DNA of 50,226 bases from assembly GCA_903895195.1 (NCBI GenBank), contig CAITSZ010000048.1, forward strand, positions 1 through 50,226, given 5' to 3'. The position numbers and the translations under genes are program-made. The stretch comes from an uncultured Chlorobiaceae bacterium. Lineage in GTDB: Bacteria; Bacteroidota; Chlorobiia; Chlorobiales; Chlorobiaceae. Under the pieces are notes generated by a model. That model saw only the letters and a program-made list of their open reading frames with translations. It was not told where the DNA came from and ran no database searches. Shown in pieces: positions 1-50,226 of this stretch (the first letter of the stretch is position 1; each line of letters opens with the position of its first letter).

Positions 1-1
1 C

Positions 2-1381
2 TACAGCGGGTTTGTGCATAGCGAGAACAGTGGAGTGCTGGGTGGTACGCTCTCGTATGCAGGTACATCGCAAAGCGCAATTAATGCTGCGAGCTATGTC
101 ATTACACCGGGTGGGTACACTTCCGGGAACTACGATATCAGCAACATCGATGGAACGATGACGATCAACAAGGCGCATTTGACGGTCAGTTCTGATAACC
201 AGAGCCGATTGTATGGATCATCAAATCCAATATTTACGCAAACGATAAGCGGGTTCGTCAATGGAGAGGGGAGTTCGGTAGTGAGTGGAACAGCAACAGG
301 AAGCAGCAGTTCTGATAACACGAGTGGAGTTGGTACTTATTCAATTTTGGGGAGTAGTGCAGGACTCAGTGCTTCGAACTATGATTTCGGCAGTCCGGTC
401 AATGGTTCTCTGACGATCAACAAGGCGCATTTGACGGTCAGTTCTGATAACCAGAGCCGATTGTATGGATCATCAAATCCGACTTTTACAGAAACGATAA
501 GCGGCTTTGTCAATGGAGAGGGTAATTCTGTCGTGAGCGGAACCGCCACAGGCAGCAGCGCCGCTGACAGCAAGACAGGAGTAGGCTCCTATGTCATCCT
601 GGGGAGTGCAAGCGGGTTAATGGCCGCAAATTATGATTTTACAACTGCAAACGGGTCGTTGACAATCAATCAGGCCCCTTTGACAGTAAAGACAGATAAT
701 CAGAACAGTCTTAATGCATCACCCAATTCCCCGCAAAATAATTCTTCTGGTTTTAGCAATGCTGAAAGTGGCTCAGTAGTTAGCGGTACACCTTTGGCAA
801 ATAATGGTTCTGCCAGTGGCAATAGCGATGCGGCGGGATCGGCAAAAGATACATCCTCAAGCACGCCAAAAAGCGACGGGTCAAGTACAGCAAAAGGGGA
901 TGTTTCAGGATCGACCAACAGTGATGCTTCAGGCACAGCGAAAAGCAGTTCGTCAAACTCGGCAAAAGGCGATGCGACAGGCACTGCAAAAAGTTCTTCA
1001 TCAAAGACAGCTAAAACCGATGCGGCAGGTTCACCGAAAGGTAACTCTTCGTCGAACGGGAACACCCCCTACGCCGGGCAAGGCAGGATGGGTATGACAA
1101 ATGGCATGCCTGGAGGATTCCAGAATATACCACCAGGAAGTATGGTCGAATCAAGCAGTATAATCGGGATTTCGGGAAGTCTTTCTCTCTCGAATGGCAA
1201 TCCATTGCCGGACAATCCGCTCTCTGCAGCCCCTCTTCCTTCCAGACAGCAGCAGCGAGTCAGCAGCCGTTCAAAGAAATCCAGCAGCTCAGGTGATGCT
1301 CAGAGTGAACCGTTCGCCCTTGGGGCGATGGGCGGAATGTACCTTTACACGGTGCTTCTGATGTTTAAAGGACGTTCCTGA
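2..1381 (+). CDS. MBG-repeat surface protein, C-terminal part (5' truncated by window edge)
   Basis: The reading frame is open from base 2, so the true start lies upstream. The visible part begins with the end of one repeat and contains two nearly identical units of about 84 residues (SSDNQSRLYGSSNP, then TISGFVNGEG, SVVSGTATGSS, GLxxxNYDF, GSLTINKAH). This is the pattern of MBG domains of large bacterial adhesins and filamentous-haemagglutinin-like proteins. A Ser/Ala/Lys/Thr-rich low-complexity stretch of roughly 100 residues follows, then a Gly/Met-rich segment and a short hydrophobic C-terminus (ALGAMGGMYLYTVLLMF) ending in KGRS. The repeats suggest an extracellular stalk; the tail could be a surface or secretion anchor, which is inference. 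No LPXTG or autotransporter barrel is visible. It converges on the exporter operon, with 8 nt between the stop codons. Confidence 0.75.
   Translation, partial: YSGFVHSENSGVLGGTLSYAGTSQSAINAASYVITPGGYTSGNYDISNIDGTMTINKAHLTVSSDNQSRLYGSSNPIFTQTISGFVNGEGSSVVSGTATGSSSSDNTSGVGTYSILGSSAGLSASNYDFGSPVNGSLTINKAHLTVSSDNQSRLYGSSNPTFTETISGFVNGEGNSVVSGTATGSSAADSKTGVGSYVILGSASGLMAANYDFTTANGSLTINQAPLTVKTDNQNSLNASPNSPQNNSSGFSNAESGSVVSGTPLANNGSASGNSDAAGSAKDTSSSTPKSDGSSTAKGDVSGSTNSDASGTAKSSSSNSAKGDATGTAKSSSSKTAKTDAAGSPKGNSSSNGNTPYAGQGRMGMTNGMPGGFQNIPPGSMVESSSIIGISGSLSLSNGNPLPDNPLSAAPLPSRQQQRVSSRSKKSSSSGDAQSEPFALGAMGGMYLYTVLLMFKGRS
159..480 (+). repeat. Direct repeat of 70 identical bases, 252-nt period, within the MBG gene
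   Basis: Bases 159-228 and 411-480 are identical over 70 nt. The offset of 252 nt equals 84 codons, so the repeat is in frame and marks the start of each MBG unit. Identity this high inside otherwise diverging units indicates recent duplication or ongoing recombination between units. Confidence 0.9.
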
Positions 1382-1389
1382 ACCTCACT

Positions 1390-2889
1390 TCAGTTGCTCA
1401 CTTTTCCGCCCATGGCAACGAAGAGTGCTGTGGTATCCTGCAGTTGCTGGGCCTCGGCCTGCAAGTAGCTGATTTTAGCCTTGTGATATTGGATATCAGT
1501 AACCATTACCTGAAGGTAGTTGGCTGTTCCTGCCTGGTAATTAGCCTTAAGAAGGTCTAACGCAAGGGTGGCGTCTTTGACAGCCTGAGCTTCAGTTTGC
1601 ATCAGTTCGCCGTCGTGTTCCAGAGCGCGCAGAATGTCAGCCACTTCGGCAAATGCAGCGAGAACAGTTTGCTTATAGCTGGCAAGACTCTGCTCGTAGG
1701 CATCAATTGCCGACCGACGTTGAGCCCTGAGCGTTCCGCCTTTAAATAACGGAGCCGTTACATTTCCTCCAAGGCTCCACAGATTACTGTTGTTGTTTAA
1801 CAGATTGCCCATCGTTTGACTGGCCTCACCATAACTGGCGTTGAGGGTAAAGCTGGGAAACAGGGCCGCCGTAGCTACGCCTATCCCTGCACTGGCTGCA
1901 TGCAGCTGGGCTTCGGCTGCCAGGATATCGGGGCGATGGCGAACCAGTTCTGAAGGGAGAGATAAAGGAAGCTGACGGGGGAGTGATATATCCGTTAAGA
2001 GAAGTGCATGTGGCTGAAATTCAGCGGGGCTCTTACCCTCAAGGGTAGCAAGCAGATGCTCAGCATGGCTTAACTTCTGGCGGAGTGGAGGCAGTGTGGC
2101 TTCAAGCGCTTTCAGCTGGAGGCGTAACGAGAGCACTGCTCCATAGTTGGTCATGCCGGCCTGGAATTGTTTTTCAGCAATAGTGATCTGATCTTTTTCA
2201 AGCGCAATCAATTGCAAGCTCTCATCAAGCTGTGCATGATAGGCAGCAATGGCTATAGAGGTGTTGACAATGTTTCCGGTGAGCATCATGTAGGTGCCTT
2301 GGGTAAGAGCCCTTTGCTGGTCTACCTGTGCCGCCAGACCTTCAACCGTACGGCGTTGTCCGCCGAAAATGTCGAGCGCGTAGCTTACAGAAGAGGAGAG
2401 TGTCGTCAAATTGAAGATAGTTGGCGGTAAAGAGCTGCCAATGGATGCAGGAGAGTTCTGCTGACGGACCTGGCCAAACGATGCACTGAGTTGCGGATAA
2501 AAAATGCCGGAACCTGCACGAAGGTTTTCCTGACTCTGCCTGAGGCGGGCCTCGGCTGCCTGCAGGCCGGGATTATCGGCCAGCCCGGCGCTTACAGCGG
2601 CATCCAGAGGCTTTGAATTGAAAGAGTTCCACCAGTTTGCTGCCGTATCGGCGCCATCTTCAAAGCGCTGCGAAATTCCATCAGCCCCTGCGATCTCTTT
2701 GGGGTCTCCATCATGGGTGTACCGGGTCTCTTTCGGTGCTTCCGGACGAACGAAGTCCGGGCCAACGGCACAGCCGGATAAAAGGAAAAGGGATATCCCG
2801 AATGAAGCCAGGAGAGCGCTGCCCCTGCGATAGCCCTTATTTGCAGTGCTATTTTTTGGGTGTACTATGTTTTTCACCAATGTAGACAT
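1390..2889 (-). CDS. Outer membrane efflux lipoprotein, NodT/TolC type
   Basis: About 499 residues, the usual size of OprM/NodT-type outer membrane channels. An N-terminal hydrophobic segment ends in a lipobox (LLSG-C, Cys40), followed by AVGPDFVRPEAP, the typical mature start of this family. Two long alpha-helical halves carry family signatures such as NWWNSF, AAEARLRQSQENLRAG and LVRHRPDILAAEAQLHAA. It should form the outer membrane exit duct for the ABC exporter encoded just upstream. I chose the ATG at 2889 because the longer start at 2895 is TTG. The start lies about 40 nt inside the adaptor gene, so the genes overlap and are probably translated together. It is the last gene of the four-gene operon. 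Confidence 0.9.
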   Translation of the reverse strand: MSTLVKNIVHPKNSTANKGYRRGSALLASFGISLFLLSGCAVGPDFVRPEAPKETRYTHDGDPKEIAGADGISQRFEDGADTAANWWNSFNSKPLDAAVSAGLADNPGLQAAEARLRQSQENLRAGSGIFYPQLSASFGQVRQQNSPASIGSSLPPTIFNLTTLSSSVSYALDIFGGQRRTVEGLAAQVDQQRALTQGTYMMLTGNIVNTSIAIAAYHAQLDESLQLIALEKDQITIAEKQFQAGMTNYGAVLSLRLQLKALEATLPPLRQKLSHAEHLLATLEGKSPAEFQPHALLLTDISLPRQLPLSLPSELVRHRPDILAAEAQLHAASAGIGVATAALFPSFTLNASYGEASQTMGNLLNNNSNLWSLGGNVTAPLFKGGTLRAQRRSAIDAYEQSLASYKQTVLAAFAEVADILRALEHDGELMQTEAQAVKDATLALDLLKANYQAGTANYLQVMVTDIQYHKAKISYLQAEAQQLQDTTALFVAMGGKVSN

Positions 2890-3796
2890 CAACAAGTTGG
2901 CCAGGATAGATTACGACACCTTTTCGGTTTTCAAAACTGAAAATAACCGGTAGAACCCGCACATCCACCCGCTCCGCTCTCTGACTTGAGAGTTGAATCT
3001 TTGGGGTGACATTTGGCTGTATTCTCACAAATTTCAAGGGAATATTGATATCGGTACCATGGATAAACATCCGCGCTTCAATAGCAGCCGGATTGGGAAT
3101 CCTGTGAATCAGTATCTCATCAATGTAACAGCGGACAGCAAGATCGCCCTCGGTATTTCCCAACACCATAACCGGTCGAAACGCTCCGGTATAGCTGCTG
3201 TAGACACCCTGGCTTGAAATATAACTGCCGACAGCAGTGTTAACCGATAAAACAGTGCCCTCAGAAAGTGCTTTAATGGAATACTTTGCCAAAAGTGCGT
3301 TGGCCGCCTCGTACTGCTTTTGAGCAAGCTCCAGGCCGGCCTTTGCTCCTCTGGATGCATTTTCAGCGGTATCGAGAGCATCTTTGCTGACTGAGCGGGA
3401 ATCAAGCGCTGAAGAGGTTTTAAGTTTGCCGTACTGATCCTGCAGGTTTTTGCTTGTAGCTCTTGCTACCTCAATCTGCGCTTTTGCCGATGCAGTTGTG
3501 GCCCGCTGCACGGAGTCGTCCAGAATCAGCAAGGGGGTTCCTGCCTTTACGTGCTGGCCTTCAGCCACCAATATTTTTACCACCGTACCTGGAACTTCAG
3601 GATAGAGGTTGATATTTTCTCCACTGGCCTGAGGCGTTTCCACAATGCCGTTGGCATAAATCCCCTTGGCATAAGGATTTGATGCGGGTTTGAAAGCTGG
3701 TGGCTGAGGTTTTGCCGGTATCCCTGTAATATAGGCACTACCGATAGCGAGCATAACTCCGAGTATGGCAAATCCGATTAAGAGTTTATTTCTCAT
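2849..3796 (-). CDS. HlyD/DevB-type periplasmic adaptor of an ABC exporter
   Basis: 315 residues with one N-terminal membrane anchor (LLIGFAILGVMLAIGSAYITG), as expected of membrane fusion proteins. A biotinyl-lipoyl-like half (VPGTVVKILVAEGQHVKAGTPLLIL) is followed by a coiled-coil hairpin rich in Ala/Glu/Lys, then the second lipoyl half (LAKYSIKALSEGTVLSVN) and a beta domain (ENRKGVVIYPGQLVDVYI). It would bridge the inner membrane permease/ATPase and the outer membrane channel. Its ATG overlaps the TGA of the ATPase gene as ATGA (4-nt overlap), a sign of translational coupling. Substrate unknown. The set resembles DevB-DevC-DevA exporters of cyanobacteria more than MacAB, because the permease is short. 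Confidence 0.88.
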   Translation of the reverse strand: MRNKLLIGFAILGVMLAIGSAYITGIPAKPQPPAFKPASNPYAKGIYANGIVETPQASGENINLYPEVPGTVVKILVAEGQHVKAGTPLLILDDSVQRATTASAKAQIEVARATSKNLQDQYGKLKTSSALDSRSVSKDALDTAENASRGAKAGLELAQKQYEAANALLAKYSIKALSEGTVLSVNTAVGSYISSQGVYSSYTGAFRPVMVLGNTEGDLAVRCYIDEILIHRIPNPAAIEARMFIHGTDINIPLKFVRIQPNVTPKIQLSSQRAERVDVRVLPVIFSFENRKGVVIYPGQLVDVYIGEKHSTPKK

Positions 3797-4497
3797 GCGT
3801 CCTGTTGTGTGTTGCGTTCAAAGTCGGTTATTTTTCCATCTTCCATCTTCATGATGGCGTCTGCATACTCATAGATTCGATTGTCATGCGTCACAATAAT
3901 GACGCACCGGTCGGGGTTGAGGATTTTTGTTTTGATGAACTCCACGATTTTTTTCCCTGTATCGCCGTCAAGGGAGGCGGTAGGCTCATCAAAGATGAGG
4001 ATATCGGGCTGGCCTGCAATAGCCCTGGCAATTGCGACGCGCTGCTGCTCGCCACCGCTAAGCTTTACCGGTGGAAGCTGAGCTCTATCCTTAAGCCCGA
4101 CAATATCCAGGTACTCCAAGGCAACTCTAATGGCTTCATTCCATTGCATTTTTTTCAGTATCAGGGGAATCGCCACGTTTTCGACCGTAGTCAGGCGAGG
4201 AAATAGATGGTAATCCTGAAACACAAAACCGATTTTGTGCAGGCGGAGATCAGCAATATCATCACTTTTCATCTGCCAGATATCTTTACCCTCTACCAGA
4301 ACACTGCCTTCGTTTGGTTTGAGAATGCCCGAAATCATGCTGAGCAACGTTGTCTTGCCGCTGCCTGACGGGCCGACGATATAGAGAAGCTCTCCAAAGT
4401 CAGCCTCGAAACTTGCGTTCTTCACTGCGGTGGTTTTCGTCTCTCCCTGGCCAAACCACTTTATCAACCCGTTGGCCTTTATGGCTGCATTTCCCAT
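3793..4497 (-). CDS. ABC transporter ATP-binding protein, LolD/MacB/DevA type
   Basis: 234 residues, a complete ABC ATPase. Walker A is GPSGSGKT, the Q-loop region reads FVFQDYHLFPRLT, the signature is LSGGEQQR, Walker B is ILIFDEPTASLD and the H-loop lies in VIIVTHDNRI. The sequence style (VENVAIPL, ARAIAGQPDIL) is that of the LolD/MacB/DevA group, which power lipoprotein release or tripartite export rather than import. It lies 2 nt after the permease gene and overlaps the adaptor gene by 4 nt, so the three should be made in matched amounts. Confidence 0.92.
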   Translation of the reverse strand: MGNAAIKANGLIKWFGQGETKTTAVKNASFEADFGELLYIVGPSGSGKTTLLSMISGILKPNEGSVLVEGKDIWQMKSDDIADLRLHKIGFVFQDYHLFPRLTTVENVAIPLILKKMQWNEAIRVALEYLDIVGLKDRAQLPPVKLSGGEQQRVAIARAIAGQPDILIFDEPTASLDGDTGKKIVEFIKTKILNPDRCVIIVTHDNRIYEYADAIMKMEDGKITDFERNTQQDA

Positions 4498-4499
4498 AG

Positions 4500-5636
4500 T
4501 CAGCCTCTGAAAATATCAAACGGTTGTATCTGCAGGACTTTGCGAACCCCGATATAACTGGAAACTCCAGCCATAATGAGCACCATAAAAAATGCAAAGG
4601 TGAGATTGAAATAGGTAACCTGCGCAGCGTAGCTTGGCAGGCGGAGTTTGGCAAGTATCATAAGGCCTGAGGCCAGCCCGACACCGATTCCATAGCCGAG
4701 AAGCGCCGTAAATGATGCCTGAAAAAGAATCATGGTTACAAGCTCATGGCCTTTGGCTCCAATTGCTTTCAAGGCGCCGAAGCGCTCCATGTTTTCAAGG
4801 ATAAAGGTATAGAATGTCTGGCCGGAGATTGAAAGACCCACTATAAAGCTGATAGCGGTCATCATCAGCACGTTCATGCCCATGCCGGTCTGGTAGGTAT
4901 AAAAATCAGAGATTTTTCCGACAAACTGATCGCGGGTCAGTGCCTGATAGCCAAGTTTTTTGACCTGCTGCTGAATAAAAGGGATATCGGCTTCACTTTT
5001 CGGCTCAATCAGGATATATGAAGTCGTAAAGCGCATCGAAGGAATGTAGGTGATCGCCCTGTTATAGGTTGTGTAAACCGTAGGTATGCCGAAAAGACCT
5101 CCAGTGGCAACTTTTGCCAGACCGACGACGAGTCCGCGATGATCGTTTATTTCAAATTCGGTGCCAATGACGGGATTTTCAAGCTTTTTGAATTCCGCAT
5201 CCTTGACCACAAAAAAGGCTGATTCCGCATAGATATCCTCAATCTTTCCTTCTATCAATTCAGGTCTGCCATAGAGGGTGGCGTCATCAAGTCCGATAAC
5301 AGATACTGCCTGATAAGCGCCGCTTTTAAGCTTTACCAGCGCGTTGCCAAAGTAGATGGGTACGGCATACTTTACGCCATCAATACTCCTTGTCTTGGAA
5401 AGGACATAGTCAGGCATGGGAATGCTGCTCGTGGCGTTGTTCACAGCCGGGTCCATAACCCAGATTTTTGCCCCTATATTATAAACGGATGCTGATGAGC
5501 GTGCTAATATGCCGGAAAACATCGACATCATCATGATCATCAGAAAGACAGCGAAGGTAATGCCGACTAAAAGGGCGATAAACTTGCTCCTGTCATTGAC
5601 AAGAAGCTTCAATGCGATTTTAAGAATTCCTGACAC
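4500..5636 (-). CDS. ABC exporter permease, DevC/FtsX-MacB type
   Basis: 378 residues with an N-terminal membrane segment (FIALLVGITFAVFLMIMMMS), a large periplasmic domain of about 210 residues, then three membrane segments at the C-terminus including GLSISGQTFYTFILENMERFGALKAIGA and the final VLQIQPFDIFRG. This is the MacB-core/FtsX permease layout, and the N-terminal KLLVNDRSKF and IWVMDP fit DevC-type permeases. The start is GTG at 5636, preceded by an AGGTGA-like ribosome site. It is the first gene of the exporter operon. A 300-nt AT-rich gap separates it from the divergent MarR gene, whose product could regulate it, although I found no shared operator on this side. Confidence 0.88.
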   Translation of the reverse strand: MSGILKIALKLLVNDRSKFIALLVGITFAVFLMIMMMSMFSGILARSSASVYNIGAKIWVMDPAVNNATSSIPMPDYVLSKTRSIDGVKYAVPIYFGNALVKLKSGAYQAVSVIGLDDATLYGRPELIEGKIEDIYAESAFFVVKDAEFKKLENPVIGTEFEINDHRGLVVGLAKVATGGLFGIPTVYTTYNRAITYIPSMRFTTSYILIEPKSEADIPFIQQQVKKLGYQALTRDQFVGKISDFYTYQTGMGMNVLMMTAISFIVGLSISGQTFYTFILENMERFGALKAIGAKGHELVTMILFQASFTALLGYGIGVGLASGLMILAKLRLPSYAAQVTYFNLTFAFFMVLIMAGVSSYIGVRKVLQIQPFDIFRG

Positions 5637-5936
5637 TTGCGTTCACCTGTTGTTATTTCCTAATATTATAAGGGTATACCAATAATTAACCGCGACCTCT
5701 AATTATAAGTTTATCATCTGTGTCAATCAAGCAGATTGTTTTTTTTGTTGTTCTCTGCTATTCATCTCTTGTATTGGTTGAGACGCTCATTTTTTTTTCC
5801 CTTGCGCAGGAATTTCAACTTTTTTTAAGGGAACTGCATAAGTCAAGAATGAAAGTTGGAATGAGAGAAATATGTTTGGATTGATAATTCTTTTTATTAG
5901 CTTAATGTTGAGACATTTAATGTTGGTATTAATTAT
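5637..5936. other. Divergent intergenic region between exporter operon and marR
   Basis: 300 nt, AT-rich, no gene seen. It must hold the promoter of the minus-strand exporter operon at its left end and that of the MarR gene at its right end. The only clear pattern is the pair of direct repeats at 5902-5926, next to the MarR start. Confidence 0.6.
5902..5926 (+). promoter_or_regulatory. Candidate MarR operator, two direct TTAATGTTGR copies
   Basis: TTAATGTTGA at 5902-5911 and TTAATGTTGG at 5917-5926, with starts 15 nt apart, end 10 nt before the MarR ATG. The inverse sequence TCAACATTAA occurs again at 6426-6435, upstream of the YceI gene. This suggests a binding site for the MarR protein controlling both genes. 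The binding itself is inference. Confidence 0.45.
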
Positions 5937-6404
5937 ATGCGTACTGGAGTGGCTTCATATTCGGATAGTGAGCAAAGGGCTTTGAGCGCTTATACCAAGT
6001 TAATGCGGGCTGCTGAATCGGTAACTGGACGGACGAGCCGTATTCTTGCCGCTTTTAATCTTTCGGTCAGCCAGTTTGGAGTGCTTGAGGTTCTCTTTCA
6101 TAAAGGTTCTCTTTGCCAGAGCGAACTTGCCGCAAAGATTTTAAAAAGCACCGGCAATATTACCATGGTTATTGATAACCTGGAGAAGCGCAATCTGGTG
6201 AGGCGGGAGCGTGACATGGATGACAGGCGTTTTATAGCCATTCATCTGACCGAATCGGGGCATGAGCTGATTGAGCAGGTTTTTCCTTCTGTTATGGCGG
6301 CCATTGTCAATGAGATGAGCATCCTTAAAGAGAGCGAACAGGATGAGTTGGCAAAACTTTGCCGTTTCATCGGCCTGCAGGAAGAGAGGGGGCCGGAGAT
6401 TTGA
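5937..6404 (+). CDS. MarR-family transcriptional regulator
   Basis: 155 residues, the normal MarR length. N-terminal dimer helix (AYTKLMRAAESVTGRT), then a winged helix: SQFGVLEVLFHKG, CQSELAAKILKSTGNITMVIDNLEKR with the recognition helix, and the wing VRRERDMDDRRFIAIHLTESG, which holds the typical DxRR motif. The C-terminal helix closes the dimer. It should be a dimeric DNA-binding repressor or activator responding to a small ligand. The ATG at 5937 has no good ribosome site. The downstream neighbour is a YceI protein, and the divergent neighbour is an exporter, the commonest type of MarR target. Candidate operators lie at 5902-5926 and 6426-6435. Confidence 0.9.
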   Translation: MRTGVASYSDSEQRALSAYTKLMRAAESVTGRTSRILAAFNLSVSQFGVLEVLFHKGSLCQSELAAKILKSTGNITMVIDNLEKRNLVRRERDMDDRRFIAIHLTESGHELIEQVFPSVMAAIVNEMSILKESEQDELAKLCRFIGLQEERGPEI

Positions 6405-6425
6405 TTTTTTTTTCAATCATATAGT

Positions 6426-6435
6426 TCAACATTAA
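6426..6435 (-). promoter_or_regulatory. Candidate MarR operator upstream of yceI
   Basis: TCAACATTAA is the exact reverse complement of the TTAATGTTGA copy before the MarR gene. It lies 39 nt before the YceI start codon and is embedded in the loose palindrome GTTCAACATTAAACAAC (6424-6440). Confidence 0.4.
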
Positions 6436-6473
6436 ACAACTTTACTGTCAATCAAAAAATAAGGAGATACAGC

Positions 6474-7076
6474 ATGAGAAGAAATAGCGCAAAGGCAATG
6501 CTCATTGCAGCAATTATGGCCACACCCTCCCTCGGTATGGCGACAGAGTGGAATATTGATGCTGATCACTCAAATGTCGGGTTCAGTGTCAGTCATCTTA
6601 TGGTGTCGCATGTAAAGGGTAACTTCAACAAGTATAGCGGCGTTGTTGATATCAACGATAAAGATATCACGAAATCCAGTGTCAACGTTACTATCGATGC
6701 TGCATCTATCAACACGAACGTTCAGAAGCGTGACGAGCATTTGAAGAGTGCAGATTTCTTTGATGTCGCCAAATATCCGACGTTGAGCTTTGTTTCCAAA
6801 AAATGGACTAAGGCTGCCAAGGGCGCATTGAAGGTTACTGGAGATCTTACGATCCATGGTGTTACCAAACCGGTAGTTCTTACTGTGGCCCCGTTCTCCA
6901 GGGAGAGCAAGGATCCATGGGGTAATACAAGACGCGGAACTTCGGCAAGCACAACCATCAATCGCAAGGATTATGGGCTGGTCTGGAACCAGGCGCTCGA
7001 AACGGGCGGAGTGGCAGTTGGCGAAGATGTCAATATTTCGCTGGACGTGGAATTGGTGAAGGCGAAGATTAAATAG
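6474..7076 (+). CDS. YceI-family periplasmic lipid-binding protein
   Basis: 200 residues. A signal peptide (KAMLIAAIMATPSLGMA) is followed by the complete YceI beta-barrel: EWNIDADHSNVGFSVSHLMV at the start, then GNFNKYSGVVDIN, AASINTNVQKRDEHLKSADFFD, KYPTLSFVSKKW, VTGDLTIHGVTKPV and the DYGLVWNQALETGGVAVGEDV end. Family members bind isoprenoid or other amphiphilic lipids in a lipocalin-like barrel in the periplasm, so a role with quinone or carotenoid-type lipids is possible but unproven. A strong ribosome site (AAGGAG, 8 nt before the ATG) sets the start. It probably shares MarR control with the gene upstream. Confidence 0.92.
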   Translation: MRRNSAKAMLIAAIMATPSLGMATEWNIDADHSNVGFSVSHLMVSHVKGNFNKYSGVVDINDKDITKSSVNVTIDAASINTNVQKRDEHLKSADFFDVAKYPTLSFVSKKWTKAAKGALKVTGDLTIHGVTKPVVLTVAPFSRESKDPWGNTRRGTSASTTINRKDYGLVWNQALETGGVAVGEDVNISLDVELVKAKIK

Positions 7077-7087
7077 TTGGCAGATTT

Positions 7088-7236
7088 CTGAGTGCTGAGT
7101 GCTGAGTGCTGAGTTAAGAGAGTTGGCGGTGGGGAAGAGAGATTCCTCACAGGAGTTCGGGATGACTTGGGTTGGCGCAGTTGTTTGGTCAGCGAAAAGT
7201 ATTGATTGCCAACTGCCAGCTGCCAACTGCCAACTT
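7088..7236 (+). repeat. Composite dispersed repeat, left of the LigB gene
   Basis: The region starts with GAGTGCT heptamers (7088-7114, more than three units). It continues with TAAGAGAGTTGGCGGTGG (7115-7132), a CTC-rich part ending in CGGGATGAC (7158-7166), and then inverted TTGGCAG-type units (7204-7236, read as TGCCAACTGCC). The same pieces recur at 8058-8180 and inside four kinase genes between 34 and 48 kb. The minus strand gives a long open frame here that I judge spurious. Confidence 0.8.
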
Positions 7237-7265
7237 AAGTGTGGAATCTTAAATGGAGAGGTGCG

Positions 7266-8045
7266 ATGGGTGGGGTGATGCCGGGTGTGTTTCTGGGGCA
7301 TGGCAATCCGATGAATGCTATTCAGTCTAATGCATTTACTGAAGGCTGGCGGTTGTTGGGGGAAAGCATACCGCGACCTGAGGCGATTCTTGCCATATCA
7401 GCTCACTGGTACGGTCCTGACCTGGCGGTTTCGGGAAGCGTTTCTCCTGAAACCATGCATGACTTTTATGGGTTTCCAAGGGAACTGTTTGAGGTAACCT
7501 GGCCGGCGCCTGGAAGTCCGGAGCTTGCCGAACGTGTCCGTAAGCTTCTAAAGCCTAATGAGGTGCGTTTTGATGCTCACCGGGGTCTTGACCATGGTGC
7601 GTGGGCGGTGCTCTGCCATCTCTATCCGAAGGCTGATATTCCTGTTGTTCAGCTCAGCATTGATAACAGGATGCCACCCCGGTTTCATTATGAGATCGGC
7701 CGGCTACTTCAGCCGCTTCGCGAAGAGGGTGTGCTCGTTGTCGGTAGCGGCAATATTGTTCATAACCTTGGGGCGTATGATTGGGAAAATGAAAACACAG
7801 CGCCTTTCGACTGGGCTCTTCGATTTGAAACTGCCACTAGAAAACTGATGCTTGAAGGCAAAGATCTTGAAGTTGCTGATTACGCTATCCTGGGAAATGA
7901 TGCAAGGCTTTCGGTGCCATCTCCTGACCATTTTCTGCCTCTGCTCTATGTGCTCGGGTTACGTAAAGAGCATGAGCATGTGAGCTTTCCTGTTGAGGGA
8001 ATTGTTGGAGGGGCGCTGTCGATGCTTTCTTTAAAAGTAGGATAG
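7266..8045 (+). CDS. LigB-family extradiol dioxygenase (4,5-DOPA dioxygenase-like, YgiD type)
   Basis: About 259 residues, the size of the YgiD/DODA group of class III extradiol ring-cleaving dioxygenases. The metal ligands expected for this family are in GVFLGHGNPMNAI (first His), ILAISAHWYG (second His) and LYVLG near the end; the conserved LDHGAWAVLCHLYP and GSGNIVHNLG carry the remaining active-site His residues. The reaction class is O2-dependent opening of a catechol ring using Zn or Fe; the true substrate is unknown. I chose the ATG at 7266, which follows GGAGAGG; longer starts (GTG at 7239) run into the repeat region. The gene is bracketed by related dispersed repeats on both sides. 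Confidence 0.85.
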   Translation: MGGVMPGVFLGHGNPMNAIQSNAFTEGWRLLGESIPRPEAILAISAHWYGPDLAVSGSVSPETMHDFYGFPRELFEVTWPAPGSPELAERVRKLLKPNEVRFDAHRGLDHGAWAVLCHLYPKADIPVVQLSIDNRMPPRFHYEIGRLLQPLREEGVLVVGSGNIVHNLGAYDWENENTAPFDWALRFETATRKLMLEGKDLEVADYAILGNDARLSVPSPDHFLPLLYVLGLRKEHEHVSFPVEGIVGGALSMLSLKVG

Positions 8046-8057
8046 TGCCGAGTGAAA

Positions 8058-8180
8058 AAGTTGGCAGTGGGCAGTCTGGAGTTGGCAAATGAAGATAAGA
8101 GAGTTGGCAGTTGGCAGTTGGCAAGTGAAGATAAGAGAGTTGGCAGTGGGGAAGATAGAGGCCTCCTCTGTCGGGATGAC
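8058..8180 (+). repeat. Composite dispersed repeat, right of the LigB gene
   Basis: TTGGCAG units are interrupted by AAGTGAAGATAAGAGAG. The stretch 8081-8111 is repeated almost exactly at 8117-8147 (36-nt period). Bases 8132-8180 then match 7115-7166 in order (TAAGAGAGTTGGC, TGGGGAAGA, CGGGATGAC). The order is therefore the same as in the left copy, as a direct repeat about 1 kb away. Confidence 0.8.
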
Positions 8181-8198
8181 TGAGGAGGGTGTTGGAGG

Positions 8199-8840
8199 TC
8201 AGGATGGTTCGGTCAGGTCAATTATGGACTCTGGTTGGGCTGTTGGGTTTGGAAGTTTTTCTGATGGAACGTTGAGCAGGCGCACGGCTCCGGCAAAGCG
8301 TTTGTCGAAGTAGCTTTGCTTCAGTTTGTCTTCGGTGATCCCTTTGGAGAGCGAGGAGTGAATAAAGGTGTCGTTGCCGATAAATATTCCCACATGGTTT
8401 ATCTGGCGTCCGTGATTCTGGAAAAATACCAGATCGCCCGGTTGCAGTTCATTGATTCCTACTTTGTTGCCGATAGCGGACATCTCTCTTGAAGAACGGG
8501 GCAGATGCATGTTAAATGCCTTGTCGTACATGAAGCGAACGAACCCCGAGCAGTCAAATCCTTTGGCAGTCTGGCCGCCGAAACGGTATCTGGTTCCAAA
8601 ATGGCTTATGACATCACTGAAGAAGGTTCCCATATGCCCAAAGGTCTGATGGGAGTGTTCTGAAGTCTGCTGCTCCTTTACCAGGGCGTCGGCAGCAGGG
8701 TCACAAAGAGCTGTTGCTGGTTGTGCAAATTGAAGTGATGAAACTGTGAGGCAGAGAGCAAAAAAACGGGATGCCTTGAATCTATATTTCGACGCAATAT
8801 TTCGGCGTATTGTTTGGTCTTGAGTTTGCTGCAAAGGCAT
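8199..8840 (-). CDS. NlpC/P60-family peptidoglycan hydrolase, secreted
   Basis: 213 residues. An N-terminal hydrophobic segment (ASRFFALCLTVSSLQFAQPATA) acts as a signal peptide. The NlpC/P60 domain occupies about residues 70-200: the catalytic Cys97 is in GFDCSGFVRFMYD, the catalytic His149 in INHVGIFIGN, and a third polar residue lies around His161 (FIHSS). The motif LQPGDLVFF before the His is typical of the family. It should cleave gamma-D-glutamyl-meso-diaminopimelate bonds in cell wall peptides in the periplasm. No cell wall binding domain is visible, so it resembles the short Spr/NlpC type. The 3' end abuts the repeat region; the 5' side is divergent from the UPF0149 gene. Confidence 0.9.
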   Translation of the reverse strand: MPLQQTQDQTIRRNIASKYRFKASRFFALCLTVSSLQFAQPATALCDPAADALVKEQQTSEHSHQTFGHMGTFFSDVISHFGTRYRFGGQTAKGFDCSGFVRFMYDKAFNMHLPRSSREMSAIGNKVGINELQPGDLVFFQNHGRQINHVGIFIGNDTFIHSSLSKGITEDKLKQSYFDKRFAGAVRLLNVPSEKLPNPTAQPESIIDLTEPS

Positions 8841-9064
8841 AGGCGCTGGTTTTAAAGGGAGTTCAGGGCTTCGTCTTGCCGGTATACTTTGTCTTAAAAG
8901 TATAAGAACATATCGGGAGATATCCCAATCTTTTACGGATAAAAATGAGTTTTTCCTCTATTAACAGTATTGCTTTTCAGGATAAGCAGGAAGATAGTTA
9001 CTTTGCCGTATGTAAGGCTTTCATTCTTCCGTATTATTGTTTCACATTTAAACTTCATTGTCTG

Positions 9065-9757
9065 ATGACCGGATTTGATGCCCTCCACGAACCGCTTGGC
9101 GTTGAGGAGATGCTTTTGCTTGAGTCGTTTCTGATATCAGAGCGATTTTCCGGCAACGCCATGTCGATTGATGCCCTTGACGGATTTTTTACCGCTCTTG
9201 TTATAGGGCCGGCAACGCTTCTGCCAAGTGAGTGGATGCCGTTTGTTCTTGGAACAGAAATGGGCGGGGTATTTTCGTCGGTTGAAGAGGCACAGAAGAT
9301 CATGCAGCTGCTTTTGCGCTATATGAATTCGATTGCAGCCGCTTTTCAGGAAGATGCAGACGAATTTGTTCCGATTTTTGAATGTTGCGACTTTGAAACC
9401 CCGGAGGACGAACGTGCAGCAGCAACCTCCTGGGCTCTTGGATTTATTTTGGGTATGGAGATTCGGTTTGATGAGTGGAAGCCGATCTTTGATGTGGCTG
9501 AAGATGATAATGAAGATGAGGAGTTGATTCTTGCTCCGATTCTTCTGCTTGCCGGTCAGGAAAATGAGGCGCATGAGCTTACCTCGAAGGACCGGGATTT
9601 ACTTAAAGAGCTGGTCGGTGAAAGCGTTATGAATATTTTCAGGTTCTGGCTGCCGTATCGTGAGCAGGCATTAAATCAGCTTCGAAACAATCCCGATAAG
9701 CCGAAGATCATCCCTTTTGACATTGACGCCTCCCTTTCTGGCCCTGACATTCAGTAA
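9065..9757 (+). CDS. UPF0149/YecA-family protein
   Basis: About 230 residues from the ATG at 9065. The open frame extends to 8945, but the extra 40 residues (Phe/Tyr/Cys-rich) do not look like part of the fold. The family signature is in the first half: LLLESFLISERF, SIDALDGFFTALVIGP and PSEWMPFVLG; the second half has WALGFILGMEIRFDEWKPIF and an acidic loop. The DALDGF and WALGF motifs are characteristic of YecA-type proteins, many of which carry a C-terminal SEC-C zinc motif. That motif is absent here. Function is unknown. It is followed after 21 nt by the dipeptidase gene. Confidence 0.75.
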   Translation: MTGFDALHEPLGVEEMLLLESFLISERFSGNAMSIDALDGFFTALVIGPATLLPSEWMPFVLGTEMGGVFSSVEEAQKIMQLLLRYMNSIAAAFQEDADEFVPIFECCDFETPEDERAAATSWALGFILGMEIRFDEWKPIFDVAEDDNEDEELILAPILLLAGQENEAHELTSKDRDLLKELVGESVMNIFRFWLPYREQALNQLRNNPDKPKIIPFDIDASLSGPDIQ

Positions 9758-9778
9758 AACACAGCCATCTTTTTCTCT

Positions 9779-10420
9779 ATGATTCACCTTGTCCTCTTTT
9801 TCTTTGTGCTTGTAATAGCACTGCCTCTTAACGCTTCAGAAAACAGAGACTTTGTTGACATCTCAGAGCTGGACGGCTCTCTCGTGCTTGATATCCGTTA
9901 TGCAACCCCCAGAAATTTTACAGGAAAGGTCATGTATCCTGTTGCCCGCTGTCTGTTGAGGCGTGATGCGGCGTTGCGATTGATAAAGGTTGAGCAGCGA
10001 TTACGGGCACAGGGGTGCCGTTTGATTATTTTTGACGGCTATCGTCCGCTATCCGTGCAGAAGAAGTTCTGGAATATTCTGCCGGATGAGCGCTATGTGG
10101 CTGACCCTGCAAAGGGATCGAGGCATAATAGGGGAGCTGCGGTTGATGTTACTCTGGCTGATCTTGCCGGTAATCCTCTCGCTATGCCTTCCGACTATGA
10201 TGACTTTTCAGAAAAAGCCCATCGGGATTATGCCGGTGCATCGCTCGAGGCCAAAAAAAACTGCGCACTGCTTGAAGCTGCCATGAAAGCAGAGGGATTT
10301 GATCCTTTTCCCACAGAGTGGTGGCATTTTGATGCCCCGGGATGGGAGCGGTATCCGGTTTCAGATTTTTCTCTCGAGGAGTTTACAGTGGTTCACGGTG
10401 AAAAGAGTGAGCAGAAATAA
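9779..10420 (+). CDS. D-alanyl-D-alanine dipeptidase, VanX/DdpX family (M15D)
   Basis: 213 residues with an N-terminal signal peptide (LVLFFFVLVIALPLNA). The zinc site is complete: His116 and Asp123 in SRHNRGAAVDVTL, His183 with the catalytic Glu180 in EWWHFD. The GYRPLSVQKKFW motif contains the Arg that stabilises the transition state in VanX. It hydrolyses D-Ala-D-Ala. With no vanA/vanH or sensor genes nearby it is more likely to recycle cell wall dipeptide in the periplasm than to give vancomycin resistance. It starts 21 nt after the UPF0149 gene and ends 6 nt before the SDR gene, so the three may be co-transcribed. Confidence 0.9.
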   Translation: MIHLVLFFFVLVIALPLNASENRDFVDISELDGSLVLDIRYATPRNFTGKVMYPVARCLLRRDAALRLIKVEQRLRAQGCRLIIFDGYRPLSVQKKFWNILPDERYVADPAKGSRHNRGAAVDVTLADLAGNPLAMPSDYDDFSEKAHRDYAGASLEAKKNCALLEAAMKAEGFDPFPTEWWHFDAPGWERYPVSDFSLEEFTVVHGEKSEQK

Positions 10421-10426
10421 GATTGT

Positions 10427-11233
10427 ATGACCCACCATTCTCTTGGAGTTGTGATAACAGGCGGGAGTGCCGGACTGGGATATGCTCTTGCTTCTGCCTT
10501 CCTTTTTCGAGAGGATCGTGTTGTGATTTGCGCTCGAAACAGTGAACGGCTTGAGGCCGCGTTACACACTCTTCGTGAACTATTTCCCGAGGGAGAGATT
10601 TATGGTATACGGTGTGACGTTGGTGACCCCAAGGAGGTAAAGGCGCTTGCCGAATTTGCCGTACATAGGCTCGGGGTGGTTGACCGATGGATTAATAATG
10701 CCGGTACAGCGGGCATGATGAAGCGACCGTTATGGATGCTCCGGCCTGATGACATCGTTGAGACATGTGCGACCAATCTTTCAGGATCACTATTGCTGTG
10801 CTCTGAAGCTGTAAAGCTTATGGATAGCCAGCCATCCTCCCGGGAAGCGATCTACCATATTTTCAACATGGGCTTTTCATCTTCAGGTGCCCTGTTTTCG
10901 CGCTCATCAGTGCCTCATAAGGCGTCAAAAAGGGGGGTGGCGGAGCTGACTCATTTTCTTTCCCGGGAGTTGCGCTCTGCCGGAAAAACCAGCATAGGAG
11001 TTCATGAGCTGAGTCCGGGTCTTGTGTTGACCAGGCTCCTCATGCAGGACGCTTCGCCAGAAGCTATGAGGTTATTCAAGGTAATTGCTGAGAGCCCTGA
11101 ACATGCAGCATCGCGCCTCGTACCGAAAATCCGATCGATTACAGGCTCCGGTCGCCATATCAGGTATCAGCCTTTTGTGATGACGCTTCTACGGGCAATA
11201 AAGGCACTTCCGGGAATGCTCGGTCGACAATAG
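10427..11233 (+). CDS. SDR-family oxidoreductase resembling chlorophyll b reductase (NYC1/NOL type)
   Basis: 268 residues with the Rossmann motif GGSAGLGYALA (positions about 12-22), the adenine-pocket CDVGDPKEV and the NNAG motif (WINNAGTAG). Compared from memory with plant NYC1/NOL chlorophyll b reductases, the match runs through WINNAGT, HIFNM, SPGLVLTRLLM, ESPEHAASRLVPKIR and GSGRHIRY, more than general SDR similarity would give. The usual catalytic Tyr-x-x-x-Lys reads His164-Lys-Ala-Ser-Lys168, so Tyr is replaced by His through one base (cat for tat). Ser151-153 fills the catalytic Ser region. A role in reducing a formyl or keto group on a (bacterio)chlorophyll is a reasonable guess, not shown. 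It might have altered or lost catalysis. Confidence 0.78.
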   Translation: MTHHSLGVVITGGSAGLGYALASAFLFREDRVVICARNSERLEAALHTLRELFPEGEIYGIRCDVGDPKEVKALAEFAVHRLGVVDRWINNAGTAGMMKRPLWMLRPDDIVETCATNLSGSLLLCSEAVKLMDSQPSSREAIYHIFNMGFSSSGALFSRSSVPHKASKRGVAELTHFLSRELRSAGKTSIGVHELSPGLVLTRLLMQDASPEAMRLFKVIAESPEHAASRLVPKIRSITGSGRHIRYQPFVMTLLRAIKALPGMLGRQ

Positions 11234-11245
11234 GCTTATACACTT

Positions 11246-11989
11246 TCAGTTACCAAACTCTGAGCTAAGCTCTTTCCAGAGGCAGCTGTATGCCTTTGCA
11301 GCAGTGGAGTTTGGCAGAACAGCATTGAGCGGTGCACGATAGATACCCATTTTTTCAACTTCCGAGTTGTAGGGAATAGTCTGGGAGAGAAATCCCGGGG
11401 TATTTCGGAACTCTTTGATGATATCCTGATGCATTTTTTTTCTTTTTTCCACCATAGTGAAAAATGCACGGATTTTTGAGCTGTCGAGGTTGTTTGCCTC
11501 AAAAAATTCTTTCAGCTGAACATAGGTGCGTATTGAGAGCGTTGTAGGAATCATGGGCACAAGGATAATATCCGAGGCTGCAAATACGCTCTCTGAGAGC
11601 AGGGTAAGGTTCGGCGGACAGTCGAAAAAAACAAAGCGGTACTCTTCGCTCAGCTCTTCAAGGTTTTTCTTGAGCTTTTTTCTCGGTTTTTTCTCATCTG
11701 AAAGTTCAATGTCAAGGTTTCGGTATGAAAAGTCAGAAGGAAGCAGGTCGAGGTGTTCAAAGTCTGTTGCCTTGATATTGGTATGCATTTTTTTGCTGCC
11801 TTTGAGAAATTTGTCGCTGTTGAACTTCTTTGAAGCCGTAATTCTGAAATAGAAGGAGCTTGCTCCCTGCGGATCAAGATCGCAGATAAGCGTCCGAGGA
11901 GTGTGCAGTGCCGAGAGATAAGAGAGGTTGACTGCCGTAGCGGTTTTTCCCACTCCTCCTTTTATGCTGTAGAGTGCTATTGTTTTCAT
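11246..11989 (-). CDS. ParA/Soj-family ATPase
   Basis: 247 residues from the ATG at 11989; the frame opens further to a TTG at 12022, but [16 protein letters not shown] is the standard family start. The deviant Walker A is [14 protein letters not shown], the A' motif is [12 protein letters not shown] and Walker B lies in [15 protein letters not shown], then [19 protein letters not shown]. Proteins of this family dimerise on ATP and position DNA or large complexes. There is no parB or parS-like gene beside it, so this is probably an orphan ParA. It converges on the SDR gene with 12 nt between stops. Confidence 0.88.
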
Positions 11990-12186
11990 TGTCAGGGAAG
12001 TGCTCGTTGGAATATCTTTCAAACAGTTGAGATTTCTCGATTGACTAATATAGGAAGATATGATCTAAATGACACCGCTGACGCTACCTTCGACTATGAG
12101 AAGATGCTTTTAAATAGAAAGAGTTTTTCCTAAATTGGGCGACTGAATAATTTATTAGAGAATCATATAAAAGGTTCGCTCAATAT

Positions 12187-13245
12187 ATGCTCAACAACCT
12201 GATGAAGCATCCTGCCTCTTTTCTTCTCTTACTGTTATTTCTTTTTATCGGCTGTTCCGGAAAATCTCTCGATAATACTGGAAAAGAGAGTGCGGCGAAG
12301 AGCAAATTGAAAGTCGGTCTGGTTTTTGACGTAGGCGGAAGAGGCGATAAATCATTTAATGATTCGGCTTATAACGGCCTGGAACTTGCAAAGCAAAAGC
12401 ATGGAATAACCTTCACTTACCTTGAGCCGCAGGGTGAGGGCGCTGATCGCGAAGCTACTTTGCGACAGATGGCAACAGACCCTGATGTTGGATTGATAAT
12501 TGGTGTCGGTATGCTGTTCAGTGAGGATATTACTGCAATTGCCGCTGAATTTCCCGACAAGAAATTTGCATGCATTGACTACATCAGTAAGCCGGGAGCA
12601 CCCGTTCCGGCGAATCTTCAGGGAATTGTATTTGAAAATAAAAAAGGTTCATACCTCGCCGGCGCTCTCGCAGGGCTTGTTACCAAAACAAAAACAGTCG
12701 GGTTTATCGGTGGGATGGAATCAAATATCATCAAAAAATTTGAGACAGGTTTTATTGAGGGTGTCCACGCAGTCAATCCCGGTGCCAGAGTGATTTCCGG
12801 TTATGTAGGTATGACTGGTGCTGCGTTTGCAAATCCAGCGAAAGGCAAGGAACTTGCTCTTGGCCAGTTCGGCAGGGGAGCGGACATCATTTATGAGGCG
12901 GCGGGAGCTACCGGGCTCGGCGTCATTGAAGCTGCTCGGGTCAGCAAAGGTCTTGTCATCTGCACTGATCGTGATCAGGAGTCAGAAGCACCCGGATTTG
13001 TACTGTCGAGTATGACCAAGGCCGTTGACAGGGCTGTGTTGAAAACGGTTGAGAATGTGCTGGATGGAAGCTTTAAGGGCGGACACGCTTCGGTATTCGG
13101 CCTCGAAGATCGATATACGGACTATGTTTTTAACAATAAAAATGCAGCACTGATCGGTTCTGAAAACCATCAGAAGGTTGAGGATATTCGTAACAAAATA
13201 GTTGAAGGGAAAATTATTGTCAATGAGACCGCCGTTGGACAATAA
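12187..13245 (+). CDS. BMP/PnrA-family substrate-binding lipoprotein
   Basis: 352 residues. A signal peptide with lipobox FIG-Cys23 makes it a lipoprotein. The mature part has the BMP (basic membrane protein) family pattern: KVGLVFDVGGRGDKSFNDSA, GLELAKQKHGI, VGLIIGVGMLFSEDI, DKKFACIDYI, FENKKGSYLAGALAGLVTKT, VGFIGGMESNIIKKFETGF and GADIIYEAAGATGLGVIEAA. In known members this fold binds purine nucleosides for ABC import. No permease or ATPase gene of such a transporter lies nearby, so it is an orphan binding protein in this window. Start at ATG 12187; an inner ATG at 12202 is possible. Confidence 0.88.
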   Translation: MLNNLMKHPASFLLLLLFLFIGCSGKSLDNTGKESAAKSKLKVGLVFDVGGRGDKSFNDSAYNGLELAKQKHGITFTYLEPQGEGADREATLRQMATDPDVGLIIGVGMLFSEDITAIAAEFPDKKFACIDYISKPGAPVPANLQGIVFENKKGSYLAGALAGLVTKTKTVGFIGGMESNIIKKFETGFIEGVHAVNPGARVISGYVGMTGAAFANPAKGKELALGQFGRGADIIYEAAGATGLGVIEAARVSKGLVICTDRDQESEAPGFVLSSMTKAVDRAVLKTVENVLDGSFKGGHASVFGLEDRYTDYVFNNKNAALIGSENHQKVEDIRNKIVEGKIIVNETAVGQ

Positions 13246-13342
13246 TGGGGTGCATTACCGAACACAGTGCTATTGCTATGTCAGGTTTTGCGGTGAGCGG
13301 AAAATTGCAGTGATTGTTAACTGAGTGAAGGTATAATAACTG

Positions 13343-14341
13343 GTGAATAAAAAAATACTTGTAACCGGCGCTACCGGTTTTATCGGCTCAGTTCTTGTGA
13401 AAAAACTGGCAGACTCTTCTTCAAACGAAGTTTCCATTATTGTCCGGAAAAGTTCAGATTTGACCTCTCTTGAGGGTGTTCTCGACAAGGTAAAGCTTGT
13501 CTATGGTGACATTACCGACAGGGCCTCTCTTGATTCTGCCATGCAGGGTATTGATTATGTTTATCACTCTGCCGGCCTCACCTATATGGGTGATAAAAAG
13601 AATGAGCTCCTCTACAAAATCAATGTTAACGGCACTCGCAACATTCTTGAAGCCTCTCTTGCTGCGGGAGTAAAGAGGGTTGTGCATGTCAGCTCCATCA
13701 CTGCAGTAGGGGTTGCCTTCGATAAAAAACCGCTCAGCGAATCCTCCGAGTGGAACTTTCATGCTATAAACCTTGAATATGCCAGAACAAAGCACCTTTC
13801 CGAAGTCGAAGTTGCCAAAGCAATAAAACAAGGACTGGACTGCGTTATCGTCAATCCTGCATTTGTTTTTGGAGCTGGCGACATCAATTTTAACGCAGGG
13901 CGGATCATCAAGGATATTTACAACAGAAAGCTTCCGTTTTACCCTTTGGGAGGTGTCTGTGTTGTCGATGTCGAAACGGTTGCTGAAACCATCATTTCCG
14001 CGATGGAGTTGGGCAAAACCGGTGAACGCTATATCATCGGTGGTGAAAATGTATCCTACAAGCAGCTTGCCGATACCATTTCACGTATAACCGGTGCACC
14101 GAAAGTACTCTTTCCCCTTCCGTACTGGATGGCAGTAATCCTGCGGGCAATCCTCGACAGGTACAAAAACCGGAACCGTGTATCGAAACTTTTTAACCTT
14201 TCAATGTTCCGGGTTGCCTCAGAGTTTCTCTATTATGACTCATCCAAGGCGTCACGCGAATTGCACATGCGCCACGAGCCACATGAAAAGAGCATTATCA
14301 ACGCCTACGAGTGGTATCGGGATCGCAACATGCTTAAGTGA
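13343..14341 (+). CDS. NAD(P)-dependent epimerase/dehydratase, DFR/HpnA-like
   Basis: 332 residues of the extended SDR type. The Rossmann motif is TGATGFIGSVLVKKL, then VYGDITDRASLDSAM, DYVYHSAGL, NGTRNILEASLAAGVKRVVHVSS and the catalytic Tyr-x-x-x-Lys in YARTKHLSE, followed by NPAFVFGAGD. The arrangement is like dihydroflavonol-4-reductase and hopanoid-associated HpnA sugar epimerases. The substrate cannot be read from the sequence, and there are no sugar or hopanoid genes next to it. The start is GTG at 13343 with GAAGG about 12 nt upstream. It converges on the methyltransferase gene. Confidence 0.85.
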   Translation: MNKKILVTGATGFIGSVLVKKLADSSSNEVSIIVRKSSDLTSLEGVLDKVKLVYGDITDRASLDSAMQGIDYVYHSAGLTYMGDKKNELLYKINVNGTRNILEASLAAGVKRVVHVSSITAVGVAFDKKPLSESSEWNFHAINLEYARTKHLSEVEVAKAIKQGLDCVIVNPAFVFGAGDINFNAGRIIKDIYNRKLPFYPLGGVCVVDVETVAETIISAMELGKTGERYIIGGENVSYKQLADTISRITGAPKVLFPLPYWMAVILRAILDRYKNRNRVSKLFNLSMFRVASEFLYYDSSKASRELHMRHEPHEKSIINAYEWYRDRNMLK

Positions 14342-14352
14342 ACACCGGCTGC

Positions 14353-15159
14353 TCAGATAACTTTCGAGTCCAGTGGTTTATGGCAGAAAATCAGCATTCG
14401 AGGCGAATCCCTCTCTGAAAATGGTTCGCCCTCGTAGTTGCCGGCAATGCTTTTGACACCAAATCCGGCATTCTGCAACAGTGTATAAATCTCCTCTCTC
14501 GCGTAAAGCCTTACAGATTCACTGAAGCTCAGTTCTTCGCCGGTCAGGGGAGTGATGGTGATGGTTTTGGTAATCTTATCGCCAATAAAGGCCCGCTTTT
14601 CAAGGATAGTAAGGTTCCCTGATGTTCGCCGGGTCTCTGAAACAAGGGTTCTCTTCAGATGGACGGGATTGATAAGGTCGAGTACGTAACATCCACCCTG
14701 TTTCAGAGAAGTGTAAACCTTGCCGAGTACCACCCTGTCTTCCTCTTTTTTTTCAAAATAGCCGAAACTGGTAAAGAGCTGCACGACAAGATCAAATCGA
14801 TCAATGTCTGGGATAGAACGCATGTCGCAGCAGGTAAGATCAAGTTGAAGCCTCTGCTCTAATGCTTCTTTGCGGGCCTCTTCAAGCAGAAAGGGGGACA
14901 GATCGTTTCCTGTAACCCTGTAGCCAAGCCGGGCAAGTTCGTGGGCATGCCTTCCTGCGCCACAGGCTATATCGAGTATTTCGATTGCAGCCGGAACCTT
15001 ACGGTCAAAGCCTGACAGGGACAGAATTGTACGAATGCAGCTGGCAGCTTCATCCTGATCACGGTGGCTGTATACTTCCAGATAGAGTGGATGGTTAAAC
15101 CACGATTCATACCATTGAGGCGAATGGATGGTTCCTGAACTATCGGGACTCTCTGGCAT
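14353..15159 (-). CDS. Class I SAM-dependent methyltransferase
   Basis: About 268 residues from the ATG at 15159; a longer frame reaches 15216, but the family usually begins close to WYESWFNHPLYLEVYSHRD. SAM-binding motif I is ILDIACGAGRHAHELARLGY, with the acidic residue at the end of the next strand (VTGNDLS), then CDMRSIPDIDRFDLVVQLFTSFGYF and GGCYVLDLINP. The C-terminal half contains beta strands typical of small-molecule methyltransferases. The substrate is unknown. It lies between the convergent epimerase and a small hypothetical gene. Confidence 0.85.
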   Translation of the reverse strand: MPESPDSSGTIHSPQWYESWFNHPLYLEVYSHRDQDEAASCIRTILSLSGFDRKVPAAIEILDIACGAGRHAHELARLGYRVTGNDLSPFLLEEARKEALEQRLQLDLTCCDMRSIPDIDRFDLVVQLFTSFGYFEKKEEDRVVLGKVYTSLKQGGCYVLDLINPVHLKRTLVSETRRTSGNLTILEKRAFIGDKITKTITITPLTGEELSFSESVRLYAREEIYTLLQNAGFGVKSIAGNYEGEPFSERDSPRMLIFCHKPLDSKVI

Positions 15160-15246
15160 GCTCTTGTGAGAAAAAAAGGGGTAATAAAGATGTGGGGGAA
15201 ATTCAGGGCATTTCAATAATGCCCTGAAAAAGCATCCGTGCGGAAC

Positions 15247-15441
15247 TTATTTCGCGTAATCAGAAATTGCTTTTGCAAGAATAACCTGATCATTTTCGCC
15301 GTTAGGAATGCGGACGTTTTTCTCAATGAATTTCCATGCATTGGTTTTCTCTGATTTAACAGAAAAAATTACTTTTGCACATTTGAAATCACTGGAACCT
15401 GTTTTTTTGCCTTTATCTGCGAACGATTGTTTCTTTGCCAT
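15247..15441 (-). CDS. Small Lys-rich hypothetical protein (64 aa)
   Basis: I do not recognise a family. The product is MAKKQSFADKGKKTGSS followed by a compact half (FKCAKVIFSVKSEKTNAW, then a hydrophobic/acidic C-terminus ending in DYAK). It is basic, has one Cys and no membrane segment or signal peptide. The composition and codon pattern look like a real gene rather than a shadow. It is probably a conserved lineage-specific protein, perhaps nucleic-acid-associated, but nothing proves that. It stands alone, with about 115 nt to the next gene on the right. Confidence 0.6.
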   Translation of the reverse strand: MAKKQSFADKGKKTGSSDFKCAKVIFSVKSEKTNAWKFIEKNVRIPNGENDQVILAKAISDYAK

Positions 15442-15556
15442 GACTCGTGAAGTATTTCTTTTGGTTAAGCCGCTGTACTATTGTTTTTACTCAAAATGAA
15501 CATGAAAGTAATAAAAATATAACGGATAACCAAGTCATCTCCTTATGGAATTACTT

Positions 15557-16885
15557 CTACAGAGAGCCTGTTTCATGAAGTTTTCCCTTATGGAAGATTG
15601 CATCTGCCCTGCCTTTAAGAGATCGGTTGAGAAAGGGCGTATTTGCTGATTTTGATTTCAGTGACTCAGCGGTGACCGTCCATTGGGCATCAGGATCGAT
15701 GATGGTGAAATTGGCAGCCTCTCCCTTTTTAAAAACTATCGGCTTGAGGTTAAGGATTCTCCGCGGATTAACCGATAGCAGCTCTATGGCACGTGATAGG
15801 GTGATCACCTTTTTTTCCACAAGTTCGGTTATGGTCAGGGCAAGCGAGGTTTCAAGCCCGATAATGCCGAATGATGCCTGGTCAAGAGGGCACTCCTTTT
15901 CGTGAGATGCATGAGGCGCATGATCAGTGGCTATGGCATCAATGGTGCCGTCCCGAAGTGCCTCCAGGAGAGCATTACGGTTTTCAATGGATGAAAGCGG
16001 CGGCTTCATGATATAATTGCCTTTCTGCTCTGCATTGAAGAGATCTTCATCACTGAGCGTGAAGTGGTGCGGTGTTACTTCGCAGGTAAGCTGAAGACCG
16101 TCACGTTTGGCTTGACGTACCAGATCAAGAGCTGCTTTTGTGCTGATATGGGCAACATGGTATCGCGGTCTTTTCAGAGGGTCATGCAGCTTGTGCTTTT
16201 CGAGGTAGTGCATCAGCAGCACGTCCCGGCTAAGCGTAATGGCTTCAGAGACATCGGGAATGCCTTTCAGACCAAGTTTGGTTGAAAAGAGCCCTTCGTT
16301 CATGACAGCTTTTTCTGTAAGCGACTTCTCTTCGCAGTGCTGAATGATAAGAAGATCAAAATTTGAGGCATACTCAAAGGCTAAGCGCATGATCTGGCTG
16401 CTCTGAATGGCTGAGCCATCATCCGACACAGCGGTGACTCCGTAAGAACGGAACTTTCCAAACGGGGCAAGGTGTTCGCCCTTGCTTCCTTCGGTCATAG
16501 CTCCTATCACTTCGAGATCCACCGGAAGTGTGGCGGAGTGATGGCGGATATAGGCTACGCCGAGCGGGCTGTCGATGACAGGTTTGGTGTTTGGCATAAG
16601 GGCAACACCGGTGAATCCGCCAGCTGCAGCTGCATTTGAACCGCTTTCAAGGGTTTCCTTGTACTCCTGACCGGGTTCCCTGAAATGGCAGTGCATATCA
16701 AAAAGTCCAGGGGCGAGTATCCGGCCATGCAAATCAATAATCCTGTCATCCGGCGAGGCGGCTATACCCTCACTTCCCTGGACGACACTTTCGATAATTC
16801 CGCGATCATCCACTTTTATGGAGCCGGCACCATCAAGATGTTCAAGAGGATTAAGCAGACGGCCATTCTGAAATATAAAGCTCAT
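15557..16885 (-). CDS. pyrC: Dihydroorotase (class I)
   Basis: 442 residues, the length of bacterial class I dihydroorotases. The metal-binding HxH is in DMHCHFREPGQEYKETLESG; further signatures are AAAAGGFTGVALMPNTKP, VDLEVIGAMT, YHVAHISTKAALDL, CEVTPHHFTLSDEDL and the active-site Asp in IDAIATDHAPH. It makes dihydroorotate from carbamoyl aspartate, the third step of pyrimidine synthesis, in the cytoplasm. The PGQEYKE motif separates it from hydantoinases. The FAH-family gene lies 21 nt upstream on the same strand, so they are likely one transcript. Confidence 0.93.
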   Translation of the reverse strand: MSFIFQNGRLLNPLEHLDGAGSIKVDDRGIIESVVQGSEGIAASPDDRIIDLHGRILAPGLFDMHCHFREPGQEYKETLESGSNAAAAGGFTGVALMPNTKPVIDSPLGVAYIRHHSATLPVDLEVIGAMTEGSKGEHLAPFGKFRSYGVTAVSDDGSAIQSSQIMRLAFEYASNFDLLIIQHCEEKSLTEKAVMNEGLFSTKLGLKGIPDVSEAITLSRDVLLMHYLEKHKLHDPLKRPRYHVAHISTKAALDLVRQAKRDGLQLTCEVTPHHFTLSDEDLFNAEQKGNYIMKPPLSSIENRNALLEALRDGTIDAIATDHAPHASHEKECPLDQASFGIIGLETSLALTITELVEKKVITLSRAIELLSVNPRRILNLKPIVFKKGEAANFTIIDPDAQWTVTAESLKSKSANTPFLNRSLKGRADAIFHKGKLHETGSL

Positions 16886-16906
16886 GGTGCTGAAATAATT
16901 ATAGCG

Positions 16907-17626
16907 TTAGATAACTCGAGCCTCAAGGTTTACAAGTTCCCGGCGACTTTGATCTCCACTTTCCGGTATTGAAAGCATGGCTTTCAGGGTATCTCCGGAT
17001 GAAACTTTACCGACGCCGGCAGGCGTTCCTGTAAATATAAGGTCGCCGCGGCGTAATCCGTGAAGATACGACAAATAATGAATAAGCATGGCCGGGCTAT
17101 GGAGCATTTCCGTCAAAACACCCTGTTGAACCCTTACTCCGTTCAGCTCGAGTGATATTTCGAGATCATCGGGATAGAGTGGATCATTGAAAGAAATAAT
17201 ATCGGAAATCAAGGCGCTTTTTCTGAACCCTTTGCTTTTCAGCCATGGGTTTCCTGCTTTTTTCGCAGCGAGCTGAACGTCGCGGAGTGTCATGTCGAGC
17301 CCGGCTCCAAAGCCTCCAATGTATTGTGGTGCATCTTCAATCGAGCAGCCGTCGGTTGATCTTCCTACAAGCAGAACAATTTCAGCCTCATAGTGCATGT
17401 CACAGGAAAGGGGAGAGCCATGGAAGCTGGGAAAGGCAATCACTCCTTCAGTTTCAAGGGCTGTAGGGGGTTTCATGAAAATGATCGGCTCAACGGCAGG
17501 CTCCAGGAGTGCTTTTGAGCTCGATCCTTCAAGCAGCTGCATTTCCCGTGCATGTTCCGGATAGTTTTTCCCAACACAATAAATGGCACCAGGTGTAATA
17601 GTTCTGCGATCAAGAAGGGTTTCCAT
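16907..17626 (-). CDS. Fumarylacetoacetate hydrolase-family protein
   Basis: 239 residues, the size of short FAH-family enzymes such as YcgM/FAHD1. The pattern is complete: GAIYCVGKNYPEHAREM, PIIFMKPPTALE, HYEAEIVLLVGR (metal-binding Glu-x-Glu part), GFGAGLDMTLRDVQ, KGFRKSALISD and LIFTGTPAGVGKV. Such proteins act as acylpyruvate hydrolases or oxaloacetate decarboxylases/tautomerases with a Mg or Mn ion. Which activity it has cannot be decided here. It precedes pyrC on the same strand by 21 nt. Confidence 0.88.
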   Translation of the reverse strand: METLLDRRTITPGAIYCVGKNYPEHAREMQLLEGSSSKALLEPAVEPIIFMKPPTALETEGVIAFPSFHGSPLSCDMHYEAEIVLLVGRSTDGCSIEDAPQYIGGFGAGLDMTLRDVQLAAKKAGNPWLKSKGFRKSALISDIISFNDPLYPDDLEISLELNGVRVQQGVLTEMLHSPAMLIHYLSYLHGLRRGDLIFTGTPAGVGKVSSGDTLKAMLSIPESGDQSRRELVNLEARVI

Positions 17627-17734
17627 GTTGTATTTTATTATTATTAGTCATAATGTGGGTAGAGGGTAATGTAAGTCAATCTGTTCACTATTGTTTGAGG
17701 GAAAATCTACTGGTGTGATGAGTCAGGGGGAGTC

Positions 17735-18331
17735 ATGGTGCGGGATGCAGGTGTTGCTGATACAAAAAAAGCTCTCAGGTCGAGGATGCTTGCCTTGAGG
17801 CGTTCGATTCCTGAACATTTGCGCATAGAAATGAGCACGGCTGTTGCTTGCCATGTAGTCGGTCTGCCGGAAATTATTGATGCTCACCATATTCATCTCT
17901 ACCTTGCCATTCTCTCATCAGGTGAAGTGAATACTGCTCCCGTTATTGATCGGCTTTCAACTATGGGTAAAGAGCTGGCTGTTCCGGTTGTCAGGGATGG
18001 AACTCTCGTTTCGGCGGCTTTTCAGAAAGGGGATCCGGTATTGCCCGCTCAATTCGGCCAGCCGGAACCTGTTCTTCTCTCTCTGGTCGATGAATCGCTG
18101 ATTGATGTAGTGCTCATACCTCTTCTCGCTTTTGACCTGAAAGGCTATCGTCTCGGGTATGGTAAAGGATTATATGACTCTTTTTTGCGGCCTCTCTCCC
18201 GCACGGGCAAAAGGGTAAGGCGTATCGGTCTTGCATTCAGTTCCCAGATGGTTGATCGAGTCCCTGCCGACGAGTGGGATGAAGGCCTTGACGCAGTTGT
18301 TCATGAAGACGGAATCATTCGGTTTACCTGA
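17735..18331 (+). CDS. 5-formyltetrahydrofolate cyclo-ligase
   Basis: 198 residues. The family landmarks are KKALRSRMLALRRSIP at the N-terminus, HIHLYLAILSSGEVNTAPVI in the middle and the ATP/folate-binding DVVLIPLLAFDLKGYRLGYGKGLYDSFL. The last motif, with GYGKGLYD, is diagnostic. It converts 5-formyl-THF to 5,10-methenyl-THF using ATP in the cytoplasm. It lies 16 nt before the polyphosphate kinase gene. Confidence 0.92.
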   Translation: MVRDAGVADTKKALRSRMLALRRSIPEHLRIEMSTAVACHVVGLPEIIDAHHIHLYLAILSSGEVNTAPVIDRLSTMGKELAVPVVRDGTLVSAAFQKGDPVLPAQFGQPEPVLLSLVDESLIDVVLIPLLAFDLKGYRLGYGKGLYDSFLRPLSRTGKRVRRIGLAFSSQMVDRVPADEWDEGLDAVVHEDGIIRFT

Positions 18332-18347
18332 ATATTTGTAATCGCAT

Positions 18348-20483
18348 ATGCTCACATTGATAAAACAAAAAGGGGAAGTACCGGTGCCGGCACCGGATAT
18401 AAATCTTTTCGATACTTCCCTGTATGTCAACAGGGAGTTGAGCTGGATTGATTTCAACCAGAGGGTGCTTCAGGAAGCGCTGAGCCCTGATGCCCACCCG
18501 CTTCTGGAACGGGTGAAATTTATCTCGATTTTCAGTTCGAACCTCGATGAATACTTTATGATCCGGGTCGCGGGAATCGAGGATCAGTATGAGGCAGGCC
18601 TTCAGGATAGAACCATCGACGGTCTTACTCCTGCTGAACAGCTCGAAAAAATCCGCACAATAGTTCTGCGGCAGCTCACCGAGCGCAACGAGTGTTTATA
18701 TCACGACATTCTCCCCGCCTTGAAAAAAGAGGGCATTGAGATTATTACGGTAGCCGAACTTTCAGCCACGAAGCAGCGGGCACTGAGTCATTTTTTCCGC
18801 AAAGAAATCTATCCGGTGCTTACTCCGCTCGCTTTCGATACGGGGCACCCCTTTCCCTTCATGTCGAACCTCTCATTGAACCTCGCCATTGAACTCGAAG
18901 ATGAAGAGAGCGGCTCGCTCAAGTTTGCCCGTGTGAAGGTTCCGAGCATTCTTCCCCGGCTTCTGAGACTCAATGATATCAAGGGTTTCAATGATGATGA
19001 CGGTATCATCCGCTTTATCTGGCTTGAAGACCTGATTGAAAACAATTTGTCGCACCTCTTTCCGAAGATGACGATTATCAAGTCTCATCTCTTCAGATTG
19101 ATTCGCGATGCTGATATTGAGATTGAGGAAGATGAAGCAGGCGACCTTTTAAAGACCATTGAGAAGGGGCTGCGGTCACGCCGTTACGGCAAAGTTGTCC
19201 GGCTCGACATTACGCCCGCAATGCCTCAGTCGGTGAGAAAGCTGCTCATGAAAAATCTTGAAGTGGCCAAAAGAAACGTTTATGAAATTGATGGTGCGCT
19301 CGGCCTGAGCTGCCTTATTGATCTTTTGAAAATAGAACGTCCGACCCTGAAAGATGAGCCATTTGTGCCGAAAAACCTGATTGAAGAGCAGTTCGGTGGC
19401 AATATTTTCGGCGCTATGCGGGCTTCTGACCAGCTGCTCTACCATCCCTACGACTCGTTTCAGCCGGTTGTTGATTTTATAAACCAGGCAGCAGCTGACC
19501 CTGATGTGCTCTCCATTAAGCAGACACTCTACAGGGTCGGAAGCAATTCACCGATTGTACAGGCTTTGATGAATGCTGCTGAAGACGGCAAGCAGGTTGC
19601 CGTTCTGGTGGAGCTCAAGGCCCGGTTTGACGAAGAGAACAATATTGTCTGGGCACGTGCTCTCGAGGATGTCGGGGTGCATGTTGCCTACGGCCTGCCA
19701 GGCCTTAAAACCCATGCAAAGCTCACACTGGTTGTTCGTCGGGAACAAAAAAAACTGAAACGCTATCTGCATCTCGGTACCGGCAATTACAATCCCGCAA
19801 CCGGTAAAATCTATACCGACTACAGTCTCTTCACACTCAACGAAGAGCTTGCAAACGAAGTCGCTGAACTCTTCAACGCCCTGACCGGCTATTCAAAACA
19901 TACCGGCTATAAAAAGCTCCTTGTTTCGCCAATCAACACCCGAAAACGGCTTATCGAGATGATTGAGCGTGAAGTCGAGTGGTGCAAAAAAGAGGGCAAG
20001 GGAAGAATAGTGATGAAAATGAACGCCCTCGTCGATGCCACGACCATTAGGGCACTCTACAGGGCCTCATGCCAGGGAGTCCGCATTGATCTTATCATTC
20101 GCGGCATCTGCTGTCTTAAGCCGGGAATTCCGGGAATAAGCGATAATATCAGGGTTATCAGCATCATTGGCCGTTTTCTTGAACACAGCCGAGCATACTA
20201 CTTTCATAATGGCGGCAAGGAGGAGCTCTATCTCGGCAGCGCTGATATCATGCCGAGAAACCTCGATGACCGGGTCGAAACCCTTTTTCCAGTATTTAAC
20301 AAATCGCTGATACAGGTTGTCAAATCAGATCTTGATCTTATTTTGAGCGACAATGTCAAGGCCTGGGAGATGAACCCTGATGGCTCATACGAAAAGATTA
20401 ACAGTGTCGAACCGAAACTGAACAGTCAGGCGCTTTTTTTAGCCCGTTCACTCTCTAAAAGGAATTCTGTAAATTCTAAGTAA
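18348..20483 (+). CDS. ppk: Polyphosphate kinase 1
   Basis: 711 residues, full-length PPK1. The N-terminal domain opens with [19 protein letters not shown], followed by [19 protein letters not shown]. The two PLD-like catalytic halves carry His456 in [14 protein letters not shown] (the phosphorylated His of PPK1 enzymes) and His613 in [36 protein letters not shown] and [12 protein letters not shown] are further signatures. It makes inorganic polyphosphate from ATP reversibly. It is part of a tight plus-strand run with the cyclo-ligase upstream and rpiB 8 nt downstream. Confidence 0.96.
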
Positions 20484-20491
20484 ACATAACT

Positions 20492-20926
20492 ATGAAAATT
20501 GCTGTTGGTAGCGATCATGCAGGGGTTGAATTAAAGAAAACCGTTATTGCCTGGCTTCTGCGTCATGGCCATGAAAGTAACGATATGGGGCCCTATAATG
20601 AAGAGTCGGTGGATTATCCCGATTATGCCCGTAAAGTTGCCCTGGCGGTTGCTGAAGGCCTCTACGATCAGGGAATTCTGCTCTGCGGAACCGGTATCGG
20701 GGTTTCGATTTCAGCAAACAAGGTTAAAGGCATTCGTGCAGCTCTATGCTGCAATCCGGAATTTGCAACACTTGCCCGACAGCATAATAATGCCAATATT
20801 ATCTGTTTATCTGCCCGCTTCAGCGATAAAGAGGCCATAGAAAAAAGTCTTGACAATTGGTTTTCCACTGATTTTGAGGGCGGCAGGCATGAACGCAGAG
20901 TGAATAAAATCGAACCATGTTGCTGA
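20492..20926 (+). CDS. rpiB: Ribose-5-phosphate isomerase B
   Basis: 144 residues. The motifs GSDHAGVELKK (phosphate and ring-opening His region), GPYNEESVDYPDYA, the catalytic Cys in LLCGTGIGVSISANKVKGIRAAL and the HNNANIICLSAR stretch are those of RpiB. It interconverts ribose 5-phosphate and ribulose 5-phosphate, feeding nucleotide synthesis and the pentose phosphate part of carbon metabolism. It starts 8 nt after ppk and its last 10 nt overlap the CBS-protein gene. Confidence 0.95.
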   Translation: MKIAVGSDHAGVELKKTVIAWLLRHGHESNDMGPYNEESVDYPDYARKVALAVAEGLYDQGILLCGTGIGVSISANKVKGIRAALCCNPEFATLARQHNNANIICLSARFSDKEAIEKSLDNWFSTDFEGGRHERRVNKIEPCC

Positions 20927-21606
20927 ATGAATACATAGAGAGCTTTCTTGTTGCAGAGTATCCGTTTTTTACGGATGATGCTGAAGTTGCAACTGTGATT
21001 GCCTCTATGAGAGAGCAATCTCTTGAGTGCGTCCCTGTGGTGCATGAGGGGAAATTCATGGCAATGCTGACCCTGCTCGACCTTTTGCCGGTTCTGCTGT
21101 CCAGAAAAAAGGTCACTTCGCTGCTGAGGGATATAAAGCTTGAGCACTCTGCAACTATCGGATGCAATGAGCATCTCTTTGATGTGGTTTCAAAAATAGG
21201 TTCTTTTCGTGGTACTCTCATACCGGTATCGGATGAGGAGGGTTTCTATCTTGGTGTGATGAAAAAAGAGACGGTCCTTGAAAAAATAGCCACGGTGTTT
21301 CATCTCGGTGATGCTGGAATGACCCTTGAGCTTGATATACCCTCTTTTGAGCTGAAACTCTCCGAGGTTATCGCCACACTTGAAAAAAACGATGCGACCG
21401 TTTTGAGCTTCGGCTTGTATCGTGCGAATGCTGAAGGTGACGGAATGGTTCTCTCCTTCAGGGTTCAGACCCATGACCTCTTTCGGCTTGTTAAAAATCT
21501 TGAAAAATACGGCTATTCGATTCGCTATTCTTCTGCTTTCTTTACAGAGAGAGATGATGAACTCAGAGAGAAGGCTCTTGAGTTTATTCATTTTATGGAT
21601 ATGTAG
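20917..21606 (+). CDS. CBS-domain protein
   Basis: 229 residues. A pair of CBS motifs occupies about residues 1-125 (EVATVIASMREQSLECVPVVHEGKFMAML, then LFDVVSKIGSFRGTLIPVSDEEGFYLGVM). The rest (residues about 130-229) is an alpha/beta part resembling an ACT-like domain (PSFELKLSEVIATLEKNDATVLSF, then VRVQTHDL-type strands), which I infer and cannot confirm. CBS pairs bind adenine nucleotides and act as energy sensors. Its ATG overlaps rpiB by 10 nt, so the two are translated in sequence. Confidence 0.8.
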   Translation: MLLNEYIESFLVAEYPFFTDDAEVATVIASMREQSLECVPVVHEGKFMAMLTLLDLLPVLLSRKKVTSLLRDIKLEHSATIGCNEHLFDVVSKIGSFRGTLIPVSDEEGFYLGVMKKETVLEKIATVFHLGDAGMTLELDIPSFELKLSEVIATLEKNDATVLSFGLYRANAEGDGMVLSFRVQTHDLFRLVKNLEKYGYSIRYSSAFFTERDDELREKALEFIHFMDM

Positions 21607-21658
21607 AAAGACGAACGCCAGCCAGGGATCAGTAACATTTCCATAACGTTGAAATCCA

Positions 21659-22885
21659 ATGTCAATAGAGAACTTTACCGCGCTTGCCGGTCGGATCCGG
21701 CAGTGTGCAGCAGAGATTTATCCTGAAGTTACAGCCCTGCGAAGGGATATTCATCTTCACCCTGAACTCTCCAATGAAGAGGTAAGGACTACGGCGCTGA
21801 TTACGGAGTATCTCCTCGGTCTCGGTATATCGCCTGAACCCGCTTTCCTTGAGACTGGTGTTGTGGCTCTCCTCAAGGGCGGTCGTTCTTCATCAGGGGG
21901 CCATTGTATTGCCCTGAGGGCGGATATAGATGCTCTGCCGCTTAATGAGGAGAACTTGCACGATTTCTGCTCGCTTGAAGCTGGAAAAATGCATGCATGC
22001 GGTCATGACATGCATACAGCAATGCTTCTCGGCGCTGCAAAAATCCTTGCAGGAATGAAAGATGAACTTCAGGGTGATGTGCTTCTTATTTTTCAGCCCG
22101 GCGAAGAAAAAACCCCAGGAGGCGCAAAGCCCTTGCTTGAGGCAGGACTTTTCAAACGCTTCAATCCTTCGGTCATTCTCGGGCAGCACTGTTTCCCCAA
22201 TGTTGCAACAGGAAAAGTTGCCTTGTGCAAAGGGAGCTTTATGGCGGCTACCGATGAGTTGTACTTTACCATAACAGGGCAGGGGGGCCATGCCTCCGCT
22301 CCCCATAAAGCGGCTGATCCGGTGCTTGCTGCGGCGCATATCATCACTGCTGCCCAGCATCTTGTCAGCAGGGTTGTTCCGCCTCATGAACCTGCGGTCG
22401 TCTCCATAGCCTCCATTCATGGCGGTAACGCTCCCAACGTCATTCCGCGGCAGGTCACCATGTCGGGCACGATGAGAACCATGAATGAGGAGCTTCGCGC
22501 CCTGCTTCAGCAGCGGCTGCGCCAGACGGTCACGCATGTTGCTGAAGGGCTTGGCGTTCAGGGGGAAGTTGAAATCAGAAAAGGGTACCCCGTGCTCTAT
22601 AACGATCCGGCAGTGACCGAACAGGCCTCAATAGTGTGCAGCGAGTACCTGGGCAGCGACAACGTGCTTCAAAGTGAGCCGATCATGACGGCTGAGGATT
22701 TTGCATACTTTCTTCAGGAGCGTCCCGGTACCTTCTGGCAGATCGGCACCGGCACGCCCTTGACCGACAAAAGCAATACCCTGCACTCTCCAACCTTCAA
22801 TCCTGAGGAACGCGCTCTTGAAACCGGCAGTGGACTGCTTGCTTATGCAGCACTCAGGTTTCTTCGCATGTTTCAGCAAGTATAA
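21659..22885 (+). CDS. M20-family metal-dependent amidohydrolase (N-acyl-amino acid/IAA-amide hydrolase type)
   Basis: 408 residues of the M20D subgroup. Metal-binding and catalytic motifs are present: LRADIDALPLNEEN, KMHACGHDMHTAMLLGAA (His and Asp ligands), LIFQPGEEKTPGGAKPLLEA (catalytic Glu), GQHCFP, GGHASAPHKAADPV from the dimerisation domain, NVIPRQVTMSGTMRT and MTAEDFAYFLQERPG. It should cleave acyl or amino groups from N-acylated amino acids or diaminopimelate derivatives in the cytoplasm. The stop is immediately followed by a strong terminator. Confidence 0.93.
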   Translation: MSIENFTALAGRIRQCAAEIYPEVTALRRDIHLHPELSNEEVRTTALITEYLLGLGISPEPAFLETGVVALLKGGRSSSGGHCIALRADIDALPLNEENLHDFCSLEAGKMHACGHDMHTAMLLGAAKILAGMKDELQGDVLLIFQPGEEKTPGGAKPLLEAGLFKRFNPSVILGQHCFPNVATGKVALCKGSFMAATDELYFTITGQGGHASAPHKAADPVLAAAHIITAAQHLVSRVVPPHEPAVVSIASIHGGNAPNVIPRQVTMSGTMRTMNEELRALLQQRLRQTVTHVAEGLGVQGEVEIRKGYPVLYNDPAVTEQASIVCSEYLGSDNVLQSEPIMTAEDFAYFLQERPGTFWQIGTGTPLTDKSNTLHSPTFNPEERALETGSGLLAYAALRFLRMFQQV

Positions 22886-22915
22886 AAAAAAAGGCGCCGG
22901 GTGGCGCCTTTTTTT
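22884..22915. terminator. Bidirectional rho-independent terminator
   Basis: A run of A (22884-22892), the GC stem GGCGCC (22893-22898), loop GGGT, stem GGCGCC (22903-22908) and seven T (22909-22915). It sits between convergent genes (M20 peptidase and aldolase) and has the A and T tracts to work in both directions. Confidence 0.9.
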
Positions 22916-22947
22916 AACCTGAAAGATTTTATCTCTTTACCCCTGAA

Positions 22948-23922
22948 TTATGCTTTTCCGTTGGAACCAAGCACGTTGTTGATTTTGTGGGCATAGAGTT
23001 TCTTGAGAGCATCGCGGGCAGGTCCCAGATATTTTCTTGGATCAAACTCTTCCGGCTTTTCATCAAACACTTTACGGATAGCGGCAGTCATGGCAAGACG
23101 ACCATCTGAGTCAATGTTGATTTTGCAGACAGCTGACTTGGCTGCAAGGCGCAGCTGATCTTCGCTGATACCGATTGCATCTTTCAGCTTTCCGCCGTGT
23201 TCATTGATAACTTTTATCAGCTCCTGCGGAACCGATGAGGCACCATGCAGAACGATAGGGAAGCCGGGGATACGCTTTTCGATATCATGAAGGATGTCGA
23301 GGCGGATTTTAGGATCTTCGCCCGGTTTGAATTTGAATGCGCCGTGTGACGTGCCGATCGAAATGGCAAGACTGTCCACGCCGGTTTTAGCAACAAAGTC
23401 TTCAACCTCTTCCGGCTGGGTATAGGTGTGGTGTGCGGCAGAAACATCATCTTCAATACCGGCAAGCACTCCAAGTTCACCCTCAACGGTGACATCAAAC
23501 TGATGGGCATAAGCCACAACTTTTTTGGTCAATTCGATGTTCTCTTCATATGACAGATGTGAACCGTCAATCATTACTGACGAAAATCCAGAGTCGACGC
23601 AGTCTTTGCAGAGTTCAAAGCTGTCGCCGTGGTCGAGATGGAGAACTATCGGTATAGGAGTTCCGAGTTCCGCTGCATAAGCTACAGCGCCCTGGGCAAG
23701 ATAGCGAAGAAGGGTTTCGTTCGCATAGCTTCTGGCCCCTTTGGATACCTGAAGAATGACAGGCGATTTGGTTTCGACACAAGCAAGTATAATGGCCTGC
23801 ATCTGTTCCAGATTGTTGAAGTTATATGCTGGAATCGCATAACCGCCTGTGACTGCCTTTTGAAATAGTTCCCTGCTGTTACACAGGCCTAATTCTTTGT
23901 AACTGATATTTTTCTTTTCCAT
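22948..23922 (-). CDS. fba: Class II fructose-bisphosphate aldolase
   Basis: 324 residues. Zinc ligands are in VLHLDHGDSFELC, HTYTQPEEVEDFV (preceded by the Glu in VEGELGVLAG) and PIVLHGASSVP; the substrate phosphate and Na-binding part is GVDSLAISIGTSHGAF. The KGARSYA motif and C-terminal RKYLGPARDALKKLY are those of class IIB enzymes. It acts in glycolysis and gluconeogenesis, which in an autotroph means building hexoses from fixed carbon. The gene ends facing the terminator at 22884-22915. Confidence 0.95.
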   Translation of the reverse strand: MEKKNISYKELGLCNSRELFQKAVTGGYAIPAYNFNNLEQMQAIILACVETKSPVILQVSKGARSYANETLLRYLAQGAVAYAAELGTPIPIVLHLDHGDSFELCKDCVDSGFSSVMIDGSHLSYEENIELTKKVVAYAHQFDVTVEGELGVLAGIEDDVSAAHHTYTQPEEVEDFVAKTGVDSLAISIGTSHGAFKFKPGEDPKIRLDILHDIEKRIPGFPIVLHGASSVPQELIKVINEHGGKLKDAIGISEDQLRLAAKSAVCKINIDSDGRLAMTAAIRKVFDEKPEEFDPRKYLGPARDALKKLYAHKINNVLGSNGKA

Positions 23923-24035
23923 TGAAAAGCTCTCCGTTTATTATTATAATGTGCCGTAATTTCTACTGAAGAAACCATTTCGTATCGATTTACTTCTCGT
24001 TCCTAAATATAGGTATAAATTTTCTCCCATTCAAA

Positions 24036-24053
24036 AACAGCTTGGGAGCTGTT
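24036..24053 (+). promoter_or_regulatory. Perfect hairpin in the 5' leader of the ctp gene
   Basis: AACAGCT-TGGG-AGCTGTT forms a perfect 7-bp stem with a 4-nt loop, ending 28 nt before the ATG of the processing protease. No T run follows, so it is not an ordinary terminator; it might affect mRNA stability or translation. Confidence 0.35.
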
Positions 24054-24081
24054 GCCGAACCTTTGACCATCATTCACTGAA

Positions 24082-26151
24082 ATGTTTAGAAAAAGTCTGC
24101 TTCTCACCGTTGTTCTCCTGGGAAGTACTGAGTATGTGTTTGCCGTAAATGCCGTTAAACCTCTTGCCCCTGAACCGGTTGTGATTTTCAGGCCGACCGA
24201 GACGGAGGAAGAAGCCGGCAAATATATAACTCAAAACCTTTTAGTTAATCATTTTAGAAAGGTATCTGTCAATGACTCCCTCTCTCAGCAGATATTCAAC
24301 CGCTACATCGATAATCTTGACGGCACAAAAAGCTATTTCGTGGCAAGCGAAGTCGAAAGCCTCAGGAAAATTTTCGGAGCCAGGATTTACAGGGAATTTC
24401 TTGCTGGAAAATCAAATTCCGGTTTCGGCATCTATAACTTTTTTCTAAAAAGAGCGAAAGAGAAGATGCGGTTTATGAGGGCCGCTGCCGACACCATTCA
24501 TTTCAATTTCTCGGTACCTGAAACCATAGACCTTGACCGTAAAAGTGATCCATGGCCTGCAGACCGCCGCCAGCTTTATGATCTCTGGAAAAAAGAGCTG
24601 AAATATCAGTGGCTCAATCTTAAATATTCGGCTGAAAGCACCACCACGGTTCGCGGAGCCCTGGAAAAAACCTTTACAAACCGTATCAACCTCCTTAACC
24701 GCCAGAAACCTGAAGATGCTTTTCAGGCATACATGACGGCCGTGACAACATCTTTTGATCCCCATACGAGCTATTTTTCTCCCGACGAGTTCGAGAACTT
24801 TCAGATTGATATGAGCCGTACCCTTGAGGGAATAGGCGCCAAGCTGCAGACAGAAAGCGAGTATACCGTCATCAATGAAGTTATTCCGGGAGGCCCTGTT
24901 TTTAAAACCAATCTTCTGAAAAAAGGGGATAAAATTATTGGTGTGGGTCAGGGCGCGACGGGTGAGATCGTTGATGTTCTCGGATGGAGAATCAATGATG
25001 TAGTTAAACTCATCAGGGGAAAGAAAGGCACTCTTGTGCGCCTGAACATCCTTCCTGCAAGTCAGGCTGGTCGCGGGCCGGCAAAAACAGTGCAACTCGT
25101 GCGCGACAAGGTTGATCTTGAAGAGCAGGCTGCAAAAAAAAGCATCATTCAGGAGGGAGGCAAAAAAATCGGAGTTATTACCCTGCCGTCGTTTTACCTT
25201 GATTTTGAGGCCCAGCAAAAGAATGCCACCAATTATAACAGCACCAGCCGTGATGTGGCCAGGATTCTGAATGAACTCAATGCCGAACATGTTGACGGTG
25301 TAGTGATTGATCTTCGTGATAATGGCGGCGGTTCGCTTGAAGAGGCTGTAAACGTTTCGGGGCTGTTTATTGCAACAGGGCCTATAGTTCAGGTCAGTAA
25401 TGCGACAGGCGGCAAAATGGTGCTCAGGGATGAAGATCGTCGAATACTTTATTCCGGGCCTCTTGCAGTTCTCGTAAACCGCTACAGTGCATCAGCCTCT
25501 GAGATATTTGCTGCGGCAATCCAGGATTATGGCCGGGGTATTATTGTCGGAGAGAGAACATTTGGAAAGGGGACTGTGCAAAGCCTTGTCAAGCTGACCC
25601 GGCCGTTTTCTTTTTTTGGAAAGAAGCCTGAGCTTGGCGAGTTAAAGCTCACTATTGCAAAGTTCTACAGGATTTCCGGAGGCAGTACACAGCATAAAGG
25701 AGTCGTGCCAGATATTTCCATGCCCTCCTTGATTGATACCACCACTATTGGAGAAGACACCTATACCAGCAGTCTTCCATGGAGCACTATTTCAAAGGCC
25801 TTTTACCGCCCTACTGCGGAGGTCAATCAGGAAGAGATCGGCATGCTGAAGAAAAAGTTTCAGGAACGCTCTTTGAAAAGTCATCAATACCAGGCTTACC
25901 TGCATGACTTGACTCTGCTTAACCAGATCAGGAAGAGAAAGATCACTTCACTGCAGGAAGCTCCATTCAAATCGGAAATAGAGACCATCAAACAGATCGA
26001 AAAACAGTGGGCTTTTGCTCCCGATTCAGCTAAAAGTCTGAACAAGGATATCCTCATCAACCAGTCGGCGGCGATTGTGTCTGATTTGGCCGAGCTCAAG
26101 ACAATAGAGCGTCACACCATAGTCAGGACCTCCTCACCAGTGTTGAATTAA
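24082..26151 (+). CDS. prc: C-terminal processing (tail-specific) protease, S41 family, Prc type
   Basis: 689 residues, the size of Tsp/Prc. A signal peptide ([17 protein letters not shown]) is followed by an N-terminal helical domain, a PDZ domain (about residues 235-330: [39 protein letters not shown]) and the S41 core. The catalytic Ser is in [18 protein letters not shown] and the Lys in [27 protein letters not shown] is the substrate strand. The extra C-terminal helical part is the Tsp-type domain. It degrades or trims periplasmic proteins from the C-terminus. Its TAA stop shares the palindrome TTAA with the stop of the convergent argH. Confidence 0.93.
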
Positions 26152-27530
26152 AGCTGCTTTCTGGCCTCTTCGATCTGAAATGCAACCGAGTCGAATGAAC
26201 AGCTGCCGTGAGTCTTTTTGGAATTCACGCTGCTGTCCGGCTTGAGGCAGGCATAGATGTCCTCGCCGATCAGGTCGGAGAACTCCCTGAACTTTTCTAC
26301 AGGAATGTTTGGCAGGGTGACATCCGAAGCAATGCTCCATGTCACAATTTTGCCGGTAATGCGGTGGGCGTCGCGGAAGGGGAGCTGCTTGCCTACAAGA
26401 TATTCAGCGATTTCCGTTGCCAGGCTAAGATCTTCAGAGGTCAGTTTAGCAAGTCTTTCCACCCTCAGCGTTGTATGCTCCAGAAGTTTCGCAAATATTT
26501 TCACGCTCGACACGGCGGTTTCAGCGCTGTCGAAGAGCGGAGGCTTATCTTCCTGCATATCGCGGTTATAGGAGAGCGGAAGGCCTTTCATGATGGTAAG
26601 CATCGACACAAGGTTTCCGTACACCCTTCCGGTTTTACCCCTTACAAGCTCTGCAATATCAGCATTCTTTTTCTGCGGCATGATGGATGACCCTGTAGCG
26701 AATGCATCACTGATGTTCAGGTAGCCGAACTCGTATGAGCTCCAGAGTATAAGGTCCTCGGCAAACCGCGAAAGGTGCATCATGATCATGGAGCAGTCGG
26801 AGATAAATTCAATCACAATATCGCGGTCGCTTACAGCATCAATACTGTTTGAAAAAAGATCATCAAACCCAAGCAGAACCGAGGTTCTGCGGGCATTGAG
26901 CGGAAGAGTGCTGCCGGCAAATGCCGCGGCTCCAAGCGGAGATATATTGACCCGTTTCAAAAGGTCTGCGAGGCGCTGGCGGTCACGCAGAAACATGTTG
27001 AAATAGGCAAGGTAATAGTGGCCGGCAGATATAGGCTGTGCACGCTGCAGGTGAGTATAGCCGAAAATGATGGTTTCGCGGTAGGTTTCAGCCTTTTCGA
27101 CAAGCACCTTCAACAGGGTTCCAATCGCCTCCTGAAGTTCACCAATCTGACGGCGCATATAGAGGCGGGTATCGGTCGCAACCTGATCGTTACGGCTTCT
27201 GCCCGAATGGAGTTTGCCTGCCGCAGCTCCTATTTTTTCCTTAAGACGGTTTTCAATGACCGTATGAATATCCTCGTCTTCCCAGTGCGGTACAAGTGAA
27301 CCGCTGGAGAGCTCCTCCTCAATTTCACGCAGCCCCTCAACGATTTGGAGAGCCTCGTCGTTGCTCACTATACCCTCTTCTGCAAGCATTGTGACGTGGG
27401 CTATTGAACCTTGTATATCCTCGCCATAGAGTTTCTTGTCGACATGAACCGAAGAAGAATAGAAGAGCGCATCCTGATCAAAAGGCTCTGAAAAGCGGCT
27501 CTGCCAGAGCAATTCTTTTTTCTTGGTCAT
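26148..27530 (-). CDS. argH: Argininosuccinate lyase
   Basis: 460 residues from the ATG at 27530; the open frame continues to 27638, but [19 protein letters not shown] is the family start. The fumarase/aspartase signature is [20 protein letters not shown], with the catalytic Ser in its loop; other blocks are [38 protein letters not shown] and [14 protein letters not shown]. It splits argininosuccinate into arginine and fumarate, the last step of arginine synthesis. The gene is alone on its strand, and its 3' end overlaps that of prc by 3 nt. Confidence 0.95.
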
Positions 27531-27722
27531 AAGAGGTTTTGGTTGTTGAGCGTATTTGTGGAATGAAACTGCCCGCAAATTAATAAAATCAAAGCAAAAA
27601 GAGAGCTGATGATGGCGATGAAGAAGAATATTCTTCAAGATGCCAGCTCAGGAAGAGCGGGGAGTAAGGTGGTTATAGTAATGCTTAGGGAGTGGAGTCG
27701 ACATTCAGGCTGATTTGACGCC

Positions 27723-28082
27723 TCAGGTCGGGTTTGTCGCCACAGCCCACTGGGGCGCGAGGGGGCCGCGCCACAAAAGGTGAAATGTAGCAGTTTCAGT
27801 TTTCAGAAACGGGGGCATTTGCGCTGCAACCTCAATAACCTCTCCGTCATCCAGAGGTATGGCGAGGTACAAACATGAATGTCCCCAGTTAAGCCCTGGT
27901 TCAAGATCGACAAATGCGATATGCCCATTCCATGGCATATCCATAGCCACGTCCCCTGCATGGAGCTGCTTAGAGGGACTTTTCAGGTTGTGATCCAGAT
28001 AGATAATCGCATTTTCAATACGATCAGCACCAAGGCGGTCACGGACTTTGTTAAGTATTCGCTCTTCAAGATTGGTCATCAT
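27723..28082 (-). CDS. Free-standing paralogue of the caspase-like protein's N-terminal domain (119 aa)
   Basis: 119 residues with no signal peptide or membrane segment. Residues about 54-93 (IAFVDLEPGLNW-GHSCLYL, then GEVIEVAAQMPPFL) align with residues 57-97 of the protease encoded just upstream (IMVFADDAPQYNW-SHPCRYL, then GEFYREVQAQFPPYL). Shared positions include Asn-Trp-x-His-x-Cys-x-Tyr-Leu, Gly-Glu, Glu-Val-x-Ala-Gln and Pro-Pro-x-Leu. The protein therefore looks like a detached copy of the protease prodomain. It could inhibit, activate or chaperone the protease, or form a hetero-complex with it; these are inferences. Its ATG overlaps the protease TGA as ATGATG, so translation is probably coupled. 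No known family recognised. Confidence 0.75.
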   Translation of the reverse strand: MMTNLEERILNKVRDRLGADRIENAIIYLDHNLKSPSKQLHAGDVAMDMPWNGHIAFVDLEPGLNWGHSCLYLAIPLDDGEVIEVAAQMPPFLKTETATFHLLWRGPLAPQWAVATNPT

Positions 28083-29452
28083 CCAAAGACTTTTTTGATG
28101 ACGGTGGTTAGGGCGGTTCTCAATTCAGCCTCCTGTCGAGCGGTTGCCTTACCCAGCTTCTCTTCGATAGGTTGCAGGTTTGGCAGGAGTTTTTCATTCA
28201 ATATAGCATAGAACTCCGGTATTGGCTTTCGCAGATAGTAAGGGTTAAGAATCTCGACCAGGATACGGCAGTAGATCGGCCAGATTATTCCGTAACGCTG
28301 TCCAAGGAAATAATTGCCAGCCGCTGCTGCTGATTCGCTATAGACTGGAGTGTCAGCAGCATTCTTAACTGCATTGGCATAGTTGTGTGCCTCCCTGGCC
28401 GAAACCTTTCCGGTTCCGTCCGTGTCAGGGTTTGATGCAAGGGCGCCTCCATTCGGGGTGTTACCTGTCATGGCAGCAATCCAGTCGCGGGCGAAAGGAT
28501 CGAAATCTGCGCCGCCGATGGAATTCTTTAACTCTTCGCAGGCGGACGAGACGCTGGTATAGGCGGCAGTTGAATGCGACAGTATAGGGCTGTTGAATCC
28601 GCCCGAATGGCATTGCTCCATCATCACCATCAGAGAGTTGAATTTTGGCAGTGTGGCAAGTTTGTCGGCAAATGCAGAGGCAAGATAATCCGCCCCACTG
28701 TAAGTGCAAAGGTAGGACTCGGTGCCGTTGTGCCCGCCATGATTGTTTGTGTGAATCAACAGCAGATCGTCGATTTTCAGTTTGGCTTTCAGGGTATCGA
28801 GTACTGTGTCCAGATCGGCTTTGGTGCCTTTGCCGTTTATCGGCATTCTATAAGCAGTGTTGTCTCCCGGCCAGTTCACCACCGGTTTCGGATTATCGTT
28901 GTAGTTGACTGAGCCATCATAGTTGAGAACATAGATATTCGCTGCAGGAAAGGCATAGATATCTCTCAAAGTCCTGTAGAGAAACTCAAGATCGTTTGTA
29001 TGGCGGTTGTTGGAAGCGCCCGAAAACAGCACTGCATAGCGTTGTCCTTTCGTCCAGCGGATTGGACAGCGCAGTATTGGACGGATGGGGAAATGGAGTC
29101 CAATATCCGTGATGCGAACAGGTTGGTGAAAAGCTTGAAATGTCTTCGGAGCATTGGCTGTAAGATATGGCGGAAACTGTGCCTGTACCTCACGATAAAA
29201 TTCACCGCTCTTGGCATCGTGCAGAAGGTAGCGGCAGGGGTGTGACCAATTGTATTGAGGCGCATCATCGGCAAACACCATAATGGTGTCGCGTTCGATC
29301 GGAATTTGTTGCTTGTAGGCAAGAATATTAGCTCCTTTTGTCAGAATAGTTGAATCTGAAAAAAGGTTGGTGGAGCGAACAGCCTTAAAAGAAAGAGTAC
29401 TTACAACCTTCGACTTGATTGCATCATGTAGTATGCCGGGTACAGTTTGCAT
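28079..29452 (-). CDS. Caspase/C13-like cysteine protease with EF-hand-like loop
   Basis: 457 residues. Residues 1-125 form a separate N-terminal domain (see the paralogue at 27723-28082). Residues about 138-390 follow the caspase-haemoglobinase fold: strand RYAVLFSGASNN, helix LEFLYRTLRDIYAFPAANIYVL, strand DDLLLIHTNNHGGHNG with the catalytic His238, and strand NSLMVMMEQCHSGGF with the catalytic Cys281. Next, DTDGTGKVSARE (343-354) fits the 12-residue EF-hand loop spacing (Asp1, Asp3, Gly6, Glu12), suggesting calcium control as in metacaspases. About 60 helical residues close the protein. No signal peptide or membrane segment was seen, so it should be cytoplasmic. The ribosome site AAGGAG lies 6 nt before the ATG. 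Targets are unknown. It is followed, with a 4-nt overlap, by the paralogue of its N-terminal domain. Confidence 0.8.
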   Translation of the reverse strand: MQTVPGILHDAIKSKVVSTLSFKAVRSTNLFSDSTILTKGANILAYKQQIPIERDTIMVFADDAPQYNWSHPCRYLLHDAKSGEFYREVQAQFPPYLTANAPKTFQAFHQPVRITDIGLHFPIRPILRCPIRWTKGQRYAVLFSGASNNRHTNDLEFLYRTLRDIYAFPAANIYVLNYDGSVNYNDNPKPVVNWPGDNTAYRMPINGKGTKADLDTVLDTLKAKLKIDDLLLIHTNNHGGHNGTESYLCTYSGADYLASAFADKLATLPKFNSLMVMMEQCHSGGFNSPILSHSTAAYTSVSSACEELKNSIGGADFDPFARDWIAAMTGNTPNGGALASNPDTDGTGKVSAREAHNYANAVKNAADTPVYSESAAAAGNYFLGQRYGIIWPIYCRILVEILNPYYLRKPIPEFYAILNEKLLPNLQPIEEKLGKATARQEAELRTALTTVIKKVFG

Positions 29453-29995
29453 GATAGTCTCCTTTTATTTTGATGTATCGGATTGATCGTGAAGTTTACC
29501 TCTGTGAAAAAAAACATTCGATCCTACGAACTGATAGAGTTCATCTTTGAAACAGTTGTTCCGGTCTCACCTCCTTCGGTTGCTGATATAAAAAAAACAT
29601 GCATTCCCAATTGCAGATCATTGCAGACAAGCGCATCCATTATGTGAGGGCTTTATTTACAGCTATCTCCTATACATGCGCTCTATTGCTTACTGATGAA
29701 ATCAAAAGAGAAGTTGGAACCGCGTAGTATATACTTATGAAATGTAAAGGTATCGGAAGGACTACCGGATGCGGGCGCAGCGACAGTATAATCAGGCCAT
29801 ACGGCAATGTATGCTCAACTTAAAAAGCAATACGGAGCTGAACAGCATGGTCTTTAATGCAATCAGAAATTCGTTAAAGCCTGTTTCTGTAAATATATAA
29901 GATAAGTGTATCAGCCTAATTTATGTGAAAAAAAACAAATTGCAAATAATTTCACAACGATAAAACCTTTTCGTCATCACAATATCCTTTTGGAC
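29453..29995. other. Intergenic region, no gene seen
   Basis: 543 nt between the caspase-like gene and the PhnA-like gene, both on the minus strand. AT-rich with stops in all frames; I saw no gene, RNA or repeat. It must hold the promoter of the protease gene near its left end. Confidence 0.55.
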
Positions 29996-30334
29996 TCATG
30001 CTTTTTTGACGAATTCCGACTTCAATTCCATAGATCCAAAACCCTCGATTTTGCAATCGATGTTATGGTCGCCGTCGATGAGACGTATGTTTCGCACCTT
30101 TGTCCCTCCCTTCAGCACCGATGAGGCTCCCTTGACCTTGAGGTCCTTGATTACCGTCACGGTATCTCCATCCTGCAATATATTGCCATGCGCATCCTTC
30201 CATACGCGGGTTTTTTCTGATGCAGCCTCAGCCGAATTGCTCCATTCGTATGCACACTCCGGGCAAGTCAGAAGGGTTCCGACCTCATAGGTGTATTCCG
30301 AGTTGCATTTCGGGCAGTTTGGTAACGTGCTCAT
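29996..30334 (-). CDS. PhnA-like zinc ribbon protein
   Basis: 112 residues. The N-terminal zinc ribbon has two CxxC pairs ([15 protein letters not shown] and [12 protein letters not shown]), followed by the PhnA domain ([41 protein letters not shown]). This is the YjdM/PhnA family, which is named after the phosphonate operon but is not a phosphonoacetate hydrolase; the function is not established. A ribosome site (AAGGAAG) precedes the ATG. It stands alone here, without phosphonate genes. Confidence 0.92.
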
Positions 30335-30626
30335 GATCTTCCTTTTTCAAAAATTTTCCGGCAAAGCTTTTTTGCGATAAAATAATGATTTGTAAGAATG
30401 CTCCTATTAAAAAGATTAACCGAGTCCTTAACAGGCAAGGCTGGAGCCCTTCATGAAGGAACATCTCTGCTCTAAGACTCTAAACAGCGTTACCCATCTT
30501 TACCATTCTTTTCTTTTTTATATATATAATGTATGATAGTGTCGTGTGATGTATATATATTTAATGTATGTTTTAGATGTAGCACTTGTGAAGACTTGGT
30601 TTTTATCATTTCTAAATACGATGAAC

Positions 30627-31376
30627 ATGAAAAAGATTACATCATTACTCGTATTACTTTCTGCGGTTTTTTTGACACCAGCTCCGGTATCTGCTGTCGA
30701 GCACTACGTCAGCGGAAGCATCGGCATTCCTGCTTATCAGGATTTAAATTCAACCTTTTCCTTCTACAATGCTCCAACTCTTAATCTTGTACGGGATACA
30801 AATATATCACTCAATTCCGGAGTGTTGCTCTTTGGGGCGATCGGAAATGATTATGGAAGTTTCCGTATTGAAGGCGAGTTGGGCTATCAGACATTCAATT
30901 TCGACAAGATCAAGGTGCATTCTACAGGCATAGGGCAAACAGCGACCACTCTTGTTTCCAAATATATCTACGACATGTCTGGCGGTGCATTCAATGAAAC
31001 ATCAACATTCAGCCTGGCTGGCAAAGGAAATGTCACTTCGCTAATGGTAAATGCTTACTACCTTTTCCCGGTTGGAGGAGGCATTAAGCCCTTTGTGACT
31101 GCCGGTACCGGCGTGGCTCAGGTTCGCTATGCTGACTTTAATATCAATAATCTTCCAAATCCCGATGACAGTAATGTCTTAAACCGCAATACCGACAATA
31201 CAACCACCTTTGCCTATCAGCTGGGTGCGGGAGTTGCGGTTCCAGTGAGCAGGAACGTTACTTTTGATGCCCTTTATCGCTACTTTACGACTGCTCGTTA
31301 CAATATGCCGAGTTTCGGAGCGGATACTTCGATGCAAAACCACCAGTTTCTTGTCAACGTCCGGGTTGGAATCTGA
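30627..31376 (+). CDS. Outer membrane beta-barrel protein
   Basis: About 249 residues from MKKITSLLVLLSAVFLTPAPVSA, a clear signal peptide; upstream in-frame ATGs (30546, 30621) would spoil it or add little. The mature part alternates polar and hydrophobic residues in beta strands (HYVSGSIGIPAYQ, SFRIEGELGYQTFNF, VTSLMVNAYYLFPV, KPFVTAGTGVAQVRYAD, FAYQLGAGVAVPVSRNVTFDALYRYFTT) and ends in an aromatic-containing final strand (FLVNVRVGI). This is the Opa/OmpW-like small barrel pattern. It may be a porin or adhesin. It ends 59 nt before a G-rich motif and converges on a Nif11-like gene. Confidence 0.82.
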   Translation: MKKITSLLVLLSAVFLTPAPVSAVEHYVSGSIGIPAYQDLNSTFSFYNAPTLNLVRDTNISLNSGVLLFGAIGNDYGSFRIEGELGYQTFNFDKIKVHSTGIGQTATTLVSKYIYDMSGGAFNETSTFSLAGKGNVTSLMVNAYYLFPVGGGIKPFVTAGTGVAQVRYADFNINNLPNPDDSNVLNRNTDNTTTFAYQLGAGVAVPVSRNVTFDALYRYFTTARYNMPSFGADTSMQNHQFLVNVRVGI

Positions 31377-31435
31377 TAATGTTGAGCTGTATACACTGAT
31401 GCGGCAGTTGCCTTATCTGTTATGTGTTTTATTTA

Positions 31436-31477
31436 GGGGGGGGGATGCAGGGGGAAACAGGGGTGACGTAACGGGGG
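31436..31477 (+). other. G-quadruplex motif between convergent genes
   Basis: Four runs of G: nine (31436-31444), five (31450-31454), four (31460-31463) and five (31473-31477), separated by loops of 5, 5 and 9 nt. The runs are all on the plus strand. The motif sits between the ends of the beta-barrel gene and the Nif11-like gene. The nine-G run is also a slippage-prone homopolymer. Confidence 0.6.
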
Positions 31478-31484
31478 AGCCTTG

Positions 31485-31658
31485 TTACATGGTCATTGAT
31501 GATGACGCAGCTTCAAGCTCTTCCGTAGTGAACTCATATCCTTCGCGCTGGATAAAAGCCATCTTTGTTTCAGTATCCTCCATCCTCAGCACAGCTCCAT
31601 TAAACATTTCGTCATTCTTCATCCTTTCGAGAAATGCTCTTGCTTGTTCCTGTGACAT
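31485..31658 (-). CDS. Nif11-like leader peptide/precursor, 57 aa
   Basis: A small gene read directly on the minus strand: MSQEQARAFLERMKND, then EMFNGAVLRMEDTETKM, then AFIQREGYEFTTEELEAA and a short tail SSSMTM. The helical FLERMKND start and the GYEFTTEEL end are the Nif11 domain pattern that serves as leader for many ribosomally made, modified peptides. The ribosome site AAGGAA lies 6-7 nt before the ATG. There is no Cys and almost no tail after the domain, so a modified core peptide is not obvious. No modification enzyme or exporter was seen nearby; it could be a Nif11 protein with another role. Confidence 0.72.
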   Translation of the reverse strand: MSQEQARAFLERMKNDEMFNGAVLRMEDTETKMAFIQREGYEFTTEELEAASSSMTM

Positions 31659-31970
31659 GGTTATTTCCTTTTGTTACTATTTCGGGTAAATGGGTCAATG
31701 AAACCTTTTGAGCTGCAATAAAATTGAGTGAGTATAGCAATAAATTAGAGCTTCATCAACCTTATCGCTGTAAACAATTATAAAAAATTTTTTCTTGCTG
31801 ACTCTCAGCGCCTTGAATTGATGGAAGAGTAAATAAAGGATAAAGCCTTGATTGATTAAGGAGCAAGATGCATTATATTGATTGCATGAAAGCCAGTTCA
31901 ATTATGGAGAGAACTTCCTACTCCTTTCAGCTCGAAATTCATTTCCTCTCTGTAACCACACTTCAACCTC
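31659..31970. other. Divergent intergenic region, Nif11-like gene / kinase array
   Basis: 312 nt, AT-rich, no gene seen. It should contain the promoter of the Nif11-like gene (left, minus strand) and of the first kinase gene (right, plus strand). The last 12 nt before the kinase ATG are pyrimidine-rich (ACTTCAACCTC), with no purine ribosome site. Confidence 0.5.
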
Positions 31971-34448
31971 ATGGCCAAAAAGCCACACATCAATAACCCG
32001 CTTGCTATAGAAGAGTTACGATCTTTGGCCGAAGTGCGCCTGAAGGTCAAACAGAAAAGTACTCTATCGGTTACTTCCTCTCCGGAAGAGATGTTAAGAC
32101 TTGTCCATGAGCTGCAGGTGCACCAGATCGAGCTTGAAATGCAGCAGGAAGAGCTTGCTCGCACACGAAATGAGCTGGAAGAGAGTCTCAGCAACTACAC
32201 GGAGCTTTATGACTTTGCACCAGTCGGGTATTTAACGTTAGACAGGGATAGTAAAATTCAACAGGCAAACCTGACCGCTTCCCAATTGCTTGGTGTTGAT
32301 CGCTCACTCCTGCTGGGTAGGCACTTTACGAAATTTGTTGTTCCCGAAGACTGTCGGGCAATTGATACCATGCTCGATACCGTGTTTTCCAGACGACTCC
32401 CTGGGAGTTGCGATGTAAAGCTTTTGGCCGGCACTGACTCTAAACGATCTATTCGCAACTTTCGCCTTGAAGGTGCAGTCAGCGATGCCACTCATGGATG
32501 CCGTGTTATTCTCTCGGATATTATTGCACAGAAGGTAGCTGAAGAAGATTTACGCAAAAGTGAACGTATATTTCGCTCCATTACAGAGCAAATAGCAGAA
32601 TATGTTTTTCTTGTAGACTCTACGGGCCTCTTAACCTATGCCTCTCCTGTTATTGAGAAACTTTTCGGATATCTGCCACATGAGGTCGTTGGCCACTCCT
32701 TTATCGACTACATACCGGAAGAAGACATTCCAAAAGCCTTAGAGATATTCAGCACCGACCTTCAGCTGAAAACTGAGAATCATATCTTTGAAGTGAGGTT
32801 GAAGAGAAAAGACGGATCGATATTTGACGGAGAAGTCAATCTGCAATATTATCAGGATCAGGAGATCACAGGAATGATCGGCTTGATCCGTGATATTACC
32901 GAGCGTAAACAACAGGAACTATTGCGTCAGCAATTTGAGCATGAGTTACAGGAACGTCAGCAGTTTCTTGCAAGTATTTATGATGCGGTCAATCTCTCTA
33001 TTTTTGTAGTTGATGTAAGAGATGACGGCGGTTTCCGCTTTATAGGGGTTAACCCCACGCATGAAAAACTGTCGGGTATTTCAAATAAGAAGATATCAGG
33101 AAAGACACCCGAAGAGTTTCTTGCGCCGGAAATTGCCAGGGCGGTTATCCGTAACTATGAGCGCTGTATGGAGGCAGGCAAGACTATACAGTATGAGGAG
33201 ACTCTGAACCTTAACGGTAAAGATACATGGTGGGAAACGGTGCTGAACCCGGTTTACAATGATGCAGGTCATATCTATAGAATTATCGGCACCGCCAATG
33301 AAATCACCGAAAAGAAAAAAATGCTCGATGATCTCATTGCCTCTAAAGACAAGGCAGAAGAGAGCGATCGCCTGAAATCAGCGTTTCTTGCCAACATCAG
33401 CCACGAGATCCGTACTCCGATGAATGGCATTATGGGCTTTTCTGAACTGCTCAAAGACCCGCATCTCTCAGGAGAGGAGAAGGAGGAGTATATTGAGCTT
33501 ATCAATGAAAGCGGTCGACGGATGCTCAACCTTATTAATGACCTTCTGAATATTTCCCTGATTGATGCCAGGGAGGCAAAGCTGGAGATAGCCGAAACAC
33601 CAGTCAACCTTCTTCTGGGTGATCTTCAAGCTTTTTTTAAGCCTGAGGCAGATAAAAGGGGATTGCGTTTAAGCTGTTCAAGAGCACTCTCCGACGATGC
33701 AAGCATCATTATGAGCGACAGGACGAAACTGACTCAGGTAATGACCAACCTGATCCAGAATGCGATTAAGTTTACCTCAAAAGGCGGGATTGACTTCGGC
33801 TATACCAGAAATGATGAAATTCTTGAGTTTTATGTAATCGATTCTGGCATTGGTATTCCAGCTGACAAAAAAGAGCGGATTTTTGACCGGTTCCATCAGG
33901 TCAACAACTCATTGACCCGTGACCATGAAGGCGCAGGTTTAGGGTTGAGCATTTCCAAAGCTTTTGTTGAACTCCTTGGCGGCACCATCCATGTCGAATC
34001 GGTTGATGGCGCAGGAAGTAATTTCAGCTTCACCATTCCCTACACCCCACTCCACTTGCCAACCGCCGACTGCCAACTGCCAGCTTCTCCCTGTATTCTC
34101 ATCGCTGAAGACGATGCAATGAGCGCTTTGCTGCTTAAAAAGAGCCTGAAAGATGAAAATTTCACGTTTCTATGTGCAGAAAACGGCTGGGAGGCTGTTG
34201 AGCTTGTTCAGGTTCATCCGGAGATCAATCTGGTGCTTATGGATATTAAAATGCCCGTCATGAACGGTTATGAGGCCACAAAGCTCATCAAAGAGCATCG
34301 ACCTCTCTTGCCCATTATCGCCCAGTCAGCATTCACATCAAAAGAGGAGAGGCAAAAAGCCAAAGAAGCCGGCTGCGACGACTTTATCACCAAACCCATC
34401 AGAAAGGACGAACTTCTTGAAAAGATGCAGGTATTTCTGAGCTTGTAA
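31971..34448 (+). CDS. Hybrid sensor histidine kinase A (N-module, 3 PAS, HisKA, HATPase, receiver)
   Basis: 825 residues, no membrane segment. Residues 1-80 are a helical module (LRSLAEVRLK, VHELQVHQIELEMQQEEL, YTELYDFAPVGYLTL) leading into PAS1 (about 80-190). PAS2 (200-315, SERIFRSITEQIAEYVF) and PAS3 (330-450) follow, then HisKA with His478 in SHEIRTPMNG, HATPase (NLIQNAIKFT, DSGIGIP, GAGLGLSISKAF) and a receiver (LIAEDDAM, phospho-acceptor Asp758 in LVLMDIKMP, AQSAFTS, ITKP). The likely chain is signal to His478 to Asp758, then to an unseen partner. The linker between HATPase and receiver is encoded by a dispersed repeat (34056-34086). It is the first gene of the kinase array. The ATG follows a pyrimidine tract. 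Confidence 0.93.
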   Translation: MAKKPHINNPLAIEELRSLAEVRLKVKQKSTLSVTSSPEEMLRLVHELQVHQIELEMQQEELARTRNELEESLSNYTELYDFAPVGYLTLDRDSKIQQANLTASQLLGVDRSLLLGRHFTKFVVPEDCRAIDTMLDTVFSRRLPGSCDVKLLAGTDSKRSIRNFRLEGAVSDATHGCRVILSDIIAQKVAEEDLRKSERIFRSITEQIAEYVFLVDSTGLLTYASPVIEKLFGYLPHEVVGHSFIDYIPEEDIPKALEIFSTDLQLKTENHIFEVRLKRKDGSIFDGEVNLQYYQDQEITGMIGLIRDITERKQQELLRQQFEHELQERQQFLASIYDAVNLSIFVVDVRDDGGFRFIGVNPTHEKLSGISNKKISGKTPEEFLAPEIARAVIRNYERCMEAGKTIQYEETLNLNGKDTWWETVLNPVYNDAGHIYRIIGTANEITEKKKMLDDLIASKDKAEESDRLKSAFLANISHEIRTPMNGIMGFSELLKDPHLSGEEKEEYIELINESGRRMLNLINDLLNISLIDAREAKLEIAETPVNLLLGDLQAFFKPEADKRGLRLSCSRALSDDASIIMSDRTKLTQVMTNLIQNAIKFTSKGGIDFGYTRNDEILEFYVIDSGIGIPADKKERIFDRFHQVNNSLTRDHEGAGLGLSISKAFVELLGGTIHVESVDGAGSNFSFTIPYTPLHLPTADCQLPASPCILIAEDDAMSALLLKKSLKDENFTFLCAENGWEAVELVQVHPEINLVLMDIKMPVMNGYEATKLIKEHRPLLPIIAQSAFTSKEERQKAKEAGCDDFITKPIRKDELLEKMQVFLSL
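34056..34086 (-). repeat. TTGGCAG-type repeat inside kinase A
   Basis: On the minus strand this reads as TTGGCAG-like units, the same as the non-coding repeats at 7204-7236 and 8058-8147. On the plus strand it encodes LPTADCQLPAS in frame, between the HATPase and receiver domains. An almost identical copy lies in kinase F at 47659-47689. Confidence 0.85.
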
Positions 34449-34476
34449 GTAGCTGTTCATTATCCTGCCGTCACAT

Positions 34477-34532
34477 CCCTTCTTATAAGTTATTTCAGAA
34501 TAATCTTTTCTATAAGGGGTAAAATTTTTTTT
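34477..34532 (+). terminator. Possible terminator after kinase A
   Basis: The inverted pair CCCTTCTTATA (34477-34487) and TATAAGGG (34511-34518), with a bulge, is followed shortly by eight T (34525-34532). The stem is AT-rich and imperfect, so efficiency is doubtful. Confidence 0.4.
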
Positions 34533-34673
34533 GCCAATCAATTTTTGGTGTTGAAAAAAATTAAATTAATAAATTGCGGCAGGGAGTATTTATCTACTCC
34601 TCCCCAAATCAAGAGCGGAGTCAATTAGATTCTTTCATCTCTCTGTTATCTTTAATTTCGACCGTCCCTCTCC

Positions 34674-36185
34674 ATGGATCAGCTTATAAAATCGAGTGCA
34701 TATTTAAATCAAATTCCTGCTGTTATCATTATTACCGACTCTGTTGGTGATATAGAATATGTGAGCCCACTATTCAGTGAGCATGCCGGGTACTCTAATG
34801 ATGAAGTAATAGGCCGGAATCCACGTATTCTCCAGTCAGGTCTCATGCCGAAGGCTCTCTATGAAGATCTCTGGCAAACAATTCTTTCTGGCAGGGTGTG
34901 GCGTGGAGAGTTGCAGAACAAAAAGAAAACGGGGGAACTCTATTGGGAGAAAGCAGTTATTTCACCCATTCAGAATGAAGGCGTGATTACTAATTTTTTG
35001 GCGATAAAAGAGGACATAACAGCTGAAAAGCATCTCAAGGATGAGCTGATAGCCTCTAACATTCATGCCAAAGAGAGAGACCGATTGAAATCCAAGTTTC
35101 TCCATAATATCAGCCATGAAATCCGCACACCGATGAATGGTATTCTCGGTTTTGCACATCTGCTTAAAAACCCTCATTTATCAAAAGAGGATATGTTTTT
35201 ATATACCGATATTATACGCTTGAGTGCGGATCGGTTACTGGGTCTCGTAGATAATTATACTATTATTTCCTCTCTGGAAGCCGATGAGACAAAGGTGGAG
35301 ATCACCCCAACGGCTCTTAATGAACTCTTGCGTGATCTTTATGCCTCTTTCAATTCTGCAATGGCCGATAAAGGATTGCTTTTTAACTACAGCATTTCTC
35401 TCTCAGAAGAAGACAGCATCATTGAAACCGATGGAGGCAAGCTCTCTCTCATATTGACCAACCTGATCCAGAATGCACTCAAATTCACCCGTGAGGGCAG
35501 GATTGATTTCGGTTATACCAGAAAAGCAGATCTTCTGGAGTTTTATGTCAGCGATTCCGGAATAGGCATTCCTCTTGACCAGACAGAAAAAATCTTTACA
35601 CCCTTTTACAGTATTGACAGCATCTTATTGAGTGGTGATGATGGGGGTGGGCTGGGGTTGGCCATTACAAAGGGATTTGTTGAACTTCTTGGAGGTTCAA
35701 TAAGGGTTGATTCTGTTGAGGGGAGCGGGAGCAACTTTGTATTCACCACTCCTTATTCCCCGGTAAATCCGATTTCGCATCATCTATTGACGGCCAAAAT
35801 GGATGACGTTTTTCCCCTTTCACCGTTCTGTATTCTATTAGTCGAAGATGATTCAACAAGCACTCTGCTGCTCGAACAAATGCTTAAAGGCCGCAATATC
35901 ACCTTCCTTGTTGCCGAAAACGGCTTTGAAGCTGTTGAACTTGTTCAGCTGCATCCCGAAATCAATCTGGTGCTTATGGACATTAAAATGCCCATCATGA
36001 ACGGCTATGAGGCAACAAGGCTTATCAAAAAGCAGCGTCCAGACCTTCCCATTATCGCACAGTCAGCATTTACCTCAAAAGAAGAGAGGCAAAAAGCCAA
36101 AGAAGCAGGCTGCGCAGACTTCATCACCAAACCCATTAACAAAAGCGAGCTGCTCGAAAAAGTGCAGGAACTGATTCACCAATAA
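34674..36185 (+). CDS. Hybrid sensor histidine kinase B (1 PAS, HisKA, HATPase, receiver)
   Basis: 503 residues, the shortest of the array. One PAS domain (about 8-120: NQIPAVIIITDSVGDIEYV, GRNPRILQSG, ELYWEKAVISPI) is close to the third PAS of kinase C. HisKA has His148 in SHEIRTPMNG; HATPase reads NLIQNALKFT, DSGIGIP, GGGLGLAITKGF; the receiver has LLVEDDST, Asp436 in LVLMDIKMP, AQSAFTS and ITKP. It lacks the N-terminal helical module of kinases A, C, E and F. No membrane segment. The linker to the receiver has no dispersed repeat. The start is preceded by CCCTCTCC instead of a ribosome site. Confidence 0.92.
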   Translation: MDQLIKSSAYLNQIPAVIIITDSVGDIEYVSPLFSEHAGYSNDEVIGRNPRILQSGLMPKALYEDLWQTILSGRVWRGELQNKKKTGELYWEKAVISPIQNEGVITNFLAIKEDITAEKHLKDELIASNIHAKERDRLKSKFLHNISHEIRTPMNGILGFAHLLKNPHLSKEDMFLYTDIIRLSADRLLGLVDNYTIISSLEADETKVEITPTALNELLRDLYASFNSAMADKGLLFNYSISLSEEDSIIETDGGKLSLILTNLIQNALKFTREGRIDFGYTRKADLLEFYVSDSGIGIPLDQTEKIFTPFYSIDSILLSGDDGGGLGLAITKGFVELLGGSIRVDSVEGSGSNFVFTTPYSPVNPISHHLLTAKMDDVFPLSPFCILLVEDDSTSTLLLEQMLKGRNITFLVAENGFEAVELVQLHPEINLVLMDIKMPIMNGYEATRLIKKQRPDLPIIAQSAFTSKEERQKAKEAGCADFITKPINKSELLEKVQELIHQ

Positions 36186-36471
36186 AAGTGCGCGATGTTT
36201 ATACTCTTTAATTCGATGGCTGCGACGACTTATAAAGACTCAGCTCAACCCCTGAATAAATAGATGGGTGGAACCGCATAATTAATGACTACCTTTGTTT
36301 TGATTAAAAGGTACTTATTTTTCTCTCTTTCCCCCCGCCGTCACATAGAGGAATCAGGGCAATCACCTGCAACTACCTTCTCTGTTCCCTGGATTATATT
36401 TTCCCGGGGTGAAACGGAGGATTAAACGTTGACTCTTTCATTTTTCGTAGAATTTATTTGTTCCCCCTCCC

Positions 36472-39018
36472 ATGCTCAAACACCAAAAGAGCAACAAACC
36501 AACGACCGCATCAGAATTACGTGCTCATGCTGAAGATCGCTTGAGGTATAAGCCCGAGACCAATGCAGTTCTCTCATACTCAAAAGATGAACTGCTAAGG
36601 TTGAATCATGAACTCTCAGTCCACCAGATTGAGCTTGAAATGCAGGCGGATGAACTTAGGTATTCAAGTGACCTGCTCGCCCTCTCAAACGCCGATCTTG
36701 AAGCAAGCTTCAGCCAGTATGCCGATCTTTATGAGTTCGCCCCGTCAGGCTATCTCACCCTTGCCCTTGACTCCACCATACTTCAGGTAAACCTCACAGC
36801 TACCAAAATGTTTGGTGTTTCGCGTTCGCTTTTAAAGGGCAATCGATTCATCACCTTCGTTTCAGTTGCAGATCAAGCGACAATAACAAAAATGATAGCG
36901 GATGTTTTCCTCACCACGGAGCATCAATTCTGTGAGGTCACCCTCATCAGTGATGAAAATCACTTCCCCGGCCTGCACCACACCTTTTCCGGCCATACCA
37001 TTCGAATTGATGCGACTCTCAGTCCCGACAGCACAGAGTGCCGCGCCATTATAATCGATATAACCGAGAGCAAAAAAGCTGCAATAGCCGCCTTGGAGCT
37101 AAGCGAAGAGCGCCACAGCTCCCTCTTTAAGCATATGCTGAACGGCATTGCCTACTGCAAAATGATCTATAGCGATGGTCGCCCCGTTGATTTTCTCTAT
37201 GAGCAGGTAAACTTACGGTTCGAAACACAGACCGGTCTGAAAAATGTTGAAGGCAAAAAGTTTTCTGAAATTATTGCAGGCACCCCTGATCCAAATACGG
37301 AACTCCTGGAACTCTATGGCCGTGTAGCTGCCAGCGGTAAGCCGGAACGGTTCGAGGTATATATCGACGCCATGAAGATGTGGTTCGAGGGATCCGCCTA
37401 CACTCTTCAGTCAGATCACTTTGTAGCCATCTTCGATAACATCACAGAACGAAAGCTGGCAGAACTTGCACTCAAAAAACTCAGTGTAACCGTAGAGCAA
37501 AACCCTTCGATGGTTGTCATTACCGATGCTCACGGTGCTATTGAATTCGTTAATGCCTCGTTTACAGAAACCACAGGCTATACATTAGAAGACGTAAAAG
37601 GTAAAAATCCCCGTCTCTTTAAGTCAGGTATTACACCAAAAGCTCTCTACGACGAGCTCTGGCAAACAATCCTTTCAGGTAACGTGTGGCGTGGAGAGCT
37701 GCAAAACACAAAGAATAATGGTGAACTCTATTGGGAATCCGAGGTTATTTCACCCGTTCTGGATACTGATGGCAAAATCATCAACTTAGTCGGTATAAAG
37801 CAGGATATCACAGCCCAGAAAAGACTCTTGAGCGAACTGAGTGTCGCCAAAGAAAAAGTTAAAGAGGCCGAACTCTTAAAAGCAGCCTTTATGGCCAATA
37901 TCAGCCACGAACTGCGCAGCCCGGTCAGCGGTATTCTCGGCTTTTCCGAACTGCTTAAATCCCCTGATTTATCCAAAGAGGAACTCCTCGAATATAATGA
38001 CCTCATTTTCAAAAGCGGTGAGCGCATGCTCCACCTCATTAACGATCTCGTTGATTATTCACGCATTGAAGCAGGCGAGTCCATGCTGCAGATTTCCACC
38101 ACCTCGGTCAACCAGGTTATGAGTGATATCGCTGCATTTTTCACGCATGAAGTCGATCGCCAAAAATTGCGCATAAGCTTTACGGCAGGACTCCCTGACT
38201 CTAAAAGCATCATTGACACCGACGGCTCCAAGCTGCATCAGATTTTGACAAACCTCATCCAGAACGCCATCAAATTCACCACATCAGGCGCCATAGAGTT
38301 CGGCTACACCGAAAAAAATAAAATGCTTCACTTCTATGTCCGCGACTCAGGAATCGGCATCCCGCTTGCCATGCAGGTAAAAATATTCGAACGCTTCCGC
38401 CAGGTCGACAACAAGCTGACCCAGCATTACAAAGGCTCAGGCCTTGGGCTCTCTATTTCAAAAGCCTATGTTGAATTGCTGGGAGGCACCATAAGGGTAG
38501 AGTCAGAAGAAGGAAAAGGAAGCACCTTCATTTTCACCCTCCCCTATAACCCCATCCATAACGCTGTGACTAACCCCAACGAAACCCTAAGCGCAGCGAA
38601 GGACTCCGTACTCCGTACTCAGCACTCAGCACTCTCATCCACCATTCTCATCGTCGAAGATGACGATGCAAGCAGGTATTTGCTGCAAAAGATGCTGAAA
38701 AATGAAAGCATGAACATTCTCTATGCCAATAATGGCCGTGAGGGTGTGGATATGGTCGAAGACCACCCCGAAATCAAACTGGTGCTTATGGACCTTAAAA
38801 TGCCCATCATGAACGGTTTTGAAGCCACAAAGCTCATCAAACAAAAGCATCCCGAACTCCCCATTATAGCCCAGTCAGCATTTTCCTCACTTGAGGTCAG
38901 GCGAAAAGCTTCAGAAGCAGGGTGCAGCGCTTTGATAAGCAAGCCCATCAAGAAAGACGAACTTCTCGAAAAAATGCATGAGATGCTCGAAAAAAAACCT
39001 GAACTGCACTTGTGGTAA
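36472..39018 (+). CDS. Hybrid sensor histidine kinase C (N-module, 3 PAS, HisKA, HATPase, receiver)
   Basis: 848 residues, no membrane segment. The N-module (LRAHAEDRLRYK, NHELSVHQIELEMQADEL, YADLYEFAPSGYLTL) leads into PAS1. PAS2 (about 208-330, LFKHMLNGIAYCKMIY) resembles the first PAS of kinase D; PAS3 (335-455, QNPSMVVITDAHGAIEFV) resembles the PAS of kinase B. HisKA differs from the rest, with His479 in SHELRSPVSG. HATPase reads NLIQNAIKFT, DSGIGIP, GSGLGLSISKAY. The receiver has IVEDDDAS, Asp774 in LVLMDLKMP and a final ISKP in place of ITKP. A GAGTGCT-type repeat (38603-38636) encodes part of the linker. A probable terminator follows at once. Confidence 0.93.
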   Translation: MLKHQKSNKPTTASELRAHAEDRLRYKPETNAVLSYSKDELLRLNHELSVHQIELEMQADELRYSSDLLALSNADLEASFSQYADLYEFAPSGYLTLALDSTILQVNLTATKMFGVSRSLLKGNRFITFVSVADQATITKMIADVFLTTEHQFCEVTLISDENHFPGLHHTFSGHTIRIDATLSPDSTECRAIIIDITESKKAAIAALELSEERHSSLFKHMLNGIAYCKMIYSDGRPVDFLYEQVNLRFETQTGLKNVEGKKFSEIIAGTPDPNTELLELYGRVAASGKPERFEVYIDAMKMWFEGSAYTLQSDHFVAIFDNITERKLAELALKKLSVTVEQNPSMVVITDAHGAIEFVNASFTETTGYTLEDVKGKNPRLFKSGITPKALYDELWQTILSGNVWRGELQNTKNNGELYWESEVISPVLDTDGKIINLVGIKQDITAQKRLLSELSVAKEKVKEAELLKAAFMANISHELRSPVSGILGFSELLKSPDLSKEELLEYNDLIFKSGERMLHLINDLVDYSRIEAGESMLQISTTSVNQVMSDIAAFFTHEVDRQKLRISFTAGLPDSKSIIDTDGSKLHQILTNLIQNAIKFTTSGAIEFGYTEKNKMLHFYVRDSGIGIPLAMQVKIFERFRQVDNKLTQHYKGSGLGLSISKAYVELLGGTIRVESEEGKGSTFIFTLPYNPIHNAVTNPNETLSAAKDSVLRTQHSALSSTILIVEDDDASRYLLQKMLKNESMNILYANNGREGVDMVEDHPEIKLVLMDLKMPIMNGFEATKLIKQKHPELPIIAQSAFSSLEVRRKASEAGCSALISKPIKKDELLEKMHEMLEKKPELHLW
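38603..38636 (-). repeat. GAGTGCT-type repeat inside kinase C
   Basis: On the minus strand it reads GAGTGCTGAGTGCTGAGTAC and on, matching the heptamer array at 7088-7114. On the plus strand it encodes LRTQHSALSS between HATPase and receiver. A near copy is in kinase D. Confidence 0.85.
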
Positions 39019-39050
39019 GCTCGTGTTTACGGCCACAAGAGCGCTTTTTT
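39019..39050 (+). terminator. Probable rho-independent terminator after kinase C
   Basis: The stem GCTCGTG (39019-39025) pairs with CAC-AA-GAGC (39034-39042) across a small bulge, followed by GC and six T (39045-39050). It begins immediately after the kinase C stop codon. Confidence 0.5.
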
Positions 39051-39283
39051 ATTGTAAGATGGAGGGATGAATACAATATATCTTTTTGTCCTTTTCTCCT
39101 TTCATGAAGTATTTTGTATAAGGAAATATATATATTTCAATTGCTTTCTATAAGCAATTATCAGTATCAATTCATATCGAGAGTTCAGCTCTCAAAATAC
39201 CAGCCTTTTAGCCCGATAAGGGATACATCGTTGCTGTGACACTTCTGCGGTGTGCAATTGAATAACTTAAACGGAGATTGAGC

Positions 39284-40057
39284 ATGACAAAGTTTCTTGC
39301 TGTTGTTGTGTCAGTAATCCTTATTATTTCTTCTTATACAGCTCAGGCCGCCTCAAAATCAACCAGCATCAACCTGGAGCCTCAGGTTGCCGTAGGCGCC
39401 TATATGGGCCTGGTTGAAGATCATTTAGCCGGCGTGTTGCGCACTGTAAGTGTTGTTGCGCAGACCTCCGAGGCCAAATCGGCTAAGTGGGAAACAGTCA
39501 AGCCACTGCTTGATCGCATCAGTAAAGATCTTCCTACCGGGCCAACAGTCTGGCTTGCACTGCCGGATGGCAGTTATTACACTGTTGAATCAGGAGGACT
39601 GACCGATCAGACTCTGATGAGCCGTCCCTACTTTTCAAGACTTCTCGGAGGCCAGGACGTTCTGGGCGACCTGGTGATCAGCCGCTCAACCCACCAGCGC
39701 TATGCTGTTGTTGCAAGTCCGGTTATTGAGAATGGTAAAGTTGTCGCGGTTATCGGTGTCTCTGTGAAAGTTCATTTATTGACAGCACTTATTGAATCGA
39801 AAATGAAGCTGCCCGATAAAGCATATTTCTATGCTCTTGACACCGATACAAAAATTATTTTACACCGTCATTTGGACCGTGTTTTCAAAATGGTGGAAAA
39901 TGTAGGGGACGAAAAGCTTGCCGAAGGGTTTAAATCAAGTATGAAAAAGGATGAGGGCGTTTTTAACTATACGCTTAATGGCAAGAAGATGTGTTCGGTT
40001 TTTCAGAAGTCAAAAACGTTGGGCTGGTATTTTTTCATAGCACAAGAAAAAAAGTAA
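39284..40057 (+). CDS. Stand-alone periplasmic Cache/PDC-type sensor protein
   Basis: 257 residues. A signal peptide (KFLAVVVSVILIISSYTAQA) is followed by a Cache-like domain: a long N-terminal helix (VGAYMGLVEDHLAGVLRTVS), WLALPDGSYYTVESGGLTDQTLMSRPYF, DVLGDLVISRSTHQRYAVVASPVIENGKVVAVIGVSV and a second half with YFYALDTDTKIILHRH and SKTLGWYFFIAQE. These are the landmarks of chemoreceptor and kinase sensor domains, but there is no membrane anchor or signalling domain behind it. The ATG at 39284 has the ribosome site ACGGAG, unlike its kinase neighbours. It might pass a periplasmic signal to some membrane partner; no such partner is visible in the window. Confidence 0.75.
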   Translation: MTKFLAVVVSVILIISSYTAQAASKSTSINLEPQVAVGAYMGLVEDHLAGVLRTVSVVAQTSEAKSAKWETVKPLLDRISKDLPTGPTVWLALPDGSYYTVESGGLTDQTLMSRPYFSRLLGGQDVLGDLVISRSTHQRYAVVASPVIENGKVVAVIGVSVKVHLLTALIESKMKLPDKAYFYALDTDTKIILHRHLDRVFKMVENVGDEKLAEGFKSSMKKDEGVFNYTLNGKKMCSVFQKSKTLGWYFFIAQEKK

Positions 40058-40314
40058 CTTGATTGCATAACATTGTATGGCTTAACCCTTTTTAGGTATT
40101 GCCTTTGTCTCGTTCGTGTTATTCTTTTTCGTTATACTCACTCAATACCCCTATAGATAACTATTTTTTTTGGGCAGTAATCCTCATGCGAGAGGATAAG
40201 GATATTCCCCCAGCCTCTGATCGTTCCTGAAGCAGAGTTAGATGCTGTCGGCAGGTATATTCCAGGTACTATTGCGTAGTTTTACAGTTCTCCTATTTAT
40301 CCAAGACCTCCATC

Positions 40315-43002
40315 ATGGATCAAGAGCAATCCGGGCCTGATAGTTCAGTGCAGAGCTATGCTGGCGAGCCAATCCCGCAGAACAGTGATCCGCATTGTCA
40401 TTTATTTGCCAACATGCGGTATGGCTACCTCTATTGTCAGGTAGTATTTGATAAAACCGGTCGTGCGGTTGATTTTATTCACAAGGAGGTCAATAAGAGT
40501 TACGAAACCATGACCGGCCTTCCTAATGTCATTGGCCGAAAAGCAACCGAGGTTTTTCCCGATATCAGGCAGTCAAATCCAGGGTTTATAGAACGGCATT
40601 TAAGTGTTGCTGAAACCGGCATTTCAGATACCTTTGAACTCTACCTTGCGCCCTTGGATAAATGGTTCCATATCTCACTCTATAGTCACCAAAAAGATCA
40701 GTTTACTGCTCTTATTGACGACATCACCGAGCGAAAAGAGGTCGAAGAAGCTCTCCGTAAAAGTGAGCGGAACTTTCGTTCTATAACTGAGCAAATCACC
40801 GAAGTAGTTTTTGTGGCGGACTCAACAGGGGTCTTAACCTTTGTCTCACCGCTTATGGAGCAGGTTTTCGGGTATTTGCCTCATGAGGTCATTGGTCGCT
40901 CCTTTACCGACTACATTGCGGAACAAGATATTCCTGAAGCCTTACAGCTCTTCTACAAAACCTTGTTGCACCATGTAAAGAATCAGATTTCTGAATTCAA
41001 GTTCCAGAAAAAAAACGGGTCAATTTTTTACGGTGAAGTTCATTTCCAATATTACGAGGATCACGAGTTCTCCGGAATGATCGGCTTGGTCCGTGATATC
41101 AGTGATCGCAAAAGGCAAGAGAGAATCCGTCAGGAATATGAAGAGAGATTGTTTGAATACGAGCAATATCTCATGAGTATTTTCAATGATGTTAATTTCA
41201 GCGTTTTTATAGTTGATGTGCTGCCTGACGGCTCCTACCGGTATAAAGAGAATGAAGCGGTCAATGCGAAACTGATCGGCATCCTTAATGTTGATTTTTC
41301 CGGAAAAAACCCGATAGAGGCCTTTGGTCCTGAAGCAGGCAAAGTGATCAACAGTAACTATGATGCCTGTGTTAAAGGCGGCATACCGATAAAGTTTGAA
41401 GAGTTTGTCCCGTTCTTTGGTAAAGATATGTGGTGGGAAACCGCCCTGAATCCTGTTCGAGATGCCAGTGGCCATATCTATAGACTTATCGGCACGACTA
41501 CGGAGATCACGGAACGCAGGCAGCAGGAAATAGCACTGAAAAAAAGTGAAGAGCGTTTCAGGGCGATGTTTGAGCAGCACTCCGCCATTCAGTTAATGGT
41601 TGATCCCGTTACAGGGTGTCTCATCAATGCAAATGAGGCCGCTGCCCATTTTTATGGATGGTCCGTTGAAGAGCTTAAGCAGATGAACCTGCAGCAGGTC
41701 GCGGACGCTCCATTACAAGTGCTGAAAAACAACTTAAGCAACATACTAAACCAAGAGCACACGCGCTTGGGCTTGTGCCATAAAAAGAAAGATGGCTCTT
41801 TATCTGATGTGGAGGTGTTCGGCAGCCTTATTGAGATTGAACAGAAACCAATTCTTTATGCAATTATTCATGATATTACAGACCGTAAGCTGGCAGCAGA
41901 AGAGAGCGATCGCTTAAAGTCGGCTTTTCTGGCCAATATGAGCCATGAGATCCGCACTCCCATGAACGGCATAATGGGCTTTTCAGAACTGCTCAAAGAT
42001 CCTCATCTTTCCGGAGAAGAACAGACTGAGTATCTCGGTCTGATTCAACAGAGCGGTGACCGGATGCTCGCTCTGATTAATGACCTTATGGATATATCAA
42101 AGATTGATGCCAAAGAGGTAAAACTCGAGATAACCGAAACTCCGGTTAATCAGCTCTTACGAGATCACGTGGCGTTTTTTAAGCTGGAGGCTGATAAAAA
42201 AGGATTACGGTTAACCCTTACGACAGTACTTCCAGACGAGCAATGCATTATCACTACCGACAGCCTCAAGCTCAACCAGATACTGACCAATCTGATACAG
42301 AATGCCATGAAGTTTACCTCAAAAGGCGGCATCGATATCAGCTATGCCAGAAAAGAGAATATGCTTGAGTTTTATGTCATCGATTCCGGCAGAGGTATTC
42401 CGGATGACAAAAAAGGGAAGATATTCGACCGCTTCAGTCAGCTCGACAACTCTCTCACCCGCAATCACGAAGGTTCAGGTCTCGGCTTAAGCATTTCCAA
42501 AGCATTGGTGGAAATGCTCGGAGGTTCAATCAAAGTCGATTCAGTAGAGGGTGCCGGCAGTACATTTTCCTTCACCCTCCCCTATAACCCACTGAACACT
42601 TCCCAAGACTCAGCACTCGGTACTCAGCACTCAGCACTCTCTTTCACCATTCTGATCGCTGAAGACGATGCAGTAAGCACTCTCTTGCTTAAAAGGAACT
42701 TGAAGGGCGAAAATCTCACCATTCTCTCTGCCGAAAACGGCTGGGAGGCTGTTGAGCTCGTTCAGCATCACCCGGAGATCAATCTGGTGCTTATGGACCT
42801 TAAAATGCCCATCATGAACGGCTATGAGGCCTCCAGACTCATCAAAAAGCAGCGCCCCGATCTGCCCGTTATCGCCCAGTCAGCATTTACCTCAAAAGAA
42901 GAGAGGCAAAAAGCCAAAGAAGCAGGCTGCGACGACTTCATCACCAAACCCATCAGCAAAAGCGAACTGCTCGAAAAGATGCATAAGCAGCTTAATTGGT
43001 AA
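40315..43002 (+). CDS. Hybrid sensor histidine kinase D (4 PAS, HisKA, HATPase, receiver)
   Basis: 895 residues, the longest kinase here; no membrane segment and no N-module. PAS1 (about 25-145, LFANMRYGYLYCQVVF) matches kinase C PAS2; PAS2 (150-270, SERNFRSITEQITEVVF) and PAS3 (285-405, NDVNFSVFIVDVLPDG) match kinase A PAS2 and PAS3; PAS4 (410-525, MFEQHSAIQLMVDPVTG, FYGWSVEELKQMNL) matches PAS domains of E and F. His544 is in SHEIRTPMNG; HATPase reads NLIQNAMKFT, DSGRGIP (Arg in place of the usual Ile) and GSGLGLSISKAL; the receiver has LIAEDDAV, Asp828 in LVLMDLKMP, ITKP. A GAGTGCT-type repeat lies in the linker (42607-42641). The start follows CCAAGACCTCCATC. Confidence 0.93.
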   Translation: MDQEQSGPDSSVQSYAGEPIPQNSDPHCHLFANMRYGYLYCQVVFDKTGRAVDFIHKEVNKSYETMTGLPNVIGRKATEVFPDIRQSNPGFIERHLSVAETGISDTFELYLAPLDKWFHISLYSHQKDQFTALIDDITERKEVEEALRKSERNFRSITEQITEVVFVADSTGVLTFVSPLMEQVFGYLPHEVIGRSFTDYIAEQDIPEALQLFYKTLLHHVKNQISEFKFQKKNGSIFYGEVHFQYYEDHEFSGMIGLVRDISDRKRQERIRQEYEERLFEYEQYLMSIFNDVNFSVFIVDVLPDGSYRYKENEAVNAKLIGILNVDFSGKNPIEAFGPEAGKVINSNYDACVKGGIPIKFEEFVPFFGKDMWWETALNPVRDASGHIYRLIGTTTEITERRQQEIALKKSEERFRAMFEQHSAIQLMVDPVTGCLINANEAAAHFYGWSVEELKQMNLQQVADAPLQVLKNNLSNILNQEHTRLGLCHKKKDGSLSDVEVFGSLIEIEQKPILYAIIHDITDRKLAAEESDRLKSAFLANMSHEIRTPMNGIMGFSELLKDPHLSGEEQTEYLGLIQQSGDRMLALINDLMDISKIDAKEVKLEITETPVNQLLRDHVAFFKLEADKKGLRLTLTTVLPDEQCIITTDSLKLNQILTNLIQNAMKFTSKGGIDISYARKENMLEFYVIDSGRGIPDDKKGKIFDRFSQLDNSLTRNHEGSGLGLSISKALVEMLGGSIKVDSVEGAGSTFSFTLPYNPLNTSQDSALGTQHSALSFTILIAEDDAVSTLLLKRNLKGENLTILSAENGWEAVELVQHHPEINLVLMDLKMPIMNGYEASRLIKKQRPDLPVIAQSAFTSKEERQKAKEAGCDDFITKPISKSELLEKMHKQLNW
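42607..42641 (-). repeat. GAGTGCT-type repeat inside kinase D
   Basis: Minus strand: GAGTGCTGAGTGCTGAGTAC, then CGAGTGCTGAGTC. It encodes LGTQHSALSF between HATPase and receiver on the plus strand. It has the same unit as 7088-7114 and the copy in kinase C. Confidence 0.85.
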
Positions 43003-43166
43003 GAGGGGAGCCTCATTAGGGATAGAAGCCGCAGTCAGGAGCATTGTTATTTAAAAAAATAATTAATACATTCGTGTCGCAATAAGCCAGCATAAGTATA
43101 CTGCGAGCCTCCTGCTCCTGTTTAGCTGGCAGTTGATTTGTTTTCTTTACCCAGTACCTCTCCCCA

Positions 43167-45293
43167 ATGGCTACAAAGCTACATAGCAGCGCACCGCGTA
43201 CTTCTGCAGAGTTACGCACTCTCGCAGAGGGACGTCTTAATGTCAAGCATAAAAGTCTCTCTTCAGGTAACTCCTCACCCGATGAGATGATGAGGCTCGT
43301 CCATGAGCTTGAGGTTCATCAGGTTGAACTTGAAATACAGCAGGAAGAGCTGGAACAGAGCAGGGCTCTCTTGGAGGAAAGTCTCACTCTCTACACTGAT
43401 CTTTACGACTTTGCCCCGGCAGGGTATTTGACTTTAAGCAGGGACAGTAAAATACAGCAGGCAAACCTGACATGCACCAGTCTCCTTGGCGTAGACCGTT
43501 CCCGTTTGCTTGGCCAGCACTTTAAGACATTTGTTGTTCCAGAGGATTATCGGGTCGTTGATACCATGCTCGAATCAGTGTTCACCGGTAGAGGCCCGAA
43601 AAGCTGCGATTTGAGGCTTCTGGCACCTGTTTCCAAGCCATCCACAGGTAACTCTGATACAACACTCCGTACCTTTCACCTTGATGCCGAAGTGAGTGCA
43701 GCCTCTCATGCGTGCCGGATTATTCTCACCGATATTACCGAACGCAAAGAGGCTGAAATGGCTGTAAAAAGAAGTGAACTGCGGTTTAAGGCACTTTTTC
43801 ACAGTCATGCTGCAATGCAGGTCATTCTTGATCCCCAAACAGGGCAGGTTCTTGATGTCAATCAGGCTGCAGCAAACTGGTATGGGTGGACTATTAGTGA
43901 GCTCAGGCAGATGTACACAAAGGATGTTAATACCCTGCCGCCTGAAGCCATAATCAGCAGTCTGAAAACAGTAGTTGATGATCAGCATAATAAATTTATC
44001 GGTCAGCACCGCAGAGCGGACGGCTCAGTTCGCGATGTGGAAATATTCCGGAGCACCATCGAAATTGATGGCAGCACTGTTGTTCATGTCATTATCCAAG
44101 ACATCACAGAACGCAAGCAGACAGAGAATCAGCTGCAGGTAACCCTTAACGAATTGAGGGCTTCCAAAGAAAAAGCTGAAGAGAGCAACAGGCTGAAATC
44201 AGCGTTTTTAGCCAACATCAGTCACGAAATCCGCACACCGATGAATGGAATTCTCGGGTTTTCCGACTTGCTCAAAGACCCCCATCTTTCCGGAGAGGAA
44301 AAAGACGAGTTCATTGGCCTTATCAATCAAAGCGGTCAGCGGATGCTGAACCTCATTAATGATCTTCTTGATATTTCGCGTATTGACGCCAGGGAAGTGT
44401 CGCTCGATATAACCAAAACACCACTCAACTCTCTCTTGCGTGACCTTCATGCCTTTTTTTCGCCAGAGGCCCTCAAAAAGAAGTTGCGCTTAACCTCTTC
44501 CACTGGACTTCCTGACAGCGAAAGCACCATTTCGACTGACAGCGCCAAGCTCTACCAGGTATTAACTAACCTGATCCAGAATGCGCTTAAATTCACCCCT
44601 AAGGGCGGCATTGATTTCGGATATACAAAAAGGGGTGGAGTCCTTGAGTTTTATGTGATCGATTCAGGCATTGGAATTCCTAAAAACAAAAGAGAGAAGA
44701 TTTTTGATCGGTTTCATCAGGTCGATACCTCCTTGCAGAGAGGTCATGAAGGTGCTGGTCTTGGCTTAAGCATTGCCAAGGCATTGGTTGAAATGCTTGG
44801 AGGCATCATCACCGTCGAATCGGTAGAAGGTGCGGGAAGTAATTTTTCCTTTACGCTCCCTTATTATCCTGTCAGTACGCCCAAAACTGCCGATCCTGCT
44901 GCGCTTACCAATCCAGCACTCTCTATTCTCATCGCCGAGGATGATGCAATGAGCGCCCTCTTGCTTAAAAGGAACTTGAAGGGCGAAAATCTCACCATTC
45001 TCTCTGCCGAAAACGGCTGGGAAGCCGTTGAGCTTCTGCAGCACCACCCGGAAATCAAACTGGTGCTTATGGACCTTAAAATGCCCATCATGAACGGCTA
45101 TGAGGCTACCAGACTCATCAAAAAGCAGCGCCCCGACCTGCCCGTTATCGCCCAGTCAGCATTCACCTCAAAAGAAGAGAGGCAAAAAGCCAAAGAAGCA
45201 GGCTGCGACGACTTCATCACCAAACCCATCAGCAAAAGCGAACTGCTCGAAAAGATGCATAAGCAGCTTAAGTGGCAAGAGGTGGTATTATAA
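43167..45293 (+). CDS. Hybrid sensor histidine kinase E (N-module, 2 PAS, HisKA, HATPase, receiver)
   Basis: 708 residues, no membrane segment. The N-module (LRTLAEGRLNVK, VHELEVHQVELEIQQEEL, YTDLYDFAPAGYLTL) leads into PAS1 (about 80-200); PAS2 (205-325, ALFHSHAAMQVILDPQTG, WYGWTISELRQM). HisKA has His353 in SHEIRTPMNG; HATPase reads NLIQNALKFT, DSGIGIP, GAGLGLSIAKAL; the receiver has LIAEDDAM, Asp636 in LVLMDLKMP, AQSAFTS and ITKP. The receiver end is identical to that of kinase D over 107 nt. The linker (STPKTADPAALTNPALS) is not the dispersed repeat. The ATG follows TACCTCTCCCCA, without a ribosome site. Confidence 0.93.
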   Translation: MATKLHSSAPRTSAELRTLAEGRLNVKHKSLSSGNSSPDEMMRLVHELEVHQVELEIQQEELEQSRALLEESLTLYTDLYDFAPAGYLTLSRDSKIQQANLTCTSLLGVDRSRLLGQHFKTFVVPEDYRVVDTMLESVFTGRGPKSCDLRLLAPVSKPSTGNSDTTLRTFHLDAEVSAASHACRIILTDITERKEAEMAVKRSELRFKALFHSHAAMQVILDPQTGQVLDVNQAAANWYGWTISELRQMYTKDVNTLPPEAIISSLKTVVDDQHNKFIGQHRRADGSVRDVEIFRSTIEIDGSTVVHVIIQDITERKQTENQLQVTLNELRASKEKAEESNRLKSAFLANISHEIRTPMNGILGFSDLLKDPHLSGEEKDEFIGLINQSGQRMLNLINDLLDISRIDAREVSLDITKTPLNSLLRDLHAFFSPEALKKKLRLTSSTGLPDSESTISTDSAKLYQVLTNLIQNALKFTPKGGIDFGYTKRGGVLEFYVIDSGIGIPKNKREKIFDRFHQVDTSLQRGHEGAGLGLSIAKALVEMLGGIITVESVEGAGSNFSFTLPYYPVSTPKTADPAALTNPALSILIAEDDAMSALLLKRNLKGENLTILSAENGWEAVELLQHHPEIKLVLMDLKMPIMNGYEATRLIKKQRPDLPVIAQSAFTSKEERQKAKEAGCDDFITKPISKSELLEKMHKQLKWQEVVL

Positions 45294-45594
45294 GCACCAG
45301 AGCGTTCCTTACATCATACGCACCCGTCAGTTTGACCATCACGTTTCCTGTTCCGGACATTCTTTCTCCTGCAGAGGTTTGATGCAGGAGCAGGCAACTT
45401 TTCATGCTGCCTTTCTTTTGCCATTGTCGATGGATTGTATGGGGGTGTCAGGGTTTAGCGTGTCGTAGTCTGCAACACTATTTCCTCAATATATTTTACA
45501 TTAAATGCGTAATAGTTTTTGCATTTATATATTTAGGACATATACTTATTGAGCTACGCATTCATTTCCTGTCTTTAATAAACCCCAGCCTCTT
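45294..45594. other. Intergenic region between kinases E and F
   Basis: 301 nt. I saw no gene, terminator or RNA. The right end has the pyrimidine-rich CATTTCCTGTCTTTAATA and CCCCAGCCTCTT directly before the kinase F ATG; a similar CATTTCCTCTCTGTAA stretch lies before kinase A. Confidence 0.5.
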
Positions 45595-48051
45595 ATGCCA
45601 GATAAGCGAAACGGCAAAAGCCCACTCCAAAAAGGAGAGTTACGCTCTCTTGCCGAAGCTCGACTGAAGCAAAACACCCCGAGCAATGATATTGAAGCAC
45701 AGAGCATCAAATCTACACCCGAAGAGATGCTTAGGTTTGTCCAGGAACTGGAGCTTCATCATGTCGAGCTGGAGATGCAGGAGGAAGAACTCGTCAAGAG
45801 CAGAATCGAGCTCGAAGACAGCCTCAGCATGTACAGCGATCTTTACGACTTTGCACCAATAGGGTATTTGACCTTAGGGCGCGACAGCCTGATCCAGCAG
45901 GCGAACCTTACTTCCTCCAGGCTTCTGGGCGTTGATCGGTCCAGTTTACTTGGCATGCATTTCAAACATTTTGTCGCTCCCGAGGATAATAAGGTCATTG
46001 ATGAACTGCTGGAAACCGTGTTCTCCAGGAGAGTTCCAGGATATTGCGATGTGAGGCTTGTGGCAGCTGCAGCACATCCTTCATCAGTTCAATCAGATAA
46101 CCCTGTTCGAACCGTTCGCATTGAAGCGGCAGTCAGTGATACCAATCATGCGTGCCGGGTAGTTGTCTCCGATATTACCGCACAGCTTCAGGCTGACTTT
46201 CAGGCGAAGGAAATGGGTGAGCATTTCAGGCTGACAATTGATGCAGCGCAGATTGGAACATGGGAATGGAATTTTCAAACTGAAGAATCCATCATTAACA
46301 ATCGCTGTTATGAGATTGTCGGATACACCCCAGAAGAGCTTGCGCCTGTAACGAAAGAGACATGGGTAAATCTCATTCATCCCGATGATCTCAGTCGATC
46401 AACCGCCATTGCAGAGCAGTATTTCAGAGGCGAATTAAAGCAATATGAGTGCGAATGCCGGCTGAAGCATAAACAAGGCCAATGGGTTTGGGTTCTTGTT
46501 CGTGGCGGATTGATGGACCGGACTGCTGATGGCAAGCCCTCGCGTATGCTTGGAATACAAGTCGACATCACTGTTCGCAAACTTGCAGAAGAAGCACTCC
46601 AGGAGAGTGAAGAACGATTCAGAAAACTCTTTCAAGATCACTCAGCAGTCATGCTTATTCTTGACCCCGATACCATCAACATCCTTGATGCCAATCATGC
46701 AGCATCAGTTTTTTATGGGTGGAGCATCGATGAGCTTAAGCAGATGAACCTGCACGAAATTGCCGATCTTCCCCAAGAGGTACTGAAGAGTAATATTGAA
46801 AAAATAGCAGCCGCAAAGCAGAACGAGTTTGCTTTGCGCCATCGGAGCAAAGATGGCACCCTGCGCGATGTTGAGGTGTTCAGTAACCTGATTACGATTG
46901 AGGGAAAAGCCATTCTCTTTTCAATCTTTCACGACATTACTGATCGCAAACAGGCAGCTGAAGAGAGTGACCGCCTTAAATCAGCGTTTCTGGCCAACAT
47001 CAGCCATGAAATCCGTACCCCAATGAACGGCATTATCGGCTTTTCAGAACTGCTCAAAGACCCCCTTCTTTCCGGAGAAGAGCAGAGCGAGTATCTCAGC
47101 CTTATTCAGCAGAGCGGTAACCGTATGCTCGCTCTCATTAATGACCTCATGGCGATCTCAAAAATTGATGCCAGAGAGCTAAAGCTGCAGCAGACCGAAA
47201 CGCCGCTTAATCGGCTCATGCAGGATCTGCTTGCTTTTTTCAAGCTGCAGGCTGATAAAAAAGGATTGCGTTTAACCCTTTCAAAAGGACTCTCTGATGA
47301 AGCGAGTATCATCAGCATAGATAGCCTTAAGCTCAATCAGATATTGACCAACCTGATCCAGAATGCCCTTAAATTCACAAATAAAGGCGGAATTGATATC
47401 GGCTATACGCGAAATGATGGAACCCTTCATTTTTTTGTAATCGATTCAGGTATTGGTATTCCAGGAGAGAATAAAAATCGGATTTTTGATCGCTTCCATC
47501 AGGTTGACAACTCTCTCACCCGCAATCACGAAGGTGCAGGTCTCGGCTTAAGCATTTCCAAAGCATTGGTGGAAATGCTCGGCGGCTCAATCAAAGTCGA
47601 ATCAGTAGAGGGCGCAGGCAGCTCCTTCAGCTTCACCATTCCCTACAACCCGCTCCACTTGCCAACTGCCGACTGCCAACTGCCAACTTCTCCCTGTATT
47701 CTCCTCGCTGAAGATGATGCAGTGAGCACTCTCTTGATTAAACGGAACTTGAAAGGAGAAAATCACACCATTCTCTCTGCCGAAAACGGCTGGGAAGCTG
47801 TTGAGCTTCTGCAGCACCACCCCGAAATCAAACTGGTGCTTATGGACCTTAAAATGCCCATCATGAACGGTTTTGAAGCCACAAAGCTCATCAAACAAAA
47901 GCATCCCGACCTCCCCATTATAGCCCAGTCAGCATTCACCTCAAAAGAAGAGATGCAAAAAGCCAAAGAAGCAGGCTGCACCGACTTCATCTCCAAGCCC
48001 ATAAGCAAAAGCGAGCTGCTCGAAAAAATGCATAAGCTGCTCTTGTGGTAA
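45595..48051 (+). CDS. Hybrid sensor histidine kinase F (N-module, 3 PAS, HisKA, HATPase, receiver)
   Basis: 818 residues, no membrane segment. The N-module (LRSLAEARLKQN, VQELELHHVELEMQEEEL, YSDLYDFAPIGYLTL) leads into PAS1; PAS2 (about 208-325) is a PAS-3 type fold (IGTWEWNFQTEE, GYTPEELAP, WVNLIHPDD), unique in the array; PAS3 (330-450, LFQDHSAVMLILDPDT) matches D and E. HisKA has His471 in SHEIRTPMNG; HATPase reads NLIQNALKFT, DSGIGIP, GAGLGLSISKAL; the receiver has LLAEDDAV, Asp751 in LVLMDLKMP and a final ISKP. The linker is the TTGGCAG-type repeat (47659-47689). The middle of the receiver matches kinase C while both sides match D and E. Confidence 0.93.
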   Translation: MPDKRNGKSPLQKGELRSLAEARLKQNTPSNDIEAQSIKSTPEEMLRFVQELELHHVELEMQEEELVKSRIELEDSLSMYSDLYDFAPIGYLTLGRDSLIQQANLTSSRLLGVDRSSLLGMHFKHFVAPEDNKVIDELLETVFSRRVPGYCDVRLVAAAAHPSSVQSDNPVRTVRIEAAVSDTNHACRVVVSDITAQLQADFQAKEMGEHFRLTIDAAQIGTWEWNFQTEESIINNRCYEIVGYTPEELAPVTKETWVNLIHPDDLSRSTAIAEQYFRGELKQYECECRLKHKQGQWVWVLVRGGLMDRTADGKPSRMLGIQVDITVRKLAEEALQESEERFRKLFQDHSAVMLILDPDTINILDANHAASVFYGWSIDELKQMNLHEIADLPQEVLKSNIEKIAAAKQNEFALRHRSKDGTLRDVEVFSNLITIEGKAILFSIFHDITDRKQAAEESDRLKSAFLANISHEIRTPMNGIIGFSELLKDPLLSGEEQSEYLSLIQQSGNRMLALINDLMAISKIDARELKLQQTETPLNRLMQDLLAFFKLQADKKGLRLTLSKGLSDEASIISIDSLKLNQILTNLIQNALKFTNKGGIDIGYTRNDGTLHFFVIDSGIGIPGENKNRIFDRFHQVDNSLTRNHEGAGLGLSISKALVEMLGGSIKVESVEGAGSSFSFTIPYNPLHLPTADCQLPTSPCILLAEDDAVSTLLIKRNLKGENHTILSAENGWEAVELLQHHPEIKLVLMDLKMPIMNGFEATKLIKQKHPDLPIIAQSAFTSKEEMQKAKEAGCTDFISKPISKSELLEKMHKLLLW
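47659..47689 (-). repeat. TTGGCAG-type repeat inside kinase F
   Basis: Minus strand: AAGTTGGCAGTTGGCAGTCG, then GCAGTTGGCAA. It encodes LPTADCQLPTS on the plus strand. It differs from the kinase A copy (34056-34086) at only a few bases. Confidence 0.85.
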
Positions 48052-48291
48052 ACACACGTTCCTCACTGACTGATAAATGGTATCTTGGTTGCCTTCAGTA
48101 TAGCAAGCCTGCATAGAACTGTAGCGTGCAGGGTAGTGTGGGGCTCCAGGTTATCCATGCGCCTGCTTGGTCTATGGTGTTGCGGGTGATACCTTGTTGC
48201 ATGCCTGTACCTGCAGCTAAGTATTTGTTAAAATATTTTTAAATGTGTAATTATCACTTCCCAATTCAGAAAAACAAGTCATTATATACTC

Positions 48292-48423
48292 ATGCAAGGA
48301 ATAGCCCGCTACACTACCTTATTCGCACCCGTTATCTTTTTTTTAGGGGGAGTTGTTATAATTATGCTCCTCAGCAAGTTTATCGGGAAGGGGAAAAAAC
48401 CCAATGATAAAGGAGCAAAATAA
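48292..48423 (+). CDS. 43-aa single-span membrane protein
   Basis: A small gene read directly: MQGIARYTTLFAPVIFF, LGGVVIIMLLSKFI, then GKGKKPNDKGAK. One hydrophobic span of about 22 residues is followed by a Lys-rich tail that should stay in the cytoplasm by the positive-inside rule. I do not recognise a family. The ribosome site is weak, and it ends 73 nt before the 3' end of the convergent Nif11-like gene. It might be a small subunit of a membrane or photosynthetic complex, but this is only suggested by the chlorosome genes nearby. Confidence 0.5.
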   Translation: MQGIARYTTLFAPVIFFLGGVVIIMLLSKFIGKGKKPNDKGAK

Positions 48424-48496
48424 CAGAGAGGGATGTGAGGGTATTAGTTCTTCTTTTTGCTGACCGCTTCAGCGGAAACGTTGATCTCTGTTGTTT

Positions 48497-48742
48497 TCAT
48501 TTCGAGTTCTTATCAGGGATAATATTTCCCCATAGAGAGTAATGAACCTCGGAAATCTTTTCGCTGGCATTTTTCAATATCTCAGCAAATCCTTGCCGGA
48601 CTTCAGCAGTCGTGCAGCTGAACCCCTTTGCAAATACAAGCTCCATACATTCCGCCATATTTTCTGTCGCCATCAATTCAGCGAGGAACGCACTGTCAGC
48701 TTTCATTTTGGCTACTAAAGCCTCTAAATCATGGAGTGGCAT
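48497..48742 (-). CDS. Nif11-like small protein (81 aa)
   Basis: 81 residues. The first 55 (LEALVAKMKADSAFLAELM, ATENMAECMELVFAKGFSC, TTAEVRQGFAEIL) match the Nif11 pattern: paired helices, then a Gly-Phe-x-x-Thr turn and a further helix. The tail (KNASEKISEVHYSLWGNIIPDKNSK) is longer than in the copy at 31485-31658. Nif11 domains usually act as leader peptides of modified natural products; no modification enzyme is visible here. The ribosome site AAGGA precedes the ATG. It starts 5 nt after the stop of the CsmA-like gene, so the two are very probably co-expressed, which points to a role linked to chlorosomes rather than to a peptide product (inference). Confidence 0.72.
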   Translation of the reverse strand: MPLHDLEALVAKMKADSAFLAELMATENMAECMELVFAKGFSCTTAEVRQGFAEILKNASEKISEVHYSLWGNIIPDKNSK

Positions 48743-48747
48743 ATCTG

Positions 48748-49002
48748 TTAATCCTTGAAACGTGGCTCAATATCCTTAGTCGCTGTTGCAAAACCAGCCT
48801 TTTTTGGTGAAGAGCCTTTGAATACGGAAGATGATGAACCTCCATAAATAAAGGGGTAGGCATTAACGAGTAGGCGCTTTGTTCCTTTTCCGACATTTTC
48901 AAGGTAATCGCCAACAGTCCACCACGTACCATCAATATAGGTTTCAACTAATCTTCCGTAGGCTTCTCCCCAGTTGGTAAAGACTCCTTTGATACTACTC
49001 AT
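48748..49002 (-). CDS. CsmA/CsmE-family chlorosome envelope protein
   Basis: 84 residues from the ATG at 49002; the TTG at 49008 adds two residues. Compared from memory with CsmA, the match is gapless over GVFTNWGEAYGRLVETYIDG, then WWTVGDYLENVGKGTKRL, NAYP, GGSSSS, GSSP and the end TKDIEPRF. CsmA forms the baseplate of the chlorosome and binds bacteriochlorophyll a at a conserved His; its C-terminus is removed in maturation. Here the His position is Thr26, before the conserved Trp27. It looks closer to CsmE, the minor paralogue, than to CsmA. It is followed after 5 nt by a Nif11-like gene. Confidence 0.8.
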   Translation of the reverse strand: MSSIKGVFTNWGEAYGRLVETYIDGTWWTVGDYLENVGKGTKRLLVNAYPFIYGGSSSSVFKGSSPKKAGFATATKDIEPRFKD

Positions 49003-49079
49003 GTTCAAAGTTTTTAAACGTGTTTATCAAAAAAACCTGTAACAAATTAATTGCAAAAAGAAGGTCTCTGAAAAAAAAC

Positions 49080-49382
49080 TCATGATGCAATCAGTTTCTG
49101 CTCAATCTCATTCTTTAATGCCTTTACTGCCTCGCTTGTCTTCCCGACAGGCAACATCTTTATAATCGCCTCACCGGAAGATGTGATGAGCTCTCTGCCT
49201 TTAGGGCCCAGTATCAGCCCTGCAGCTGCAACACCTATACTCCCTATAGCAAGGCCGGTTAACGCATGCAAAGCAAAGGGGATAGCGAGAGGAATCGCCA
49301 AGGGAGCCAGCTGTACAATTCCGATCATCCCAGTTGGAGCTTCCGGTTTTGCCGGGATTACTACTGAATTCTCTTCAGGCAT
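49080..49382 (-). CDS. Hydrophobic small protein, possibly CsmC/CsmD-type chlorosome protein
   Basis: 100 residues. A Pro/Glu-rich start (MPEENSVVIPAKPEAPTG) is followed by a long hydrophobic stretch (IVQLAPLAIPLAIPFALHAL, then TGLAIGSIGVAAAGLIL), GPKGRELITSSGEAIIKMLP and a charged helical tail. Two hydrophobic halves and the GPKGRE motif suggest a membrane or chlorosome envelope protein. The CsmC/CsmD assignment rests on position between two better csm-like genes and on general layout, not on a remembered alignment. The start codon follows CCCTCCCTTTCC, a pyrimidine tract as before the kinases. Confidence 0.55.
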   Translation of the reverse strand: MPEENSVVIPAKPEAPTGMIGIVQLAPLAIPLAIPFALHALTGLAIGSIGVAAAGLILGPKGRELITSSGEAIIKMLPVGKTSEAVKALKNEIEQKLIAS

Positions 49383-49413
49383 GGAAAGGGAGGGTTATCG
49401 GTTGGAAAATAAT

Positions 49414-49449
49414 AGCACCCCGCCCTTGATTGCTGCAAGGTGCTTTTTT
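49414..49449 (+). terminator. Hairpin with T run between csm-like genes
   Basis: AGCACC (49414-49419) and GGTGCT (49439-49444) form a stem, followed by T (49444-49449) on the plus strand. On the minus strand, the direction of the csm-like genes, the run after the stem is only ATTATTTT, so it may be a partial terminator that lowers expression of the two downstream genes. Its action is inference. Confidence 0.35.
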
Positions 49450-49463
49450 GTCAAAAATGCAAT

Positions 49464-49688
49464 TTACTTTTTCGGAGCAATAGCCGAAGTGACGTTCTGC
49501 ACTGCCTGGCCAAGCGCATTCGCTGTGTTTCCAACAAGGTCAGTAGCAGCCTTGCCAAGTGGCTCAATTGCCTGCGAGCTACTCTTCAATACAGAGGTAA
49601 ATAACTCTATTGATTGCTGAAAAACAGAACCAACAGTATTCGTTAGATTGCTCAGAGCAGCACCGAGATCGTTTGTTTCGTTTGCCAT
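49464..49688 (-). CDS. CsmB/CsmF-family chlorosome envelope protein
   Basis: 74 residues, exactly the size of CsmB/CsmF. The pattern is MANETNDLGAALSNLTNTVG, VFQQSIELFTSVLKSSSQAI, EPLGKAATDLVGNTANALGQ and the tail VQNVTSAIAPKK. The EPLGK-x-ATDLVGN and AIAPKK parts match what I recall of CsmB. These amphipathic proteins sit in the lipid monolayer around the bacteriochlorophyll core. It is the first of the minus-strand csm-like run. The ATG has no strong ribosome site. Confidence 0.7.
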   Translation of the reverse strand: MANETNDLGAALSNLTNTVGSVFQQSIELFTSVLKSSSQAIEPLGKAATDLVGNTANALGQAVQNVTSAIAPKK

Positions 49689-49986
49689 GGTTGTATTTGT
49701 TTAAGGTTATTGAGGTTAGTTGAGTGATGAATAATAACTCCAAAAACATTATGACCCTTTCCCATGAAGTTAGCGCATAATATTTAAATATGCTAATTCC
49801 TGCCATGCCATGGCAGTGGGTAGTTATTGAAAATCCCGAGACGGTATGTATATTAGAAATGTATATAAATATCGCACGTTACGACCTGTCATATAGTTCA
49901 ACCAAGGCGAAGATGCTGGCGCTGCCGCAATCTCTTCAACAGGCAAGTAACTACCGAACAACAAACCGTTACCCCCGTACGGCACC

Positions 49987-50226
49987 ATGAACAAAGATAA
50001 AGAAATTGCGGGCGATCAGCCTGCATTACGGCAGCGGGCTGAGGAGCGGCTAAAAAAAAACGGCCTCATTCCTGATATGCTCAGTTCGAAAGAAGAGTTG
50101 CAGCGTATAGTGCATGAGCTTTCGGTTCACCAGATAGAGCTTGAGATGCAGAAAGAAGAGCTCCTGCATTCAAGAGATCAACTCGAAGAGGCACTGACCA
50201 AATACACCGACCTTTACGACTTTGCA
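49987..50226 (+). CDS. Seventh hybrid kinase G, N-terminal part (3' truncated by window edge)
   Basis: 80 codons from the ATG to the window end: LRQRAEERLKKNG, then EELQRIVHELSVHQIELEMQ, KEELLHSRDQLEEALTKY and TDLYDFA. This is the N-terminal helical module of kinases A, C, E and F, so a further PAS-containing sensor kinase almost certainly follows. The start is preceded by TTACCCCCGTACGGCACC, pyrimidine-rich and without a ribosome site, as for the others. Confidence 0.85.
   Translation, partial: MNKDKEIAGDQPALRQRAEERLKKNGLIPDMLSSKEELQRIVHELSVHQIELEMQKEELLHSRDQLEEALTKYTDLYDFA

What the first reader, a model, noticed from the sequence alone, without database searches (positions are those of the whole stretch)
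27723..29452. Caspase-like protease translated together with a free copy of its own N-terminal domain
The 457-aa protein has a His238/Cys281 dyad in a caspase/C13-like fold and an N-terminal domain of about 125 residues. The next gene, overlapping by ATGA, encodes only a paralogue of that N-terminal domain (shared Asn-Trp-x-His-x-Cys-x-Tyr-Leu, Glu-Val-x-Ala-Gln, Pro-Pro-x-Leu). A protease paired with a detached prodomain suggests an inhibitor or partner subunit controlling the protease, with stoichiometry set by coupled translation. This is seen in the sequence at the level of shared motifs; the control role is inference. I know of no described system of this form.
Basis: partly seen in the sequence, partly recalled or inferred. 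Interest (0 to 1): 0.78.

Follow-up and report, generated by a model that had tools for sequence, protein, structure and literature searches.

The report
Bacterial legumain-like protease with detached N-domain
A rare cell-interior protease related to plant and animal legumain is encoded next to a small protein that is a separate copy of the protease's own front domain, and this two-gene pair has been kept together across many bacterial phyla and some archaea, probably because the small protein holds the protease in check.

Summary
The 457-aa protein is a C13 (legumain-family) peptidase with His238/Cys281 and a ~125-aa N-terminal domain. The next gene, overlapping by ATGA, encodes only a paralogue of that domain (BLASTP E 2e-9; profile-profile probability 99.9%, E 1e-31; same predicted fold from separate alignments). 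The domain is in no Pfam or NCBIfam family and has no confident PDB fold match. The pair is not local: 34 of 39 distinct loci of this protease subfamily, in eight named bacterial phyla and two archaeal lineages, carry both genes. Gene order flipped at least four times while adjacency persisted. Protease N-domains form one clade and free copies do not reject forming another, so this looks like one ancient split. Partnerless loci include a Cys-to-Ser mutant and a frameshifted protease. Most likely the free copy is a prodomain-like inhibitor of a cytosolic, probably Asn/Asp-specific protease, perhaps through an invariant Asn in an inter-strand loop; this is inference. A regulatory or activating heteromer is the main rival. 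The form is not without precedent: SpeB-Spi pairs a protease with a propeptide-analogue inhibitor. New variant of a known kind.

The parts
28079..29452 (-). Protease gene, 457 aa (stop codon 28079-28081): N-domain, C13 legumain-like peptidase domain, C-terminal helices
29078..29452 (-). N-terminal domain of the protease (residues 1-125); invariant D62, P65, N68, H71, C73, P94 in 36 family N-domains
29249..29251 (-). Codon of Asn68, invariant, in the loop between predicted strands 56-62 and 73-79; candidate P1-mimic residue (inference)
28292..29050 (-). C13 peptidase domain (residues 135-387), legumain fold
29000..29011 (-). Asn148-Asn149-Arg150-His151; N148, R150 and H151 align with the conserved N-x-R-H of plant legumain (R150/H151 match the S1-pocket residues Arg44/His45 of human legumain)
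28739..28741 (-). Codon of catalytic His238
28610..28612 (-). Codon of catalytic Cys281
28082..28282 (-). C-terminal helical region (residues 391-457); replaced by other tails in relatives (lectin-like repeats, FG-GAP repeats and others)
27723..28082 (-). Small gene, 119 aa (stop codon 27723-27725): free paralogue of the N-domain
27888..27890 (-). Codon of Asn65 of the small protein, invariant in 32 free copies, in the loop between predicted strands 53-59 and 70-76
28079..28082 (-). ATGA overlap of protease stop and small-gene start (translational coupling inferred)
29456..29467 (-). Purine-rich ribosome-binding site (AAAAGGAGACT region) just upstream of the protease start
   Evidence: read directly from the sequence

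Best explanation
The locus is a self-contained two-gene module: a cytosolic C13 (legumain-like) cysteine protease with an N-terminal domain, and a free paralogue of that domain. SHOWN by sequence: homology of the two domains, the catalytic and S1-pocket residues, conserved linkage across phyla, one ancient split of the two domain types, and no third conserved gene. INFERRED: the free copy binds the peptidase domain of its partner in trans, in the manner in which the attached N-domain docks in cis, and keeps the protease inactive until a signal, degradation of the free copy or a change in their ratio releases it. The protease keeps the legumain Asn/Asp-pocket residues, and both domain types keep an invariant Asn in a loop between two strands. 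A specific testable form is therefore that this Asn occupies the S1 pocket as a substrate mimic, as P1-Asn loops of cystatins and mycocypins do in legumain and as the P1-Arg loop of the gingipain prodomain does within clan CD. The protected process is unknown; a cell-damaging or externally deployed protease with a cognate immunity-like inhibitor fits the sporadic, horizontally mobile distribution.
For: Both genes in 34 of 39 distinct loci of the subfamily, in Chlorobiota, Pseudomonadota, Chloroflexota, Thermodesulfobacteriota, Acidobacteriota, Bacteroidota, Actinomycetota, Tharpellota, Heimdallarchaeota and Methanomethylovorans, including cultured strains (Nitrosomonas, Elioraea, Paraburkholderia, Alloprevotella, Methanomethylovorans). 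Gene order changed at least four times with adjacency kept. Protease N-domains are one clade (100/99); the free copies held as one clade are not rejected (p 0.27). No other gene is conserved beside the pair. Partner lost at least four times; of five partnerless genomes, which lack it genome-wide, one protease has catalytic Cys281 changed to Ser (L030) and one is frameshifted after ~400 aa (L031), as expected if the partner matters only when the protease works. Generic C13 proteins in the phylum sample lack the domain and have no partner. The small protein is under purifying selection but changes 2 to 5 times faster than the protease (dN/dS 0.13-0.35 against 0.04-0.16). Legumain-type Arg, His and Ser of the S1 pocket conserved. 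Invariant loop Asn in both domain types. Precedents.
Against: No direct evidence of inhibition; every linkage and loss pattern also fits an obligatory activating or stabilising subunit. L024 has an apparently intact protease and no partner (MAG), and the L036/L038 lineage (Myxococcota, Cyanobacteriota) keeps catalytic residues without one. Asp, Pro, Trp and His of the motif are as conserved as the Asn, so the motif may be structural. The domain has no confident fold match to cystatin or any inhibitor. The position of the N-domain relative to the active site in the model could not be inspected.
Confidence: 0.5

Rival explanations
1. Obligatory heteromer: the free copy pairs with the N-domain of the protease (domain to domain) and forms a regulatory, activating or substrate-recruiting subunit, so that the working enzyme is a protease-small protein complex.
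For: Same linkage, order-flip and co-inheritance evidence. A Bacteroidales protein carries two tandem N-domains followed by the C13 domain in one chain (L058), which suits two domains packing together; an inhibitor fused in tandem is also possible. Partner loss beside a Cys-to-Ser protease (L030) fits an activator equally well.
Against: L024 and the L036/L038 lineage keep intact catalytic residues with no partner in the genome. Generic C13 proteins in the same phylum do without both domain and partner.
Confidence: 0.32
2. Adaptor domain of the effector-associated (EAD) type: the domain is a homotypic recruitment module and the free copy a bridging or decoy adaptor in a defence or cell-death system.
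For: EADs are small domains at protein ends, coupled to peptidases, with a second copy often in the adjacent gene (PMC7159879, PMC8195603).
Against: EAD copies in one locus are described as closest to each other; here protease N-domains form one clade apart from all free copies, 100/99. No NTPase, vWA, GAP1 or STAND core or other effector is conserved nearby, the free copy carries no effector, and no PADLOC model matches.
Confidence: 0.08
3. The small protein is a substrate or chaperone of the protease: it is cleaved, for example after its invariant Asn, to release a product, or it helps folding.
For: Invariant Asn in a predicted loop and conserved legumain-type pocket.
Against: The same Asn is invariant in the protease's own N-domain, and cleavage would fall in the middle of a compact fold; linkage and ancient co-inheritance give no preference for it.
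Confidence: 0.1

Closest known systems
SpeB-Spi of Streptococcus pyogenes (C10 streptopain with adjacent propeptide-analogue inhibitor)
   Same: Cysteine protease gene next to a gene for a separate analogue of its propeptide; two-gene unit.
   Different: Papain-type clan and a different domain family; SpeB is secreted; narrow distribution. Here clan CD/C13, no signal peptide on either window protein, and the pair is spread over bacteria and archaea.
Staphopain-staphostatin and Bacteroides Bfp-Bfi pairs
   Same: Cysteine protease co-encoded with a small protein taken to be its specific inhibitor.
   Different: Those small proteins are lipocalin-like or staphostatin-like and do not resemble the propeptide; here the partner is homologous to the protease's own N-domain.
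Legumain (C13) with its C-terminal prodomain, and its inhibitors cystatin E/M and mycocypins
   Same: Peptidase fold, catalytic residues and S1-pocket Arg/His/Ser; inhibitors act through an Asn in a reactive loop.
   Different: Legumain's inhibitory domain is C-terminal and helical; the extra domain here is N-terminal, alpha+beta, and unrelated by sequence.
Gingipain RgpB N-terminal prodomain (C25)
   Same: Clan CD; N-terminal domain inhibits by inserting a P1-like residue in S1 (works-like comparison).
   Different: No detached copy is described; different sequence, P1 specificity and location.
Effector-associated domains (EADs)
   Same: Small domain shared by a peptidase and an adjacent gene.
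   Different: Free copy is bare, no core NTPase system, and the domain types separate by role, not by genome.

Membership tests
Peptidase family C13 (legumain) | Significant match to the C13 profile | tested here: met
   PF01650 E 1.3e-9, 38.4 bits against a cut-off of 22.8
Peptidase family C13 (legumain) | Legumain fold of the catalytic domain | tested here: met
   Predicted model, Z 25.5, 225 residues, rmsd 2.6 to human legumain
Peptidase family C13 (legumain) | His-Gly and Glu-x-Cys catalytic motifs and S1 Arg/His | tested here: met
   NHGG, MEQC, NxRH aligned with plant legumains; invariant in nearly all 38 homologues
Peptidase family C13 (legumain) | Asn/Asp-specific peptidase activity | not testable with these tools
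   Needs an enzyme assay
Protease plus detached propeptide-analogue inhibitor (SpeB-Spi kind) | Adjacent gene homologous to the protease's own N-terminal region | tested here: met
Protease plus detached propeptide-analogue inhibitor (SpeB-Spi kind) | The attached region is a propeptide removed on activation | not testable with these tools
   Needs maturation assay
Protease plus detached propeptide-analogue inhibitor (SpeB-Spi kind) | The small protein inhibits the protease | not testable with these tools
   Needs binding and inhibition assay
Protease plus detached propeptide-analogue inhibitor (SpeB-Spi kind) | Membership of the C10/Spi sequence family itself | tested here: not met
   No Pfam family matches the small protein or the N-domain, and the catalytic domain is C13, not C10
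Cystatin fold | Confident structural match to a cystatin | tested here: inconclusive
   Stefin B only at Z 3.8, below the noise level; no Foldseek match under E 0.6
Effector-associated domain (EAD) system | Copies in one locus closest to each other | tested here: not met
   All protease N-domains form one clade apart from the free copies, 100/99
Effector-associated domain (EAD) system | Conserved core NTPase or effector gene in the operon | tested here: not met
   No third family conserved beside the pair

The most novel reading that the evidence does not exclude
A previously undescribed domain family, in no Pfam or NCBIfam model and without a confident known fold, is both the cis N-domain and the trans inhibitor of prokaryotic legumain-like proteases, using an invariant Asn loop against an Asn-specific enzyme; the pair arose once, long ago, and spreads as a unit between bacteria and archaea as a toxic-protease/immunity-like module.
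Probability: 0.3. Interest if true: 0.8.

Novelty: new variant of a known kind. Interest (0 to 1): 0.62.

Why it matters
Prokaryotic members of the legumain family are almost unstudied: no paper describing them was found in the searches made here. This gives them a genetically linked, unannotated partner (it has no gene call on the Methanomethylovorans plasmid), predicts their specificity and a control mechanism, and supplies matched protease-partner pairs from many phyla, including cultured strains, for a simple in vitro test. If the partner inhibits, it is a prodomain-derived protease inhibitor in clan CD encoded in trans and a possible source of specific inhibitors of Asn-endopeptidases and Asn ligases.

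Tried and rejected
Viral and phage origin: no relatives in IMG/VR or the phage records. Known defence system: no PADLOC match. Known fold for the small domain: PDB and viral structure searches gave only noise-level matches; that does not show a new fold. Recent local duplication: rejected by the tree. Third component of the operon: none conserved. Alternative partner in the partnerless lineage L036/L038: adjacent genes differ between the two and are not N-domain homologues. Promoter and terminator scans near the pair are at chance level and no Rfam element lies in the window.

Full report
OBSERVATION. On the minus strand, a 457-aa ORF (28079-29452) is followed by a 119-aa ORF (27723-28082) with an ATGA overlap. 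The larger protein matches Pfam Peptidase_C13 (residues 138-303, E 1.3e-9); no NCBIfam or PADLOC model matches either protein, and phmmer against the PDB finds plant legumains. A model predicted from 38 homologues (pLDDT 88.9, pTM 0.87) superposes residues 135-388 on human legumain at Z 25.5. His238 and Cys281 align with the legumain His and Cys, Asn148 with the Asn of the legumain N-x-R-H motif, and Arg150, His151 and Ser311 with conserved legumain residues; in human legumain Arg44, His45, Ser216 and Asp231 form the Asn/Asp-selective S1 pocket (PMC4357240). Arg150, His151 and Ser311 are invariant in the 36-row set and Asp318, the likely Asp231 equivalent by position only, is at 97%. Asn/Asp specificity is therefore predicted, not shown.

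The small protein is homologous to residues 8-97 of the protease: BLASTP E 2e-9, whole-genome reciprocal only-other-hit, and profile-profile probability 99.9%, E 1.3e-31. Its model, built only from other small proteins (pLDDT 89.1), has the same order of elements as the protease N-domain. Neither Pfam nor the PDB fold library has a confident relative of this domain.

DISTRIBUTION. The pair is rare and patchy: of 61 genomes around the window's (37 of its own genus, the window's included), two hold it; in 394 genomes of the phylum, five Chlorobiaceae genomes hold it, all with both genes; 1 of 274 in the class of Nitrosomonas oligotropha. One scan of 85,000 species genomes found 60 loci, and a plasmid of Methanomethylovorans hollandica carries the pair with the small gene unannotated. 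I built profiles of both domains and read every locus. In the cytosolic subfamily (window, L010, L011-L046 and L104, 39 distinct loci) 34 have the protease with its N-domain and the free copy adjacent. The scan's patterns could favour N-domain carriers, so I also counted only loci recognisable by a catalytic-domain motif: 26 of 30 have the partner. Generic C13 proteins in the same phylum lack the domain and have no partner, so the partner goes with the domain.

HISTORY. In the N-domain tree all protease N-domains form one clade (100/99); free copies held together as one clade are not rejected (AU p 0.27), and many subclades of the two mirror each other. The window pair groups with Propionivibrio, Methylococcaceae and Nitrosomonas, while the other Chlorobiaceae pair groups with Acidobacteriota and Actinomycetota, so the pair moves horizontally as a unit. 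On the protease tree the gene order changed at least four times; overlapping or abutting junctions are found in both orders, while other loci have gaps of tens of nucleotides. Nothing else beside the pair is conserved. Both genes are under purifying selection, the small one evolving 2 to 5 times faster.

EXCEPTIONS. Five genomes lack the partner anywhere in the assembly. L030 has catalytic Cys281 changed to Ser and L031 is frameshifted after about 400 residues. L024 looks intact, and L036 and L038 form their own deep lineage with catalytic residues kept. The two damaged cases fit a partner needed only by a working protease; they do not tell an inhibitor from an activator, and two cases are few.

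A SECOND, SECRETED SUBFAMILY. In L047-L070 (mostly Bacteroidales, Verrucomicrobiota and relatives) the same domain precedes a more distant C13-like domain in long proteins, most with signal peptides. A Prevotella locus (L048) pairs a lipoprotein-like free copy with such a protease, so where both are present the partners share a compartment; one Bacteroidales protein (L058) has two tandem N-domains and the C13 domain in one chain. Rumen Prevotellaceae (L067, L068) have solitary secreted copies.

MECHANISM. The evidence establishes a functional pair. I judge trans inhibition by a prodomain-like copy most likely (0.5): it has a direct precedent in SpeB-Spi (PMC2873492), N-terminal prodomain inhibition by a P1-mimic loop has a precedent in clan CD (gingipain), and legumain inhibitors of two unrelated folds use an Asn loop (PMC9579014). 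The domain has an invariant Asn (65 in the small protein, 68 in the protease) between two predicted strands, where model confidence dips slightly. Neighbouring Asp, Pro, Trp and His are equally invariant, so the Asn-in-S1 idea is a specific test, not a finding. The main rival (0.32) is an obligatory heteromer formed by the two homologous domains.

COMPARISON AND NOVELTY. The catalytic part is an ordinary C13 member by every test possible here. As a protease paired with a detached copy of its own N-terminal region it works like SpeB-Spi but is not a member of that sequence family. It fails the relatedness and context criteria of effector-associated domains. Literature searches for bacterial C13 or legumain-like proteases with partners found nothing describing it; the library is open-access only. 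I rate it a new variant of a known kind.

Noticed in passing
L058:7659-10853 (+): Bacteroidales protein with two tandem copies of the N-domain followed by a C13-like domain in one chain: a natural fusion of what is elsewhere two genes.
   Followed up: partly
L047-L070: A second, secreted subfamily carries the same N-domain before distant C13-like domains; L067 and L068 (Prevotellaceae) have solitary secreted free copies with no protease nearby.
   Followed up: partly
L104:5872-6306 (-): In Chlorobiaceae genome G546 the small protein has a signal-peptide-like N-terminus if its GTGA-overlapping start is used, while its protease has none and ends in lectin-like repeats.
   Followed up: no
L009:8679-10736, L042:8354-10726, L010:7971-10382: The protease's C-terminal tail is swapped between relatives: lectin-like propeller repeats, FG-GAP repeats, or an Ig-like region ending in a Cys-rich motif resembling Ada-type zinc sites (the last from memory, not tested).
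   Followed up: partly
L011:10213-11622 and L038:657-2171: A homologous DUF7689/CHAP-like protein (34% identity) lies beside the system both in a Chlorobiaceae genome and in a partnerless Microcystis genome.
   Followed up: partly
NC_019972.1 (L010:7585-7920): The small gene of the pair on the Methanomethylovorans hollandica plasmid is not annotated.
   Followed up: yes
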